A program made the translations under genes and the position numbers. Positions 1 through 47,801 of a stretch of DNA of 47,801 bases are shown here, one piece after another; positions within the stretch are counted from its first letter, which is position 1; every line of letters begins with the position of its first letter. Source of the DNA: Candidatus Endomicrobiellum siamense. Lineage in GTDB: Bacteria > Elusimicrobiota > Endomicrobiia > Endomicrobiales > Endomicrobiaceae. The stretch is taken from assembly GCA_031268145.1 (NCBI GenBank), contig JAIRXS010000028.1, forward strand, positions 1 through 47,801. Reading direction: 5' to 3'. The notes under the pieces were generated by a model. The model was not told the origin of the DNA and ran no database searches. It saw nothing but the letters and a program-made list of their open reading frames with translations.

Positions 1-2
1 TT

Positions 3-107
3 AACACTTCTTACAAAAACATTGGTATTGACCTTTCTGTTAAGTATTCTGATGGTAAGGCTGGCAACTCCATGGCTGGCTTGCTTAAGTTCTCTTTTAA
101 AATTTAG
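3..107 (+). CDS. C-terminal end of a probable outer-membrane protein (partial)
   Basis: An open frame runs from the window edge to a TAG at 105-107 and encodes 34 residues. The last residues alternate hydrophobic and polar (ending LLKFSFKI), like a closing beta-strand of an outer-membrane barrel. The barrel candidate at 36790-37650 ends in a similar way (GLKFKL). A strong hairpin follows 24 bases later, consistent with a real gene end. The 5' part lies outside the window, so the function is inferred only from the C-terminal strand pattern. Confidence 0.5.
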   Translation, partial: NTSYKNIGIDLSVKYSDGKAGNSMAGLLKFSFKI

Positions 108-130
108 AAACTAAGCTATGTTTAAATAGC

Positions 131-168
131 AAGAGGAGCTGCTATACATTTGTATAACAGCTCCTCTT
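131..168. terminator. Hairpin terminator between convergent genes
   Basis: An 11-bp perfect stem, AAGAGGAGCTG at 131-141 paired with CAGCTCCTCTT at 158-168, is extended inward by a TATAC/GTATA pairing. It lies between the partial rightward gene ending at 107 and the leftward ATPase gene ending at 204, so it can serve both strands. The U-tract is weak on both sides. Confidence 0.75.
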
Positions 169-203
169 ATATACTTCAAATTCCCATAAGATGATTTATG
201 GCA

Positions 204-1499
204 TTACAAAAACATTGCCATATATAAAGGGATATAATCTATTTTATCAGAAGATGATATGTTTTTTGAAGAAAGTTTTATAGCGCGCTGCACATTATAA
301 TTATTTAGTATACTTACGACAGATTTTGATTTCGTATTATCTGCAGACTTAACGTCAATAGCAACAGCAATTTTGTTTACACGAATAAAAAAATCAATTT
401 CCAAATGTGATTTTTTTTCAAAATAATATAGATTTTTACCTAATTTCGTAAAAATATCAGCAATAATATTTTCATAAATAGCGCCTTTATATATTCCAAG
501 ATTCCCATCAATGATATCAGCTTGAACATTTTCTCCAAGCATAGACATAAGAAGACCGGTATCACGCATATAAACTTTAAAAATATCGTTTGAAGAATTC
601 CCTTCAAAAGGAATTTCCGGCTTTAAAAGGTTATAACAAAAATTTATGATACCTGCATCGTAAAGCCACATTAAACTATCGGTAAATCTTTTTGCTGTAG
701 CTCCGTGTTCCACAACGCTATATTGAAATTTTTTATAATCCTTAGCAAGTTGTTTTGGTATAGACAAAAAACAAGCTCTAGCTTTTGTTTTTTCAGCGCC
801 GTCTGCATATTTGGCAATATCGTCTAAATAACCTGTTACTATCCCTTTCTGCAGAGACAAAACATTTGCAAAATTTCTGGTTTTTACAAATTCATCGACA
901 ACTCTCGGCATGCCTCCTACAACAATATATTGTTTAAAATATTTCATCATAACTTCGTGACTACTTATTGGAAGTTGTTCTTTTTTATCAAAATAATTCT
1001 TCAAATCCTGTATTGATTTTTCTGAAATACCAATAGCCCATAAAAACTCTTCAAAATCTAAAGAATGCATTTCCAAATACTCAACATAGCCAACAGGAAA
1101 AGATCTTACTTCTTTATAATTTATCCCAAGTAAAGAACCTGAAGCTATAACGTCAAATCTCTTGTCAAGACTAAAAGACTTCAATGCAGTTCTTGCTTGA
1201 GGACAATTTTGAATCTCATCAAGAAATATAACAGTTTTACCAGGAACAAGTTTAACGTTTGGAATACGCAATGACATTTGTTCTATTAAATTATTTACAT
1301 TCAAATCTCCCTGAAATATATCTTTGTACGAAGGATCTATCTCAAAATTGAAGTATACATAATTCTCATAATTCTCTTTAGCAAACTTTTCAATAATAAA
1401 AGTTTTACCTACCTGCCGCGCCCCTTTAATAAGTAAAGCCATTTTGTCTCTTTTATTTTTCCATGCTAGGAGTTGATTTATTATCTTTCTTTTTAACAT
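204..1499 (-). CDS. AAA_14/DUF4143 family ATPase
   Basis: The protein is 431 aa, usual for the family. It has a Walker A motif GARQVGKT at about residues 26-33 and a Walker B VIFLDEIQ at about 90-97. Its C-terminal DUF4143 region contains a PD-(D/E)XK-like pattern (LEIDFFI, then AIDVKS). This family of solitary P-loop ATPases with a degenerate nuclease-like tail has no settled function; DNA or defence-related roles have been suggested. The ATG at 1497-1499 is the natural start. The gene stands alone, with a terminator downstream and the decayed toxin-antitoxin pair upstream. It is the first of four DUF4143-type genes here and differs clearly in sequence from those at 13366 and 28668, so it is not a recent duplicate. 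Confidence 0.85.
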   Translation of the reverse strand: MLKRKIINQLLAWKNKRDKMALLIKGARQVGKTFIIEKFAKENYENYVYFNFEIDPSYKDIFQGDLNVNNLIEQMSLRIPNVKLVPGKTVIFLDEIQNCPQARTALKSFSLDKRFDVIASGSLLGINYKEVRSFPVGYVEYLEMHSLDFEEFLWAIGISEKSIQDLKNYFDKKEQLPISSHEVMMKYFKQYIVVGGMPRVVDEFVKTRNFANVLSLQKGIVTGYLDDIAKYADGAEKTKARACFLSIPKQLAKDYKKFQYSVVEHGATAKRFTDSLMWLYDAGIINFCYNLLKPEIPFEGNSSNDIFKVYMRDTGLLMSMLGENVQADIIDGNLGIYKGAIYENIIADIFTKLGKNLYYFEKKSHLEIDFFIRVNKIAVAIDVKSADNTKSKSVVSILNNYNVQRAIKLSSKNISSSDKIDYIPLYMAMFL

Positions 1500-1690
1500 A
1501 AAATTCCCTCTATTGGCTATTTATAATGGTATTTTAATACAAATTTAACAATAAATCAATTTTTCCTACGAATAATATGGCATGGACTGTGTTTTTTCCT
1601 TAGAATACAATAATATAGATATATATTTTACTTACGAATAATTTAAGTAGCTTGTTTGAACAATTTGTTTACGCATATGTTTACACAATA

Positions 1691-1722
1691 TTGACATAGT
1701 AAATGAATACATGTAGTACATG
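1691..1722 (+). promoter_or_regulatory. Promoter and palindromic operator of the toxin-antitoxin remnant
   Basis: TTGACA at 1691-1696 is a perfect -35 box; 17 bases later TAGTAC at 1714-1719 is a weak -10. The -10 lies inside the perfect palindrome CATGTA-G-TACATG at 1710-1722. YefM/Phd antitoxins are known to autorepress through TGTACA-cored palindromes, and TGTA-G-TACA here differs by one central base. A strong Shine-Dalgarno (AAAGGAGGAG, 1731-1740) follows. Repression by the antitoxin is inference. Confidence 0.55.
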
Positions 1723-1751
1723 ATTGAATAAAAGGAGGAGAGGAATTGAGT

Positions 1752-2001
1752 ATGACAACTATAGGTGTTACAGATTTAAGAAATAATCTGTTTAAAATGT
1801 TAGAAGCGTGTATAAAATATAACGAATCTATCAATGTTAGTACAAAGAATGGCAATAGTAGTTATTATAAGTGAAGAGGAATACAAAGGCTGGAAAGAAA
1901 CTGTAGAACTTTGTGGTATCAGAGGTTTAGAAAAAGAACTTATAAAAGCCAAGAAAGCCCCTAAATCCGATTACACAAAGGTTAATGTTGATGAGTTATG
2001 A
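1752..2001 (+). pseudogene. Frameshifted YefM/Phd-family antitoxin
   Basis: From ATG 1752 the frame reads MTTIGVTDLRNNLFKMLE, a clear YefM/Phd N-terminus, then stops at TGA 1872-1874 after 40 codons. The expected continuation (AIVVIISEEEYKGWKETVEL) runs in the +1 frame from about 1849 to TGA 1999-2001. A small indel near 1845-1860 therefore splits the gene. The final TGA overlaps the toxin start codon, the usual coupling for this module. The short first frame keeps most of the DNA-binding part, so an autorepressing peptide could in principle still be made. Confidence 0.75.
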
Positions 2002-2249
2002 AATCCATTTTCATAAAAGAGTTCTTAAAGATTGGGGGAATATAAAAAAATATTCCATCTTTGTATAGTAAAGCAAAAGCACTTTTAAAATTATTAGAAA
2101 ATAATCCTTATGAAACACCTCCATCTTACGAAAAGTTAGTCGGTAATTTAAAAGGTTTTTATTCTCGCAGATTGAATAAACAACATAGACTTATTTATTT
2201 AGTTGATACTAAAATAAAAATTGTAAGCATATGGACTCATTATGAATAA
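1998..2249 (+). pseudogene. Frameshifted YoeB/Txe (RelE-superfamily) toxin
   Basis: The ATG at 1998-2000 overlaps the antitoxin stop. The protein is spread over three frames: MKSIF, then HKRVLKDWGNIKKYS, then a 62-codon open run from 2061 beginning with a family-typical YSKAKALLKLLENN. The C-terminus keeps the YoeB residues YSRR, HRLIYLV and the terminal THYE motif of the mRNA interferase active region. With at least two indels near the 5' end, a full toxin cannot be made from this sequence. It is a decayed partner of the preceding antitoxin. Confidence 0.75.
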
Positions 2250-2333
2250 AGTCAGACACCTAGTTATTCCTAATTTTGCAGTGACGAGGAATATTTATGA
2301 AATATTTGAATTACCCAAATAAAAATACTTTTT

Positions 2334-3695
2334 TCATGCATTGCGAATCTTTTTAATTATCTGGTTAATTTTTGCGTTAAAGTATGGGTCTTGATTCATT
2401 TTTCCTTTTATTTTGTTACATGCATGCATTACCGTTGAATGGTCCCTGCCACCAAAAGCATCGCCTATAGCATTTGTTGAAAATTCATCGGTTAACGTTC
2501 GCGATAAGTACATAGCTATTTGTCTTGGAAAAGCAACAGCATCTGTTCTACGTTTTGATTTCATGTCTTTAAAGTCAAGATTAAACTCGTCTGCAACAAC
2601 TTGCTGTATATTTTCTATAGTGATACGAGTAGAATCATCTGTTTTAATAATATCGTGGAGTATCTTTTGAACAGAGTCTACTGTTAGAGGCGTACCAGTA
2701 AACAAAGAAAACGCAGTAATTCTAAGCAAAGATCCTTCAAGTTGTCTTATATTAGATTTAATTTGCGAAGCTATGTAAATAACAACCTCATCTGGGATAT
2801 ATATTTTTTCTTCTTCTGCTTTTTTACGCAATATTGCTATTCTTGTCTCTAAATCTGGTGGCTGGATGTCAGTTATAATACCCCACTCAAATCTAGAGAT
2901 TAATCTTTCTTCAACACCTTCAAGCTCTTTAGGAGGTCTATCTGAAGAAACAACAACTTGTTTTTTAGAGGTAAATAAATTATTAAACATGTGAAAAAAT
3001 TCTTCTTGAGAGCTTTCTTTTCCTATCAAAAACTGTATATCATCTATCAATAAACAATCTAAACCTCTATACTTATTTTTAAAAGTTGAAACTTTATCAA
3101 ATCTTATAGACTCTATAAACTCTGTGACAAACTTTTCACAAGTTACGTACATTACTTTTGAGGTTGAGGTTGACTGTTTTATATAATTACCTATAGAATG
3201 CAATAAGTGAGTCTTACCTAACCCCACTCCACTATACATAAATAATGGATTAAATTGTTTACCTGGATTTTTTGCTACTGCTTCACAACAGCCATGCGCA
3301 AACCTGTTTGAGGCACCTACAACAAACCCTGGAAAAATATATTTAGGGTTTATATTATCCTTTTGTGCAGTCGTAGCCTGAGCTGGGACTTCTACATCTA
3401 TGTGTTCTGGTGTTTCTTCAGCTTTTCTTATTGCTTGGGACAAATCTTGCTGTGGTTTAAATTTTAATGTTATAGTATTGCCATACTCTAAAGACATTAT
3501 CTGTTCTATATTTTTCTGTTGATTTTTTACTATCCATTGAGAAAAGTAAACATTTGGAACCTCTAAAGTAAAAATATTATTTTCTAAAGAAACAGGTTTT
3601 AGTGGAACTATCCATAAATTATACGTTTCTGGAGTAACAGATGATTTAATGTTATCCACAACCTTTTCCCATATACTAATTACTGAATTACTCAT
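2334..3695 (-). CDS. dnaA: Chromosomal replication initiator DnaA
   Basis: At 453 aa this is full length. Domain I covers about residues 1-75, followed by a short linker. The AAA+ domain starts near 115 (NPKYIFPGFVVGASNRFAH), with Walker A SGVGLGKT at 155-162 and Walker B LLIDDIQF at about 215-222. Domain IV carries the DNA-binding signature GGRDHSTVMHA near the C-terminus. DnaA binds DnaA boxes and opens the origin. The ATG at 3693-3695 has a GGGGAG Shine-Dalgarno on the minus strand. The gene is transcribed away from dnaN, with rsmA upstream on the same strand. Two convergent DnaA boxes sit 13-32 bases upstream of the start, which suggests autoregulation. Confidence 0.97.
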   Translation of the reverse strand: MSNSVISIWEKVVDNIKSSVTPETYNLWIVPLKPVSLENNIFTLEVPNVYFSQWIVKNQQKNIEQIMSLEYGNTITLKFKPQQDLSQAIRKAEETPEHIDVEVPAQATTAQKDNINPKYIFPGFVVGASNRFAHGCCEAVAKNPGKQFNPLFMYSGVGLGKTHLLHSIGNYIKQSTSTSKVMYVTCEKFVTEFIESIRFDKVSTFKNKYRGLDCLLIDDIQFLIGKESSQEEFFHMFNNLFTSKKQVVVSSDRPPKELEGVEERLISRFEWGIITDIQPPDLETRIAILRKKAEEEKIYIPDEVVIYIASQIKSNIRQLEGSLLRITAFSLFTGTPLTVDSVQKILHDIIKTDDSTRITIENIQQVVADEFNLDFKDMKSKRRTDAVAFPRQIAMYLSRTLTDEFSTNAIGDAFGGRDHSTVMHACNKIKGKMNQDPYFNAKINQIIKKIRNA

Positions 3696-3727
3696 ATTCT
3701 CCCCAAATTATCCACAAGTGTGGACAA
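3652..3727. promoter_or_regulatory. DnaA-box cluster at the dnaA 5' end
   Basis: TTATCCACA occurs at 3652-3660, inside the start of dnaA, and at 3708-3716. TTGTCCACA, one mismatch, lies on the opposite strand at 3719-3727. The last two form a near-perfect palindrome, TTATCCACAAGTGTGGACAA, between dnaA and rsmA. Another TTATCCACA is at 3880-3888 inside rsmA. Such boxes commonly mediate DnaA autorepression or form part of a bipartite origin. Confidence 0.75.
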
Positions 3728-3779
3728 GTTATTAACAATATCTATTTTTTGATTTTAAAAACATCTAAAAACCACTCTA

Positions 3780-4562
3780 TTACTCTCGGAGAATTGTATA
3801 CTTTTTAATCTCTGTTGTCAAACTTAGAAAATCTGAAATTTCAAGTTTATCAGGCCTTAAAAGAGGAAAAATTTTTAAGTTATCCACAATTGCAAGACTC
3901 TGTGTTTTATCTAAGCTTTTAAATGATGACAGTGCATTTAAAATTGTTTTTCTGCGCATACTAAAAGCATGCTTTACAAACTCAAAAAAAAGTGGGTCTG
4001 GTTTTTCAGGTCTTTTGTTTTTAAGTTTTATAACTGAAGATATCACTTTTGGTCTAGGTTTAAAACATTTTGGAGAAACATCAAAAAGTACCTGGCTTTG
4101 GGCATAATAAGATGTAAATATTGAAATATATCCATAATCTTTACCCCCAGACTTTGCTGTTAAACGCGACACGAGCTCCTTTTGTAACATAAAAACAGCT
4201 TCTGACCAATTATATAACGGTAACACTTTTTGAATTATTGCCGTGCCAACATTATAAGGCAAGTTAGAAATAAATTTTATGATATCCTGTGTTTGCAAGT
4301 TGTATCTGAGAAAGTCTTCATTAATAATTTTAACATTTTTTATATTATTAAAAGAAAAGTAGCTAGCTAACTCTCTTACTAACGACGAATCTATATCCAC
4401 GCAAGTAAGAAACTTAGCTTTTGGATGTATAAGTTTAGTTAAAATACCTTTACCTGGCCCTATTTCTAAAACATTATCAGTTATTTTTAAATTCAATGAC
4501 TTTACAATATTGTTTGCAATATTATTATCAATTAAAAAGTTTTGACCATATTTTTGTCTCAT
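3780..4562 (-). CDS. rsmA: 16S rRNA dimethyladenosine transferase RsmA (KsgA)
   Basis: RsmA transfers methyl groups from SAM to two adjacent adenosines near the 3' end of 16S rRNA. The protein from ATG 4562 starts MRQKYGQNFLID, the family's N-terminal signature. It then has the SAM motif LEIGPGKGILT and the catalytic NLPYN motif. About 260 aa fits the family. The frame stays open to a TTG at 4598, which would add 12 residues, but those have no family counterpart. Neither start has a clear Shine-Dalgarno. It lies 84 bases upstream of dnaA on the same strand, probably cotranscribed, and diverges from dnaN across the origin region. Confidence 0.93.
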   Translation of the reverse strand: MRQKYGQNFLIDNNIANNIVKSLNLKITDNVLEIGPGKGILTKLIHPKAKFLTCVDIDSSLVRELASYFSFNNIKNVKIINEDFLRYNLQTQDIIKFISNLPYNVGTAIIQKVLPLYNWSEAVFMLQKELVSRLTAKSGGKDYGYISIFTSYYAQSQVLFDVSPKCFKPRPKVISSVIKLKNKRPEKPDPLFFEFVKHAFSMRRKTILNALSSFKSLDKTQSLAIVDNLKIFPLLRPDKLEISDFLSLTTEIKKYTILRE

Positions 4563-4598
4563 TTTAATATTATTACATATTATTAAAATATTAAACAA

Positions 4599-4834
4599 CT
4601 TAACTCTAGCGTTTCTCTAATAAAGCTGTGAATAACTTTAAAAAATTTGTATAATTAATTTACTTGATAAAACTGTGAATAACTTTTAAACTTTATGAAC
4701 ATAGTTATCACTGATAAATTTTTTTAATTTTTATTGATAATTATAGCTTTTTGAACTGTCATTTATGTTATCAACAATATACTAAGCATTACTATTACTA
4801 TATTAAGTTTTTTTTAGAAACCATGGAGGAATAA
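4599..4834. other. oriC: Candidate replication origin (oriC) between rsmA and dnaN
   Basis: This noncoding, very AT-rich gap separates the divergent rsmA-dnaA and dnaN-gyrB-gyrA units. It holds two perfect TTATTCACA boxes on the minus strand, at 4627-4635 and 4674-4682. They lie 47 bases apart inside a repeated context (AACTGTGAATAACTTTTAAA-like). A near-match TTATCAACA is at 4768-4776. A stretch almost free of G/C at about 4718-4747 could be the unwinding element. Next to dnaN, TTACTATTACTA at 4789-4800 resembles DnaA-trio repeats. Origin function is inferred from box content and gene context. Confidence 0.7.
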
Positions 4835-5953
4835 ATGAAGGTAATTTGTGGAAAAGATGAATTAATGAAGGGATTACAAATAGTTTCCCCTGTAGCATCA
4901 TCTAAAAACACGCTTCCTGTATTATCTAACATCTTGTTTGAGACAAACACAGACAAGATAAAGCTTTCTTCAACAGATTTAGAAACAGCAGTACAATGCT
5001 ATATTAAAGGGGAAATCGTAGAAGAAGGAGCAATAACAATACCAGCAAAAAGGTTTGCCGACATTATAAAAGAACTTTCTTCTGACCAAACCATAGAAAT
5101 AACGGCAGATGACACAAACCAAATAAACGTTATATCAGGGAAATCCAGGTTCAATTTAATGGGAATATCTCAAAAAGAGTATCCTATAATACCAGAATTT
5201 CCTAAAGACAACAATATAATTATAAAAAAAGATATTCTTACAACTATGATTAAAAAAACTATCTTTGCAGTATCCAAAGACGCTCAAAGATATATTCTAA
5301 ACGGTATTTACGTTATAATAGAACGTAATAACTTAAAAATGGTATCTACTGATGGCAGAAGACTTGCGTATATAGAAGACAATATACAAACTAACATAAA
5401 AGGCAAAGCCATAGTGCCATTTAAAGCCATGGCAGATATTTTAAGACTTTTAATATCAGAAGTCAACTCAGAAACGATAAAATTAGGATTAACAAATAAT
5501 CAGATAGCTTTGGATATGGATGGCATTACTTTTTTATCTACCTTGATAGAAGGCGCTTTTCCAAGTTATGAACAAGTTATACCAAAAACCAATGAATCTA
5601 AAGCAAAGTTGAATGTCAAAAATACTTTAGCAGCAGTGAAACAAATGGCTTTACTTACTGCAGATAAGGTGTCTTCAGATAGATCTGCCGCAGTAAAATT
5701 TTATTTTAGCTCAAATAACTTAAAAATTTCAGTTTCAACTGCTGGAGTAGGGTCTGGTGAAGTTGAATTAGAAATTAAATACACAGGAGAACCTACTGAA
5801 ATAAACTTCAATCCTAATTTTATCAAAGATGTTCTACAAAACATAGATGAAGAGTTTGCTATTTTGGAATTTAAAAATGCTTTAAATCCTACAAAAATTT
5901 CGCCCGAAAATGCCAAAAACTATTTATGTGTTGTTATGCCTATGAGAATATAG
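4835..5953 (+). CDS. dnaN: DNA polymerase III beta sliding clamp
   Basis: The 372-aa protein has the three-repeat clamp fold length. It begins MKVICGKDELMKGLQIVSPV and contains the usual SSTDLETA element; it ends with the clamp signature VVMPMRI, which contributes to the partner-binding pocket. The clamp encircles DNA and tethers the polymerase. A GGAGG Shine-Dalgarno lies 8-12 bases before the ATG. It opens the rightward origin-proximal unit, followed after 4 bases by the DUF721 gene and then by gyrB and gyrA. Confidence 0.97.
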   Translation: MKVICGKDELMKGLQIVSPVASSKNTLPVLSNILFETNTDKIKLSSTDLETAVQCYIKGEIVEEGAITIPAKRFADIIKELSSDQTIEITADDTNQINVISGKSRFNLMGISQKEYPIIPEFPKDNNIIIKKDILTTMIKKTIFAVSKDAQRYILNGIYVIIERNNLKMVSTDGRRLAYIEDNIQTNIKGKAIVPFKAMADILRLLISEVNSETIKLGLTNNQIALDMDGITFLSTLIEGAFPSYEQVIPKTNESKAKLNVKNTLAAVKQMALLTADKVSSDRSAAVKFYFSSNNLKISVSTAGVGSGEVELEIKYTGEPTEINFNPNFIKDVLQNIDEEFAILEFKNALNPTKISPENAKNYLCVVMPMRI

Positions 5954-5957
5954 TTTT

Positions 5958-6230
5958 ATGTCTTTGGTGCAAGCTAGCGATATTATTAATTTGCTAAAAA
6001 AAAAACTTGGTCTTGATGACGAATTTTTTACTATAACTAAAGTATGGCATAAAGAAGTTGGCATAGACGGTTTAGATATAGTAAGCTACAGAAACGGTAT
6101 AATATTTGCTCAAACACAAAGTTCTGTGGCAAGCTTTGAGTTTAATTTGCGTAAAAAAGAAATAATTAAGAAATTAAACCAATACGTCGGTAAAGTTGTG
6201 GTAAAAAATATTAAAGTAAAAATAGAGTGA
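5958..6230 (+). CDS. DUF721 / DciA-like protein
   Basis: This 90-aa protein has the compact DUF721 pattern: an N-terminal helix (ASDIINLLKKKLGL), a central W-K-V-G segment (TKVWHKEVG) and a strand-helix part (GIIFAQTQSSVASFEFNLRKKEIIKKLN). DciA members of this family bind and help load the replicative helicase in bacteria without DnaC/DnaI. It starts 4 bases after dnaN, so translational coupling is likely, and its place between dnaN and gyrB fits a replication role. The assignment rests on size, pattern and context; the helicase role is inference. Confidence 0.75.
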   Translation: MSLVQASDIINLLKKKLGLDDEFFTITKVWHKEVGIDGLDIVSYRNGIIFAQTQSSVASFEFNLRKKEIIKKLNQYVGKVVVKNIKVKIE

Positions 6231-6261
6231 GATTCTTTTCCTTTTGTTCTTTTTGTCACAC

Positions 6262-8809
<2,548 letters not shown>

Positions 8810-8859
8810 CTTATAAGGAATAATAAACATATCATATAATATAAATTAAGAGGATAGAA

Positions 8860-11391
8860 ATGCTAAAAGATAAAGACGAGAATTTACAAGATTTAAAATC
8901 TTTAGAATCTGTTGCCTCAGGTATTATTCCTAGGAACATTGAAGATGAAATGAAAACATCTTACATAGATTATGCTATGAGCGTAATTGTAGGAAGAGCT
9001 TTACCAGAAGTTAGAGATGGGTTAAAGCCAGTGCATAGAAGAATACTTTATGCGATGAAAGAAATGGGACTAAAGCACAACACAACTTATAAAAAATCTG
9101 CAAGGGTTGTGGGTGATGTTTTAGGTAAATATCATCCGCATGGAGACTCTGCGGTTTATGGTGCCATGGTAAGGATGGTACAAGATTTTTCTTTAAGATA
9201 CCCAATGATTGACGGACAAGGCAATTTTGGCAGCATAGATGGTGATTTTGCGGCTGCTATGCGTTATACCGAAGTTAGAATGGACAAAATTACAGATGAA
9301 ATGCTTGCAGATTTAGATAAAAATACTGTGGATTTTATACCAAACTACGATGGGTCTTTAAAAGAACCTTTAATCTTGCCTACAAAACTACCCAGTCTAT
9401 TAATTAACGGGTCTTCTGGTATTGCTGTAGGTATGGCCACAAATATACCTACGCACAATTTAGCAGAAACTTGCGATGCTTTAATTGCTTTGATAAACGA
9501 TCCAGAACTTCCCGTCATGGAGATATTAAAAATTATTAAAGGCCCGGACTTTCCTACAGGTGCTATTATCTTAGGCAAAGGCGGAATTAAAGAATACATG
9601 GAAAAAGGTAGAGGTTCAGTAAAAATAAGAGCCAAAACAGAAATAGAAGAATTGAAAGGTTCTAGGGAAGCCATAATTGTAAACGAAATTCCATACCAAG
9701 TAAACAAAACAAATCTTATAACCTCTATTGCAGATTTAGTTAAAGATAAAAAGATAGATGGTATTTCTGACCTAAGAGATGAGTCTGACAGAGAAGGGAT
9801 AAGGATAGTTATAGAAATTAAAAGAGACGCAAACGCTCAAGTTGTGTTAAACCAGTTATATAAGCATACGCAATTGCAAACTTCTTTTGGTGTTATAATG
9901 CTTGCTCTTGTAAATAACAGACCAAAAGTTATGAATATTAAAGAAGTTTTGATGCATCATATTGAGCATAGAAAAGTTGTTGTTGTAAGAAGAACTCAGT
10001 TTGACTTAAAAAAAGCTGAAAGCCGCGCGCATATCTTAGAGGGGTTAAAGATAGCAATAAACAATATTGATGCTATCATTAAAATAATGAAAGAATCGCA
10101 CGATGAAGATACTGCAAGAGCAACGCTTATGTCCAGATTTAAACTGACAAAAGTGCAGGCAGAAGCTATTTTGGAAATGAAGATACGCCAATTGACTGGC
10201 CTTAAACAACAGGAAATAGAAGACGAATATTTAGAAAAGATTAAGCTTATAGAGCAGCTTCGTTCCATTTTAGCAGATCCTAAAAAAGCTTTAGCAATAA
10301 TTAAAGAAGAAATTGTTGAGATTAAAAAAGAGTATGGTGATAAAAGAAAAACACAAATTCGAGCAGCAGAAGCGGATTTTAATATTGAAGATTTAATTCA
10401 AGAAGAAGATGTTGCAGTCACAATGTCTCATTCTGGCTATATTAAACGTATTCCTTTGGACACTTATAAAGCGCAGCACAGAGGCGGGCGTGGGATAACA
10501 GCTATGAACACTAAAGAAGAAGATTTTGTAGAAAATCTATTTATTACAAATTCTCATTCTTATATGTTATTTTTTACTACTAGAGGAAGGCTTTACTGGA
10601 CAAGAGTTTATGAAATACCTGAAGGAGTTAGAACTTCTAAAGGCAAAGCTATAGTAAATCTTTTACAGTTGCAAGGTACTGAAGAAAAGATAACAGCAGC
10701 AATACCGATAAGATCCTTTAACACCAGAGATATTAAAGATGAGTATCTGCTTATGTGTACAAGAAAAGGCACGATTAAAAAAATTGCATTAGAAGAATTT
10801 AAGAATCCAAGAAAAGGTGGGATAATAGCAATAAAATTGGAAGATGGTGACATTTTAACACAAGTAAAAGCTATAGAAAAAAATCCTGAAGCTATAATTG
10901 CTACTAAAGAAGGTATAGCTATAAGGTTTAAAGAAAGTGATGTGCGTGCAATTGGAAGAAATGGCATGGGTGTAAAAGGAATAACTTTAGAAAAAGATGA
11001 TGAAGTTGTGGGGATGGAAGTGCTTTCTCCTGAAGATATTTTCTTATCTGTATCTGAAAATGGATATGGCAAGAGAACAGAAGTTGGCAAATATCGTTTG
11101 CAAAGAAGAGGTGGACGTGGTGTAATAAATATGCAAGCTACTGAAAGAAATGGAACTGTTATAGTGATAAAAAAAGCAAATTCCGATGAAGAAGTAATGA
11201 TAATGACAAAAGATGGTATTACAATTAGGCTTAGAGTTAACAGTATTTCAGTAATAGGTAGAAATACTCAAGGAGTAAGGCTTGTTAAGCTTGGCCAAAA
11301 CGATAAAGTTGCAGCTCTTGCTTCTGTAGTAAAATGTGAAGGTGATCAAGAAGCTCAAGACACGCTGGATACAAAAACAGAACAAGAATAA
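8860..11391 (+). CDS. gyrA: DNA gyrase subunit A
   Basis: The 843-aa GyrA carries the catalytic tyrosine in AAMRYTEVR (Y136). The C-terminal beta-pinwheel has QHRGGRG near residue 540, a GyrA-box with His in place of the usual second Arg, and a second QRRGGRG in a later blade, as expected for gyrase rather than topoisomerase IV. In the quinolone-resistance-determining region [15 protein letters not shown], the serine equivalent to E. coli S83 is present (S97), but the position equivalent to D87 is Gly (G101). It follows gyrB with the Shine-Dalgarno AAGAGGA. Confidence 0.97.
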
Positions 11392-11846
11392 CACCTCTTG
11401 TTTATTCTTTGGCTTTTGCTTGTACTTTAAGTCCCATATTTAGGGCAAAGGTCTCTTTTTAGGGGCACATTGATACATTAAACATTTGTTCCAATAGTGA
11501 TTTGTTAAAAAATATAGTTGTGTAAAAAAGAATGTGGTGTGCTTGTGCCAAGGGAAGGCAAGTTGAAGATAGAGGGAGGCCCTCTGATGAAACCGCGCAG
11601 CGAACGGCGTAGAGGCAGGATGATAGAACAACAAGCTTCAACAAAGCAACTTGGGAACTTGCAAGAAAGGTTGATAGAGTTGATGTATGATGAAGAAATT
11701 TTAGTAGGTCAGATTTTCTCTACTTCCATCTGGCTCAGTTCTTAGGGAGCAGGTCATCATCCTCTTTGCTAACCCATGTATCCTATCATTGCACTTTAAT
11801 AATAAATATAATAGAATCTTAAGCATAACATTTTAAGGATTTGTTT
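11392..11846. other. Gene-poor stretch with an unidentified G+C-richer segment
   Basis: No convincing gene was found in these 455 bases. A 75-codon open frame at 11518-11745 (+) sits in DNA visibly richer in G+C than its surroundings, with Arg-rich content. Its NLQERLIELMYDEEILV stretch faintly recalls the region before the RT domain in group II intron maturases, but no intron domain V or RT motif is visible. Codon use is unlike the neighbours. Bases 11810-11846 match the leader found before other PD-(D/E)XK AAA ATPase genes. Confidence 0.35.
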
Positions 11847-11910
11847 ATGCAAAAACTTCCTGTTGATACACAATCGTTTGAAGTATTACGTAATGAGAAC
11901 TCAATATATA
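11847..11910 (+). pseudogene. 5' stub of a PD-(D/E)XK AAA ATPase gene
   Basis: The ATG at 11847 starts MQKLPVDTQSFEVLRNENSIY, matching the N-terminus of the intact gene at 31156 (MKNLPVGTQAFDKLRKAGAVY). The leader before it (TATAATAGAAT, then TTAAGGATTTGTTTATG) is also shared. Homology ends at about 11905, where the sequence passes directly into the 3' part of a similar gene on the opposite strand. Only about 21 codons remain, so this is a remnant of one gene copy. Confidence 0.75.
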
Positions 11911-12819
11911 AGATCAACATCTATCCTTCCCTTGTTTGTATGCACTTCTCCTTCTACTTCAAAACCTGCTAATCTGCATGTCAATAAAAATAGTGAGTGA
12001 TAATATGCCTCTTTTGTTATATGTAAATCATATGGAATACTTGCATACAACTCTGTTAAATTATCAGTTAACTTCTCTGCGTCTTTGCTTATTATTGATC
12101 CGTAAAGCTTATCATTTAAAGTATATACAGCTTGTATAGTCTTATCTGTATATACTTTTATCAAATTTGTTAAAAAAGCATCTTTTACTTCAAAGTTTGG
12201 AAAGTCTAGAGTGTATAAAGATCCTCTTTCTGTTATTTCTTCAGATTCTGCAGTGACTTCTATATATTCTTTAAAACTGTTTTCAAGCTCTTGCTGAGTA
12301 TAGCCGCAGATAGAAATTATGAAGTATTTTTTTTATTCTTTTATATATCTCTTCATCGTTTAGATTGTCGATCAAAGGTTTATCATACTCGTCTATTAAT
12401 ACAACCACTTGTTGACTTGTACTTTCATGCAACTTCTCTATTAGTTCAGAAAACTTAACACTTATAAGTCGTGTTGTAGTTTTCTCAAGAGTAATATTTT
12501 CTCTTGTAGCAATGTCATCTAAAAACTTATCAAGAGAAACTTCTAATTGATCGACTGTTTGATAATGAATAACAGGATATTTATTAGACCAATTCCATTT
12601 GTTGTAGATATAAAGGTCTTTAAAAAGATCTTTATTAGCATTAAATAATTCTTTAAAAGTACTAATAAGTAAAGATTTACCAAATCTTCTTGGACGAGAA
12701 AAGAAATAAACAGATCCGTTATTTATCAAGTTGTATATATGCTCTGTTTTATCTATATAAACAGCGTCAGCATTTCGTAACTTATCAAATGCTTGAGTAC
12801 CAAGAGGTAACTTTTGCAT
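11901..12819 (-). pseudogene. Decayed PD-(D/E)XK AAA ATPase gene (truncated, internally deleted)
   Basis: From ATG 12819 it reads MQKLPLGTQAFDKLRNADAVY with Walker-A-like RPRRFGKS and Walker B VVVLIDEYDKP, closely matching the intact copy at 31156. After HNFY (about 12320) a deletion removes roughly 60 codons and shifts frame into ISICGYTQQELE. A second, in-frame deletion joins AESEEITE to RGSLYTLDFPNFEVKDAF. The rest runs through SIPYDLHITKEAYYHSLFLL to HTNKGRIDVDLIY and stops, losing the EIK half of the nuclease-like motif. The 3' end abuts the head-to-head 5' stub of another copy. It keeps the common leader upstream (12820-12870). Confidence 0.85.
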
Positions 12820-12889
12820 AAAAAAATCCTTAAGAGTATTTACATATAAATTCTATTATATTTGCATAGAAAAGTACAATTTAGAAATA

Positions 12890-13295
12890 TGGTAGCAAAA
12901 CAGAGAGAAGTGATGGAGATACATATAGAATCAATAGTGATAGCAGAAAAGGGGTATTATAGTGGCAAAGCAATAACAGAGATGCGCTAGACATGAGTGA
13001 GTTTGTACAGATAATAAGGTCGTTTGAAGAATATATAATGCCAATGGCGACAGTGGTAGATAGGAGAGAAACAATAAGGACGGAGAGATGGATTGAAGAT
13101 AGGGCGAGTAAAGTGGGGAAGGAGTATGTAAAGAAAGAAGGTAAGTAAGTACAGGGACTATATGTAGGAGCAAGTGAAAGTGCGAAGTATTAATTAAATA
13201 TATAAATATATTGATGGAAATAAAAGGGCAAGGAGTAAAAGAAGTGCTGATATTTTGCACAGACAATTTGTCAGGAATAAAGGAGAAAAAGTGGA
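12890..13295 (+). pseudogene. Degenerate IS256/mutator-type transposase remnant
   Basis: Protein fragments scattered over several frames follow the order of an IS256-family transposase. IESIVIAEKGYYSGKAITEM resembles the iE.kII.lY.kG.s.r.I region. EYIMPMATVVDRRETIR is followed by KVGKEYVKKEGK, then LYVGASESAKY (compare LGMWIGENESSKFW), and finally MEIKGQGVKEVLIFCTDNLSGIKE (compare L..RGVkDILI...D.L.GF). Many stops and shifts interrupt it, and the downstream part with the last catalytic Glu is gone. No terminal repeats were recognised. The rest of 12820-13365 holds only the ATPase leader and nothing else I could identify. Confidence 0.6.
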
Positions 13296-13365
13296 TCACC
13301 AAACCGGGGCAAGCCAGATTTTAATGATTTTCGTTGTGTTATTGATGAAGAGATGAAATTTAACT

Positions 13366-14577
13366 TTATAATTCTCCGCCCCAGCGGTATTTAGAAAACT
13401 TCTCCGTGGTAAGCCTGCCGATAATATAAAAATTTTTGATATTAAGATGTGCTGCTCGCCGTTCTAACATGGCCAAATCAGCAGCTGTAGGGGTTTCTTT
13501 TGCCTCTATTGCTACGGATTTTGAAGTTTTATCGCCGATTGAGGAACGTAAGATAAAATCAATTTCACTGTGTTTGTTTTCGTGGTAACTAATACGCTGG
13601 CCATAATGCAAAAGTTGTGCAGCCACAGTGTTTTCAAATTTTTGTCCACTGCTTAAATCCGCATTAATATGTGCTATTCCTGTATCAATAAAATACAGCT
13701 TTTTGCTTTTACGGATTTTAACATCCTGCGAGCCGGACTCTACAGACAAAGTATGGATAAGATATGTTTGCTCCAAAAACTCAATGTAATTGTCAACCGT
13801 TTGGCGGCTTAGTCCCGTGATAGATGACAACTCGCTTGTGTTAATACGGTTGCCGACACGCACGGCAAGCAGAGAAACCAAATTGCGCAAATCCGATATT
13901 TGTTTAAAATCGGATAAATTCTTAACATCTTGATTGATATAAGAGCTATAAATATCGCTTAAAATCTGTTTTTTTTCTTTGGCAGAATTTGCCAGCGCAA
14001 CAGCAGGGAAACCGCCAAAATTGACATATTCTTGATAGTAATCGCTTAGCAAATCATACAAAGCCGAGTTAATTTTTGACGGTGGATTATAGATTTTAAT
14101 ATCGGGCATTACAGCTGAAGATTGCTTGAACAAAAGAAACTCCGAAAAAGAAAGCGGCAAGAGTTGAAACAATACTTTGCGTCCTGATAAGCTTTCTGTA
14201 AAATAGTTTTTTAAATAATATGAACTTGAACCGGTCAAAATAAATTTTATGCCGTAATGATCGTAAAGATATTTGACAACGCTTGGGATATTTTTGACAT
14301 ATTGAATTTCGTCTAATGCCAAATAAACTTTTTCATTGAAATTCAGTCCTCGTATTTTAAGGTCTGTAATTACGTCGTTATAGTTTTCTCTCTCAAAAAT
14401 TTTGCGGTCAATAATATTTTCAAGGTCAAGGAACAGCTTATTTTCGTCGTGTATTTTAGACAACAAATGTTTAAGCGTAGTGGTTTTACCCACACGGCGC
14501 GGGCCGGTGATAACAATTACCTCTTTTTTTGAAAGTTCTTTTTCAATGTTTTGCCATATTGCGCGGGTATACTGCAT
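13366..14577 (-). CDS. AAA_14/DUF4143 family ATPase
   Basis: The 403-aa protein has Walker A GPRRVGKT at about residues 25-32 and Walker B YLALDEIQY near 85-95. The sensor-like FILTGSSSYYL follows, then a winged-helix-like part (NTSELSSITGLSRQTVDNYIEFLEQ). The DUF4143 tail has a PD-(D/E)XK-like SEIDFIL...VAIEAKE. The gene is complete and alone, flanked by the IS256-type remnant and an inverted-repeat element. Its DNA has more G/C-ending codons and GC-rich patches (around 14490-14512) than neighbouring genes, which suggests recent transfer from another genome. Cellular function is unknown; the nearest relative here by domain plan is the gene at 28668. Confidence 0.87.
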   Translation of the reverse strand: MQYTRAIWQNIEKELSKKEVIVITGPRRVGKTTTLKHLLSKIHDENKLFLDLENIIDRKIFERENYNDVITDLKIRGLNFNEKVYLALDEIQYVKNIPSVVKYLYDHYGIKFILTGSSSYYLKNYFTESLSGRKVLFQLLPLSFSEFLLFKQSSAVMPDIKIYNPPSKINSALYDLLSDYYQEYVNFGGFPAVALANSAKEKKQILSDIYSSYINQDVKNLSDFKQISDLRNLVSLLAVRVGNRINTSELSSITGLSRQTVDNYIEFLEQTYLIHTLSVESGSQDVKIRKSKKLYFIDTGIAHINADLSSGQKFENTVAAQLLHYGQRISYHENKHSEIDFILRSSIGDKTSKSVAIEAKETPTAADLAMLERRAAHLNIKNFYIIGRLTTEKFSKYRWGGEL

Positions 14578-14891
14578 TTTATCCCCTCATTGATGTAAAT
14601 TGTAGTTTGCAAAAATATGAATATTTTGTAATGTTATAATTACATATTATCAATAATTGTAACTTGTGTCAATTCTTTTCTATCTCTACTTTTTCTGTGT
14701 CTTTTTTTAATGACTTGGAAGAATGTAAGAATAACCCTCTTTGCAAACACCAAAGAAGAAACAACTAGAAAAGATGTTAAAACTAATATGATTTTAGGAT
14801 ATATAAAGACTCAGTGATAAGAGTTGAGAATGTAATAAGTTTGGAAAGAGGTCTATTCTTACATTCTGTCCTATTGTTTTAAAAATTGGTT
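14578..14891. other. Intergenic region with inverted-repeat element
   Basis: No gene is visible in these 314 bases. The main structure is the imperfect inverted repeat at 14721-14742 and 14845-14866, listed separately. The remainder is AT-rich with no recognisable promoter pair. Confidence 0.5.
14721..14866. repeat. 146-bp element bounded by 22-bp inverted repeats
   Basis: GAATGTAAGAATAACCCTCTTT at 14721-14742 reappears inverted at 14845-14866 with 2 mismatches in 22. About 100 bases lie between, with no coding sequence. Size and form fit a MITE-like element or a large RNA hairpin. No flanking target-site duplication is evident. Confidence 0.5.
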
Positions 14892-15533
14892 CTAAATATC
14901 CCAAATAGAAATTGCAGTTGCATTAGTAAACAATGGTTGTTGAGCAGGGACTAAACAAATTAAATTTCCATGCGTAACATTTTCTATTTTTGAGAACATT
15001 TTAAAAGCTGCGTTTTTTTTAATTTCTATGGGGATAAAATTGTCCATCTTTATGTATAAGTAAATCGATCTCATTTTTATCGGAATCCCCATAGTAATAT
15101 AAATCTGCAAAAATTGCATTATGTTTATATGATTTCGCCTACAACAAATATTTCGAAAAAAGCTCCAGCTGCAATACCTATTTCTAAAGCTTCAGGAGTA
15201 GTCCAGCCAGCAAGATATGCAGCAAGTCCAGTGTCCATAAAGTACATTTTAGCTGTTTTGGTCAGCCTTTTGTTATATTTTGAAAGTATGGTTGCGATAA
15301 ATATACAAGTCCTGAGGTTTGTAAAATAGATAACCAACTTTTTGCAGTATTTACTGTAATTACTACGCTTTTAGATATATCTGTTAAATTAAGCTCTTGT
15401 CCAGTTCTTGCTGCTATTACTTTTAAGAATATTAGAAAAGTAAGTTCATTTCTTATATTTCTTAGTTGACGTACATCTGGTTCAATATAGGTTTGTATAT
15501 AAGAGTCATAGAATTCAGATTTTATGAAGTTAA
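14892..15533 (-). pseudogene. Decayed AAA_14/DUF4143 ATPase (C-terminal two thirds)
   Basis: Reading leftward, fragments align with the intact protein at 28668. FYDSYIQTYIEPDVRQLRN is followed by LKVIAARTGQELNLTDISKS (compare LKIVAARTGQLLNYNSMAND). Then come TAKMYFMDTGLAAYLAGW (compare TPKLYFFDTGLACYLTGW), NEIDLLIHKDGQFYP and IEIKKNAAFKMFSKI, ending ISIWDI at the stop 14892-14894. Frames change several times and a piece after GEII is missing. The whole N-terminal ATPase domain is absent. It is a dead paralogue of the 28668 gene type. Confidence 0.8.
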
Positions 15534-15571
15534 GATTTTTAAATTTTTCAATAAAAGTTCACAAAATAAGG

Positions 15572-15605
15572 TTGAAAGTAAACTAGTTGTTGATTATAAT
15601 CAACA
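15572..15605 (+). promoter_or_regulatory. Consensus sigma-70 promoter overlapped by an 18-bp palindrome
   Basis: TTGAAA at 15572-15577 and a perfect TATAAT at 15595-15600 are spaced by 17 bases. The -10 box lies inside the perfect palindrome TGTTGATTATAATCAACA at 15588-15605, a likely repressor site. The expected transcription start, about 6-8 bases after the -10, falls at or next to the ATG at 15607, so the message would be essentially leaderless. Confidence 0.65.
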
Positions 15606-15606
15606 C

Positions 15607-16985
15607 ATGGGCAATAAAGATTTTGTAATTATAAATAAGATGTTTTTACCTATTATTCTGGGCGTTTTTTTTACTTTTTGGGCCATATTTTCCAAAACAA
15701 TATCATATCAAATTTCCCTATAATAATCTTGCCTACAATAGTTTTATGTTATTTTTTTAAAACTAAGTATGCCTGTAGTTTAGTTTATTCAGCTGTAGTT
15801 TTTGCTTTGATAAATCTTATGCTTTTTATTGTTAATTCAGGAGCATCTTCTATGGCTATTCGTTTTCAATCTAGATTAGTCTTGCTTGAATGTTTGGGTC
15901 TTATATTTTTATATATAATTTTTGAAGCATATAAAAATAAATATAAAAAGACAGAAAATCAATTATTGAGTGAAAATAGTAATGTTGAACTTGATATAAT
16001 GCTAAAAGAAGCTGAGATTTTAAAAAACAATATAGAAGCAGATGCATTATCTAAAAAAATTGACAATTATATTAGACTGGGTCACATTATACAGTCTTTC
16101 GGGAGCTTTTATAATGAAAGAGAAATGTTCATAAAAGTTAGAGATATTGTTTCTAATTTTATGGGAAAAGGAATATGGGAATTAAAAAAATACAGGCAAG
16201 ATGACAGCTTAGCAAATTATATACTAAAAGGAAAATCTGTATTAATAATAGATAATTTAGCTAAAGATGACCGTTTTATAATAAAAAGTCAAAAGATGTC
16301 TATATTGGCTGTTGGCGTAAAAGTTAACAGTGAATTTTGGGGGACTTTAGAAGGTTTTTCATATATAAATAATTTTTTTTCTGATGAAGATGTAGAAAAG
16401 TTGTATATAATTTCGTTAAGTATAAGTAAAGTAATTGAAAATTATTATTTATATAAAAAACTTAAAACTTTAGCTGTAACCGATAGTTTTACAGGATGTT
16501 ATAAGCAAAGCTTTTTTAAAGAACTTCTTTCTGAAGAATTAGTTAAAGCAAAAATCAATAAAACGCCTTTAACTCTTGGAATTTTAGATATAGACTTCTT
16601 TAAAAATATTAATGACAAGTATGGACATACAGTTGCAGATTCTGTTTTGCAACAGTTTGCATCAATTTTACGTGCAATGTTTAGAGAAAGAGATGTTATT
16701 GCTAGATATGGTGGTGACGAATTTTCTTTTATAATGCCAAACACTAACGCTAATGAAGCATTAAAAATATTAGAAAAAATAAGACTGTTCATAGAAAAAA
16801 TAAAGTTTTATTTGCCATTAGAAAGTTTTTATACTGTTAATTTAAATATAACTGCAAGCTTTGGTTTTGTATCGTTAACTAAAGAAAATGCCAACTTGAA
16901 TACAGAAGATTTTATAAAGAGTTCTGATAATGCACTCTATAAAGCAAAGCTATTAGGAAGAAATAGGATTGAAGAATATAAATGA
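15607..16985 (+). CDS. Membrane GAF-GGDEF diguanylate cyclase, frameshifted near the N-terminus
   Basis: The GGDEF frame is open from TTG 15678, which has no Shine-Dalgarno. A better start is ATG 15607, directly after a consensus promoter: its frame encodes a membrane segment (FLPIILGVFFTFWAIF) and stops at 15723, while the next membrane segment (FPIIILPTIVLCYFF) continues in the -1 frame. One missing base, perhaps in the T8 run at 15665-15672, explains this. Downstream are more membrane helices, a GAF-like sensor (about residues 125-250) and a GGDEF domain with RYGGDEF. The inhibitory I-site RERD lies exactly five residues before GGDEF, so product inhibition by c-di-GMP is expected. Its TGA overlaps the ATG of the next cyclase. 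Confidence 0.75.
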
Positions 16986-18321
16986 TTAATAAAAAAATAT
17001 TAAATTTAATATATCTGTTTTTTATGATTGTTTTTTTATATTTTATATTTGCATCTTCTGGTGGTACTTTAATATGGATCTCTTTTATAGCTTTAATAGG
17101 ATTTTATTGTTCATTATATTTCAAGGGTTGTGTTGTTTTTTCTTCACTAATTTCGTGTTGTCTTTGTATAATTTTTGTAAAAGATTCTCCTTTTATGTTA
17201 TTTCTAGCATGCATAATTTTTATTTCTTTAATTCCTTTCCCATATTATATAAATGCGAAAATAGAAAAAGCAAAAAAAAGCTTGACTTTAAAAAGAGGCA
17301 TTTTAAAAGAACAATATAAAAATACATTTCTAGAATATAAGAAATCTATAAAAACAAAACAAGAATACGAAAAAGAGATGTCCAGAGTATCTAAACTTTA
17401 TTCTTTAGACGCTAAGCTATCTGAAGTTGCATCAAAAAAAGAATATGTTGATTTAATAATGAGCTTTTTTTCTCAGGATTATGGTATATTCGGTGGAGCT
17501 ATTTTAGAAAAAGTTTCATCTGGCTGGAAAAAATTATCCACTTTTGGTATTTTGAAAAGCAAAGATTTATCCTCTTTTATAAAACATATCAGCGTATCTA
17601 ATAATGGAACTACCTACTCTGCTATAGATAACAACGAGTTTAATAAAAAATATTTCAGTATTTTATATTGTCCAATGCTTGCTGAGAATGATATATTGGG
17701 TTGTATTTTTATTATCATAAAAAAAGATTTAGAAGCAATATATATAAAAGATGCTCCTATTTTTTCATCTCATTTTGCATTAGGTTTTAAAAGAGTAACC
17801 TTTTTTGATGAAATAAGGCAAAAAGCAAGGATTGATTCTTTAACAGGATTGCTGTTGAGATCTTATTTTTTAGAAAAAGTGAAATTTGAAACTCAAAAAA
17901 TTAATATCATAGATTATAGTTTTTACATTTTGATGCTTGATTTGGATAATTTTAAAAACATAAACGATAAATATGGGCATTTAACAGGTGATAAAACTCT
18001 TGTAGAAATTGCTAAAGTTGTATTGTCTTGCATAGGAAATAACGGTTTAGTTGGCAGGTATGGAGGTGATGAATTTATAATATTTCTTTCCAATACAACT
18101 GAAAAAGAAGTTTTGTTTATTGCAAATAAAATTAATAAATCTTTAAAAAGTAAACTGTTTGAAGAGGATAATGAAAAATTTAATGTTACAGCAAGTATTG
18201 GTATTAGCTGTATGGCAAAAATAATTTAAAAATCAAGGCAATAGTTAAGACTGCCGATATTGCCTTATATAAAGCAAAAAATAATGGAAGAGATAAAATA
18301 ATATTATACAAAGAATCATAA
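16982..18321 (+). CDS. Membrane GGDEF diguanylate cyclase, frameshifted near the C-terminus
   Basis: The ATG overlaps the previous stop (ATGA). N-terminal membrane helices (about 1-85) are followed by a coiled stretch, a GAF-like region and a GGDEF domain with DLDNFKNINDKYGH and RYGGDEF. The I-site position reads GNNG, so inhibition by c-di-GMP is not expected. The frame stops at 18227-18229 after ITASIGIS-type sequence, but the conserved GGDEF tail (ADIALYKAKNNGRDKIILYKES) continues in the -1 frame to TAA 18319-18321. A one-base loss in the A5 run at 18217-18221 accounts for this. The truncated form lacks only the last helix and strand. Confidence 0.78.
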
Positions 18322-18334
18322 AGTTATTGTAAAG

Positions 18335-18363
18335 TTGACTAATAATATGTTTTTAAGTATAAT
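18335..18363 (+). promoter_or_regulatory. Consensus sigma-70 promoter of the O-antigen-ligase-like gene
   Basis: TTGACT at 18335-18340, a 17-base spacer and a perfect TATAAT at 18358-18363 lie 39-67 bases before the ATG at 18402, which has an AAAGGA Shine-Dalgarno. This separates the gene from the cyclase pair. Confidence 0.7.
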
Positions 18364-18401
18364 TTTATCGTCTAAGAAAATCTAAAGGATTACTTTCGTA
18401 T

Positions 18402-20504
18402 ATGTTAAAAAACAAACTACAAAATATAGTTACATATGGTGTTGTTGCATTATATTTTTTTATAGCAGTATCTTTTTATCTTGGCACTTATGACTCTGCT
18501 CAAATAAAAATTACTATTTTTCATGTTGGTGGGCTGTTTGTTATTATGTCTTGGCTTCTTTTAAAATTAGAAGAGGGCAATTTATCTCTTTTAAAGAAGA
18601 ACTTTATTTATATATTTCCGTTACTTTTATTTTTGTGTTCAGGTCTAGCTTCTTTTGCTTGTTCACCGTTTAAACTTGCAAGTTTAAACGATTTTATTAA
18701 AAGGATTATATATTGTGGTATTGTTTTTGTTTTAATAGACCAATTTAGCAAAGATGAGAAAATTTTTAAGCTAAAAAATTGGCTTTTAGCTGCAACTGTT
18801 GTAGTGTGTTTTTATGGTATAGTTCAAATATTGGATTATTACGTTATGCCAGGATTAGATCCTTTTATGTGGAGACAGGCATTCGGTAACAGAATTATGT
18901 CCACTTTTGGTAATCCAAATTTTTTTGGTGATTTTTTGATTGTTATGAGTCCTATAGTTCTTGCACTATGCATGTATAAAAAAAATGTTTTTTTATTCTT
19001 TTTATGGTTAATAATTGTATTTTGCATTTACAATACTGTTTCTAAAGGTGCTTGGCTTGGTTTTGCATTTGGTATTTTTGTTTTTGCTATTACATATGTT
19101 TTTATATTTTTACGTAATAAATTAAATAAAAAAATTATTATAATTGCTTCTATTTCTTTGCTTTTTGTAACATCAATTATTGGTGTTGGTATTTATCGTA
19201 AAACTTTAGAAAGAGCAGATAGTGCTTCTTTTAGAGTTTTTACCTGGCTCTCTACTTGGGAAATGATAAACACTCATCCTTTTTTTGGCACGGGAGTTGG
19301 TACTTTCTATGTAACTTATCCTGCTTGGAGAAGACCTCAAATATTTTTCATTGAAGGGAAACACAATACAGAAAGTGATCATCCAGAAAGTGAATACTTA
19401 GAAGTTTGGTATGAAGAGGGTTTAGTAGGCATTTCCGTATTTTTGACTCTTATAATTTTGATTTTTGTTGTTGGTTATAAAAATATGGTATTTTTACGTT
19501 CAAGGAAGAATGTAACAGATTTACCTCTTTTGTATATTCAGTTAGGTATTATTTCTGCGTTTGCAGCACAACTTGTTCACGATACTGTATGTGTATCATT
19601 GAGGTTTGTATCTTCTGGAGTAATGCTATGGTTAGTAATAGGGTTAACTTTAACTATTGCTGTAAGACTTAGAATTTTAAACAAAGAAATTGATTTTGAA
19701 GAAGTAAATTTTTTAAGAAAACCAGTTAAAATTTTGTTGCAGTTAGTTGTTTTAACTATATTTCTGATAGCTATAGTTTTTACATCTAGGTTCTTTATTG
19801 CAGATAGTTTACATTCTAAAGCTATATTTTTTTCAAGAAATGCAAACTATGCCGATGCTATAGCCACGTATGATAAAATAAGTAAGTATAATCCGTCATT
19901 TATAATGTCGTGGTATTTTAAAGCAAGCGCTTATATTGAAAGAGGCAAAGCAGGAGATATATTAAAAGCAGAACAAACTTTAAAGAATCTTTGGGAACTT
20001 GCGCCAAATTATGTACAGTCAAAATATATAGCGGGAACTATGTATCAAAAAAAACTATCTAAAGAAGTAGAATTGTTAAATAAGTATATAACAGAAAAAA
20101 AACCTCCAAATATTATAGACTCTCAAAGAAAAGAAATTGCCGAAACTTTTAATAATGCCGTAAAATACTATAAACAGTATATTGAAATAGATCCAATATA
20201 TCCACAGACTTATTATTCTCTTGCATCTTTGTATGCCAACGTAGGAAATTTTGATGAGGCTGAAAAAGTTTTAAAATCTCATTTAGAATACCCTGAAAAC
20301 TTACAAACGCCTCCTCATAATTTCTGGGTAGAAGACTGGGCTTATAGACGAAGCAGGGAATATTCTCAAACGTACATGCATCTTTCCTCTTTATACACGC
20401 ATATAGGAAAATTTGAAGATGCTAAAAAAGCTTATAATAAGACTTCAGCCTTGAACCCATTTAATTTAAATGATAAAATTATAATAGATAAACAAGGTAA
20501 ATAA
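18402..20504 (+). CDS. O-antigen ligase/polymerase-like membrane protein with C-terminal TPRs
   Basis: The 700-aa protein has about ten hydrophobic segments before residue 470. The Wzy_C/WaaL-type region includes GNPNFFGDFL and SKGAWLGFAFG, with a long periplasmic stretch (GVGTFYVTYPAWRRPQ, then HNTESDHPESEYLEVWYEEGLVG) typical of O-antigen ligases and bactoprenol-linked glycan polymerases. Residues from about 480 onward form TPR-like repeats (YADAIATYDKI, YPQTYYSLASLYANVGNFDEAEKVL, FEDAKKAYNKTSALNPFN). It may transfer or polymerise a surface glycan, or glycosylate proteins; ligase and polymerase cannot be told apart by reading. It has its own promoter and ends 36 bases before atpB. Confidence 0.82.
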   Translation: MLKNKLQNIVTYGVVALYFFIAVSFYLGTYDSAQIKITIFHVGGLFVIMSWLLLKLEEGNLSLLKKNFIYIFPLLLFLCSGLASFACSPFKLASLNDFIKRIIYCGIVFVLIDQFSKDEKIFKLKNWLLAATVVVCFYGIVQILDYYVMPGLDPFMWRQAFGNRIMSTFGNPNFFGDFLIVMSPIVLALCMYKKNVFLFFLWLIIVFCIYNTVSKGAWLGFAFGIFVFAITYVFIFLRNKLNKKIIIIASISLLFVTSIIGVGIYRKTLERADSASFRVFTWLSTWEMINTHPFFGTGVGTFYVTYPAWRRPQIFFIEGKHNTESDHPESEYLEVWYEEGLVGISVFLTLIILIFVVGYKNMVFLRSRKNVTDLPLLYIQLGIISAFAAQLVHDTVCVSLRFVSSGVMLWLVIGLTLTIAVRLRILNKEIDFEEVNFLRKPVKILLQLVVLTIFLIAIVFTSRFFIADSLHSKAIFFSRNANYADAIATYDKISKYNPSFIMSWYFKASAYIERGKAGDILKAEQTLKNLWELAPNYVQSKYIAGTMYQKKLSKEVELLNKYITEKKPPNIIDSQRKEIAETFNNAVKYYKQYIEIDPIYPQTYYSLASLYANVGNFDEAEKVLKSHLEYPENLQTPPHNFWVEDWAYRRSREYSQTYMHLSSLYTHIGKFEDAKKAYNKTSALNPFNLNDKIIIDKQGK

Positions 20505-20540
20505 ATCTTTGCTAATACATGTTCTTAGAGGGATAAAAAG

Positions 20541-21266
20541 ATGCAAATTAGTCCAGATATTTTGTTCTCCATAGGAGGGTTTTCAGTAACAAATACAGTT
20601 GTCGCTACATTAATTACAGATGTTGTTATAATTGTGCTTGTTATGCTAGTTGCTAAAAAAGTATCTTTAAAACCTAAAGGTGTTCAAAATGCAGTTGAAG
20701 CCATTATTGATTACTTTAGAGAAACCACGGAAACTATTGCTGGTAATAGAGCATCTTTTATATATCCTTGGGTTGTGTCATTTTTTCTTTTTATCGTAAT
20801 TTCAAATTTAGTAGCTCAAATTCCAGGTTTTGAATCCATAAGATTCCATTCTCTTTCATCAGGGGAACATGGAGTTCCTTTATTAAGAGCTGCCACTAGT
20901 GATTTAAATTTGACATTAGCGCTTGCAGTTACTTCTGTTGTAACAACTCATTTCTTAAGTATTAAGCATACTGGAGTAAAAGGATATTTAACAAGATTTT
21001 TTAGTTTTAAAATGTTTCCTGTATTTTTATTTGTAGGTGCGCTAGAGTTTGTAAATGAAATTGCAAAGTTTATATCTTTTTCTTTCCGTCTATTTGGAAA
21101 TATTTTTGCAGGGGAAAAAGTTATGGCAACAATGTATGGAATGTGCTCTTTTGGACTACCGCTTCCTTTTATAGCTTTAGAACTTATGGTAGCTCTTATA
21201 CAGGCAATAGTGTTTGCAATGCTTACAATGGCATTTATGCATATAATGACAGAACAATCTCATTAA
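20541..21266 (+). CDS. atpB: ATP synthase F0 subunit a
   Basis: The 241-aa integral membrane protein forms the ion half-channels against the c-ring. The essential arginine lies in FSFRLFGNIFAGE (R183, equivalent to E. coli R210), after GALEFVNEIAKFISF. The final helices (ELMVALIQAIVFAMLTMAFM) are typical. It is first in the operon atpBEFHAGDC; no atpI precedes it. The Shine-Dalgarno GAGGG lies 9 bases upstream. Confidence 0.95.
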   Translation: MQISPDILFSIGGFSVTNTVVATLITDVVIIVLVMLVAKKVSLKPKGVQNAVEAIIDYFRETTETIAGNRASFIYPWVVSFFLFIVISNLVAQIPGFESIRFHSLSSGEHGVPLLRAATSDLNLTLALAVTSVVTTHFLSIKHTGVKGYLTRFFSFKMFPVFLFVGALEFVNEIAKFISFSFRLFGNIFAGEKVMATMYGMCSFGLPLPFIALELMVALIQAIVFAMLTMAFMHIMTEQSH

Positions 21267-21485
<219 letters not shown>

Positions 21486-21506
21486 TTGTAACAAGAAGAG
21501 ATAAAA

Positions 21507-22016
21507 ATGGAAATAATACAGAAATTTGGACTTGAAGCAAAATTATTTTTATTTCAACTTGCTAATTTTTTGATTATTGTATTTATTCTTAAAAAATTTT
21601 TATTTGCTCCTTTAAGAAAAATGCTTGATGAAAGGAAACGCAAAATAGAGCAATCTTTAATTGATGCAGAAAATGCCAAAGTTGCTTTAGATAATGCTGC
21701 TTTAGAAAGAAAAAAAATATTATCTGAAGCTAAAGTGAACGCAGATAAGTTAACTTCTTCTCTCAAAGTAGCAATTGAAGAAGAAAAACAAAAAGCATCT
21801 CTAGAAGCAAGAAATCAATCTTTAGCGATTTTAGATGAAGCAAAACATCAAGCTGGTTTGGAATTTGATAATATTTCTAAACAACTTGGGAAAATGTCTA
21901 TAGATTTGTCAGAAAAGGTTTTAACAAAAGTTTTATCTGGTCTCTTTAGTGAAGAAGAAAAGCAAAAGCTTATGTCTCGCGCTTTGGAAAAGATAGATGA
22001 AAAGATCACAAATTAA
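21507..22016 (+). CDS. atpF: ATP synthase F0 subunit b
   Basis: The 169-aa protein has one N-terminal membrane helix (LFLFQLANFLIIVFILKKFLFAPL) followed by a long charged coiled coil (LDERKRKIEQSLIDAENAK onward), the standard peripheral-stalk design. Its last 20 bases overlap the start of atpH. Only one b-type gene is present, so it presumably forms a homodimer. Confidence 0.93.
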   Translation: MEIIQKFGLEAKLFLFQLANFLIIVFILKKFLFAPLRKMLDERKRKIEQSLIDAENAKVALDNAALERKKILSEAKVNADKLTSSLKVAIEEEKQKASLEARNQSLAILDEAKHQAGLEFDNISKQLGKMSIDLSEKVLTKVLSGLFSEEEKQKLMSRALEKIDEKITN

Positions 22017-22353
22017 AGAAATTGCAAAGTCGATTGTAAAATATAATGAATTATCTGAAAAAGATTTAAAATGGATAATCTCAAATTTTTCTAGGAAAGA
22101 GCTTAAGTTGTTTATAATGCTACTTTCTAAAGAGATTAAAAGCAATAATGTTTTAATAAGTTTTGCAGGAGATTTAAGTGATCTAAATAAAAATAAATTT
22201 TTAAAAATGTTTCCAAACAAAAAAATTGTTTTTAATAGAGATGACGAAGCTCTTATTGGCGGCGTTTGTTTGGAGTACGGAGATTTTATTTTTGATTGTA
22301 GCGTGAATATGACTGTAAAAAGAATTTTAAATGTAATAAAAGAGAGATTGTAA
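21997..22353 (+). CDS. atpH: ATP synthase F1 delta subunit, short form
   Basis: Only 118 aa, against about 175-180 for typical delta subunits. The C-terminal part (DEALIGGVCLEYGDFIFDCSVNMTVKRIL) matches the delta signature that contacts subunit b. The N-terminal six-helix domain that caps the alpha subunits appears reduced to about 60 residues. The gene overlaps atpF by 20 bases and atpA by one (TAATG). No frameshifted upstream part was found inside atpF, so the short form seems genuine. Position and tail motif support the call. Confidence 0.82.
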   Translation: MKRSQIKEIAKSIVKYNELSEKDLKWIISNFSRKELKLFIMLLSKEIKSNNVLISFAGDLSDLNKNKFLKMFPNKKIVFNRDDEALIGGVCLEYGDFIFDCSVNMTVKRILNVIKERL

Positions 22354-23868
22354 TGAAACCAGAAGAAATTATACAGAAAATAGAAAAAGAGCTATACTCT
22401 GCCCAAACTAATCCTGAACTTATAAATTTTGGAGTAGTTGAATCTGTTGGCGATGAAATTGTTAAAGCTTCCGGCCTTTCTGACGCTGGTTATTATGAAG
22501 AAGTAGAGTTTGAGGAAGGTTCAGTAGGTTTTGTTTTAAATATTGATGAAGACTTTGTTTCTATAGTTTTGCTTAAAAATTCTGGGCATCTTGTACGAGG
22601 AATGAAGGTTAAGGCTACAGGTAAAGTTTTAAATGTTGCTGTTTCAGACAAACTCATAGGACGTGTTGTAAATACAGTAGGAGAGCCTCTGGATGGTAAA
22701 GAATTAAAACATGAAAAGGCTGCTTTTTATCCTGTTGAAAAGATTGCTCCAGGCATTATTCACAGAAGTCCTGTTGATACACCCCTAAAAACTGGCATTA
22801 AGGCTATCGATGCTATGACGCCAATAGGCAGAGGACAAAGAGAACTTATAATAGGCGATAGAGGAACAGGTAAAACAGCTATTGCTATTGACAGTATAAT
22901 AAATCAAAAAAAACGAGACATGGAATTAAAAAGAGTAATTTGTATATATTGCTCTATAGGGCAAAAACAGTCTAACTTAGCTTCTATTGTTGCTAAATTA
23001 AAAGAAGAAGGTGCATTAGATTATACAATTGTGGTTGCAGCTACGGCATCAGAACCTGCCTCTATGCAATATATAGCTCCTCTTGCTGCTTGTGCAATGG
23101 GAGAGTATTTTATGGATAAAGGCGAAGATGTTTTGGTAGTTTATGACGACTTAACTAAACATGCTTGGTCATATAGACAACTTTCTCTTTTAATTAAAAG
23201 ACCCGCAGGGCGTGAAGCTTATCCTGGTGATATTTTTTATTTGCATTCAAGGCTTTTAGAGAGAGCTTCTAGAATGTCAGAAAAAAATGGTGGAGGGTCA
23301 CTTACTGCTCTACCAATTATTGAAACTCAAGGTAATGATTTATCAGCATATATTCCTACAAACGTAGTATCTATTACAGATGGACAAATATATTTAGAAG
23401 CAGATTTATTTAATGCGGGTATTCGTCCAGCTATAAATGTAGGCCTTTCTGTTTCTCGTGTAGGAGGAGCAGCTCAGACTAAGTCCATGAAACAACTTGC
23501 AGGTCCTGTAAGGTTGGAACTTTCTCAGTTTAGAGAGTTACAGGCTTTTACTCAATTCGGAAGTGATTTGGATGAGGATACATTAAGAAGGCTTGAAAGA
23601 GGAAAAAGAACAACTGAAATTTTAAAACAACCTCAATATAAGCCTTACGACGAAATTTCAGAGATTTTGTCTTTATTTGCTGTTACTTCAGGTTTGTTTG
23701 ATGATATTTCTGTAGATAATATTATAGATGTTGAGCATAAAATGACTGATTATATAAAACAAACTTCCTCGTCAATAGTAAGTAAACTTTCATCAGGTAC
23801 AAAAATTGACGATGCTTTAAAAGCAGAACTTGAAAAAGAAATAAAAGAATTTAAGAGTATAAATAACT

Positions 23869-23894
<26 letters not shown>
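22353..23894 (+). CDS. atpA: ATP synthase F1 subunit alpha
   Basis: The 513-aa regulatory nucleotide-binding subunit has the P-loop GDRGTGKTA, where most bacteria have GDRQTGKTA. Other family features are TGIKAIDAMTPIGRGQREL, the family motif PAINVGLSVSRVGGAAQ and the arginine-finger region. The start overlaps the atpH stop and its end overlaps atpG by 26 bases, so translation is tightly coupled. Confidence 0.97.
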
Positions 23895-26134
<2,240 letters not shown>

Positions 26135-26137
26135 TTT

Positions 26138-26554
26138 ATGAATAAATTTGAAATAGAAATTTTATCACCACAAGGTATTTTGTTTAAAGGATCCTTATCT
26201 TCTGCAACATTTCCTACGGCAAGTGGAGTTATAACTGTTCTTCCAGGACATGCAAACCTTGCTACAAAGCTTATTACTGGTGAAATAATTGTTAATGCTA
26301 GCGAAGGTGTAAGAAAATTTTCTGTAACTAGTGGTTTTATAGAAATTGAAAATAACCATATAAATGTTATTGCAGAGTTTGCAACACAATCAGACGAAGC
26401 TAATAAACAAAAAGTAGAAAATGCTATAAAACTTGCCAAAACAATGAAAGAAAAAAGAAAAGAATTTGTTGATATGTCTGTTATAGAATCTGAACTTAAA
26501 AAGTCTGTTGTAGAACTTAAGTCTGGACTTGGCATAAGACGTAAAAAAATATGA
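26138..26554 (+). CDS. atpC: ATP synthase F1 subunit epsilon
   Basis: The 138-aa protein has the N-terminal beta-sandwich (FEIEILSPQGILFKGSLSSATFPTASGVITVLPGHANL split by usual turns) and a two-helix C-terminal part from about residue 88. It starts 3 bases after atpD and closes the operon. No terminator hairpin follows before yebC. Confidence 0.93.
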   Translation: MNKFEIEILSPQGILFKGSLSSATFPTASGVITVLPGHANLATKLITGEIIVNASEGVRKFSVTSGFIEIENNHINVIAEFATQSDEANKQKVENAIKLAKTMKEKRKEFVDMSVIESELKKSVVELKSGLGIRRKKI

Positions 26555-26609
26555 TGAGTCCTGAAAAAATAAGTGGTTTAGCGTTTAATAATAAAAATAG
26601 GAGATTCTA

Positions 26610-27365
26610 ATGTCAGGTCATAATAAATGGGCTAGCATTAAACATAAAAAAGCTGCGACTGATGCAAAAAAAGGTAAAGTTTTTACAAAAATTATTAGAG
26701 AAATTGTTGTTTCCACTAAAGAGGGTGGGCCTCAAATTGAAAATAATGCTCGTTTAAGAAAAGCTATAGAGGATGCTAAAGAAGCAAATATGCCTCTAGA
26801 CAATATAAAAAAGGCTATTCAAAGAGGCAATGGAGAAATACCAGGCGCTGTGTATGAAGAAATGCTATATGAAGGTTATGGTCCTAATGGTGTAGCTATA
26901 ATTGTAGAGGTAACAACAGACAACAAAAACAGAACTGCTTCTGAGATACGTAAAATGTTTTCTAGCCATAAAGGCAATCTTGGAGAAACGGGTTGCGTAG
27001 GGTGGATGTTTGATAGAAAAGGATATATAACAGTATATAAGTCGAAAATAGAAGAAGAATCTTTAATGAGCTTAGCTTTAGAAGCAGGTGCAGAAGATTT
27101 TAAAAATGACGAGAGAAGTGATGTGTATGAAATTATCACTTCGTCTACAGATTTGGACTCTATAAAAACTACTTTAAAAAATAAGAATATAGAAGTTTCT
27201 TCTAGTGAAATTACCATGATACCACAAACGCAGATAGCTCTTAGCGGAGATGATGCTAAATGCATGTTAAAGCTTATGGACACATTAGAAGAACACGATG
27301 ATGTTAAAAATGTTTATGCAAATTTTGATATTTCTAATGAAGAAATGGAAAAAATAGAAGATTAA
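26610..27365 (+). CDS. yebC: YebC/PmpR family protein
   Basis: The 251-aa protein begins SGHNKWASIKHKKAATDAKKGK, the strongly conserved YebC start, and continues with GPNGVAIIVEVTTDNKNRTASEIR. Members act as transcriptional regulators, and some promote translation of proline-rich stretches. It precedes ruvC by 7 bases, the usual yebC-ruvCAB order. GGAGA lies before the ATG. Confidence 0.93.
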   Translation: MSGHNKWASIKHKKAATDAKKGKVFTKIIREIVVSTKEGGPQIENNARLRKAIEDAKEANMPLDNIKKAIQRGNGEIPGAVYEEMLYEGYGPNGVAIIVEVTTDNKNRTASEIRKMFSSHKGNLGETGCVGWMFDRKGYITVYKSKIEEESLMSLALEAGAEDFKNDERSDVYEIITSSTDLDSIKTTLKNKNIEVSSSEITMIPQTQIALSGDDAKCMLKLMDTLEEHDDVKNVYANFDISNEEMEKIED

Positions 27366-27372
27366 TGTCAAA

Positions 27373-27849
27373 ATGATAATACTCGGAATAGATCCAGGAC
27401 TATCACTTACGGGTTGGGGGATCATAGAAGCTGTTTGTAGAGATAAAATGTTAGCTTTAAAGTATGGGTGTATCAAAACTTATCCTTCAGCGCCTCTTAT
27501 AGAAAGACTTCAAATTGTGCATAATAATTTGCAAAATATTATAAACACATATAAACCAGATGTAGTTGCTATAGAAGAAATATTTTTTCTTAAAGCTGCT
27601 AAAAGTGTTGCAGCTGTGGGGCAGTCTAGAGGGGCAATAATATTAACTGTTGCCATGAATAAAATTCCTTTATTTGAATATAATCCTAGAAGTGTTAAGG
27701 TAGCTTTAACTGGTTACGGTTCTGCAGACAAACACCAAATGCAACATATGGTAAAAACTTTTCTAAAACTCAAGGAAATTCCAAAACCAGACGATGCAGC
27801 AGACGCGCTTGCGATGGCTATATGCCACATAAATACAATAAGATGGTAA
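27373..27849 (+). CDS. ruvC: Holliday junction resolvase RuvC
   Basis: The 158-aa endonuclease resolves Holliday junctions. Acidic catalytic residues are visible in GIDPGLSLTGWG (first Asp), VVAIEEIFF (Glu) and PDDAADALAMAICH (Asp pair). It lies between yebC and ruvA with 7- and 4-base gaps. Confidence 0.96.
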   Translation: MIILGIDPGLSLTGWGIIEAVCRDKMLALKYGCIKTYPSAPLIERLQIVHNNLQNIINTYKPDVVAIEEIFFLKAAKSVAAVGQSRGAIILTVAMNKIPLFEYNPRSVKVALTGYGSADKHQMQHMVKTFLKLKEIPKPDDAADALAMAICHINTIRW

Positions 27850-27853
27850 AAGT

Positions 27854-28468
27854 ATGTTAGATTATTTAACGGGCCCTTTAGAATCAAAAACGACTAACAC
27901 TATTACAATTGATGTCAATGGTGTAGGTTATGCTATATCTGTGCCTATTGATACTTTTTCCAAGCTACCACAGATTGGAGATCAAGTGAAAATATACATC
28001 GTAGAAGCTGTGTCTGGAATGTATGGCGGCGTTATATATTTATATGGTTTTTTATCTAAAGAAGACCGGAATATGTATGTTCTAATTAAGGACGAAGTGC
28101 CTGGAACTGGCACTAAAAAAGCTATGGAATATATAGATAAAATTCTGAAGTCTGTTGCAGATTTTAAAACTGCGATAATAAAAAAAGATACAACTATGTT
28201 GCAAACTATATTTGGATTTACTAAGAAAACTTCCGAAAAACTTATCTCTGCTTTGAAAGATAAAATACAAGATATACAGATCACAGAAGAACAAAAATGG
28301 GCACGTATAAACACTGCTCAAAGTACAGTTGTTTCAGAAGCTATAGAAGGGCTCGTAGCATTAGGGTACAAAGAACCTCTTGCCCGTTCTATAGTAGATA
28401 AAGTACATGTCCTTGAAGAACATATGACCGTCGAAGATTTAATTAGAAAATCTTTGCAAAATTTATAG
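27854..28468 (+). CDS. ruvA: Holliday junction branch-migration protein RuvA
   Basis: The 204-aa protein has the N-terminal OB-fold (MLDYLTGPLESKTTNTITID, then GYAISVP). The helix-hairpin-helix region is divergent: the usual G-V/I-G-P/K elements read VPGTGTKKAM and IFGFTKKTSEKL. The C-terminal RuvB-binding domain (SEAIEGLVALGYKEPLARSIVDKV) is well kept. The next recombination gene, ruvB, is 1.5 kb away because a DUF4143 ATPase gene lies between. Confidence 0.94.
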   Translation: MLDYLTGPLESKTTNTITIDVNGVGYAISVPIDTFSKLPQIGDQVKIYIVEAVSGMYGGVIYLYGFLSKEDRNMYVLIKDEVPGTGTKKAMEYIDKILKSVADFKTAIIKKDTTMLQTIFGFTKKTSEKLISALKDKIQDIQITEEQKWARINTAQSTVVSEAIEGLVALGYKEPLARSIVDKVHVLEEHMTVEDLIRKSLQNL

Positions 28469-28577
28469 TAATCTCCTTAAATTACTTGCCTTAGCCAACA
28501 AGATTTCCCCTAAGATTTTCTACAAAAAAATATTTTAATATTTAAAGTTTTTGAGATTAATTTAAAAAACATTATTT

Positions 28578-28614
28578 TAAGGCTAATTTGCAATGATATT
28601 GCAAATTAGCCTTA
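28578..28614. terminator. Strong hairpin after ruvA
   Basis: A perfect 17-bp stem (28578-28594 with 28598-28614) closes on a GAT loop: TAAGGCTAATTTGCAAT and its exact complement. It lies between ruvA and the inserted DUF4143 gene and probably ends the yebC-ruvC-ruvA message, or it may be a palindromic repeat. The stretch 28469-28577 holds nothing else recognisable. Confidence 0.7.
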
Positions 28615-28667
28615 GATTTTATATGATTGTGGTTATAGTATGATTGTAGGTATCGGAGGGTAGGTAA

Positions 28668-29882
28668 GTGTATTACAAAAGAACTCTTTCGAAAATTATT
28701 AAGAACGTATCTTCCACATTTCCAGCAGTGCTTATGAATGGGCCTCGCCAAGTGGGCAAAACAACACTTTTTGAGCATTTGATAAATGACAAAAGAACTT
28801 ATGTTTCACTTGATGATCCTCGTGTTAGAGCTATTGCAAAAAGTGATCCTGCGTTATTCTTTAAAACATATGTTCCTCCCATTTTAATAGATGAGGTACA
28901 ATATGCACCAGAGCTATTTCCTTATATAAAGATGATCATAGATAAAGAAAAAAAGAACGGTTTGTTTTGGTTAACAGGCTCACAGATGTTTTATTTAATG
29001 AAAAATATTACAGAGAGTTTAGCTGGACGAGTTGCACTATTAAATTTACAAGGATTATCTCAAAGAGAGAAAAAAAAAGAACTTATTTGTTCACCATTTT
29101 TGCCTTCTTTTAAACTTAACAATAAAAAAAATACGCCAACTTTCAATTTAGAGGAAATATATACAATAGTTTGGAAAGGTTCATATCCTCGCTTGATATC
29201 TGAGACTAAAATGAAATGGGAACTTTTTTATGAATCTTATGTAAATACATATATTGAGAAAGATGTTAGAAGTCTTGTTAATATTATACAAGAACATAAT
29301 TTTTTAAAATTTTTAAAAATTGTAGCTGCTAGAACAGGTCAGTTATTAAATTATAATAGTATGGCTAACGATATAGGAATAAGTGTAAATACAGTAAAAT
29401 CTTGGATATCAATTTTAGAAACTTCGGGGTTAATTTTTCTTTTATATCCATATTCAACAAATATTACTTCAAGATTAATAAAAACTCCAAAACTTTATTT
29501 TTTTGATACTGGTCTTGCGTGCTATTTAACTGGATGGGATACTGTAAAAGTTTTGCAAAATGGAGCCATGAACGGATCTATGTTAGAGACATACGTAGTA
29601 TCTGAAATTATAAAAAGCTATTGGCATAATGGTAAAAAGGCGAGATTATATTTTTATAGAGATAAAAATCAAAAAGAAATTGATTTAATTATAGAACAAA
29701 ATAATATACTCTATCCTATTGAAATTAAACGGACAGCTAATCCTACAATAGATGATGTAAAAAATTTTAATACTCTAAAAGCTTTTACAAAAAATGTGGG
29801 AACAGGTGTGGTTATTTGTTTAGTAGATTCACCTCTGCCCATAACGAAAAATGATTTGGCTATACCTTTGACATATATATAG
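28668..29882 (+). CDS. AAA_14/DUF4143 family ATPase inserted between ruvA and ruvB
   Basis: The 404-aa protein starts at GTG 28668, with Shine-Dalgarno GGAGGG at 28655-28660. Walker A is GPRQVGKT (25-32) and Walker B ILIDEVQ (about 72-78). A winged-helix-like segment (NYNSMANDIGISVNTVKSWISILE) is followed by the DUF4143 tail with EIDLIIEQ...PIEIKR, a PD-(D/E)XK-like arrangement. It is complete, and closest in this window to the decayed copy at 14892-15533. It splits what is elsewhere a contiguous ruvCAB set, with a strong hairpin before it and a new promoter after it. Function unknown. Confidence 0.87.
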   Translation: MYYKRTLSKIIKNVSSTFPAVLMNGPRQVGKTTLFEHLINDKRTYVSLDDPRVRAIAKSDPALFFKTYVPPILIDEVQYAPELFPYIKMIIDKEKKNGLFWLTGSQMFYLMKNITESLAGRVALLNLQGLSQREKKKELICSPFLPSFKLNNKKNTPTFNLEEIYTIVWKGSYPRLISETKMKWELFYESYVNTYIEKDVRSLVNIIQEHNFLKFLKIVAARTGQLLNYNSMANDIGISVNTVKSWISILETSGLIFLLYPYSTNITSRLIKTPKLYFFDTGLACYLTGWDTVKVLQNGAMNGSMLETYVVSEIIKSYWHNGKKARLYFYRDKNQKEIDLIIEQNNILYPIEIKRTANPTIDDVKNFNTLKAFTKNVGTGVVICLVDSPLPITKNDLAIPLTYI

Positions 29883-29942
29883 ACTGTTGAATAGGTTAAA
29901 ACACAAAAGCGACAAAGTTAAGGTAGTTTGTAAAGGAGAGAT

Positions 29943-29971
29943 TTGTAGCGCATAAAGAACTTTTGTATAAT
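29943..29971 (+). promoter_or_regulatory. Promoter upstream of ruvB
   Basis: TTGTAG at 29943-29948, a 17-base spacer and a perfect TATAAT at 29966-29971 lie 42 bases before the ruvB ATG. It would give ruvB its own transcription now that the DUF4143 gene separates it from ruvA. Confidence 0.6.
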
Positions 29972-30012
29972 ACAACCTATTAGACGTTAATAACTATATA
30001 ATAGGACTTTTA

Positions 30013-31035
30013 ATGGAAGAATTAGAAAGAATTGTTGAATCTTCTAAACTTAAAGAAGAAGATAGAATAGAAAACTCTTTAAGGCCTCAAAGTCTTTCTG
30101 ACTTTATAGGTCAAGGTAAGTTAAAAAATAATCTTAAAGTTTTTATAGAAGCTGCTAAAAACAGAAAAGAGTCTTTAGACCATTGTTTATTTTATGCTCC
30201 GCCAGGACTTGGAAAAACTACTCTTTCACATATTATTGCAAAAGAGATGGGTACTAATTTAAGGATGACTTCTGGTCCTGTATTAGAAAGAGTTGGCGAT
30301 TTGGCTGCTATTCTTACTAATCTTTCTGAAGGGGACGTTTTTTTTATAGATGAAATCCACAGAATGAACCATTTAGTAGAAGAATCTTTATATCCTGCAA
30401 TGGAAGATTTTGAGCTTGACATTATAATAGGGCAAGGTCCTTCAGCAAAAACTATAAAACTTCCTATTCCACGTTTTACATTGATAGGCGCAACTACAAG
30501 AGCAGGGCTTTTGTCCAACCCATTAAGAGATAGGTTTGGTATAGTAGAGCACCTTGAATTTTATAATTTACAAGATTTAATTCTAATAGTAAATCGTTCT
30601 GCATCTATAATGAATATTGAGATAGATCAAAATGCAAGTGAAGAAATAGCAAGGCGTTCCAGAGGGACGCCTAGAATTGTAAATAGGCTTTTAAAAAGAG
30701 TAAGGGATTTTGCTCAAATAAAAGGCGGTAAAATAACTAAAGATATTGCTCAAATAGCGCTAAATGCTTTGTCTGTAGATATTGCCGGCCTTGATAAAAT
30801 GGATAGACTTATTCTTTCTACTTTAGTTGATAAATTTGGAGGTGGACCAGTAGGCGTTGACACGATTGCTGTGGCAATGTGCGAAGAACCCGATACAATT
30901 ACAGATGTCTATGAGCCATATCTTATACAATCAGGCTTTATTGCCAGAACACCAAGAGGTCGTATTGTAACAGAAGCAGGATACAAACATATTGGCAAAG
31001 AGCCTTTCAAAAACTTACAAAAAGAACTGCTTTAG
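30013..31035 (+). CDS. ruvB: Holliday junction branch-migration helicase RuvB
   Basis: The 340-aa AAA+ motor drives branch migration with RuvA. Visible motifs are [12 protein letters not shown], Walker [10 protein letters not shown] (62-70), Walker B FFIDEIHR (about 110-117), sensor 1 LIGATTRAG and the winged-helix C-terminal signature [12 protein letters not shown]. It ends with TAG 31033-31035. The queH start sequence follows 3 bases later but is broken off after about 35 bases by the insertion of the next gene. Confidence 0.97.
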
Positions 31036-31074
31036 TTTATGAACAATCACTTAAAACCTAAAATTTTATTGCAT
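31025..31074 (+). repeat. 50-bp direct repeat, left copy (ruvB end / queH start)
   Basis: This stretch matches 32811-32860 with one mismatch (G31071 versus A32857). It contains the ruvB stop and a second queH ATG at 31039. The two copies flank the AAA ATPase gene at 31156-32727, so the second queH start here is a dead-end duplicate. Confidence 0.9.
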
Positions 31075-31155
31075 GCTTTATTTTAATACTTCTAGGTTGT
31101 ACATTGCCTGTAAATATAATAGAATTTTCATGCAAATACATTTAAGGATTTATTT

Positions 31156-32727
31156 ATGAAAAATTTACCTGTTGGTACTCAGGCATTTGATAAGTTGCGA
31201 AAAGCTGGAGCCGTATACGTAGATAAAACAGAACATGTATACAACTTGATAAATAATGGATCTGTTTATTTTCTTTCTCGACCAAGAAGATTTGGTAAAT
31301 CTTTACTTGTTAGTACTTTCAAAGAGTTATTTAAAGCTAATAAAGAACTTTTTAAGAATCTATATATCTACGACAAATGGGATTGGTCTAAACAATATCC
31401 TGTTATTCATTTGGATTTTGCGGAACTTGCATACGATACCCCTGAAAGATTAGAAAACTCTCTTTCTGATTTTATAATAAGAACTGCTATTGAGTATTCT
31501 ATTGAGCTAATATCTTCTGAAATAGAGACTAGGTTTTCTGAACTAATAGAAAAGTTACATAATAGTACAGGTCAACAAGTAGTTGTATTAATAGACGAAT
31601 ACGATAAACCTATGATGGATAGTTTAAACAAAGAAAAAGAAGTGCATCAAGCAATTAAAGAAATTCTTCATAACTTTTATCAAGTAGTAAAAGCTGGAGA
31701 TGCTCATATAAAGTTTATGTTTATGACTGGTGTTTCACGATTTATAGGCCTTTCTGTATTTTCTGCATTAAATAATCTTTACGACATAACAATGGATGCT
31801 GAGTTTTCTTCTATTTGTGGATACACTCAAGAAGAGCTTGAAAGTAATTTTAAAGGACATATAGAAGCAACAGCAGAATCTATGAAAATAAGTAAAGAAG
31901 AGTTATTGTCAAAAATAAAATACTGGTATAATGGATACTCATGGAACAGTAAAATTTCTGTATATAATCCTTTTTCAACACTAGCTTTTTTTAGAAATAA
32001 AGAATTTATAGGTTATTGGTATAAAACAGGAACGCCTATATTTTTAATAGAGCAGATAAAGAAGAAAAACGATATAGATAAACTTACATGTAAGGTGTCA
32101 GTAAGTAGTCAGTTGTTGGAAGGGAATAGTTCTGATTATGGTAATATAGAAAGCGTTACATTATTATTTCAAACAGGATATTTAACAGTAAAGAAGAAGG
32201 AAATAGGCAAAAGGGGTCCAATATATACAATGGACTTCCCGAATTTTGAAGTTAGAGATGCATTCTTAACAAGTTTATTAGGAACATACACACAAAAAAA
32301 TGAAGAAAAAGTACTAGAATTGGGTGATATGATATATGAGGATATAGAAAATAAAAATGGTGAAAGACTGGGAAGAAATTTAGAAGAACTCTTTAGTAAT
32401 ATTCCATACGACTTACATACAAAGAGAGAGTCCTATTATCATTCACTATTTTTGTTAGCAAGTAGGATGAGTGGGTGTGAGGTAGAAGCAGAAGTGCATA
32501 CAGACAAGGGAAGGATAGATGCAGTTTTAAGACATGACAATAGTATAACAATAGTAGAAATTAAGTACGCAAAACAAGTTGACCAGATCAAAGGAAAGAT
32601 GGAAGAAGGATTAAATCAAATCAAAGATACTAAATACTATGAGAAATATACAAATGCAAATGTTAGTTTATTAGTTGTCGTGTTTTGTGAAAATAAAGAT
32701 GTTTCTTGTAAATTTGAGAATATATAA
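31156..32727 (+). CDS. AAA-ATPase-like protein with C-terminal PD-(D/E)XK nuclease domain
   Basis: The 523-aa protein has the AAA-ATPase_like/PDDEXK_9 (DUF1703) architecture. It starts LPVGTQAFDKLRKAGAVYVDKT and has a Walker-A-like RPRRFGKS (42-49) and Walker B VVVLIDEYDKP (about 142-152). The middle holds GVSRFIGLSVFSALNNLYDI and WYNGYSW, and the C-terminal nuclease-like motif reads GRIDAVL...TIVEIKYAKQ (about 454-475). The family is abundant in some gut bacteria and symbionts, and its role is unsettled. The gene has a TATAAT-containing leader shared with two other copies and is flanked by a 50-bp direct repeat of the ruvB-queH junction. It is the only intact member of its family in the window. 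Confidence 0.88.
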   Translation: MKNLPVGTQAFDKLRKAGAVYVDKTEHVYNLINNGSVYFLSRPRRFGKSLLVSTFKELFKANKELFKNLYIYDKWDWSKQYPVIHLDFAELAYDTPERLENSLSDFIIRTAIEYSIELISSEIETRFSELIEKLHNSTGQQVVVLIDEYDKPMMDSLNKEKEVHQAIKEILHNFYQVVKAGDAHIKFMFMTGVSRFIGLSVFSALNNLYDITMDAEFSSICGYTQEELESNFKGHIEATAESMKISKEELLSKIKYWYNGYSWNSKISVYNPFSTLAFFRNKEFIGYWYKTGTPIFLIEQIKKKNDIDKLTCKVSVSSQLLEGNSSDYGNIESVTLLFQTGYLTVKKKEIGKRGPIYTMDFPNFEVRDAFLTSLLGTYTQKNEEKVLELGDMIYEDIENKNGERLGRNLEELFSNIPYDLHTKRESYYHSLFLLASRMSGCEVEAEVHTDKGRIDAVLRHDNSITIVEIKYAKQVDQIKGKMEEGLNQIKDTKYYEKYTNANVSLLVVVFCENKDVSCKFENI

Positions 32728-32810
32728 AGTTATTTTTTAACCGTAACTATATTAACATCATTTACTCATAAAAAAAGATAAAGAGGTCCCCTAAACGGTC
32801 AAGTCAGGAA

Positions 32811-32860
32811 AACTGCTTTAGTTTATGAACAATCACTTAAAACCTAAAATTTTATTACAT
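32811..32860 (+). repeat. 50-bp direct repeat, right copy (ruvB end / queH start)
   Basis: This is the functional queH start plus the last bases of an ancestral ruvB (CTGCTTTAG before the ATG). Just before it, around 32786-32806, is GTCCCCTAAACGGTCAAGTC, which looks foreign to the local composition and could be the end of a mobile element. Confidence 0.9.
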
Positions 32861-33364
32861 ATTTGTTGCGCGCCGTGTTCTGCTTCTAGCGTAAAAGTGT
32901 TAAAAGATCTGTATGATATTACTTTCTATTGGTATAATCCAAACATTTGGGATTTTAATGAATATGAAAAAAGAAAAGATGCAGCTATAAAATATGCCAA
33001 AGAACTCAAGGTTACCTTTTACGAAGAAAAAAGCTTTGATTACAATTATAATAACTGGAAAGAACAAAGCTTAGAAACTTGTAAACTTTGTTACTCTTTG
33101 CGCTTAGAAAAAACAATTTTATTTGCAAAGTTAAACAATTTTGATTTTTTTAGTACATCTCTTTTATCAAGTCCTTACCAAAAACATGATTTAATCAAAC
33201 AAACTGCCGAAAATTTATCTTCAAAATATTTGGTAAATTTTTTATATGCTGATTTTAGAAATTTTTTTTATGAAGGTAAAAATTTTTTAAAGCAGAAAGG
33301 TTACTACACCCAAAAATATTGTGCATGTCATAAGTCTTACAAAGAGAGGTTTAAAAGTGAATGA
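32825..33364 (+). CDS. queH: Epoxyqueuosine reductase QueH
   Basis: The 179-aa protein has the QueH metal/cofactor cysteine pattern: LLHICCAPCS near the N-terminus, CKLCYSLRL in the middle and YCACHKS at the end. QueH reduces epoxyqueuosine to queuosine in tRNA, the last step of Q synthesis, and is the non-homologous alternative to QueG. queA lies two genes downstream, supporting the call. Its TGA overlaps the next ATG (ATGA). Confidence 0.9.
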   Translation: MNNHLKPKILLHICCAPCSASSVKVLKDLYDITFYWYNPNIWDFNEYEKRKDAAIKYAKELKVTFYEEKSFDYNYNNWKEQSLETCKLCYSLRLEKTILFAKLNNFDFFSTSLLSSPYQKHDLIKQTAENLSSKYLVNFLYADFRNFFYEGKNFLKQKGYYTQKYCACHKSYKERFKSE

Positions 33365-34515
33365 TTTTTAAAAATGTACGAGGTATACTAATATTATTTA
33401 TGTATATAGTATTTACTTGCAAAAGTTTATATGCATTAGGCGCTACAAATAGAAATGTTGATATTGGAATTTGTATAGATGTTTCTTCTGCAAGCATAGG
33501 ATGTTCAAAAAGTTTTATAATCTTAGATAATTCTGGGAAAAAACTAAAGTTTTCAAAAGGGGTAGGAAGTTTAGAATGTATTACAAAAGGTATAAAAATA
33601 AATAATTATATTTTATATACTCCTGTTAAAGTTACCCCATCAAATAATATTATTTTTGTTAATTCCAAGCCTTATTTAGGTCAATTAACTATACAAAAAT
33701 CAAAAACTAAAATGACCATTATAAATGTTTTACCTATAGAAGAATATTTAAAAGGGGTAGTTCCTAAAGAAGTGAACCCTTTGTGGCCTACAGAGGCTTT
33801 AAAAGCTCAAGCTGTTATAAGTAGAACTTATACAATAGCAAATTTAAACAAACACAAAGAACAGGGCTTTAATTTATGCTCTACAACACATTGTCAGGTT
33901 TATGGTGGTCTTAGTGGTCAAGTGCATTCAACAAACCAAGCAGTTAAAGAAACAAATAAAGAAGTTTTGACATACGAGGATAAAGTGATACAAGCAGTTT
34001 TCCACGCAACGTGTGGAGGTCGTACAGATTCGCCAAGATATGTTTGGGGTTGGAAAGACATCCCTCCTTATTTAAAAGGAGTAAAATGTGGATACTGTCA
34101 CAAAGCTCGATACAAAACATGGGAACATACTTTAGACGAACATTTTATACATGAAAAACTTTCTCAAAACAATAAAATAGGTAAAATTAAGAAAATTAAA
34201 GTTAAAGGTAAAACGCCAACCAAAGCTGCAAAAGGGTTAGAAATAATACACTCAGAAGGCAAACTAAGATTGAATGCTTATAAATTTAGAACTTTAATTG
34301 ATGCTTGGAAAATAAAAAGCCACACTTTTGATTCTATAGAAGTAAAAAACAATAAGGTTTATTTTAAAGGAAAAGGGTGGGGTCATAAAGTTGGTCTTTG
34401 TCAAGAAGGCGCGAAAGGCATGGCAGATAAAGGCAAAACCTATAAAAAGATTTTACTTTACTTTTACCCTAAAACAAAAATTGAACCTATCAGTTATAGA
34501 GAAAAAAAATGCTAA
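33361..34515 (+). CDS. SpoIID/LytB-domain protein
   Basis: The 384-aa protein has a hydrophobic N-terminus (GILILFMYIVFTCKSLYALG) acting as a signal peptide or anchor. It then has the SpoIID core: NVLPIEEYLKGVVPKEVNPLWPTEALKAQA split by the catalytic-Glu region, SRTYT, the Cys-rich YGG...TCGGRTDS segment and the C-terminal GKGWGHKVGLCQEGAKGMA. SpoIID proteins are lytic transglycosylases acting on denuded peptidoglycan; non-sporulating bacteria carry them as cell-wall remodelling enzymes. The gene overlaps queH by four bases and queA by seven, so all three are cotranslated. Confidence 0.88.
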   Translation: MIFKNVRGILILFMYIVFTCKSLYALGATNRNVDIGICIDVSSASIGCSKSFIILDNSGKKLKFSKGVGSLECITKGIKINNYILYTPVKVTPSNNIIFVNSKPYLGQLTIQKSKTKMTIINVLPIEEYLKGVVPKEVNPLWPTEALKAQAVISRTYTIANLNKHKEQGFNLCSTTHCQVYGGLSGQVHSTNQAVKETNKEVLTYEDKVIQAVFHATCGGRTDSPRYVWGWKDIPPYLKGVKCGYCHKARYKTWEHTLDEHFIHEKLSQNNKIGKIKKIKVKGKTPTKAAKGLEIIHSEGKLRLNAYKFRTLIDAWKIKSHTFDSIEVKNNKVYFKGKGWGHKVGLCQEGAKGMADKGKTYKKILLYFYPKTKIEPISYREKKC

Positions 34516-35582
34516 AAGCAGATTTAGAGCTCTTAAATTACAACTATACTATACCAGACAGACTTATTGCTCAAAAGCCGGTTTTAAACAGACAAGACTC
34601 TAGACTTTTTGTTGTAGATAGAACAATCGGAAAATTTTCTCATAAAAAATTTTCAGATATTATTGAATATTTTAAGTGTGGAGATTGCGTAATTCTTAAT
34701 GAAACTAAAGTAGTCCCATCTAGAATTTTTGGAGAAAAATGCAGTGGAGGAAAAGTTGAATTGCTTTTTCTTGACCCCTGTCAAGAAGAAAAAGAATATA
34801 AAGTATTAATTAAACCTTTTATAGGCGCGGGTAAAAAAGTTTATTTTAAGAATGGATACAAGTGTGAAGTTATTTCCAAAGATGAAAATGGTAAAACTTT
34901 AGTTAAGTTTAATAAATCTAATATTTTACCCTTTTTACAAGAATATGGCGTTATGCCATTACCGCCATATATAGATAGAAAAAAAGGGTTAGCTGTTGAA
35001 CTATCAGAGTTTGATAAAAAAAGGTATCAGACAGTCTACGCTAAAAACACAGGAGCAATCGCTGCGCCTACGGCAGGACTACATTTTACAGATGAAATTT
35101 TGGATTCTCTAAAAAATAAAGGTGTAAGTATTGCTAAATTAACATTGCATGTTGGGTGGGGAACTTTTAAACCAATAACTTCAGACAATTTAGACAATCA
35201 TAATATGCTTCCAGAAAAGTTTTTTTTAACCAAAGAAAATGCAAAGATTATTAATAACTCTATCAAAAATAACAAAAAGGTAGTCGCTGTTGGCACAACT
35301 TCTACAAGAGCCATAGAATCAATAGCAAATTTTGTTGGTTTTACAGATAATGGTAAAACTTTTATAAAAGAATTTTCAGGTGAAACTTCAATTTTTATAT
35401 ACCCAAGATACAAATTTAAAATAATAAATACACTTATAACAAACTTACACTTGCCAAAATCTACACCACTTATGATGGCAAGCGCTTTTTCTTCCAGAAC
35501 ACTTATGTTAAAAGCATATGAAGAAGCTATTAGTACCGAATATCGTTTCTTTTCTTACGGTGATTCTATGCTTATTTTATAA
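34509..35582 (+). CDS. queA: tRNA preQ1(34) S-adenosylmethionine ribosyltransferase-isomerase QueA
   Basis: The 357-aa enzyme transfers the ribosyl part of SAM to preQ1 in tRNA, forming epoxyqueuosine, the substrate of QueH. Motifs include NYTIPDRLIAQKP, DCVILNETKVVPSRIFG, GAIAAPTAGLHFT and the C-terminal TNLHLPKSTPLMMASAF. Its ATG lies within the end of the SpoIID-like gene. Confidence 0.96.
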   Translation: MLKADLELLNYNYTIPDRLIAQKPVLNRQDSRLFVVDRTIGKFSHKKFSDIIEYFKCGDCVILNETKVVPSRIFGEKCSGGKVELLFLDPCQEEKEYKVLIKPFIGAGKKVYFKNGYKCEVISKDENGKTLVKFNKSNILPFLQEYGVMPLPPYIDRKKGLAVELSEFDKKRYQTVYAKNTGAIAAPTAGLHFTDEILDSLKNKGVSIAKLTLHVGWGTFKPITSDNLDNHNMLPEKFFLTKENAKIINNSIKNNKKVVAVGTTSTRAIESIANFVGFTDNGKTFIKEFSGETSIFIYPRYKFKIINTLITNLHLPKSTPLMMASAFSSRTLMLKAYEEAISTEYRFFSYGDSMLIL

Positions 35583-35648
35583 AATCAAAAATTAATGTAT
35601 AATATGTAGCTATAAATCTCAAACAAGTCTTAAGAGGTAAAAGCTAAA

Positions 35649-36668
35649 ATGAGAAAATATAAGGTGGCAGTGGTTGGCGCAACAGGGGCAGTTGGCTTAG
35701 AGATGATAAGAATGCTTGAGACTAGAGAGTTCCCTGTAGAAACCATAACTTTTTTAGCTTCAGAGGGATCTAGAGGAAAAAAACTAACATATAATGGTAA
35801 AGAAGTTTCTGTTGAATTACTTACAAAGGATAGCGGAAAAGATGTTGATGTCGCTCTTTTTAGTGCAGGATCTGCGGTTTCTAAAGAAATAGCTCCATCT
35901 TTTGCAAATAAAGGTTGTTTTGTTATAGATAATTCAGGTGCTTGGAGAATGGATGAAAATGTTCCTTTAGTAGTACCAGAGGTTAATCCTAATGATTTAA
36001 GCAAAGACAAAAAAATAATAGCAAACCCTAATTGTTCTACAATACAAATGGTAGTAGCACTAAAACCTTTACATGACTTTGCAAAAATTAAAAGAGTAAT
36101 TGTTTCTACATATCAATCTGTATCTGGCACAGGGCAAAGAGGTATAAATGAACTTGCCGAACAGATAAGAGCTTGGGCAAAAGATGAAACTTTACCTCAG
36201 CCAAATAAGTTTCAATATCAAATAGCTTTTAATTTAATACCACAGATAGATATTTTTACAGGCAACGGCTATACAAAAGAAGAAATGAAAATGACAAATG
36301 AAACTAAAAAAATTATGGGTGATAATTCTATAGAAGTAAGCGCAACGTGTGTTAGAGTGCCTGTTTTTAGATCTCATTCAGAAAGCGTGTGGATAGAAAC
36401 AGAAAAACCTCTTGCTCCACAAAAGGCCAAAGAATTGTTGTACCAAGCAGAGGGGATACAACTTCTAGATGAGCCAGAAAGTAAAAAATATCCTATGCCA
36501 TTATTTGCAGAAAATATGAAGACAACATATGTAGGTAGAATTCGTTCTGATATTTCAACAAAGAACAATGCATTAACATTTTGGGTAGTTTCAGACAATC
36601 TTTTAAAAGGCGCAGCTTTAAATGCAGTACAAATTGCAGAAACTTTAGTTAAAAAAGATATTTTGTAA
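35649..36668 (+). CDS. asd: Aspartate-semialdehyde dehydrogenase
   Basis: The 339-aa NADPH-dependent enzyme reduces aspartyl phosphate to the semialdehyde, feeding lysine/diaminopimelate, threonine and methionine synthesis. Visible are the Rossmann start VAVVGATGAVGLEMIRMLE, the catalytic cysteine in NPNCSTIQ, and SVSGTGQRG. AAGAGG precedes the ATG. It ends before a strong bidirectional terminator. Confidence 0.96.
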   Translation: MRKYKVAVVGATGAVGLEMIRMLETREFPVETITFLASEGSRGKKLTYNGKEVSVELLTKDSGKDVDVALFSAGSAVSKEIAPSFANKGCFVIDNSGAWRMDENVPLVVPEVNPNDLSKDKKIIANPNCSTIQMVVALKPLHDFAKIKRVIVSTYQSVSGTGQRGINELAEQIRAWAKDETLPQPNKFQYQIAFNLIPQIDIFTGNGYTKEEMKMTNETKKIMGDNSIEVSATCVRVPVFRSHSESVWIETEKPLAPQKAKELLYQAEGIQLLDEPESKKYPMPLFAENMKTTYVGRIRSDISTKNNALTFWVVSDNLLKGAALNAVQIAETLVKKDIL

Positions 36669-36739
36669 AAAAAGTAAAATTTACTAACAAAGTTTTAGAA
36701 AATGTATATTTAGCAATGTCGATTTATAATCAAAAATAA

Positions 36740-36778
36740 AAAAGAGCACCTTCATTTTTTATCTGAAGGTGCTCTTTT
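36740..36778. terminator. Bidirectional terminator between asd and the beta-barrel gene
   Basis: A perfect 15-bp stem, AAAAGAGCACCTTCA at 36740-36754 with TGAAGGTGCTCTTTT at 36764-36778, has a 9-base loop. The A-run before and T-run after make it usable by both convergent genes. Confidence 0.9.
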
Positions 36779-36789
36779 GAAATTTAATT

Positions 36790-37650
36790 TTACAATTTAA
36801 ATTTTAATCCTGTTTTGATACCTATTGTGTGATCAACATTCGTAAACCAACCAGCGTCTTTGTGCTCATGAGCCATGCCATCTTCAGCTTGAGAGGTTCT
36901 ATATTCAATATAATCATAAAATAATCCTAATATAAAAAATGCTTTCTCACTAAGGCCAAACTCATTTCCCACTTCTAAGCCAAAATACAATCCACTTCCT
37001 CTTTTAAACTTCCATAATGAGCTATCAACATAACCATCAATATCTGGCATATCGTCCTTTACAACAAAATTACACCCAACCTTTCCCTTAAAATATATAC
37101 TTGAAAGAATATCTATTGGATTAATTTGAGCTGTAAAGTATACAGGTAAAAAATACAATTCTCTAAAAGGAGCAGGGGATACTGGATGAGCATCTGGTGA
37201 AGCTAAATTTTTGTTTATAGGTAATATTTGGAAATCTCCTGTATTGTAACTATGATTAGGAGGAGTAGGATTTTTTTCTAAATATGCTATGTAGTCTGCT
37301 TTTACTTTTTTTTCTATTAATTTTGTGCCAAAACCAATTTTTACTTTCTTAAAAATGGAATGTAAATAGTCAAATCCTAATATTATGTTATTCTTGTGAC
37401 TCCAATAGCCATCAGTCAAGCTATTATCACACAAATTTCTAAGACTTTCAAGTCCTCCTACTGTACCTCCGCCATAACCACCATAACCTAGGTCATTACT
37501 CCCTATGTTTTTTACTTCTGTTTTGGATACAAGATCTGTACCAAAATTAATGCTAATTTCACCTAAATCTACAGAATTTGCTATACCAATATCACTTGCA
37601 ACACACACACATACTAGTGCTGCTATAAAGTGTAGAACATTTTTATTCAT
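36790..37650 (-). CDS. Secreted outer-membrane beta-barrel-type protein (unrecognised)
   Basis: The 286-aa protein has a signal peptide (MNKNVLHFIAALVCVCVASDIGIANS) with probable cleavage after ANS. Many alternating hydrophobic strands rich in Y, F and G follow (IILGFDYLHSIFKKVKIGFG, IYFKGKVGCNFVVK, KAFFILGLFYDYIEYR). It ends IGIKTGLKFKL, a terminal barrel strand. I do not recognise a named family. The minus-strand Shine-Dalgarno GGAGAAAATTAG lies before the ATG. It is single, facing asd across the terminator. Porin-like or adhesive roles are possible. Confidence 0.7.
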   Translation of the reverse strand: MNKNVLHFIAALVCVCVASDIGIANSVDLGEISINFGTDLVSKTEVKNIGSNDLGYGGYGGGTVGGLESLRNLCDNSLTDGYWSHKNNIILGFDYLHSIFKKVKIGFGTKLIEKKVKADYIAYLEKNPTPPNHSYNTGDFQILPINKNLASPDAHPVSPAPFRELYFLPVYFTAQINPIDILSSIYFKGKVGCNFVVKDDMPDIDGYVDSSLWKFKRGSGLYFGLEVGNEFGLSEKAFFILGLFYDYIEYRTSQAEDGMAHEHKDAGWFTNVDHTIGIKTGLKFKL

Positions 37651-37929
37651 CTAATTTTCTCCTTTTCATTACTACAAGAAAAATCGTTATTTAGTAATGG
37701 TTAAATAAAAAGTTTTTATTTTTTTTAGTGCTGAAAATTTCAAAGGTCAACGAACCTCAAAGTGTAGAGTTCCTTATGGTATTATTTTATTTATATTATT
37801 AAATTTCTTTTGTCCTTATATAAACGTAGCTTTTTAAGATATTGCTCTCTTTCTATCGTAAAATCTATATTACAACAAAATCAGAGAAAAAGCAATTAAA
37901 ATGGAACTATACTTCCAAAAAAACAACAA
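37651..37929. other. Intergenic stretch without recognisable genes
   Basis: The stretch is AT-rich and contains the upstream region of the leftward beta-barrel gene. A 60-codon frame on the plus strand (37842-38024) has no Shine-Dalgarno and runs antisense into the ATPase remnant, so I do not treat it as a gene. Confidence 0.4.
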
Positions 37930-38408
37930 AGATGAAAGTTTTGGAAATTAAGAATGTCATTTATCATATTCATTTATCAATATCACTATTTGTTGCCCTG
38001 TATTTTTATGCAACTTTTCTATAAAGCTCCGAAAATCTAGAGCCTATTTCAGTAGATATAAGTTCAGTGAAATAATCAATAGCAGTTCTTGTTATAAGAG
38101 AGAGAGAGAGTTTTTTAATCTCCCAGGAGTATCATAAGCAAGTTCAGTAAAATCTAAATGAATAACAGGATATTTTTTAAACCGGTTCCACTTGTCATGG
38201 ATATATAGGCCTTCAAAAAGTTTACTTATTAGCCTTAAATAATTCTTTGAAAGTAATTTGTAAGCAAGGCAAGAATTTACCAAAACATTTAGGTCTAAGT
38301 CTAAATAAACAGAATCGTTAGTAATCGAATTAAACATATGTTTTGTCAACATAAACTTTATTTTTGTTAATTAAGTTAGAAAATGATTCAGTCCCTATAG
38401 GTAATTTT
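37930..38408 (-). pseudogene. Decayed PD-(D/E)XK AAA ATPase, N-terminal half
   Basis: Reading leftward from about 38408, pieces in several frames match the intact copy at 31156: NKNKVYVDKTYV, then LFEGLYIHDKWNRFKKYPVIHLDFTELAYDTPGRLKNSL (split by no stop; compare LYIYDKWDWSKQYPVIHLDFAELAYDTPERLENSL), then FIEKLHKNTGQQIVILI. The Walker-A segment is gone, and so is everything after the Walker B region. An (AG)-rich run at about 38097-38112 sits at one frameshift. The leader has a recognisable AAGGACTTTTTT. Confidence 0.8.
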
Positions 38409-38530
38409 CACAAAAAAGTCCTTGAATAAAAATATTTAAAAAGGATTAAACACGAAAGTATTATATACAGAAATAGTGATTTTTTCTTAATAAATATGGT
38501 AAAATACAAATGTAAATTTAAAGAAGAGAT

Positions 38531-39634
38531 ATGATTAAGATGAAAAATCTTGTTGTCGGGAGTGGATTTTCTGGTGCTACAATTGCTCGTAAAATAGCAG
38601 AAGAGCTCAATCAAAAGGTTGTTGTTATTGATGCAAAACCTCATGTAGGCGGCAACAGTTACGACTATTTTGATAGTAATAATATCTGTATTCACAAATA
38701 TGGCACACACATTTTTCACACAAACTCAAAATTAGTTTGGAATTTCTTAGCAAAGTTTACAAAATGGTATACATACCAGCACAAAGTAAAAGGTTTGTTG
38801 GATGGACAATATGTTCCAATACCGTTTAATTTAAATTCTTTATATCAAATTTTTCCTGCTTGTATTGCCAACAATTTAGAAAAATGTCTTATAGAAAAAT
38901 TTGGGTTTAATAAAAAAGTGCCTATTTTGGAATTACGTAAGACGAAAGATGAAGACTTAACATTTTTAGCTGAATATATTTATCAGAAGATTTTCTTAGA
39001 GTACACTTTAAAGCAATGGGGCATGAAACCAGAGGAAATAGACGCTTCAGTTTCTGAGCGAGTTCCTATATATATAAGTCGGGATGATAGATATTTCCAA
39101 GATAGATATCAAGGCATTCCATTAGAAGGGTACACAAAACTTATTTCAAATATGCTTGATCATCCAAATATAGGAGTAGAACTTTCCACATCATTTTCAA
39201 AAGATATGGAATATGAAAAACTGTTTTATACTGGTTCAATTGATGAGTTTTTTGAGTACAAGTTTGGACAGCTTCCCTATCGCAGCATAAAACTAGACTT
39301 TTTAGAATTTTCATATGATAAATTTCAAGAAGCAGCTGTTATAAATTATCCATGCAATTATGATTTTACTAGGATAGGCGAATATAAATGGTTTTTAAAT
39401 AGCCAAGCAAATAAAACAGTTGTTTCCTATGAATATCCAGAACAATTTGAGCTTGGTAAAAACGAAAGATATTACCCAATTATAAAAGATGAAAATCGAA
39501 TACTTTATAATAAGTATCTTGAACTAACCAAAGATATACCAAATATCCATTTTTTAGGTAGACTTGGTGACTATAAATACTACGATATGGACAAAGCTAT
39601 AGAACGAGCGTTAATTTTATTTGAAAATATGTGA
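38531..39634 (+). CDS. glf: UDP-galactopyranose mutase
   Basis: The 367-aa flavoenzyme converts UDP-galactopyranose to UDP-galactofuranose for surface glycans. The FAD-binding start reads LVVGSGFSGATIARKIAE, followed by VVVIDAKPHVGGNSYDYFD, HKYGTHIFHT and the C-terminal GRLGDYKYYDMDKAIERAL. It may start at the second Met (MKNLVVGSG, 38540). It opens the polysaccharide cluster, followed after 9 bases by a GT2 gene. Confidence 0.95.
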   Translation: MIKMKNLVVGSGFSGATIARKIAEELNQKVVVIDAKPHVGGNSYDYFDSNNICIHKYGTHIFHTNSKLVWNFLAKFTKWYTYQHKVKGLLDGQYVPIPFNLNSLYQIFPACIANNLEKCLIEKFGFNKKVPILELRKTKDEDLTFLAEYIYQKIFLEYTLKQWGMKPEEIDASVSERVPIYISRDDRYFQDRYQGIPLEGYTKLISNMLDHPNIGVELSTSFSKDMEYEKLFYTGSIDEFFEYKFGQLPYRSIKLDFLEFSYDKFQEAAVINYPCNYDFTRIGEYKWFLNSQANKTVVSYEYPEQFELGKNERYYPIIKDENRILYNKYLELTKDIPNIHFLGRLGDYKYYDMDKAIERALILFENM

Positions 39635-39643
39635 AGAGGTGTT

Positions 39644-40744
39644 ATGGAGCAACAAAATCCTAAGGTATCAATTGTAGTACCTGTATATAATGTAGAAAAA
39701 TATTTGCGCCAATGCCTTGACAGTATAGTCGGCCAGACATTAAAAGACATAGAGATAATTATTGTTAATGATGGTTCTACTGACAGCAGTCTTCAAATAA
39801 TTAAAGAGTATGAAAATAAAGATATTCGTATAAAAATTATAGACAAAAAAAATGAAGGGTATGGAAAAACTGTAAATAAGGGCCTTGACATTGCGCGCGG
39901 AGAATATATAGGAATTATAGAATCAGATGATTGGATTGAACCTAATATGTTTGAAAAGCTTTATAGTACAGCAAAGTTACACAATGTTGATATTGTTAGA
40001 AGTTCTTATTATGAGTATTATTCAGAGGCATCAAAAGATAAAAATAAAGTGGCGTTGTGGGCAATACCACACAAGGATGATTTAAATAAAATAATTTTGC
40101 CTCTAGATAGATATGATGTATTTTTTAGAGGACAACAAGTATGGTCGTATGTATATAAAAGAGTTTTTCTAAATGAAAATAAAATACGTTTTTTAGAAAC
40201 CCCAGGAGCATCATACCAAGATATTTCTTTTAATTTTAAAACTTTATCACTTGCAAAATCAGCATATATTTTAAAAGATACTTTTGTACATTATCGTTTG
40301 GATAATATAAATTCGTCAATAAATAGTAAAGGTAAAGTTTTTTGTGTTTGTGAAGAATTCAATGAAATTAGCAAATTTCTTAATAACCATCCTATTATAA
40401 AATCAAAAATAAAAATGGTAGCTAATAGGAGTAAATTTGGTAGTTATAGATGGAATTTTTATAGGTTACAAGGCAAAGAAAGAGAATCTTTTGCAAAAAT
40501 TGTGCAAAGTGAACTTAAATATGATTTAAAAAATGGTAATTTTGATAAATCTTTATATACACGTAGTGAATATAAGGATTATAAATATCTTACCAATTAC
40601 GGGAATAAATTTTACAAGGCATGGTATTATTTTTTAAGAATGTTAAGATCTTTTTTTAGTATTTTTTTTCATGTTTCTACTAATAGCAATGCAAAGAGAG
40701 TTTTTGTTTTGGGGATAAGGGTTTACAAGCGTAAAATTTTATGA
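39644..40744 (+). CDS. Family 2 glycosyltransferase
   Basis: The 366-aa protein has a GT-A fold N-terminus (KVSIVVPVYNVEKYLRQCLD), IIIVNDGSTDSS, the acidic IIESDDWIEP nucleotide-metal motif and a C-terminal tail rich in Tyr/Lys and hydrophobic residues that may touch the membrane. The sugar donor cannot be told. It follows glf and overlaps the next GT2 gene by four bases (ATGA). Its first 51 coding bases nearly repeat those of the gene at 41872. Confidence 0.9.
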   Translation: MEQQNPKVSIVVPVYNVEKYLRQCLDSIVGQTLKDIEIIIVNDGSTDSSLQIIKEYENKDIRIKIIDKKNEGYGKTVNKGLDIARGEYIGIIESDDWIEPNMFEKLYSTAKLHNVDIVRSSYYEYYSEASKDKNKVALWAIPHKDDLNKIILPLDRYDVFFRGQQVWSYVYKRVFLNENKIRFLETPGASYQDISFNFKTLSLAKSAYILKDTFVHYRLDNINSSINSKGKVFCVCEEFNEISKFLNNHPIIKSKIKMVANRSKFGSYRWNFYRLQGKERESFAKIVQSELKYDLKNGNFDKSLYTRSEYKDYKYLTNYGNKFYKAWYYFLRMLRSFFSIFFHVSTNSNAKRVFVLGIRVYKRKIL

Positions 40745-41781
40745 TGATAAGTTTTCTTGTTATATGTTATAACCATGAAAAATATATTGAGCGAGCCATT
40801 ACCAGTATATTTTCTCAAAAGCTATCGTGCGATTTTGAGGTCTTGATACATGATGATGGATCAGAAGATAGTACGATTAAGATATTAGAAAGTTTGGGGG
40901 AAAAGTATAAAGATAAAATTCGTGTTTTTGTTACTCCTAGAGAAAAAGAAAAAAAAATTTATCCTATTGATAGAATAAGTGCTGCATTTTCAGTGTTGTT
41001 AAGACAGATGAAGGGAAAGTATTTTTGTTTACTGGATGGTGATGACTATTATATTAGTCAAGCATTTGCTATTCATGCAATAAATATCATGGAAAAAGAT
41101 GAATCTATATCATCTGTTGTATTTGATTTTGAATTTAGACTAAAAAATAGGGTAGATAGTATTACTTCATTAGCAGGATTTGGTTTTAATGAAGGTATAA
41201 TTGATAGTAAGAGATTTTTATATTCTGTATATGTCCACTCTGGGGCATTCGTGTTCAAGAATTATTTTAATGATAGACAAAGAGAAAAACTGATTTCAAC
41301 TTCTTTTATTATTGATAATGTTATAGTTCCTTTTATTTTGCAGTTTGGACGCTTATATTATATAAAAGAGTTGGTTTATTCATATACATATTCGCAAGGA
41401 TTGTGGTCTTCAATGCCTTTAGAAGAGCAAAATGTTTTTTCAGCTATACTTGTGGATGTAGTTGCTCATGTTGCACCTGTTTATAAATGGGAGTTGTTGT
41501 ATAGATTTTTTCCATATATCAAATATTTACAACGGTATAAGAAAAAAATTAATGTTAACAATGTTAACTGGTATATAAACAAATTACACTGTAGCAGTAT
41601 AGGCTTTTATTTGCGTAATATTTTAAATTGGAATAATATACATTTTTTTAAAAAAGCAGTAACAACATTGATGTATTTTTACATGAAAGTTATATTATTG
41701 AAGTTTTGTATAAGTAAAGTCTGTACAAAGATTAAAAAAATAAAATTAAAATATTTTGATATTTACTCTTTTTGGTGTTAG
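40741..41781 (+). CDS. Family 2 glycosyltransferase
   Basis: The 346-aa protein begins MISFLVICYNHEKYIERAITSIF, has EVLIHDDGSEDST and the acidic motif LLDGDDYY, then a C-terminal basic/hydrophobic tail. The N-terminal type (FLVICYNHE) resembles glycosyltransferases acting on cell-surface chains. The start overlaps the preceding gene. Confidence 0.88.
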   Translation: MMISFLVICYNHEKYIERAITSIFSQKLSCDFEVLIHDDGSEDSTIKILESLGEKYKDKIRVFVTPREKEKKIYPIDRISAAFSVLLRQMKGKYFCLLDGDDYYISQAFAIHAINIMEKDESISSVVFDFEFRLKNRVDSITSLAGFGFNEGIIDSKRFLYSVYVHSGAFVFKNYFNDRQREKLISTSFIIDNVIVPFILQFGRLYYIKELVYSYTYSQGLWSSMPLEEQNVFSAILVDVVAHVAPVYKWELLYRFFPYIKYLQRYKKKINVNNVNWYINKLHCSSIGFYLRNILNWNNIHFFKKAVTTLMYFYMKVILLKFCISKVCTKIKKIKLKYFDIYSFWC

Positions 41782-41871
41782 GACAAATTTCTATAATGTA
41801 ATAGATCTATTGATCAATAAAAAAGATTACATGTGTAAAAAAATAGGTGTTAATTGGAAGGGGAGTGGTTT

Positions 41872-42924
41872 GTGTTGAAGCAAAATCCTAAGGTATCAAT
41901 TATAGTACCTGTATATAATGTAGAAAAGTATTTTCCTAGATGTTTAGATTCTTTATTAAATCAAACATTAAAAGATATAGAAATTATCTGTGTTGAAGAT
42001 TGTTCTACAGATAATTCCAGATTTGTTCTAAAAGAGTATGAGCAAAGAGATTCAAGAGTAAAAGTATTGTATAATAAAGTTAACTCTGGACTTGCCACAA
42101 CTCGCAATAATGGTCTTAAAGTAGTCAGATCTGATTATATCATGTTTTGTGACTCCGATGATTATTATGATCAAAGCATGTGTCTTAGATTATATACTGC
42201 GATGAATACTTATAATTGTGAAATGGCTATATGTGGCACTAATGTGATTTATGCAGATAAGAGCGGATTGCCATATAAGGAAAGCGATAAAAAATATTAT
42301 CTTATAAAATATGACGGACTAGTAAAGGCTACAGATAATGTTATATTGAATACAGATGTCTCAGCATGGAATAAGATTTATAAAAGGAAGATAGTTGAAG
42401 AAAATAGCATAACATTCCCAGAGGGTCTTTTATTTGAAGATGCATATTTTTACTTTTGCTATGTGCTATTTTGTAAGAATATATTTTTTATAAAAGACAA
42501 ATTTCATAATTATGTGAGGCGAGAAAATGGTATCATGTCAGATTTAATAGAAAAAAAAATTAGTAGAAGAGCGATAGAACATCTTTATATAGCAGAGAAA
42601 ATATATGATTTTTTAATTAGCAAAAATATTTTTGAAGACACAAAAGAGTTATTTTTTAAAATATTTAAGAGGTTCTTTTGGTTTGCTTTTAATCATAGTC
42701 AACAGCAAGAACGAATTTATGTAACAAAAGAATGTGAAAGTTTTTTAAAGAAAAATGGATTAACTTTTATAGAACAAGAAATGGAATATATTTTTAAAAA
42801 AATATATTCTAAACAGAATAAATTTTATCCAGTAAAAAGATTTTTTATCAATTTGTTGTGTGATTTAATTCCACATAAAACTAAAAGAAAGAATTTAAGA
42901 AAAAAACTTTTAAAGAAAATATAA
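41872..42924 (+). CDS. Family 2 glycosyltransferase
   Basis: The GTG at 41872 is preferred: GGAAGGGGAG at 41856-41865 is a good Shine-Dalgarno, and the product starts directly at LKQNPKVSIIVPVYNVEKYF. The frame is open to a TTG at 41854, without support. The roughly 350-aa protein has EIICVEDCSTDNS and MFCDSDDYYD as GT2 motifs. Near-identity of its 5' end to the gene at 39644 suggests duplication or gene conversion. Confidence 0.88.
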   Translation: MLKQNPKVSIIVPVYNVEKYFPRCLDSLLNQTLKDIEIICVEDCSTDNSRFVLKEYEQRDSRVKVLYNKVNSGLATTRNNGLKVVRSDYIMFCDSDDYYDQSMCLRLYTAMNTYNCEMAICGTNVIYADKSGLPYKESDKKYYLIKYDGLVKATDNVILNTDVSAWNKIYKRKIVEENSITFPEGLLFEDAYFYFCYVLFCKNIFFIKDKFHNYVRRENGIMSDLIEKKISRRAIEHLYIAEKIYDFLISKNIFEDTKELFFKIFKRFFWFAFNHSQQQERIYVTKECESFLKKNGLTFIEQEMEYIFKKIYSKQNKFYPVKRFFINLLCDLIPHKTKRKNLRKKLLKKI

Positions 42925-42978
42925 ACCAATAATGTTGTTGCAAGATATTTCCTAAAAGTTAGACATGAGAGATGATAT

Positions 42979-43962
42979 ATGAAATTACTAATTACAGGTG
43001 GAGCTGGTTTTATAGGTAGTTGCTTCATAAGACATATGTTGAATAAATATCCAGACTATAAAATTACTAATTTAGATGCACTTACATATGCAGGGAATCT
43101 TGAAAATCTTAACGATGTAAAAGATAATCCTAACCATGAGTTTGTTCATGGCAATATATGTGATAAAGATTTGGTACAACAACTAGTTAAAAATGTTGAT
43201 GCAATAGTAAATTTTGCTGCAGAAAGCCATGTAGATCGTTCAATTGCAGGGCCAGAAATTTTTATTGACACAAATGTTAAAGGGACATTAAATCTTTTAC
43301 AAATGGCAAAAGATTTTGGAGTTGATCGATACCTGCAGGTTTCAACAGATGAAGTTTATGGTACATTAGGCTCTCAAGGGTATTTTTATGAAACTACGCC
43401 TCTTGCTCCAAATTCACCATATTCTGCGTCGAAAGCAAGTGCAGATATGCTTGCACGATCATATTTTGAAACTTACAAGCTCCCAGTACTAATTACTAGG
43501 TGTTCAAATAATTATGGTCCTTATCAATATCCTGAAAAATTAATACCATTTTTTGTATTACAATTATTAAAAGGTAAAAAAGTGCCGGTTTATGGAGATG
43601 GTTTAAATATTCGCGATTGGCTTTATGTTTACGACCACTGTGCAGCAATAGATATTATTTTACATAAAGGAAAAATTGGCGAAATTTATAATATTGGCGG
43701 ACATAACGAAAAAAGCAATCTTGAAATCACGCATATTATTCTTAATGCTATGGGCAAAGACGAAAGTTCAATTGAGTATGTAAAGGATAGGCTTGGGCAT
43801 GATCGCAGATATGCAATTTGTAATGATAAAATTCAATCAGAACTTGGCTGGAAACCGTCAATTACTTTTGAAGAAGGCATTAAGTTAACTATAGATTGGT
43901 ATTTAAAAAACCAAGAGTGGATTGATAGCATAGAAATTAGAAAGATTAAGTATTTTGAATAA
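42979..43962 (+). CDS. rfbB: dTDP-glucose 4,6-dehydratase
   Basis: The 327-aa short-chain dehydrogenase-like enzyme makes dTDP-4-keto-6-deoxyglucose. Visible are the NAD site ITGGAGFIGS, AAESHVDRSI, VSTDEVYG, the catalytic YSASKAS (YxxxK) and NNYGPYQYPEKLIP. rfbA follows; rfbC and rfbD are not in the window, so the intermediate is probably diverted by the FdtA-like isomerase downstream. Confidence 0.95.
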   Translation: MKLLITGGAGFIGSCFIRHMLNKYPDYKITNLDALTYAGNLENLNDVKDNPNHEFVHGNICDKDLVQQLVKNVDAIVNFAAESHVDRSIAGPEIFIDTNVKGTLNLLQMAKDFGVDRYLQVSTDEVYGTLGSQGYFYETTPLAPNSPYSASKASADMLARSYFETYKLPVLITRCSNNYGPYQYPEKLIPFFVLQLLKGKKVPVYGDGLNIRDWLYVYDHCAAIDIILHKGKIGEIYNIGGHNEKSNLEITHIILNAMGKDESSIEYVKDRLGHDRRYAICNDKIQSELGWKPSITFEEGIKLTIDWYLKNQEWIDSIEIRKIKYFE

Positions 43963-43986
43963 ATTGTTTGCTTGGGAGATTGCCAT

Positions 43987-44877
43987 ATGAAAGGAATTAT
44001 TTTAGCAGGAGGTGCAGGTACAAGGCTTTATCCTATTACAATGGCGACTTCAAAGCAATTGTTGCCTATTTATGATAAACCTATGATATATTATCCTCTT
44101 TCTGTTTTAATGTTAGCAGGCATTAGAGAAATCCTTATAATTTCTACTCCACAAGACCTATCGAGTTTTAAATACTTACTAGGTAATGGGCAACAGTTTG
44201 GTTTGAGATTATCTTATAAAGAACAGCCTTCTCCAGATGGCCTTGCGCGGGCATTTATTTTAGGAAAGAAATTTATTGACAAAGATAATGTTGCCCTTAT
44301 TTTAGGAGACAATATTTTTTATGGAGCAGGTTTTTCAGAAATTTTGCAACAGATTAGAGAGAATGTGAAAAAAGGAAATGCAACAGTTTTTGCTTATAAT
44401 GTAAAAGATCCAAAAAGATTTGGAATAGTGGAATTTGATCAAAATGGTAAAGTAAAATCACTTGAAGAAAAACCTGAAAATCCAAAATCGAATTATGCTG
44501 TCACCGGTTTATATTTTTATGATAATAAAGTTGTCGAATACGCTAGAAATTTAAAACCTTCAAAACGTGGTGAGCTAGAAATTACAGATTTGAATAATAT
44601 TTATTTATACAATAATACTTTAAATGTAGAATGTTTAGGACGTGGCTTTGCATGGCTTGATACAGGCACTCCAGATGCTCTTTTACAAGCAGCTTCATAT
44701 GTACAAACTATAGAGATAAATCAAGGGACAAAGATAGCTTGTCTTGAAGAGATTGCTTATAATATGCAGTTTTTAACAAAAGAAGAAATAATAAAAAATA
44801 TTGAAAAATATAAAAATATTGAATATTATAAATATGTTAAGAAAATTTTAGATAGAGACATTGATAAATTGCAATAA
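43987..44877 (+). CDS. rfbA: Glucose-1-phosphate thymidylyltransferase
   Basis: ATG 43987 gives [16 protein letters not shown], the family start, with GGGAG eight bases upstream; an upstream TTG at 43972 has no support. The 296-aa protein makes dTDP-glucose from glucose-1-phosphate and dTTP. Further motifs are [48 protein letters not shown] and [11 protein letters not shown]. Confidence 0.96.
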
Positions 44878-44890
44878 TAGATAAATAATA

Positions 44891-45301
44891 ATGAAAAAAA
44901 TAGAAGAAAAATTTAAGCTAATTGAATTAGAGGTTTTTAGCGATACAAGAGGATCCTTAATTTCTCTTGAACAAAATAAAAATATACCTTTTAATATCAA
45001 AAGAGTATATTTTATTTTTAATACGAAGAAAGATATTCCAAGAGGGTTTCATGCACATAAAAAACTAGAACAAATACTCATTTGCGTAAAAGGATCTTGT
45101 AAAATAAAAATTGATGATGGAACAAATATTAAAATTTTTGATCTTTTAAGTCCCAATATAGGATTATATATAGGTACAATGGTATGGCGTGAAATGTTTG
45201 ATTTCTCTGAAAATAGTGTTCTATTAATTATTGCAAGTGATTTTTATAATCCTGAAGAATACATAAAAAGTTATGATTGCTTTAAAATAGGCTTGTTATG
45301 A
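44891..45301 (+). CDS. FdtA/QdtA-type sugar 3,4-ketoisomerase
   Basis: The 136-aa cupin resembles FdtA/QdtA, which isomerise dTDP-4-keto-6-deoxyglucose to a 3-keto sugar on the way to Fuc3N or Qui3N derivatives. The motif RGFHAHKKLEQILICVKGS carries the catalytic and metal-type His residues, followed by DDGT and VWREMFDFSENSVLLIIASD. It follows rfbB-rfbA, its substrate suppliers. The aminotransferase and acyltransferase that normally follow are not visible, and the next 200 bases look decayed. FdtA and QdtA cannot be separated by reading. Confidence 0.82.
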   Translation: MKKIEEKFKLIELEVFSDTRGSLISLEQNKNIPFNIKRVYFIFNTKKDIPRGFHAHKKLEQILICVKGSCKIKIDDGTNIKIFDLLSPNIGLYIGTMVWREMFDFSENSVLLIIASDFYNPEEYIKSYDCFKIGLL

Positions 45302-45497
45302 TAGATTTAGTTGATTATTGTAGAAACATTTGATTTTAGGAGCTATAGAAGCATATCGTCCATATTTTTTTATGTAAATAAGAAAAATACAGTACGAAAG
45401 CCTCCTGATTTTTTTAGAAAATCTGTTTATGGCAAGTTAGGGAAATGCTCAATAAAACAATAAAGTTAGAAAAAATCTTATGGAATAGGAGGATAAT
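45302..45497 (+). pseudogene. Decayed gene remnant between fdtA-like gene and rfbF
   Basis: A start ATGATAGATT at 45299-45301 overlaps the preceding stop but its frame ends after 11 codons. Further on, 45374-45463 is open for 29 codons (VNKKNTVRKPPDFFRKSVYG) to a stop, in another frame. The pattern suggests a gene reduced to fragments; I cannot name it. A lost aminotransferase or acyltransferase of the FdtA pathway is a contextual guess only. Confidence 0.4.
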
Positions 45498-46271
45498 ATT
45501 AAAGTTTTAATACTAGCAGGTGGTTTAGGAACAAGATTATCTGAAGAGACTGATTTAAAACCAAAACCGATGGTAGAAATTGGAGGACATCCAATTGTAT
45601 GGCATATAATGAAGATATACTCACATTATGGGTTTAACGATTTTGTAATTTTAACAGGATATAAATCACATATAATCAAGGACTATTTTATTAATTACTA
45701 TACAAGGTATTGTGATGTTACTGTAAATATGCTGACAAATTCTGTAGAAATACATAAAACCCGCCAAGAACCCTGGAAAGTTACCTTGTTGTATACAGGA
45801 CAAGAGACAATGACAGGTAGTAGGATCAAAAAAGCACAAGAATATATTGGAAATGAAACTTTTATGTTGACTTATGGTGATGGTATAGCAAATATAGATA
45901 TTAGAGCACTTCTAGCATCGCATAAAAATTCAGGAAAAATTGCTACTATGACTACCGTGCAAATATCAGGGCGCTTTGGCTCTGTTGCTATAAAAAACAA
46001 TACTATCGTATCTTTTAACGAAAAACCTCTTGTAGAAGAAAGCTGGATAAACGGAGGTTTTTTTGTATGTGAAAATAAAGTTTTTGATTATATATCTGCA
46101 AGTGTAGATAGTGTAATTTTCGAGAGAGATCCATTAGAAAATTTAGCAAAAGAAAGTCAATTAAATGCATATAAACATAATGGTTTTTGGCAGGCTATGG
46201 ATAGTTTGCGTGAAAAAAACTTATTAAATTCATTATGGAATTCAACTAAAGCCCCATGGAAGGTTTGGTAA
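45498..46271 (+). CDS. rfbF: Glucose-1-phosphate cytidylyltransferase, apparent ATT start
   Basis: The family N-terminus KVLILAGGLGTRLSEETDLKPKPM is intact only if translation begins at ATT 45498, which has AGGAGG at 45487-45492, five bases upstream. The first ATG (45570) lies inside the nucleotide-binding motif and would remove it. The rest is complete: VEIGGHPIVWHIMKIYSHYG, EPWKVTLLYTGQETMTG, TYGDGIANIDI, NGGFFV and the C-terminal KAPWKVW. The enzyme makes CDP-glucose. Either ATT is used as a rare start or the start codon has mutated. The partner rfbG downstream is a stub, so the pathway is broken here. Confidence 0.85.
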   Translation: MKVLILAGGLGTRLSEETDLKPKPMVEIGGHPIVWHIMKIYSHYGFNDFVILTGYKSHIIKDYFINYYTRYCDVTVNMLTNSVEIHKTRQEPWKVTLLYTGQETMTGSRIKKAQEYIGNETFMLTYGDGIANIDIRALLASHKNSGKIATMTTVQISGRFGSVAIKNNTIVSFNEKPLVEESWINGGFFVCENKVFDYISASVDSVIFERDPLENLAKESQLNAYKHNGFWQAMDSLREKNLLNSLWNSTKAPWKVW

Positions 46272-46272
46272 A

Positions 46273-46370
46273 ATGACAAAATTATTAGAGATATATAAAG
46301 GTGAAAAGTTTTTGTAACAGGTCGTATAGGGTTTAAAAATGTAATAAAGAACTTGATCTTAAAAAACAAT
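46273..46370 (+). pseudogene. rfbG: 5' stub of CDP-glucose 4,6-dehydratase (rfbG)
   Basis: ATG 46273 begins MTKLLEIYKGEKF and stops. In the next frame VFVTGRIGFK continues the family's N-terminal Rossmann motif (normally VFVTGHTGFKGSWL). Homology ends there, and a stop follows at about 46370. One frameshift and loss of all but about 25 codons make it dead. It is normally encoded directly after rfbF. Confidence 0.75.
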
Positions 46371-46404
46371 TGAAATTTAGATATTTTATCTAGGAGGTAT
46401 TAGT

Positions 46405-47505
46405 ATGATTATTCGGGCAAAAACAAAAGATTTATTCGAAGGCAAATCAATTTCTGAAAAACAAAGGCAAAACAGTGAGCTTAATTTATTTGAATTAGAG
46501 TCAGGAAAAACTGAACTTAAATCATACCCTCGTCGAATAGTATTAGAGCTTACAAATGCTTGTAATTTAAACTGTGTTATGTGTGGTAGAAATGCGGCAG
46601 ATTTTTCTTTAACTCAACTTAGTATGGAAAATTTTTATGCCTTAGAGCCGTTGTTTGATACAGTAGAAGAAGTTACTCTTATGGGTTGGGGTGAACCTAC
46701 AAGTCATCCTAATTTTGAAGGAATGCTTAAAATCTTAGATAATCATTCGGTACGCAAATATTTTTGTACTAATGGAATGCGTCTTAACAAGATAAAAGAT
46801 GCTATATTTAATTACAATATAGATGTTTTTGCTGTAAGTGTAGATGGAGCAACACAGGAAACTAATAATAAAATAAGGCGTGGTTCCGATATTCTAAAAA
46901 TAAATTCATATCTTAAAGAAATTGTTCTGGAAAAAACTCGTAAAAATTTAAAATATCCACATATAAATTATGTCTTTTGCGCAATGAAACAAAATTTAGA
47001 TGAACTGCCAGATTTGATTAATATGGCGGCAGATGTTGGACTTGATGAGGTGAAAGTTGTTTTTTTAACCGCTTTTGATCAAAGGTTAGTAAATCAAACT
47101 CTTTACGGTGAAGAAGAGAAGGTTCGTGAAGTTTTTAAAAAAACAGAAGAGCGTGCACAAAAACATAAAATACTTTTAAAACTTCCATATATTGCAGGTA
47201 GTGACCCTGCAGAGAATGCTTTACATAGAGATTGTTTTGTTGCCTACAGGGATTTTTATTTAGGTTCAGATGGGTATGTTCGACCTTGCATGTCTACTTC
47301 ACAGAAATTTTTTAAATTTGATAAATATTGTAAATTTTTTGATATGTGGAATGCAGGAGAATTTAAAAAACATCGCATGATTGTAAACACACCAAATATG
47401 CCTAATTCTTGTAAAAATTGTTATCAATCTTCTCATTGCAATTGGAATAATAAAAAATCTTATAACCAAATAGAGGAAGATTTTGCGCCAGAGTGGAAGA
47501 GATAA
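46405..47505 (+). CDS. Radical SAM protein with SPASM domain
   Basis: The 366-aa protein has the radical SAM cluster motif in LTNACNLNCVMC (C53, C57, C60), the SAM-contact segment LMGWGEPTSHPNF and a C-terminal SPASM cysteine set (HRDCFVAYRDFY, GYVRPCMS, CKNCYQSSHCNW). Such proteins modify sugars or peptides, or act in cofactor synthesis. Its place in the polysaccharide cluster, right after the rfbG stub, suggests a sugar- or glycan-modifying role, which is inference. AGGAGG lies eight bases before the ATG. Confidence 0.88.
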   Translation: MIIRAKTKDLFEGKSISEKQRQNSELNLFELESGKTELKSYPRRIVLELTNACNLNCVMCGRNAADFSLTQLSMENFYALEPLFDTVEEVTLMGWGEPTSHPNFEGMLKILDNHSVRKYFCTNGMRLNKIKDAIFNYNIDVFAVSVDGATQETNNKIRRGSDILKINSYLKEIVLEKTRKNLKYPHINYVFCAMKQNLDELPDLINMAADVGLDEVKVVFLTAFDQRLVNQTLYGEEEKVREVFKKTEERAQKHKILLKLPYIAGSDPAENALHRDCFVAYRDFYLGSDGYVRPCMSTSQKFFKFDKYCKFFDMWNAGEFKKHRMIVNTPNMPNSCKNCYQSSHCNWNNKKSYNQIEEDFAPEWKR

Positions 47506-47580
47506 ATAACAAAGGTTCAGGACAACAGTTAGATGTAGAGTTAATGATAATTTAAGAAAAAATCAGAAGGATTCTTAGAG

Positions 47581-47697
47581 GTGAAATATACATTGACTAT
47601 AATTTTAGGTTCTTTAGAAACTTACTTGCGATGTTTATCGATTTTGACTTCACATAAGATCGGCTGTAGAAGATTAAATACAAGGGATAGATTATGA
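47581..47697 (+). pseudogene. Possible glycosyltransferase fragment
   Basis: GTG 47581 opens a 38-codon frame (VKYTLTIILGSLETYLRCLS) resembling the first strand and helix of a GT2 protein, ending in TGA that overlaps the next ATG. It lacks everything beyond, so it is a fragment or chance frame. Confidence 0.3.
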
Positions 47698-47801
47698 GCA
47701 GTAGAAAGGCTGGTTTTATGATAAAAAAGATTATGAAGTCCCAAACATATTGTTTTTTTGTGTTGGTTGGATTATTATTTTTTGTTAGTTTATTGGTTTT
47801 G
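47694..47801 (+). CDS. N-terminal part of a membrane protein (partial)
   Basis: ATG 47694 starts an open frame of 36 codons to the window edge. After a basic start (SSRKAGFMIKKIMKSQ) comes a long hydrophobic helix (TYCFFVLVGLLFFVSLLVL), a membrane anchor with cytoplasmic N-terminus. A second ATG at 47718 is possible. The family cannot be told from this piece; membrane proteins of glycan clusters (flippase, polymerase, transporter) are candidates by context. Confidence 0.45.
   Translation, partial: MSSRKAGFMIKKIMKSQTYCFFVLVGLLFFVSLLVL

Follow-up and report, generated by a model that had tools for sequence, protein, structure and literature searches.

In Bacillus subtilis, the replication origin lies between dnaA and dnaN and contains a basal unwinding system made up of DnaA-boxes 6/7 and DnaA-trios. 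Passages of PMC8287927 give a general rule for such opening modules: a DnaA box with at most two mismatches, a spacer of 0 to 16 bp (13 bp being the commonest), and at least three trios with a fixed middle base. Bipartite origins, which have two box clusters, are found in B. subtilis, H. pylori, and C. difficile (oriC1/oriC2). According to passages of PMC7561715, one cluster of C. difficile lies at the dnaA promoter and the other, with a trio (CACCTACTACTATTACTACTATGA) and AT-rich DNA, lies at dnaN. Endomicrobia belong to the phylum Elusimicrobiota and include symbionts of termite-gut flagellates (abstract of PMC11257099). For Candidatus Endomicrobium trichonymphae, which belongs to the same symbiont group as the genome studied here, dnaA pseudogenization and an atypical GC skew are described in parts of PMC10579323, and parts of PMC4505116 describe initiation pathways that are interrupted in the endosymbiont.

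We analyzed a stretch of 47,801 nucleotides (the window), which is contig C40 of a 1.26-Mb genome split over 47 contigs; the named relatives of this genome are MAGs labeled Candidatus Endomicrobiellum or Endomicrobium. Positions 4620 to 4834 (plus strand) are very probably the chromosome replication origin of this termite-gut bacterium and of the ordinary type that adjoins dnaN. A candidate oriC had been proposed here in a first-pass annotation, and the proposal is supported by a box cluster beyond chance expectation, a block conserved among relatives, a trio-like module, and a switch in GC skew. In addition, dnaA is intact and an AT-rich, easily melted stretch is present, although such stretches are not unique in the window. 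As in B. subtilis, a box, a spacer of ∼12 to 13 bp, and trio-like repeats stand just upstream of dnaN, and the dnaA-oriC-dnaN arrangement is also found in relatives with the standard gene order. Unlike in B. subtilis, dnaA in the window is inverted, rsmA lies between dnaA and the origin, and many relatives have only a few, imperfect trios. The window resembles the bipartite origins in having two conserved box clusters, but in the inverted clade these are separated by rsmA rather than dnaA, and a bipartite function here is putative. It differs from Ca. E. trichonymphae in its intact dnaA frame and inverted order; one relative (G067) resembles that symbiont in having an interrupted dnaA. We hold with high confidence the joint reading of an oriC at 4620 to 4834 that DnaA would open, together with a single in-place inversion of rsmA and dnaA.

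Pfam confirmed the earlier gene calls for rsmA, dnaA, dnaN, gyrB, and gyrA, including the identities of GyrB and GyrA. On the minus strand, dnaA (2334 to 3695) is an intact frame of 453 amino acids with the domains DnaA_N (domain I), Bac_DnaA (AAA+), and Bac_DnaA_C (helix-turn-helix), and rsmA (3780 to 4598), which is inverted together with dnaA, matches RrnaAD (RsmA). On the plus strand, dnaN (4835 to 5953; DNA polymerase III beta) is followed by a DciA-like gene (5958 to 6230), whose match to PF05258 scored 23.6 bits, just under the cut-off of 24. The origin region had been drawn from 4599 to 4834, and the box cluster does lie inside it, but the left edge depends on a TTG start for rsmA. Because the RsmA match in relatives begins at residues 4 to 13 of the TTG-started frame and an ATG occurs at residue 13, the true start of rsmA is probably near 4562 and the intergenic region between rsmA and dnaN probably extends from about 4563 to 4834. 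To the left of dnaA, the window carries a gene for a DUF4143/AAA_14 ATPase (207 to 1499; Pfam); the frames at 13366 to 14577 and 28668 to 29882 look related to it by eye, and this type seems to be repeated in the window. Two short minus-strand frames at 11901 to 12819 resemble, in their translations as compared by eye, the start and end of an intact 523-amino-acid frame (31156 to 32727), and they are probably a decayed copy.

Upstream of dnaN, two perfect DnaA boxes, both TTATTCACA on the minus strand, lie at 4627 to 4635 (box A) and 4674 to 4682 (box B), 47 bp apart from start to start. They are surrounded by a 24-nt repeat (copies at 4620 to 4643 and 4667 to 4690, 92% alike), which confirms the first-pass annotation on the two same-strand boxes and their repeated context. 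Box A reads TTATGCACA in many relatives, and box B lies in conserved alignment. The near-box of that annotation was recovered as well, with TTATGAACA at 4693 to 4701 (box C, plus strand; TTATCAACA in most aligned relatives) and TTATCAACA at 4768 to 4776 (box E, plus strand, one mismatch). Box E is TTATCCACA in the sister loci L031 to L034 and is the platform of the predicted unwinding module. A weak box D (TTATCAATA, 4732 to 4740, minus strand) has two mismatches, and its TTGATAA is conserved in the alignment. Between boxes A and B, a −10-like TATAAT hexamer (4650 to 4655, plus strand) is oriented toward dnaN in conserved columns and may act as a promoter element.

None of 2,000 dinucleotide shuffles of 4599 to 4834 gave two perfect boxes or four relaxed boxes, and the tandem pair TGTGNATAA-N10-40-TGTGNATAA had one match in the whole 1.26-Mb genome, with zero for the controls. 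Across the genome there was no excess of boxes (TTATNCACA, 55 copies versus 69 of the reversed control), and 5 of these 55 copies fall inside 3652 to 4682. The box count of the whole window was also unremarkable (7 versus 2.99 expected, a count reached in 6 of 100 shuffles). The AT-only stretch that had been reported is present, with 22 bp at 4714 to 4735 inside a low-stability stretch, but it is not distinctive by itself and was rejected as such a sign, since the window has 62 AT-only runs of at least 15 bp, the longest being 31 bp. Among non-overlapping stretches of the window, the 200 bp from 4547 rank second in instability, and further stretches equal the dnaN-side block in instability.

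The block of ∼210 bp upstream of dnaN recurs across relatives in both gene orders. When 32 genomes were aligned and the alignment was mapped onto the window, the elements of the block kept the order box A, TTGTATAAT, box B, box C, T-rich stretch, weak box D, box E, CAATATAC, trio-like triplets, and dnaN. Five of 37 genomes were left out of this alignment: L026, which is without the block, and L024, L025, L028, and L030, which belong to other families of the order. In these four, dnaA immediately precedes dnaN, and both genes are on one strand. All 37 genomes were included in the scan for box-spacer-trio modules. A 12-bp spacer (4777 to 4788, plus strand) comes after box E in the window, and its first 9 bp (ATATACTAA) may represent a second, degenerate box with three mismatches. 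Directly after the spacer stands the trio-like repeat TTACTATTACTA (TTA CTA TTA CTA; 4789 to 4800, plus strand), which was found by pattern scan. This combination of TTATCAACA with one mismatch, 12 bp, and TTA CTA TTA CTA agrees with the rule in the passages of PMC8287927. The pattern has five matches in the window, of which only that at 4789 to 4800 has a TTA/CTA run, the others being T-runs. Both box E and its 12-bp spacing are widespread among the relatives, and in many of these only two or three of the four triplets fit (for instance, CTA TTA CAA CTA). In the 37-genome scan, no convincing module at 12-bp spacing was found in L026, L040, L044, and L049, and in L025 and L030 the module does not fit when the spacing must be exactly 12 bp.

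By analogy with B. subtilis, DnaA would bind boxes A, B, C, and E and, starting at box E (perhaps together with the degenerate adjacent box), would extend across the spacer onto the trio-like repeat, and the AT-rich duplex just upstream of dnaN would then open. Helicase loading could follow at the opened duplex, possibly with the neighboring DciA-like protein.

Twenty of 25 named loci have rsmA, dnaA, and dnaN matches, giving 21 loci when the window is included. Fifteen of these have the textbook order rsmA-dnaA-oriC-dnaN, with the three genes on the plus strand, and six (the window and L031 to L035) have dnaA and rsmA on the minus strand and dnaN on the plus strand. In a tree built from DnaN, DnaA, and GyrB of 37 genomes, the six inverted genomes form one clade, sister to L036, which has the standard order. 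The unrooted split support of 100 was used for this clade rather than the 49 in the rooted drawing, because rerooting shifts labels. Thus, the earlier remark that this is not the textbook order is true of the window clade, but among the 21 loci the textbook order is the commoner and probably the ancestral one, and that of the window is probably derived.

The simplest account of the window order is one in-place inversion of about 2.3 kb containing rsmA and dnaA. It would have happened once, in the ancestor of the window clade. On the right, the break would have fallen after the 3′ end of dnaA and just before box A, leaving the whole origin with dnaN; rsmA and dnaA would thereby have come to run in the same direction as the leftward fork. 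In the inverted loci, the spacing between rsmA and dnaA and the promoter region are unchanged. The genes left of rsmA in several standard loci are ones that we take to be rnpA, yidC, jag, and mnmE, and presumptive mnmE (plus strand) still lies left of the flipped pair in the inverted loci L035 and L032. There were no relaxed boxes in 2100 to 2340, the stretch now beside the dnaA end. We consider it very improbable that the order arose by transposition or in several steps. Such a history would fit the distance between dnaA and dnaN in G008, G032, G027, G020, and G028, which implies that the locus moves often, and no convincing inverted repeat surrounds the window breakpoints; against it, the same two genes were flipped as a pair with their mutual order kept, their mnmE neighbor on the left (L035 and L032) and their dnaN neighbor on the right were retained, and the inverted order is confined to a single clade. 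Inverted repeats were rejected as a cause of the inversion, as 1450 to 4900 holds seven pairs, the longest arms being 27 nt at 74%.

Third-position GC skew was higher in the inverted than in the standard loci for dnaA (mean, +0.228 in 6 versus −0.052 in 15) and rsmA (+0.172 versus −0.113). It was also higher for dnaN (+0.105 versus −0.041) and gyrB (+0.220, n = 5, versus +0.039, n = 15), so composition confounds the comparison, which we rejected as a demonstration that the strand had switched. Neither dnaA nor inversion occurs as a word in the main text of PMC11257099, and the passages of PMC11257099, PMC10579323, and PMC4505116 contain no description of an rsmA-dnaA inversion; most subscription journals were outside this coverage.

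The second conserved box cluster lies at the dnaA promoter, at 3652 to 3737. One box is in the first codons of dnaA (TTATCCACA, 3652 to 3660, plus strand; perfect in 15 of the 21 loci and with at most one mismatch in 18), and the others are upstream of the gene at 3708 to 3737: TTATCCACA at 3708 to 3716 (plus strand), TTGTCCACA at 3719 to 3727 (minus strand), and TTATTAACA at 3729 to 3737 (plus strand). Within 90 bp upstream of dnaA, every one of the 21 loci carries two or more boxes that deviate at no more than one base, and a perfect box is present in 18. A putative dnaA promoter, recognized by eye, lies in the 3′ end of rsmA (3793 to 3821, minus strand; TTGACA at 3816 to 3821, 17 bp, TACAAT at 3793 to 3798), and to the eye this TTGACA-17-TACAAT arrangement is similar in other inspected loci. 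Together, the box cluster and the promoter-like sequence suggest that dnaA is autoregulated. The cluster may also form one part of a bipartite origin, its two parts being separated by rsmA rather than by dnaA. Another perfect TTATCCACA occurs within the rsmA coding region at 3880 to 3888.

As far as the data allow, GC skew did not refute the candidate origin. Within the window, skew is below zero up to about 4.6 kb and above zero after that except for a dip at 36 to 39 kb, and the turn from negative to positive falls near 4.6 to 5.3 kb, with a left arm just 4.6 kb long. In an inverted-order sister contig of 110 kb (G059:C20; Ca. E. cryptotermitis, L031), the cumulative skew minimum at 102150 is 13 bp away from the dnaN start at 102163. 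In G062, a member of the genus, rsmA and dnaN occupy corresponding positions on contig C20, and this is probably the same genome as G059. On a 592-kb contig of G064, sampled stretches showed a sign change at about 562 to 573 kb, where dnaN (564 to 565 kb) and dnaA (565 to 567 kb) are located, and again between 90 and 120 kb. In G067, a 1.11-Mb contig that starts from a dnaA fragment, the sampled skew stayed positive for the most part until about 615 kb, with some values close to zero, and was negative between 660 kb and the contig end. In both G064 and G067, the sign of the sampled skew therefore changes around the origin locus. Where dnaA is far from dnaN, the skew minimum was 0.9 kb (G032), 1.6 kb (G027), and 4.9 kb (G008) from dnaN, and in G003, with standard order, it was 7.2 kb left of dnaN. 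The offsets in G008 and G003 are points against the origin reading, as are the short left arm of the window in a genome of 47 contigs, the skew minima of G020 and G028 described below, the imperfect or unconvincing trio modules of the relatives named above, the equally unstable stretches elsewhere in the window, and G067, which keeps a similar block despite its interrupted dnaA.

Two small sister genomes differ in where the skew turns. The minima of G028 (105674, with dnaA at 109142) and G020 (101328, with dnaA at 105848) are 3.5 to 4.5 kb from dnaA and 26 to 28 kb from dnaN, and we therefore rejected the idea that oriC always stays with dnaN. In these genomes the origin may have remained beside dnaA, or the skew of a recent rearrangement may not yet have leveled. 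They also favor a reading in which the duplex opens at the dnaA-promoter cluster and the dnaN-side block serves mainly as a dnaN promoter under DnaA control, as do the retention of that cluster in 21 of 21 loci and the conserved TATAAT in the block. We judge this reading very unlikely. The dnaA contigs of G032 (positive skew over all 40 of 54 kb inspected) and G008 (all 28 kb inspected, where skew merely dips near and beyond dnaA) are without a minimum comparable to that of their dnaN contigs; moreover, trio-like repeats follow only the dnaN-side box, and it is the dnaN-side block that is long and multi-box with its element order kept. For an origin beside dnaN with rsmA and dnaA inverted, an assembly error or strain variant in place of a clade-fixed inversion is extremely unlikely: the window assembly is fragmented, but the inverted order is common to six genomes of one clade, with the rsmA-dnaA spacing and promoter region unchanged and presumptive mnmE in place in two of them.

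Elsewhere in the genus, dnaA has been displaced, has decayed, or gave no match. Four of 59 relatives were without a DnaA match (G005, G016, G030, and G033); G005 is uninformative on block loss because its dnaN and rsmA matches are also absent. In the other three, which are small genomes, the rsmA and dnaN matches are just 28 to 49 bp apart (G016:C2, 301284 to 303273; G030:C2, 25856 to 27794; G033:C47, 9424 to 10813), and the 160 bp preceding dnaN hold no box, even with one mismatch allowed. In all three genomes with rsmA beside dnaN and no dnaA match, the origin block is missing as well, although at a completeness of 63 to 80% (a range that includes G028) dnaA may still be present elsewhere in them. 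Skew was mixed in G030 (76 kb inspected) and G016 (66 kb inspected). In the sisters G028 and G020, dnaN is about 31 kb from dnaA; the ATPase domain is incomplete in the G028 dnaA frame (C2, 109142 to 110311), and the dnaN of G028 is without the block, and the G020 dnaA (C2, 105848 to 107182) matches over residues 4 to 452 and a degenerate block is kept. In G067 (C1, 10 to 7647), the dnaA match falls into two parts separated by about 6.3 kb, and in G009, dnaA and dnaN are on different contigs. Tentatively, and with slightly less belief than doubt, we suggest that the dnaA-oriC locus has been dismantled along several paths within this genus: flipped while the origin remained at dnaN (the window clade), with dnaA displaced from the origin, with dnaA decayed together with the boxes, or with dnaA and the entire origin lost, leaving rsmA next to dnaN.

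The origin of this symbiont lineage is thus placed to within about 200 bp, and its odd gene order can be explained by one inversion, with no need for a new type of origin. Beyond the first-pass annotation, the analysis adds the predicted unwinding module, the second box cluster, a probable cause of the gene order, and a comparative series. If the suggested dismantling is true, the group in which rsmA abuts dnaN would initiate replication without DnaA and without this oriC, and the genus would be a graded natural series of bacterial origin loss. Comparing the relatives with a moved, decayed, or vanished dnaA could reveal which parts of a bacterial origin are essential and in what sequence they disappear when DnaA is lost.
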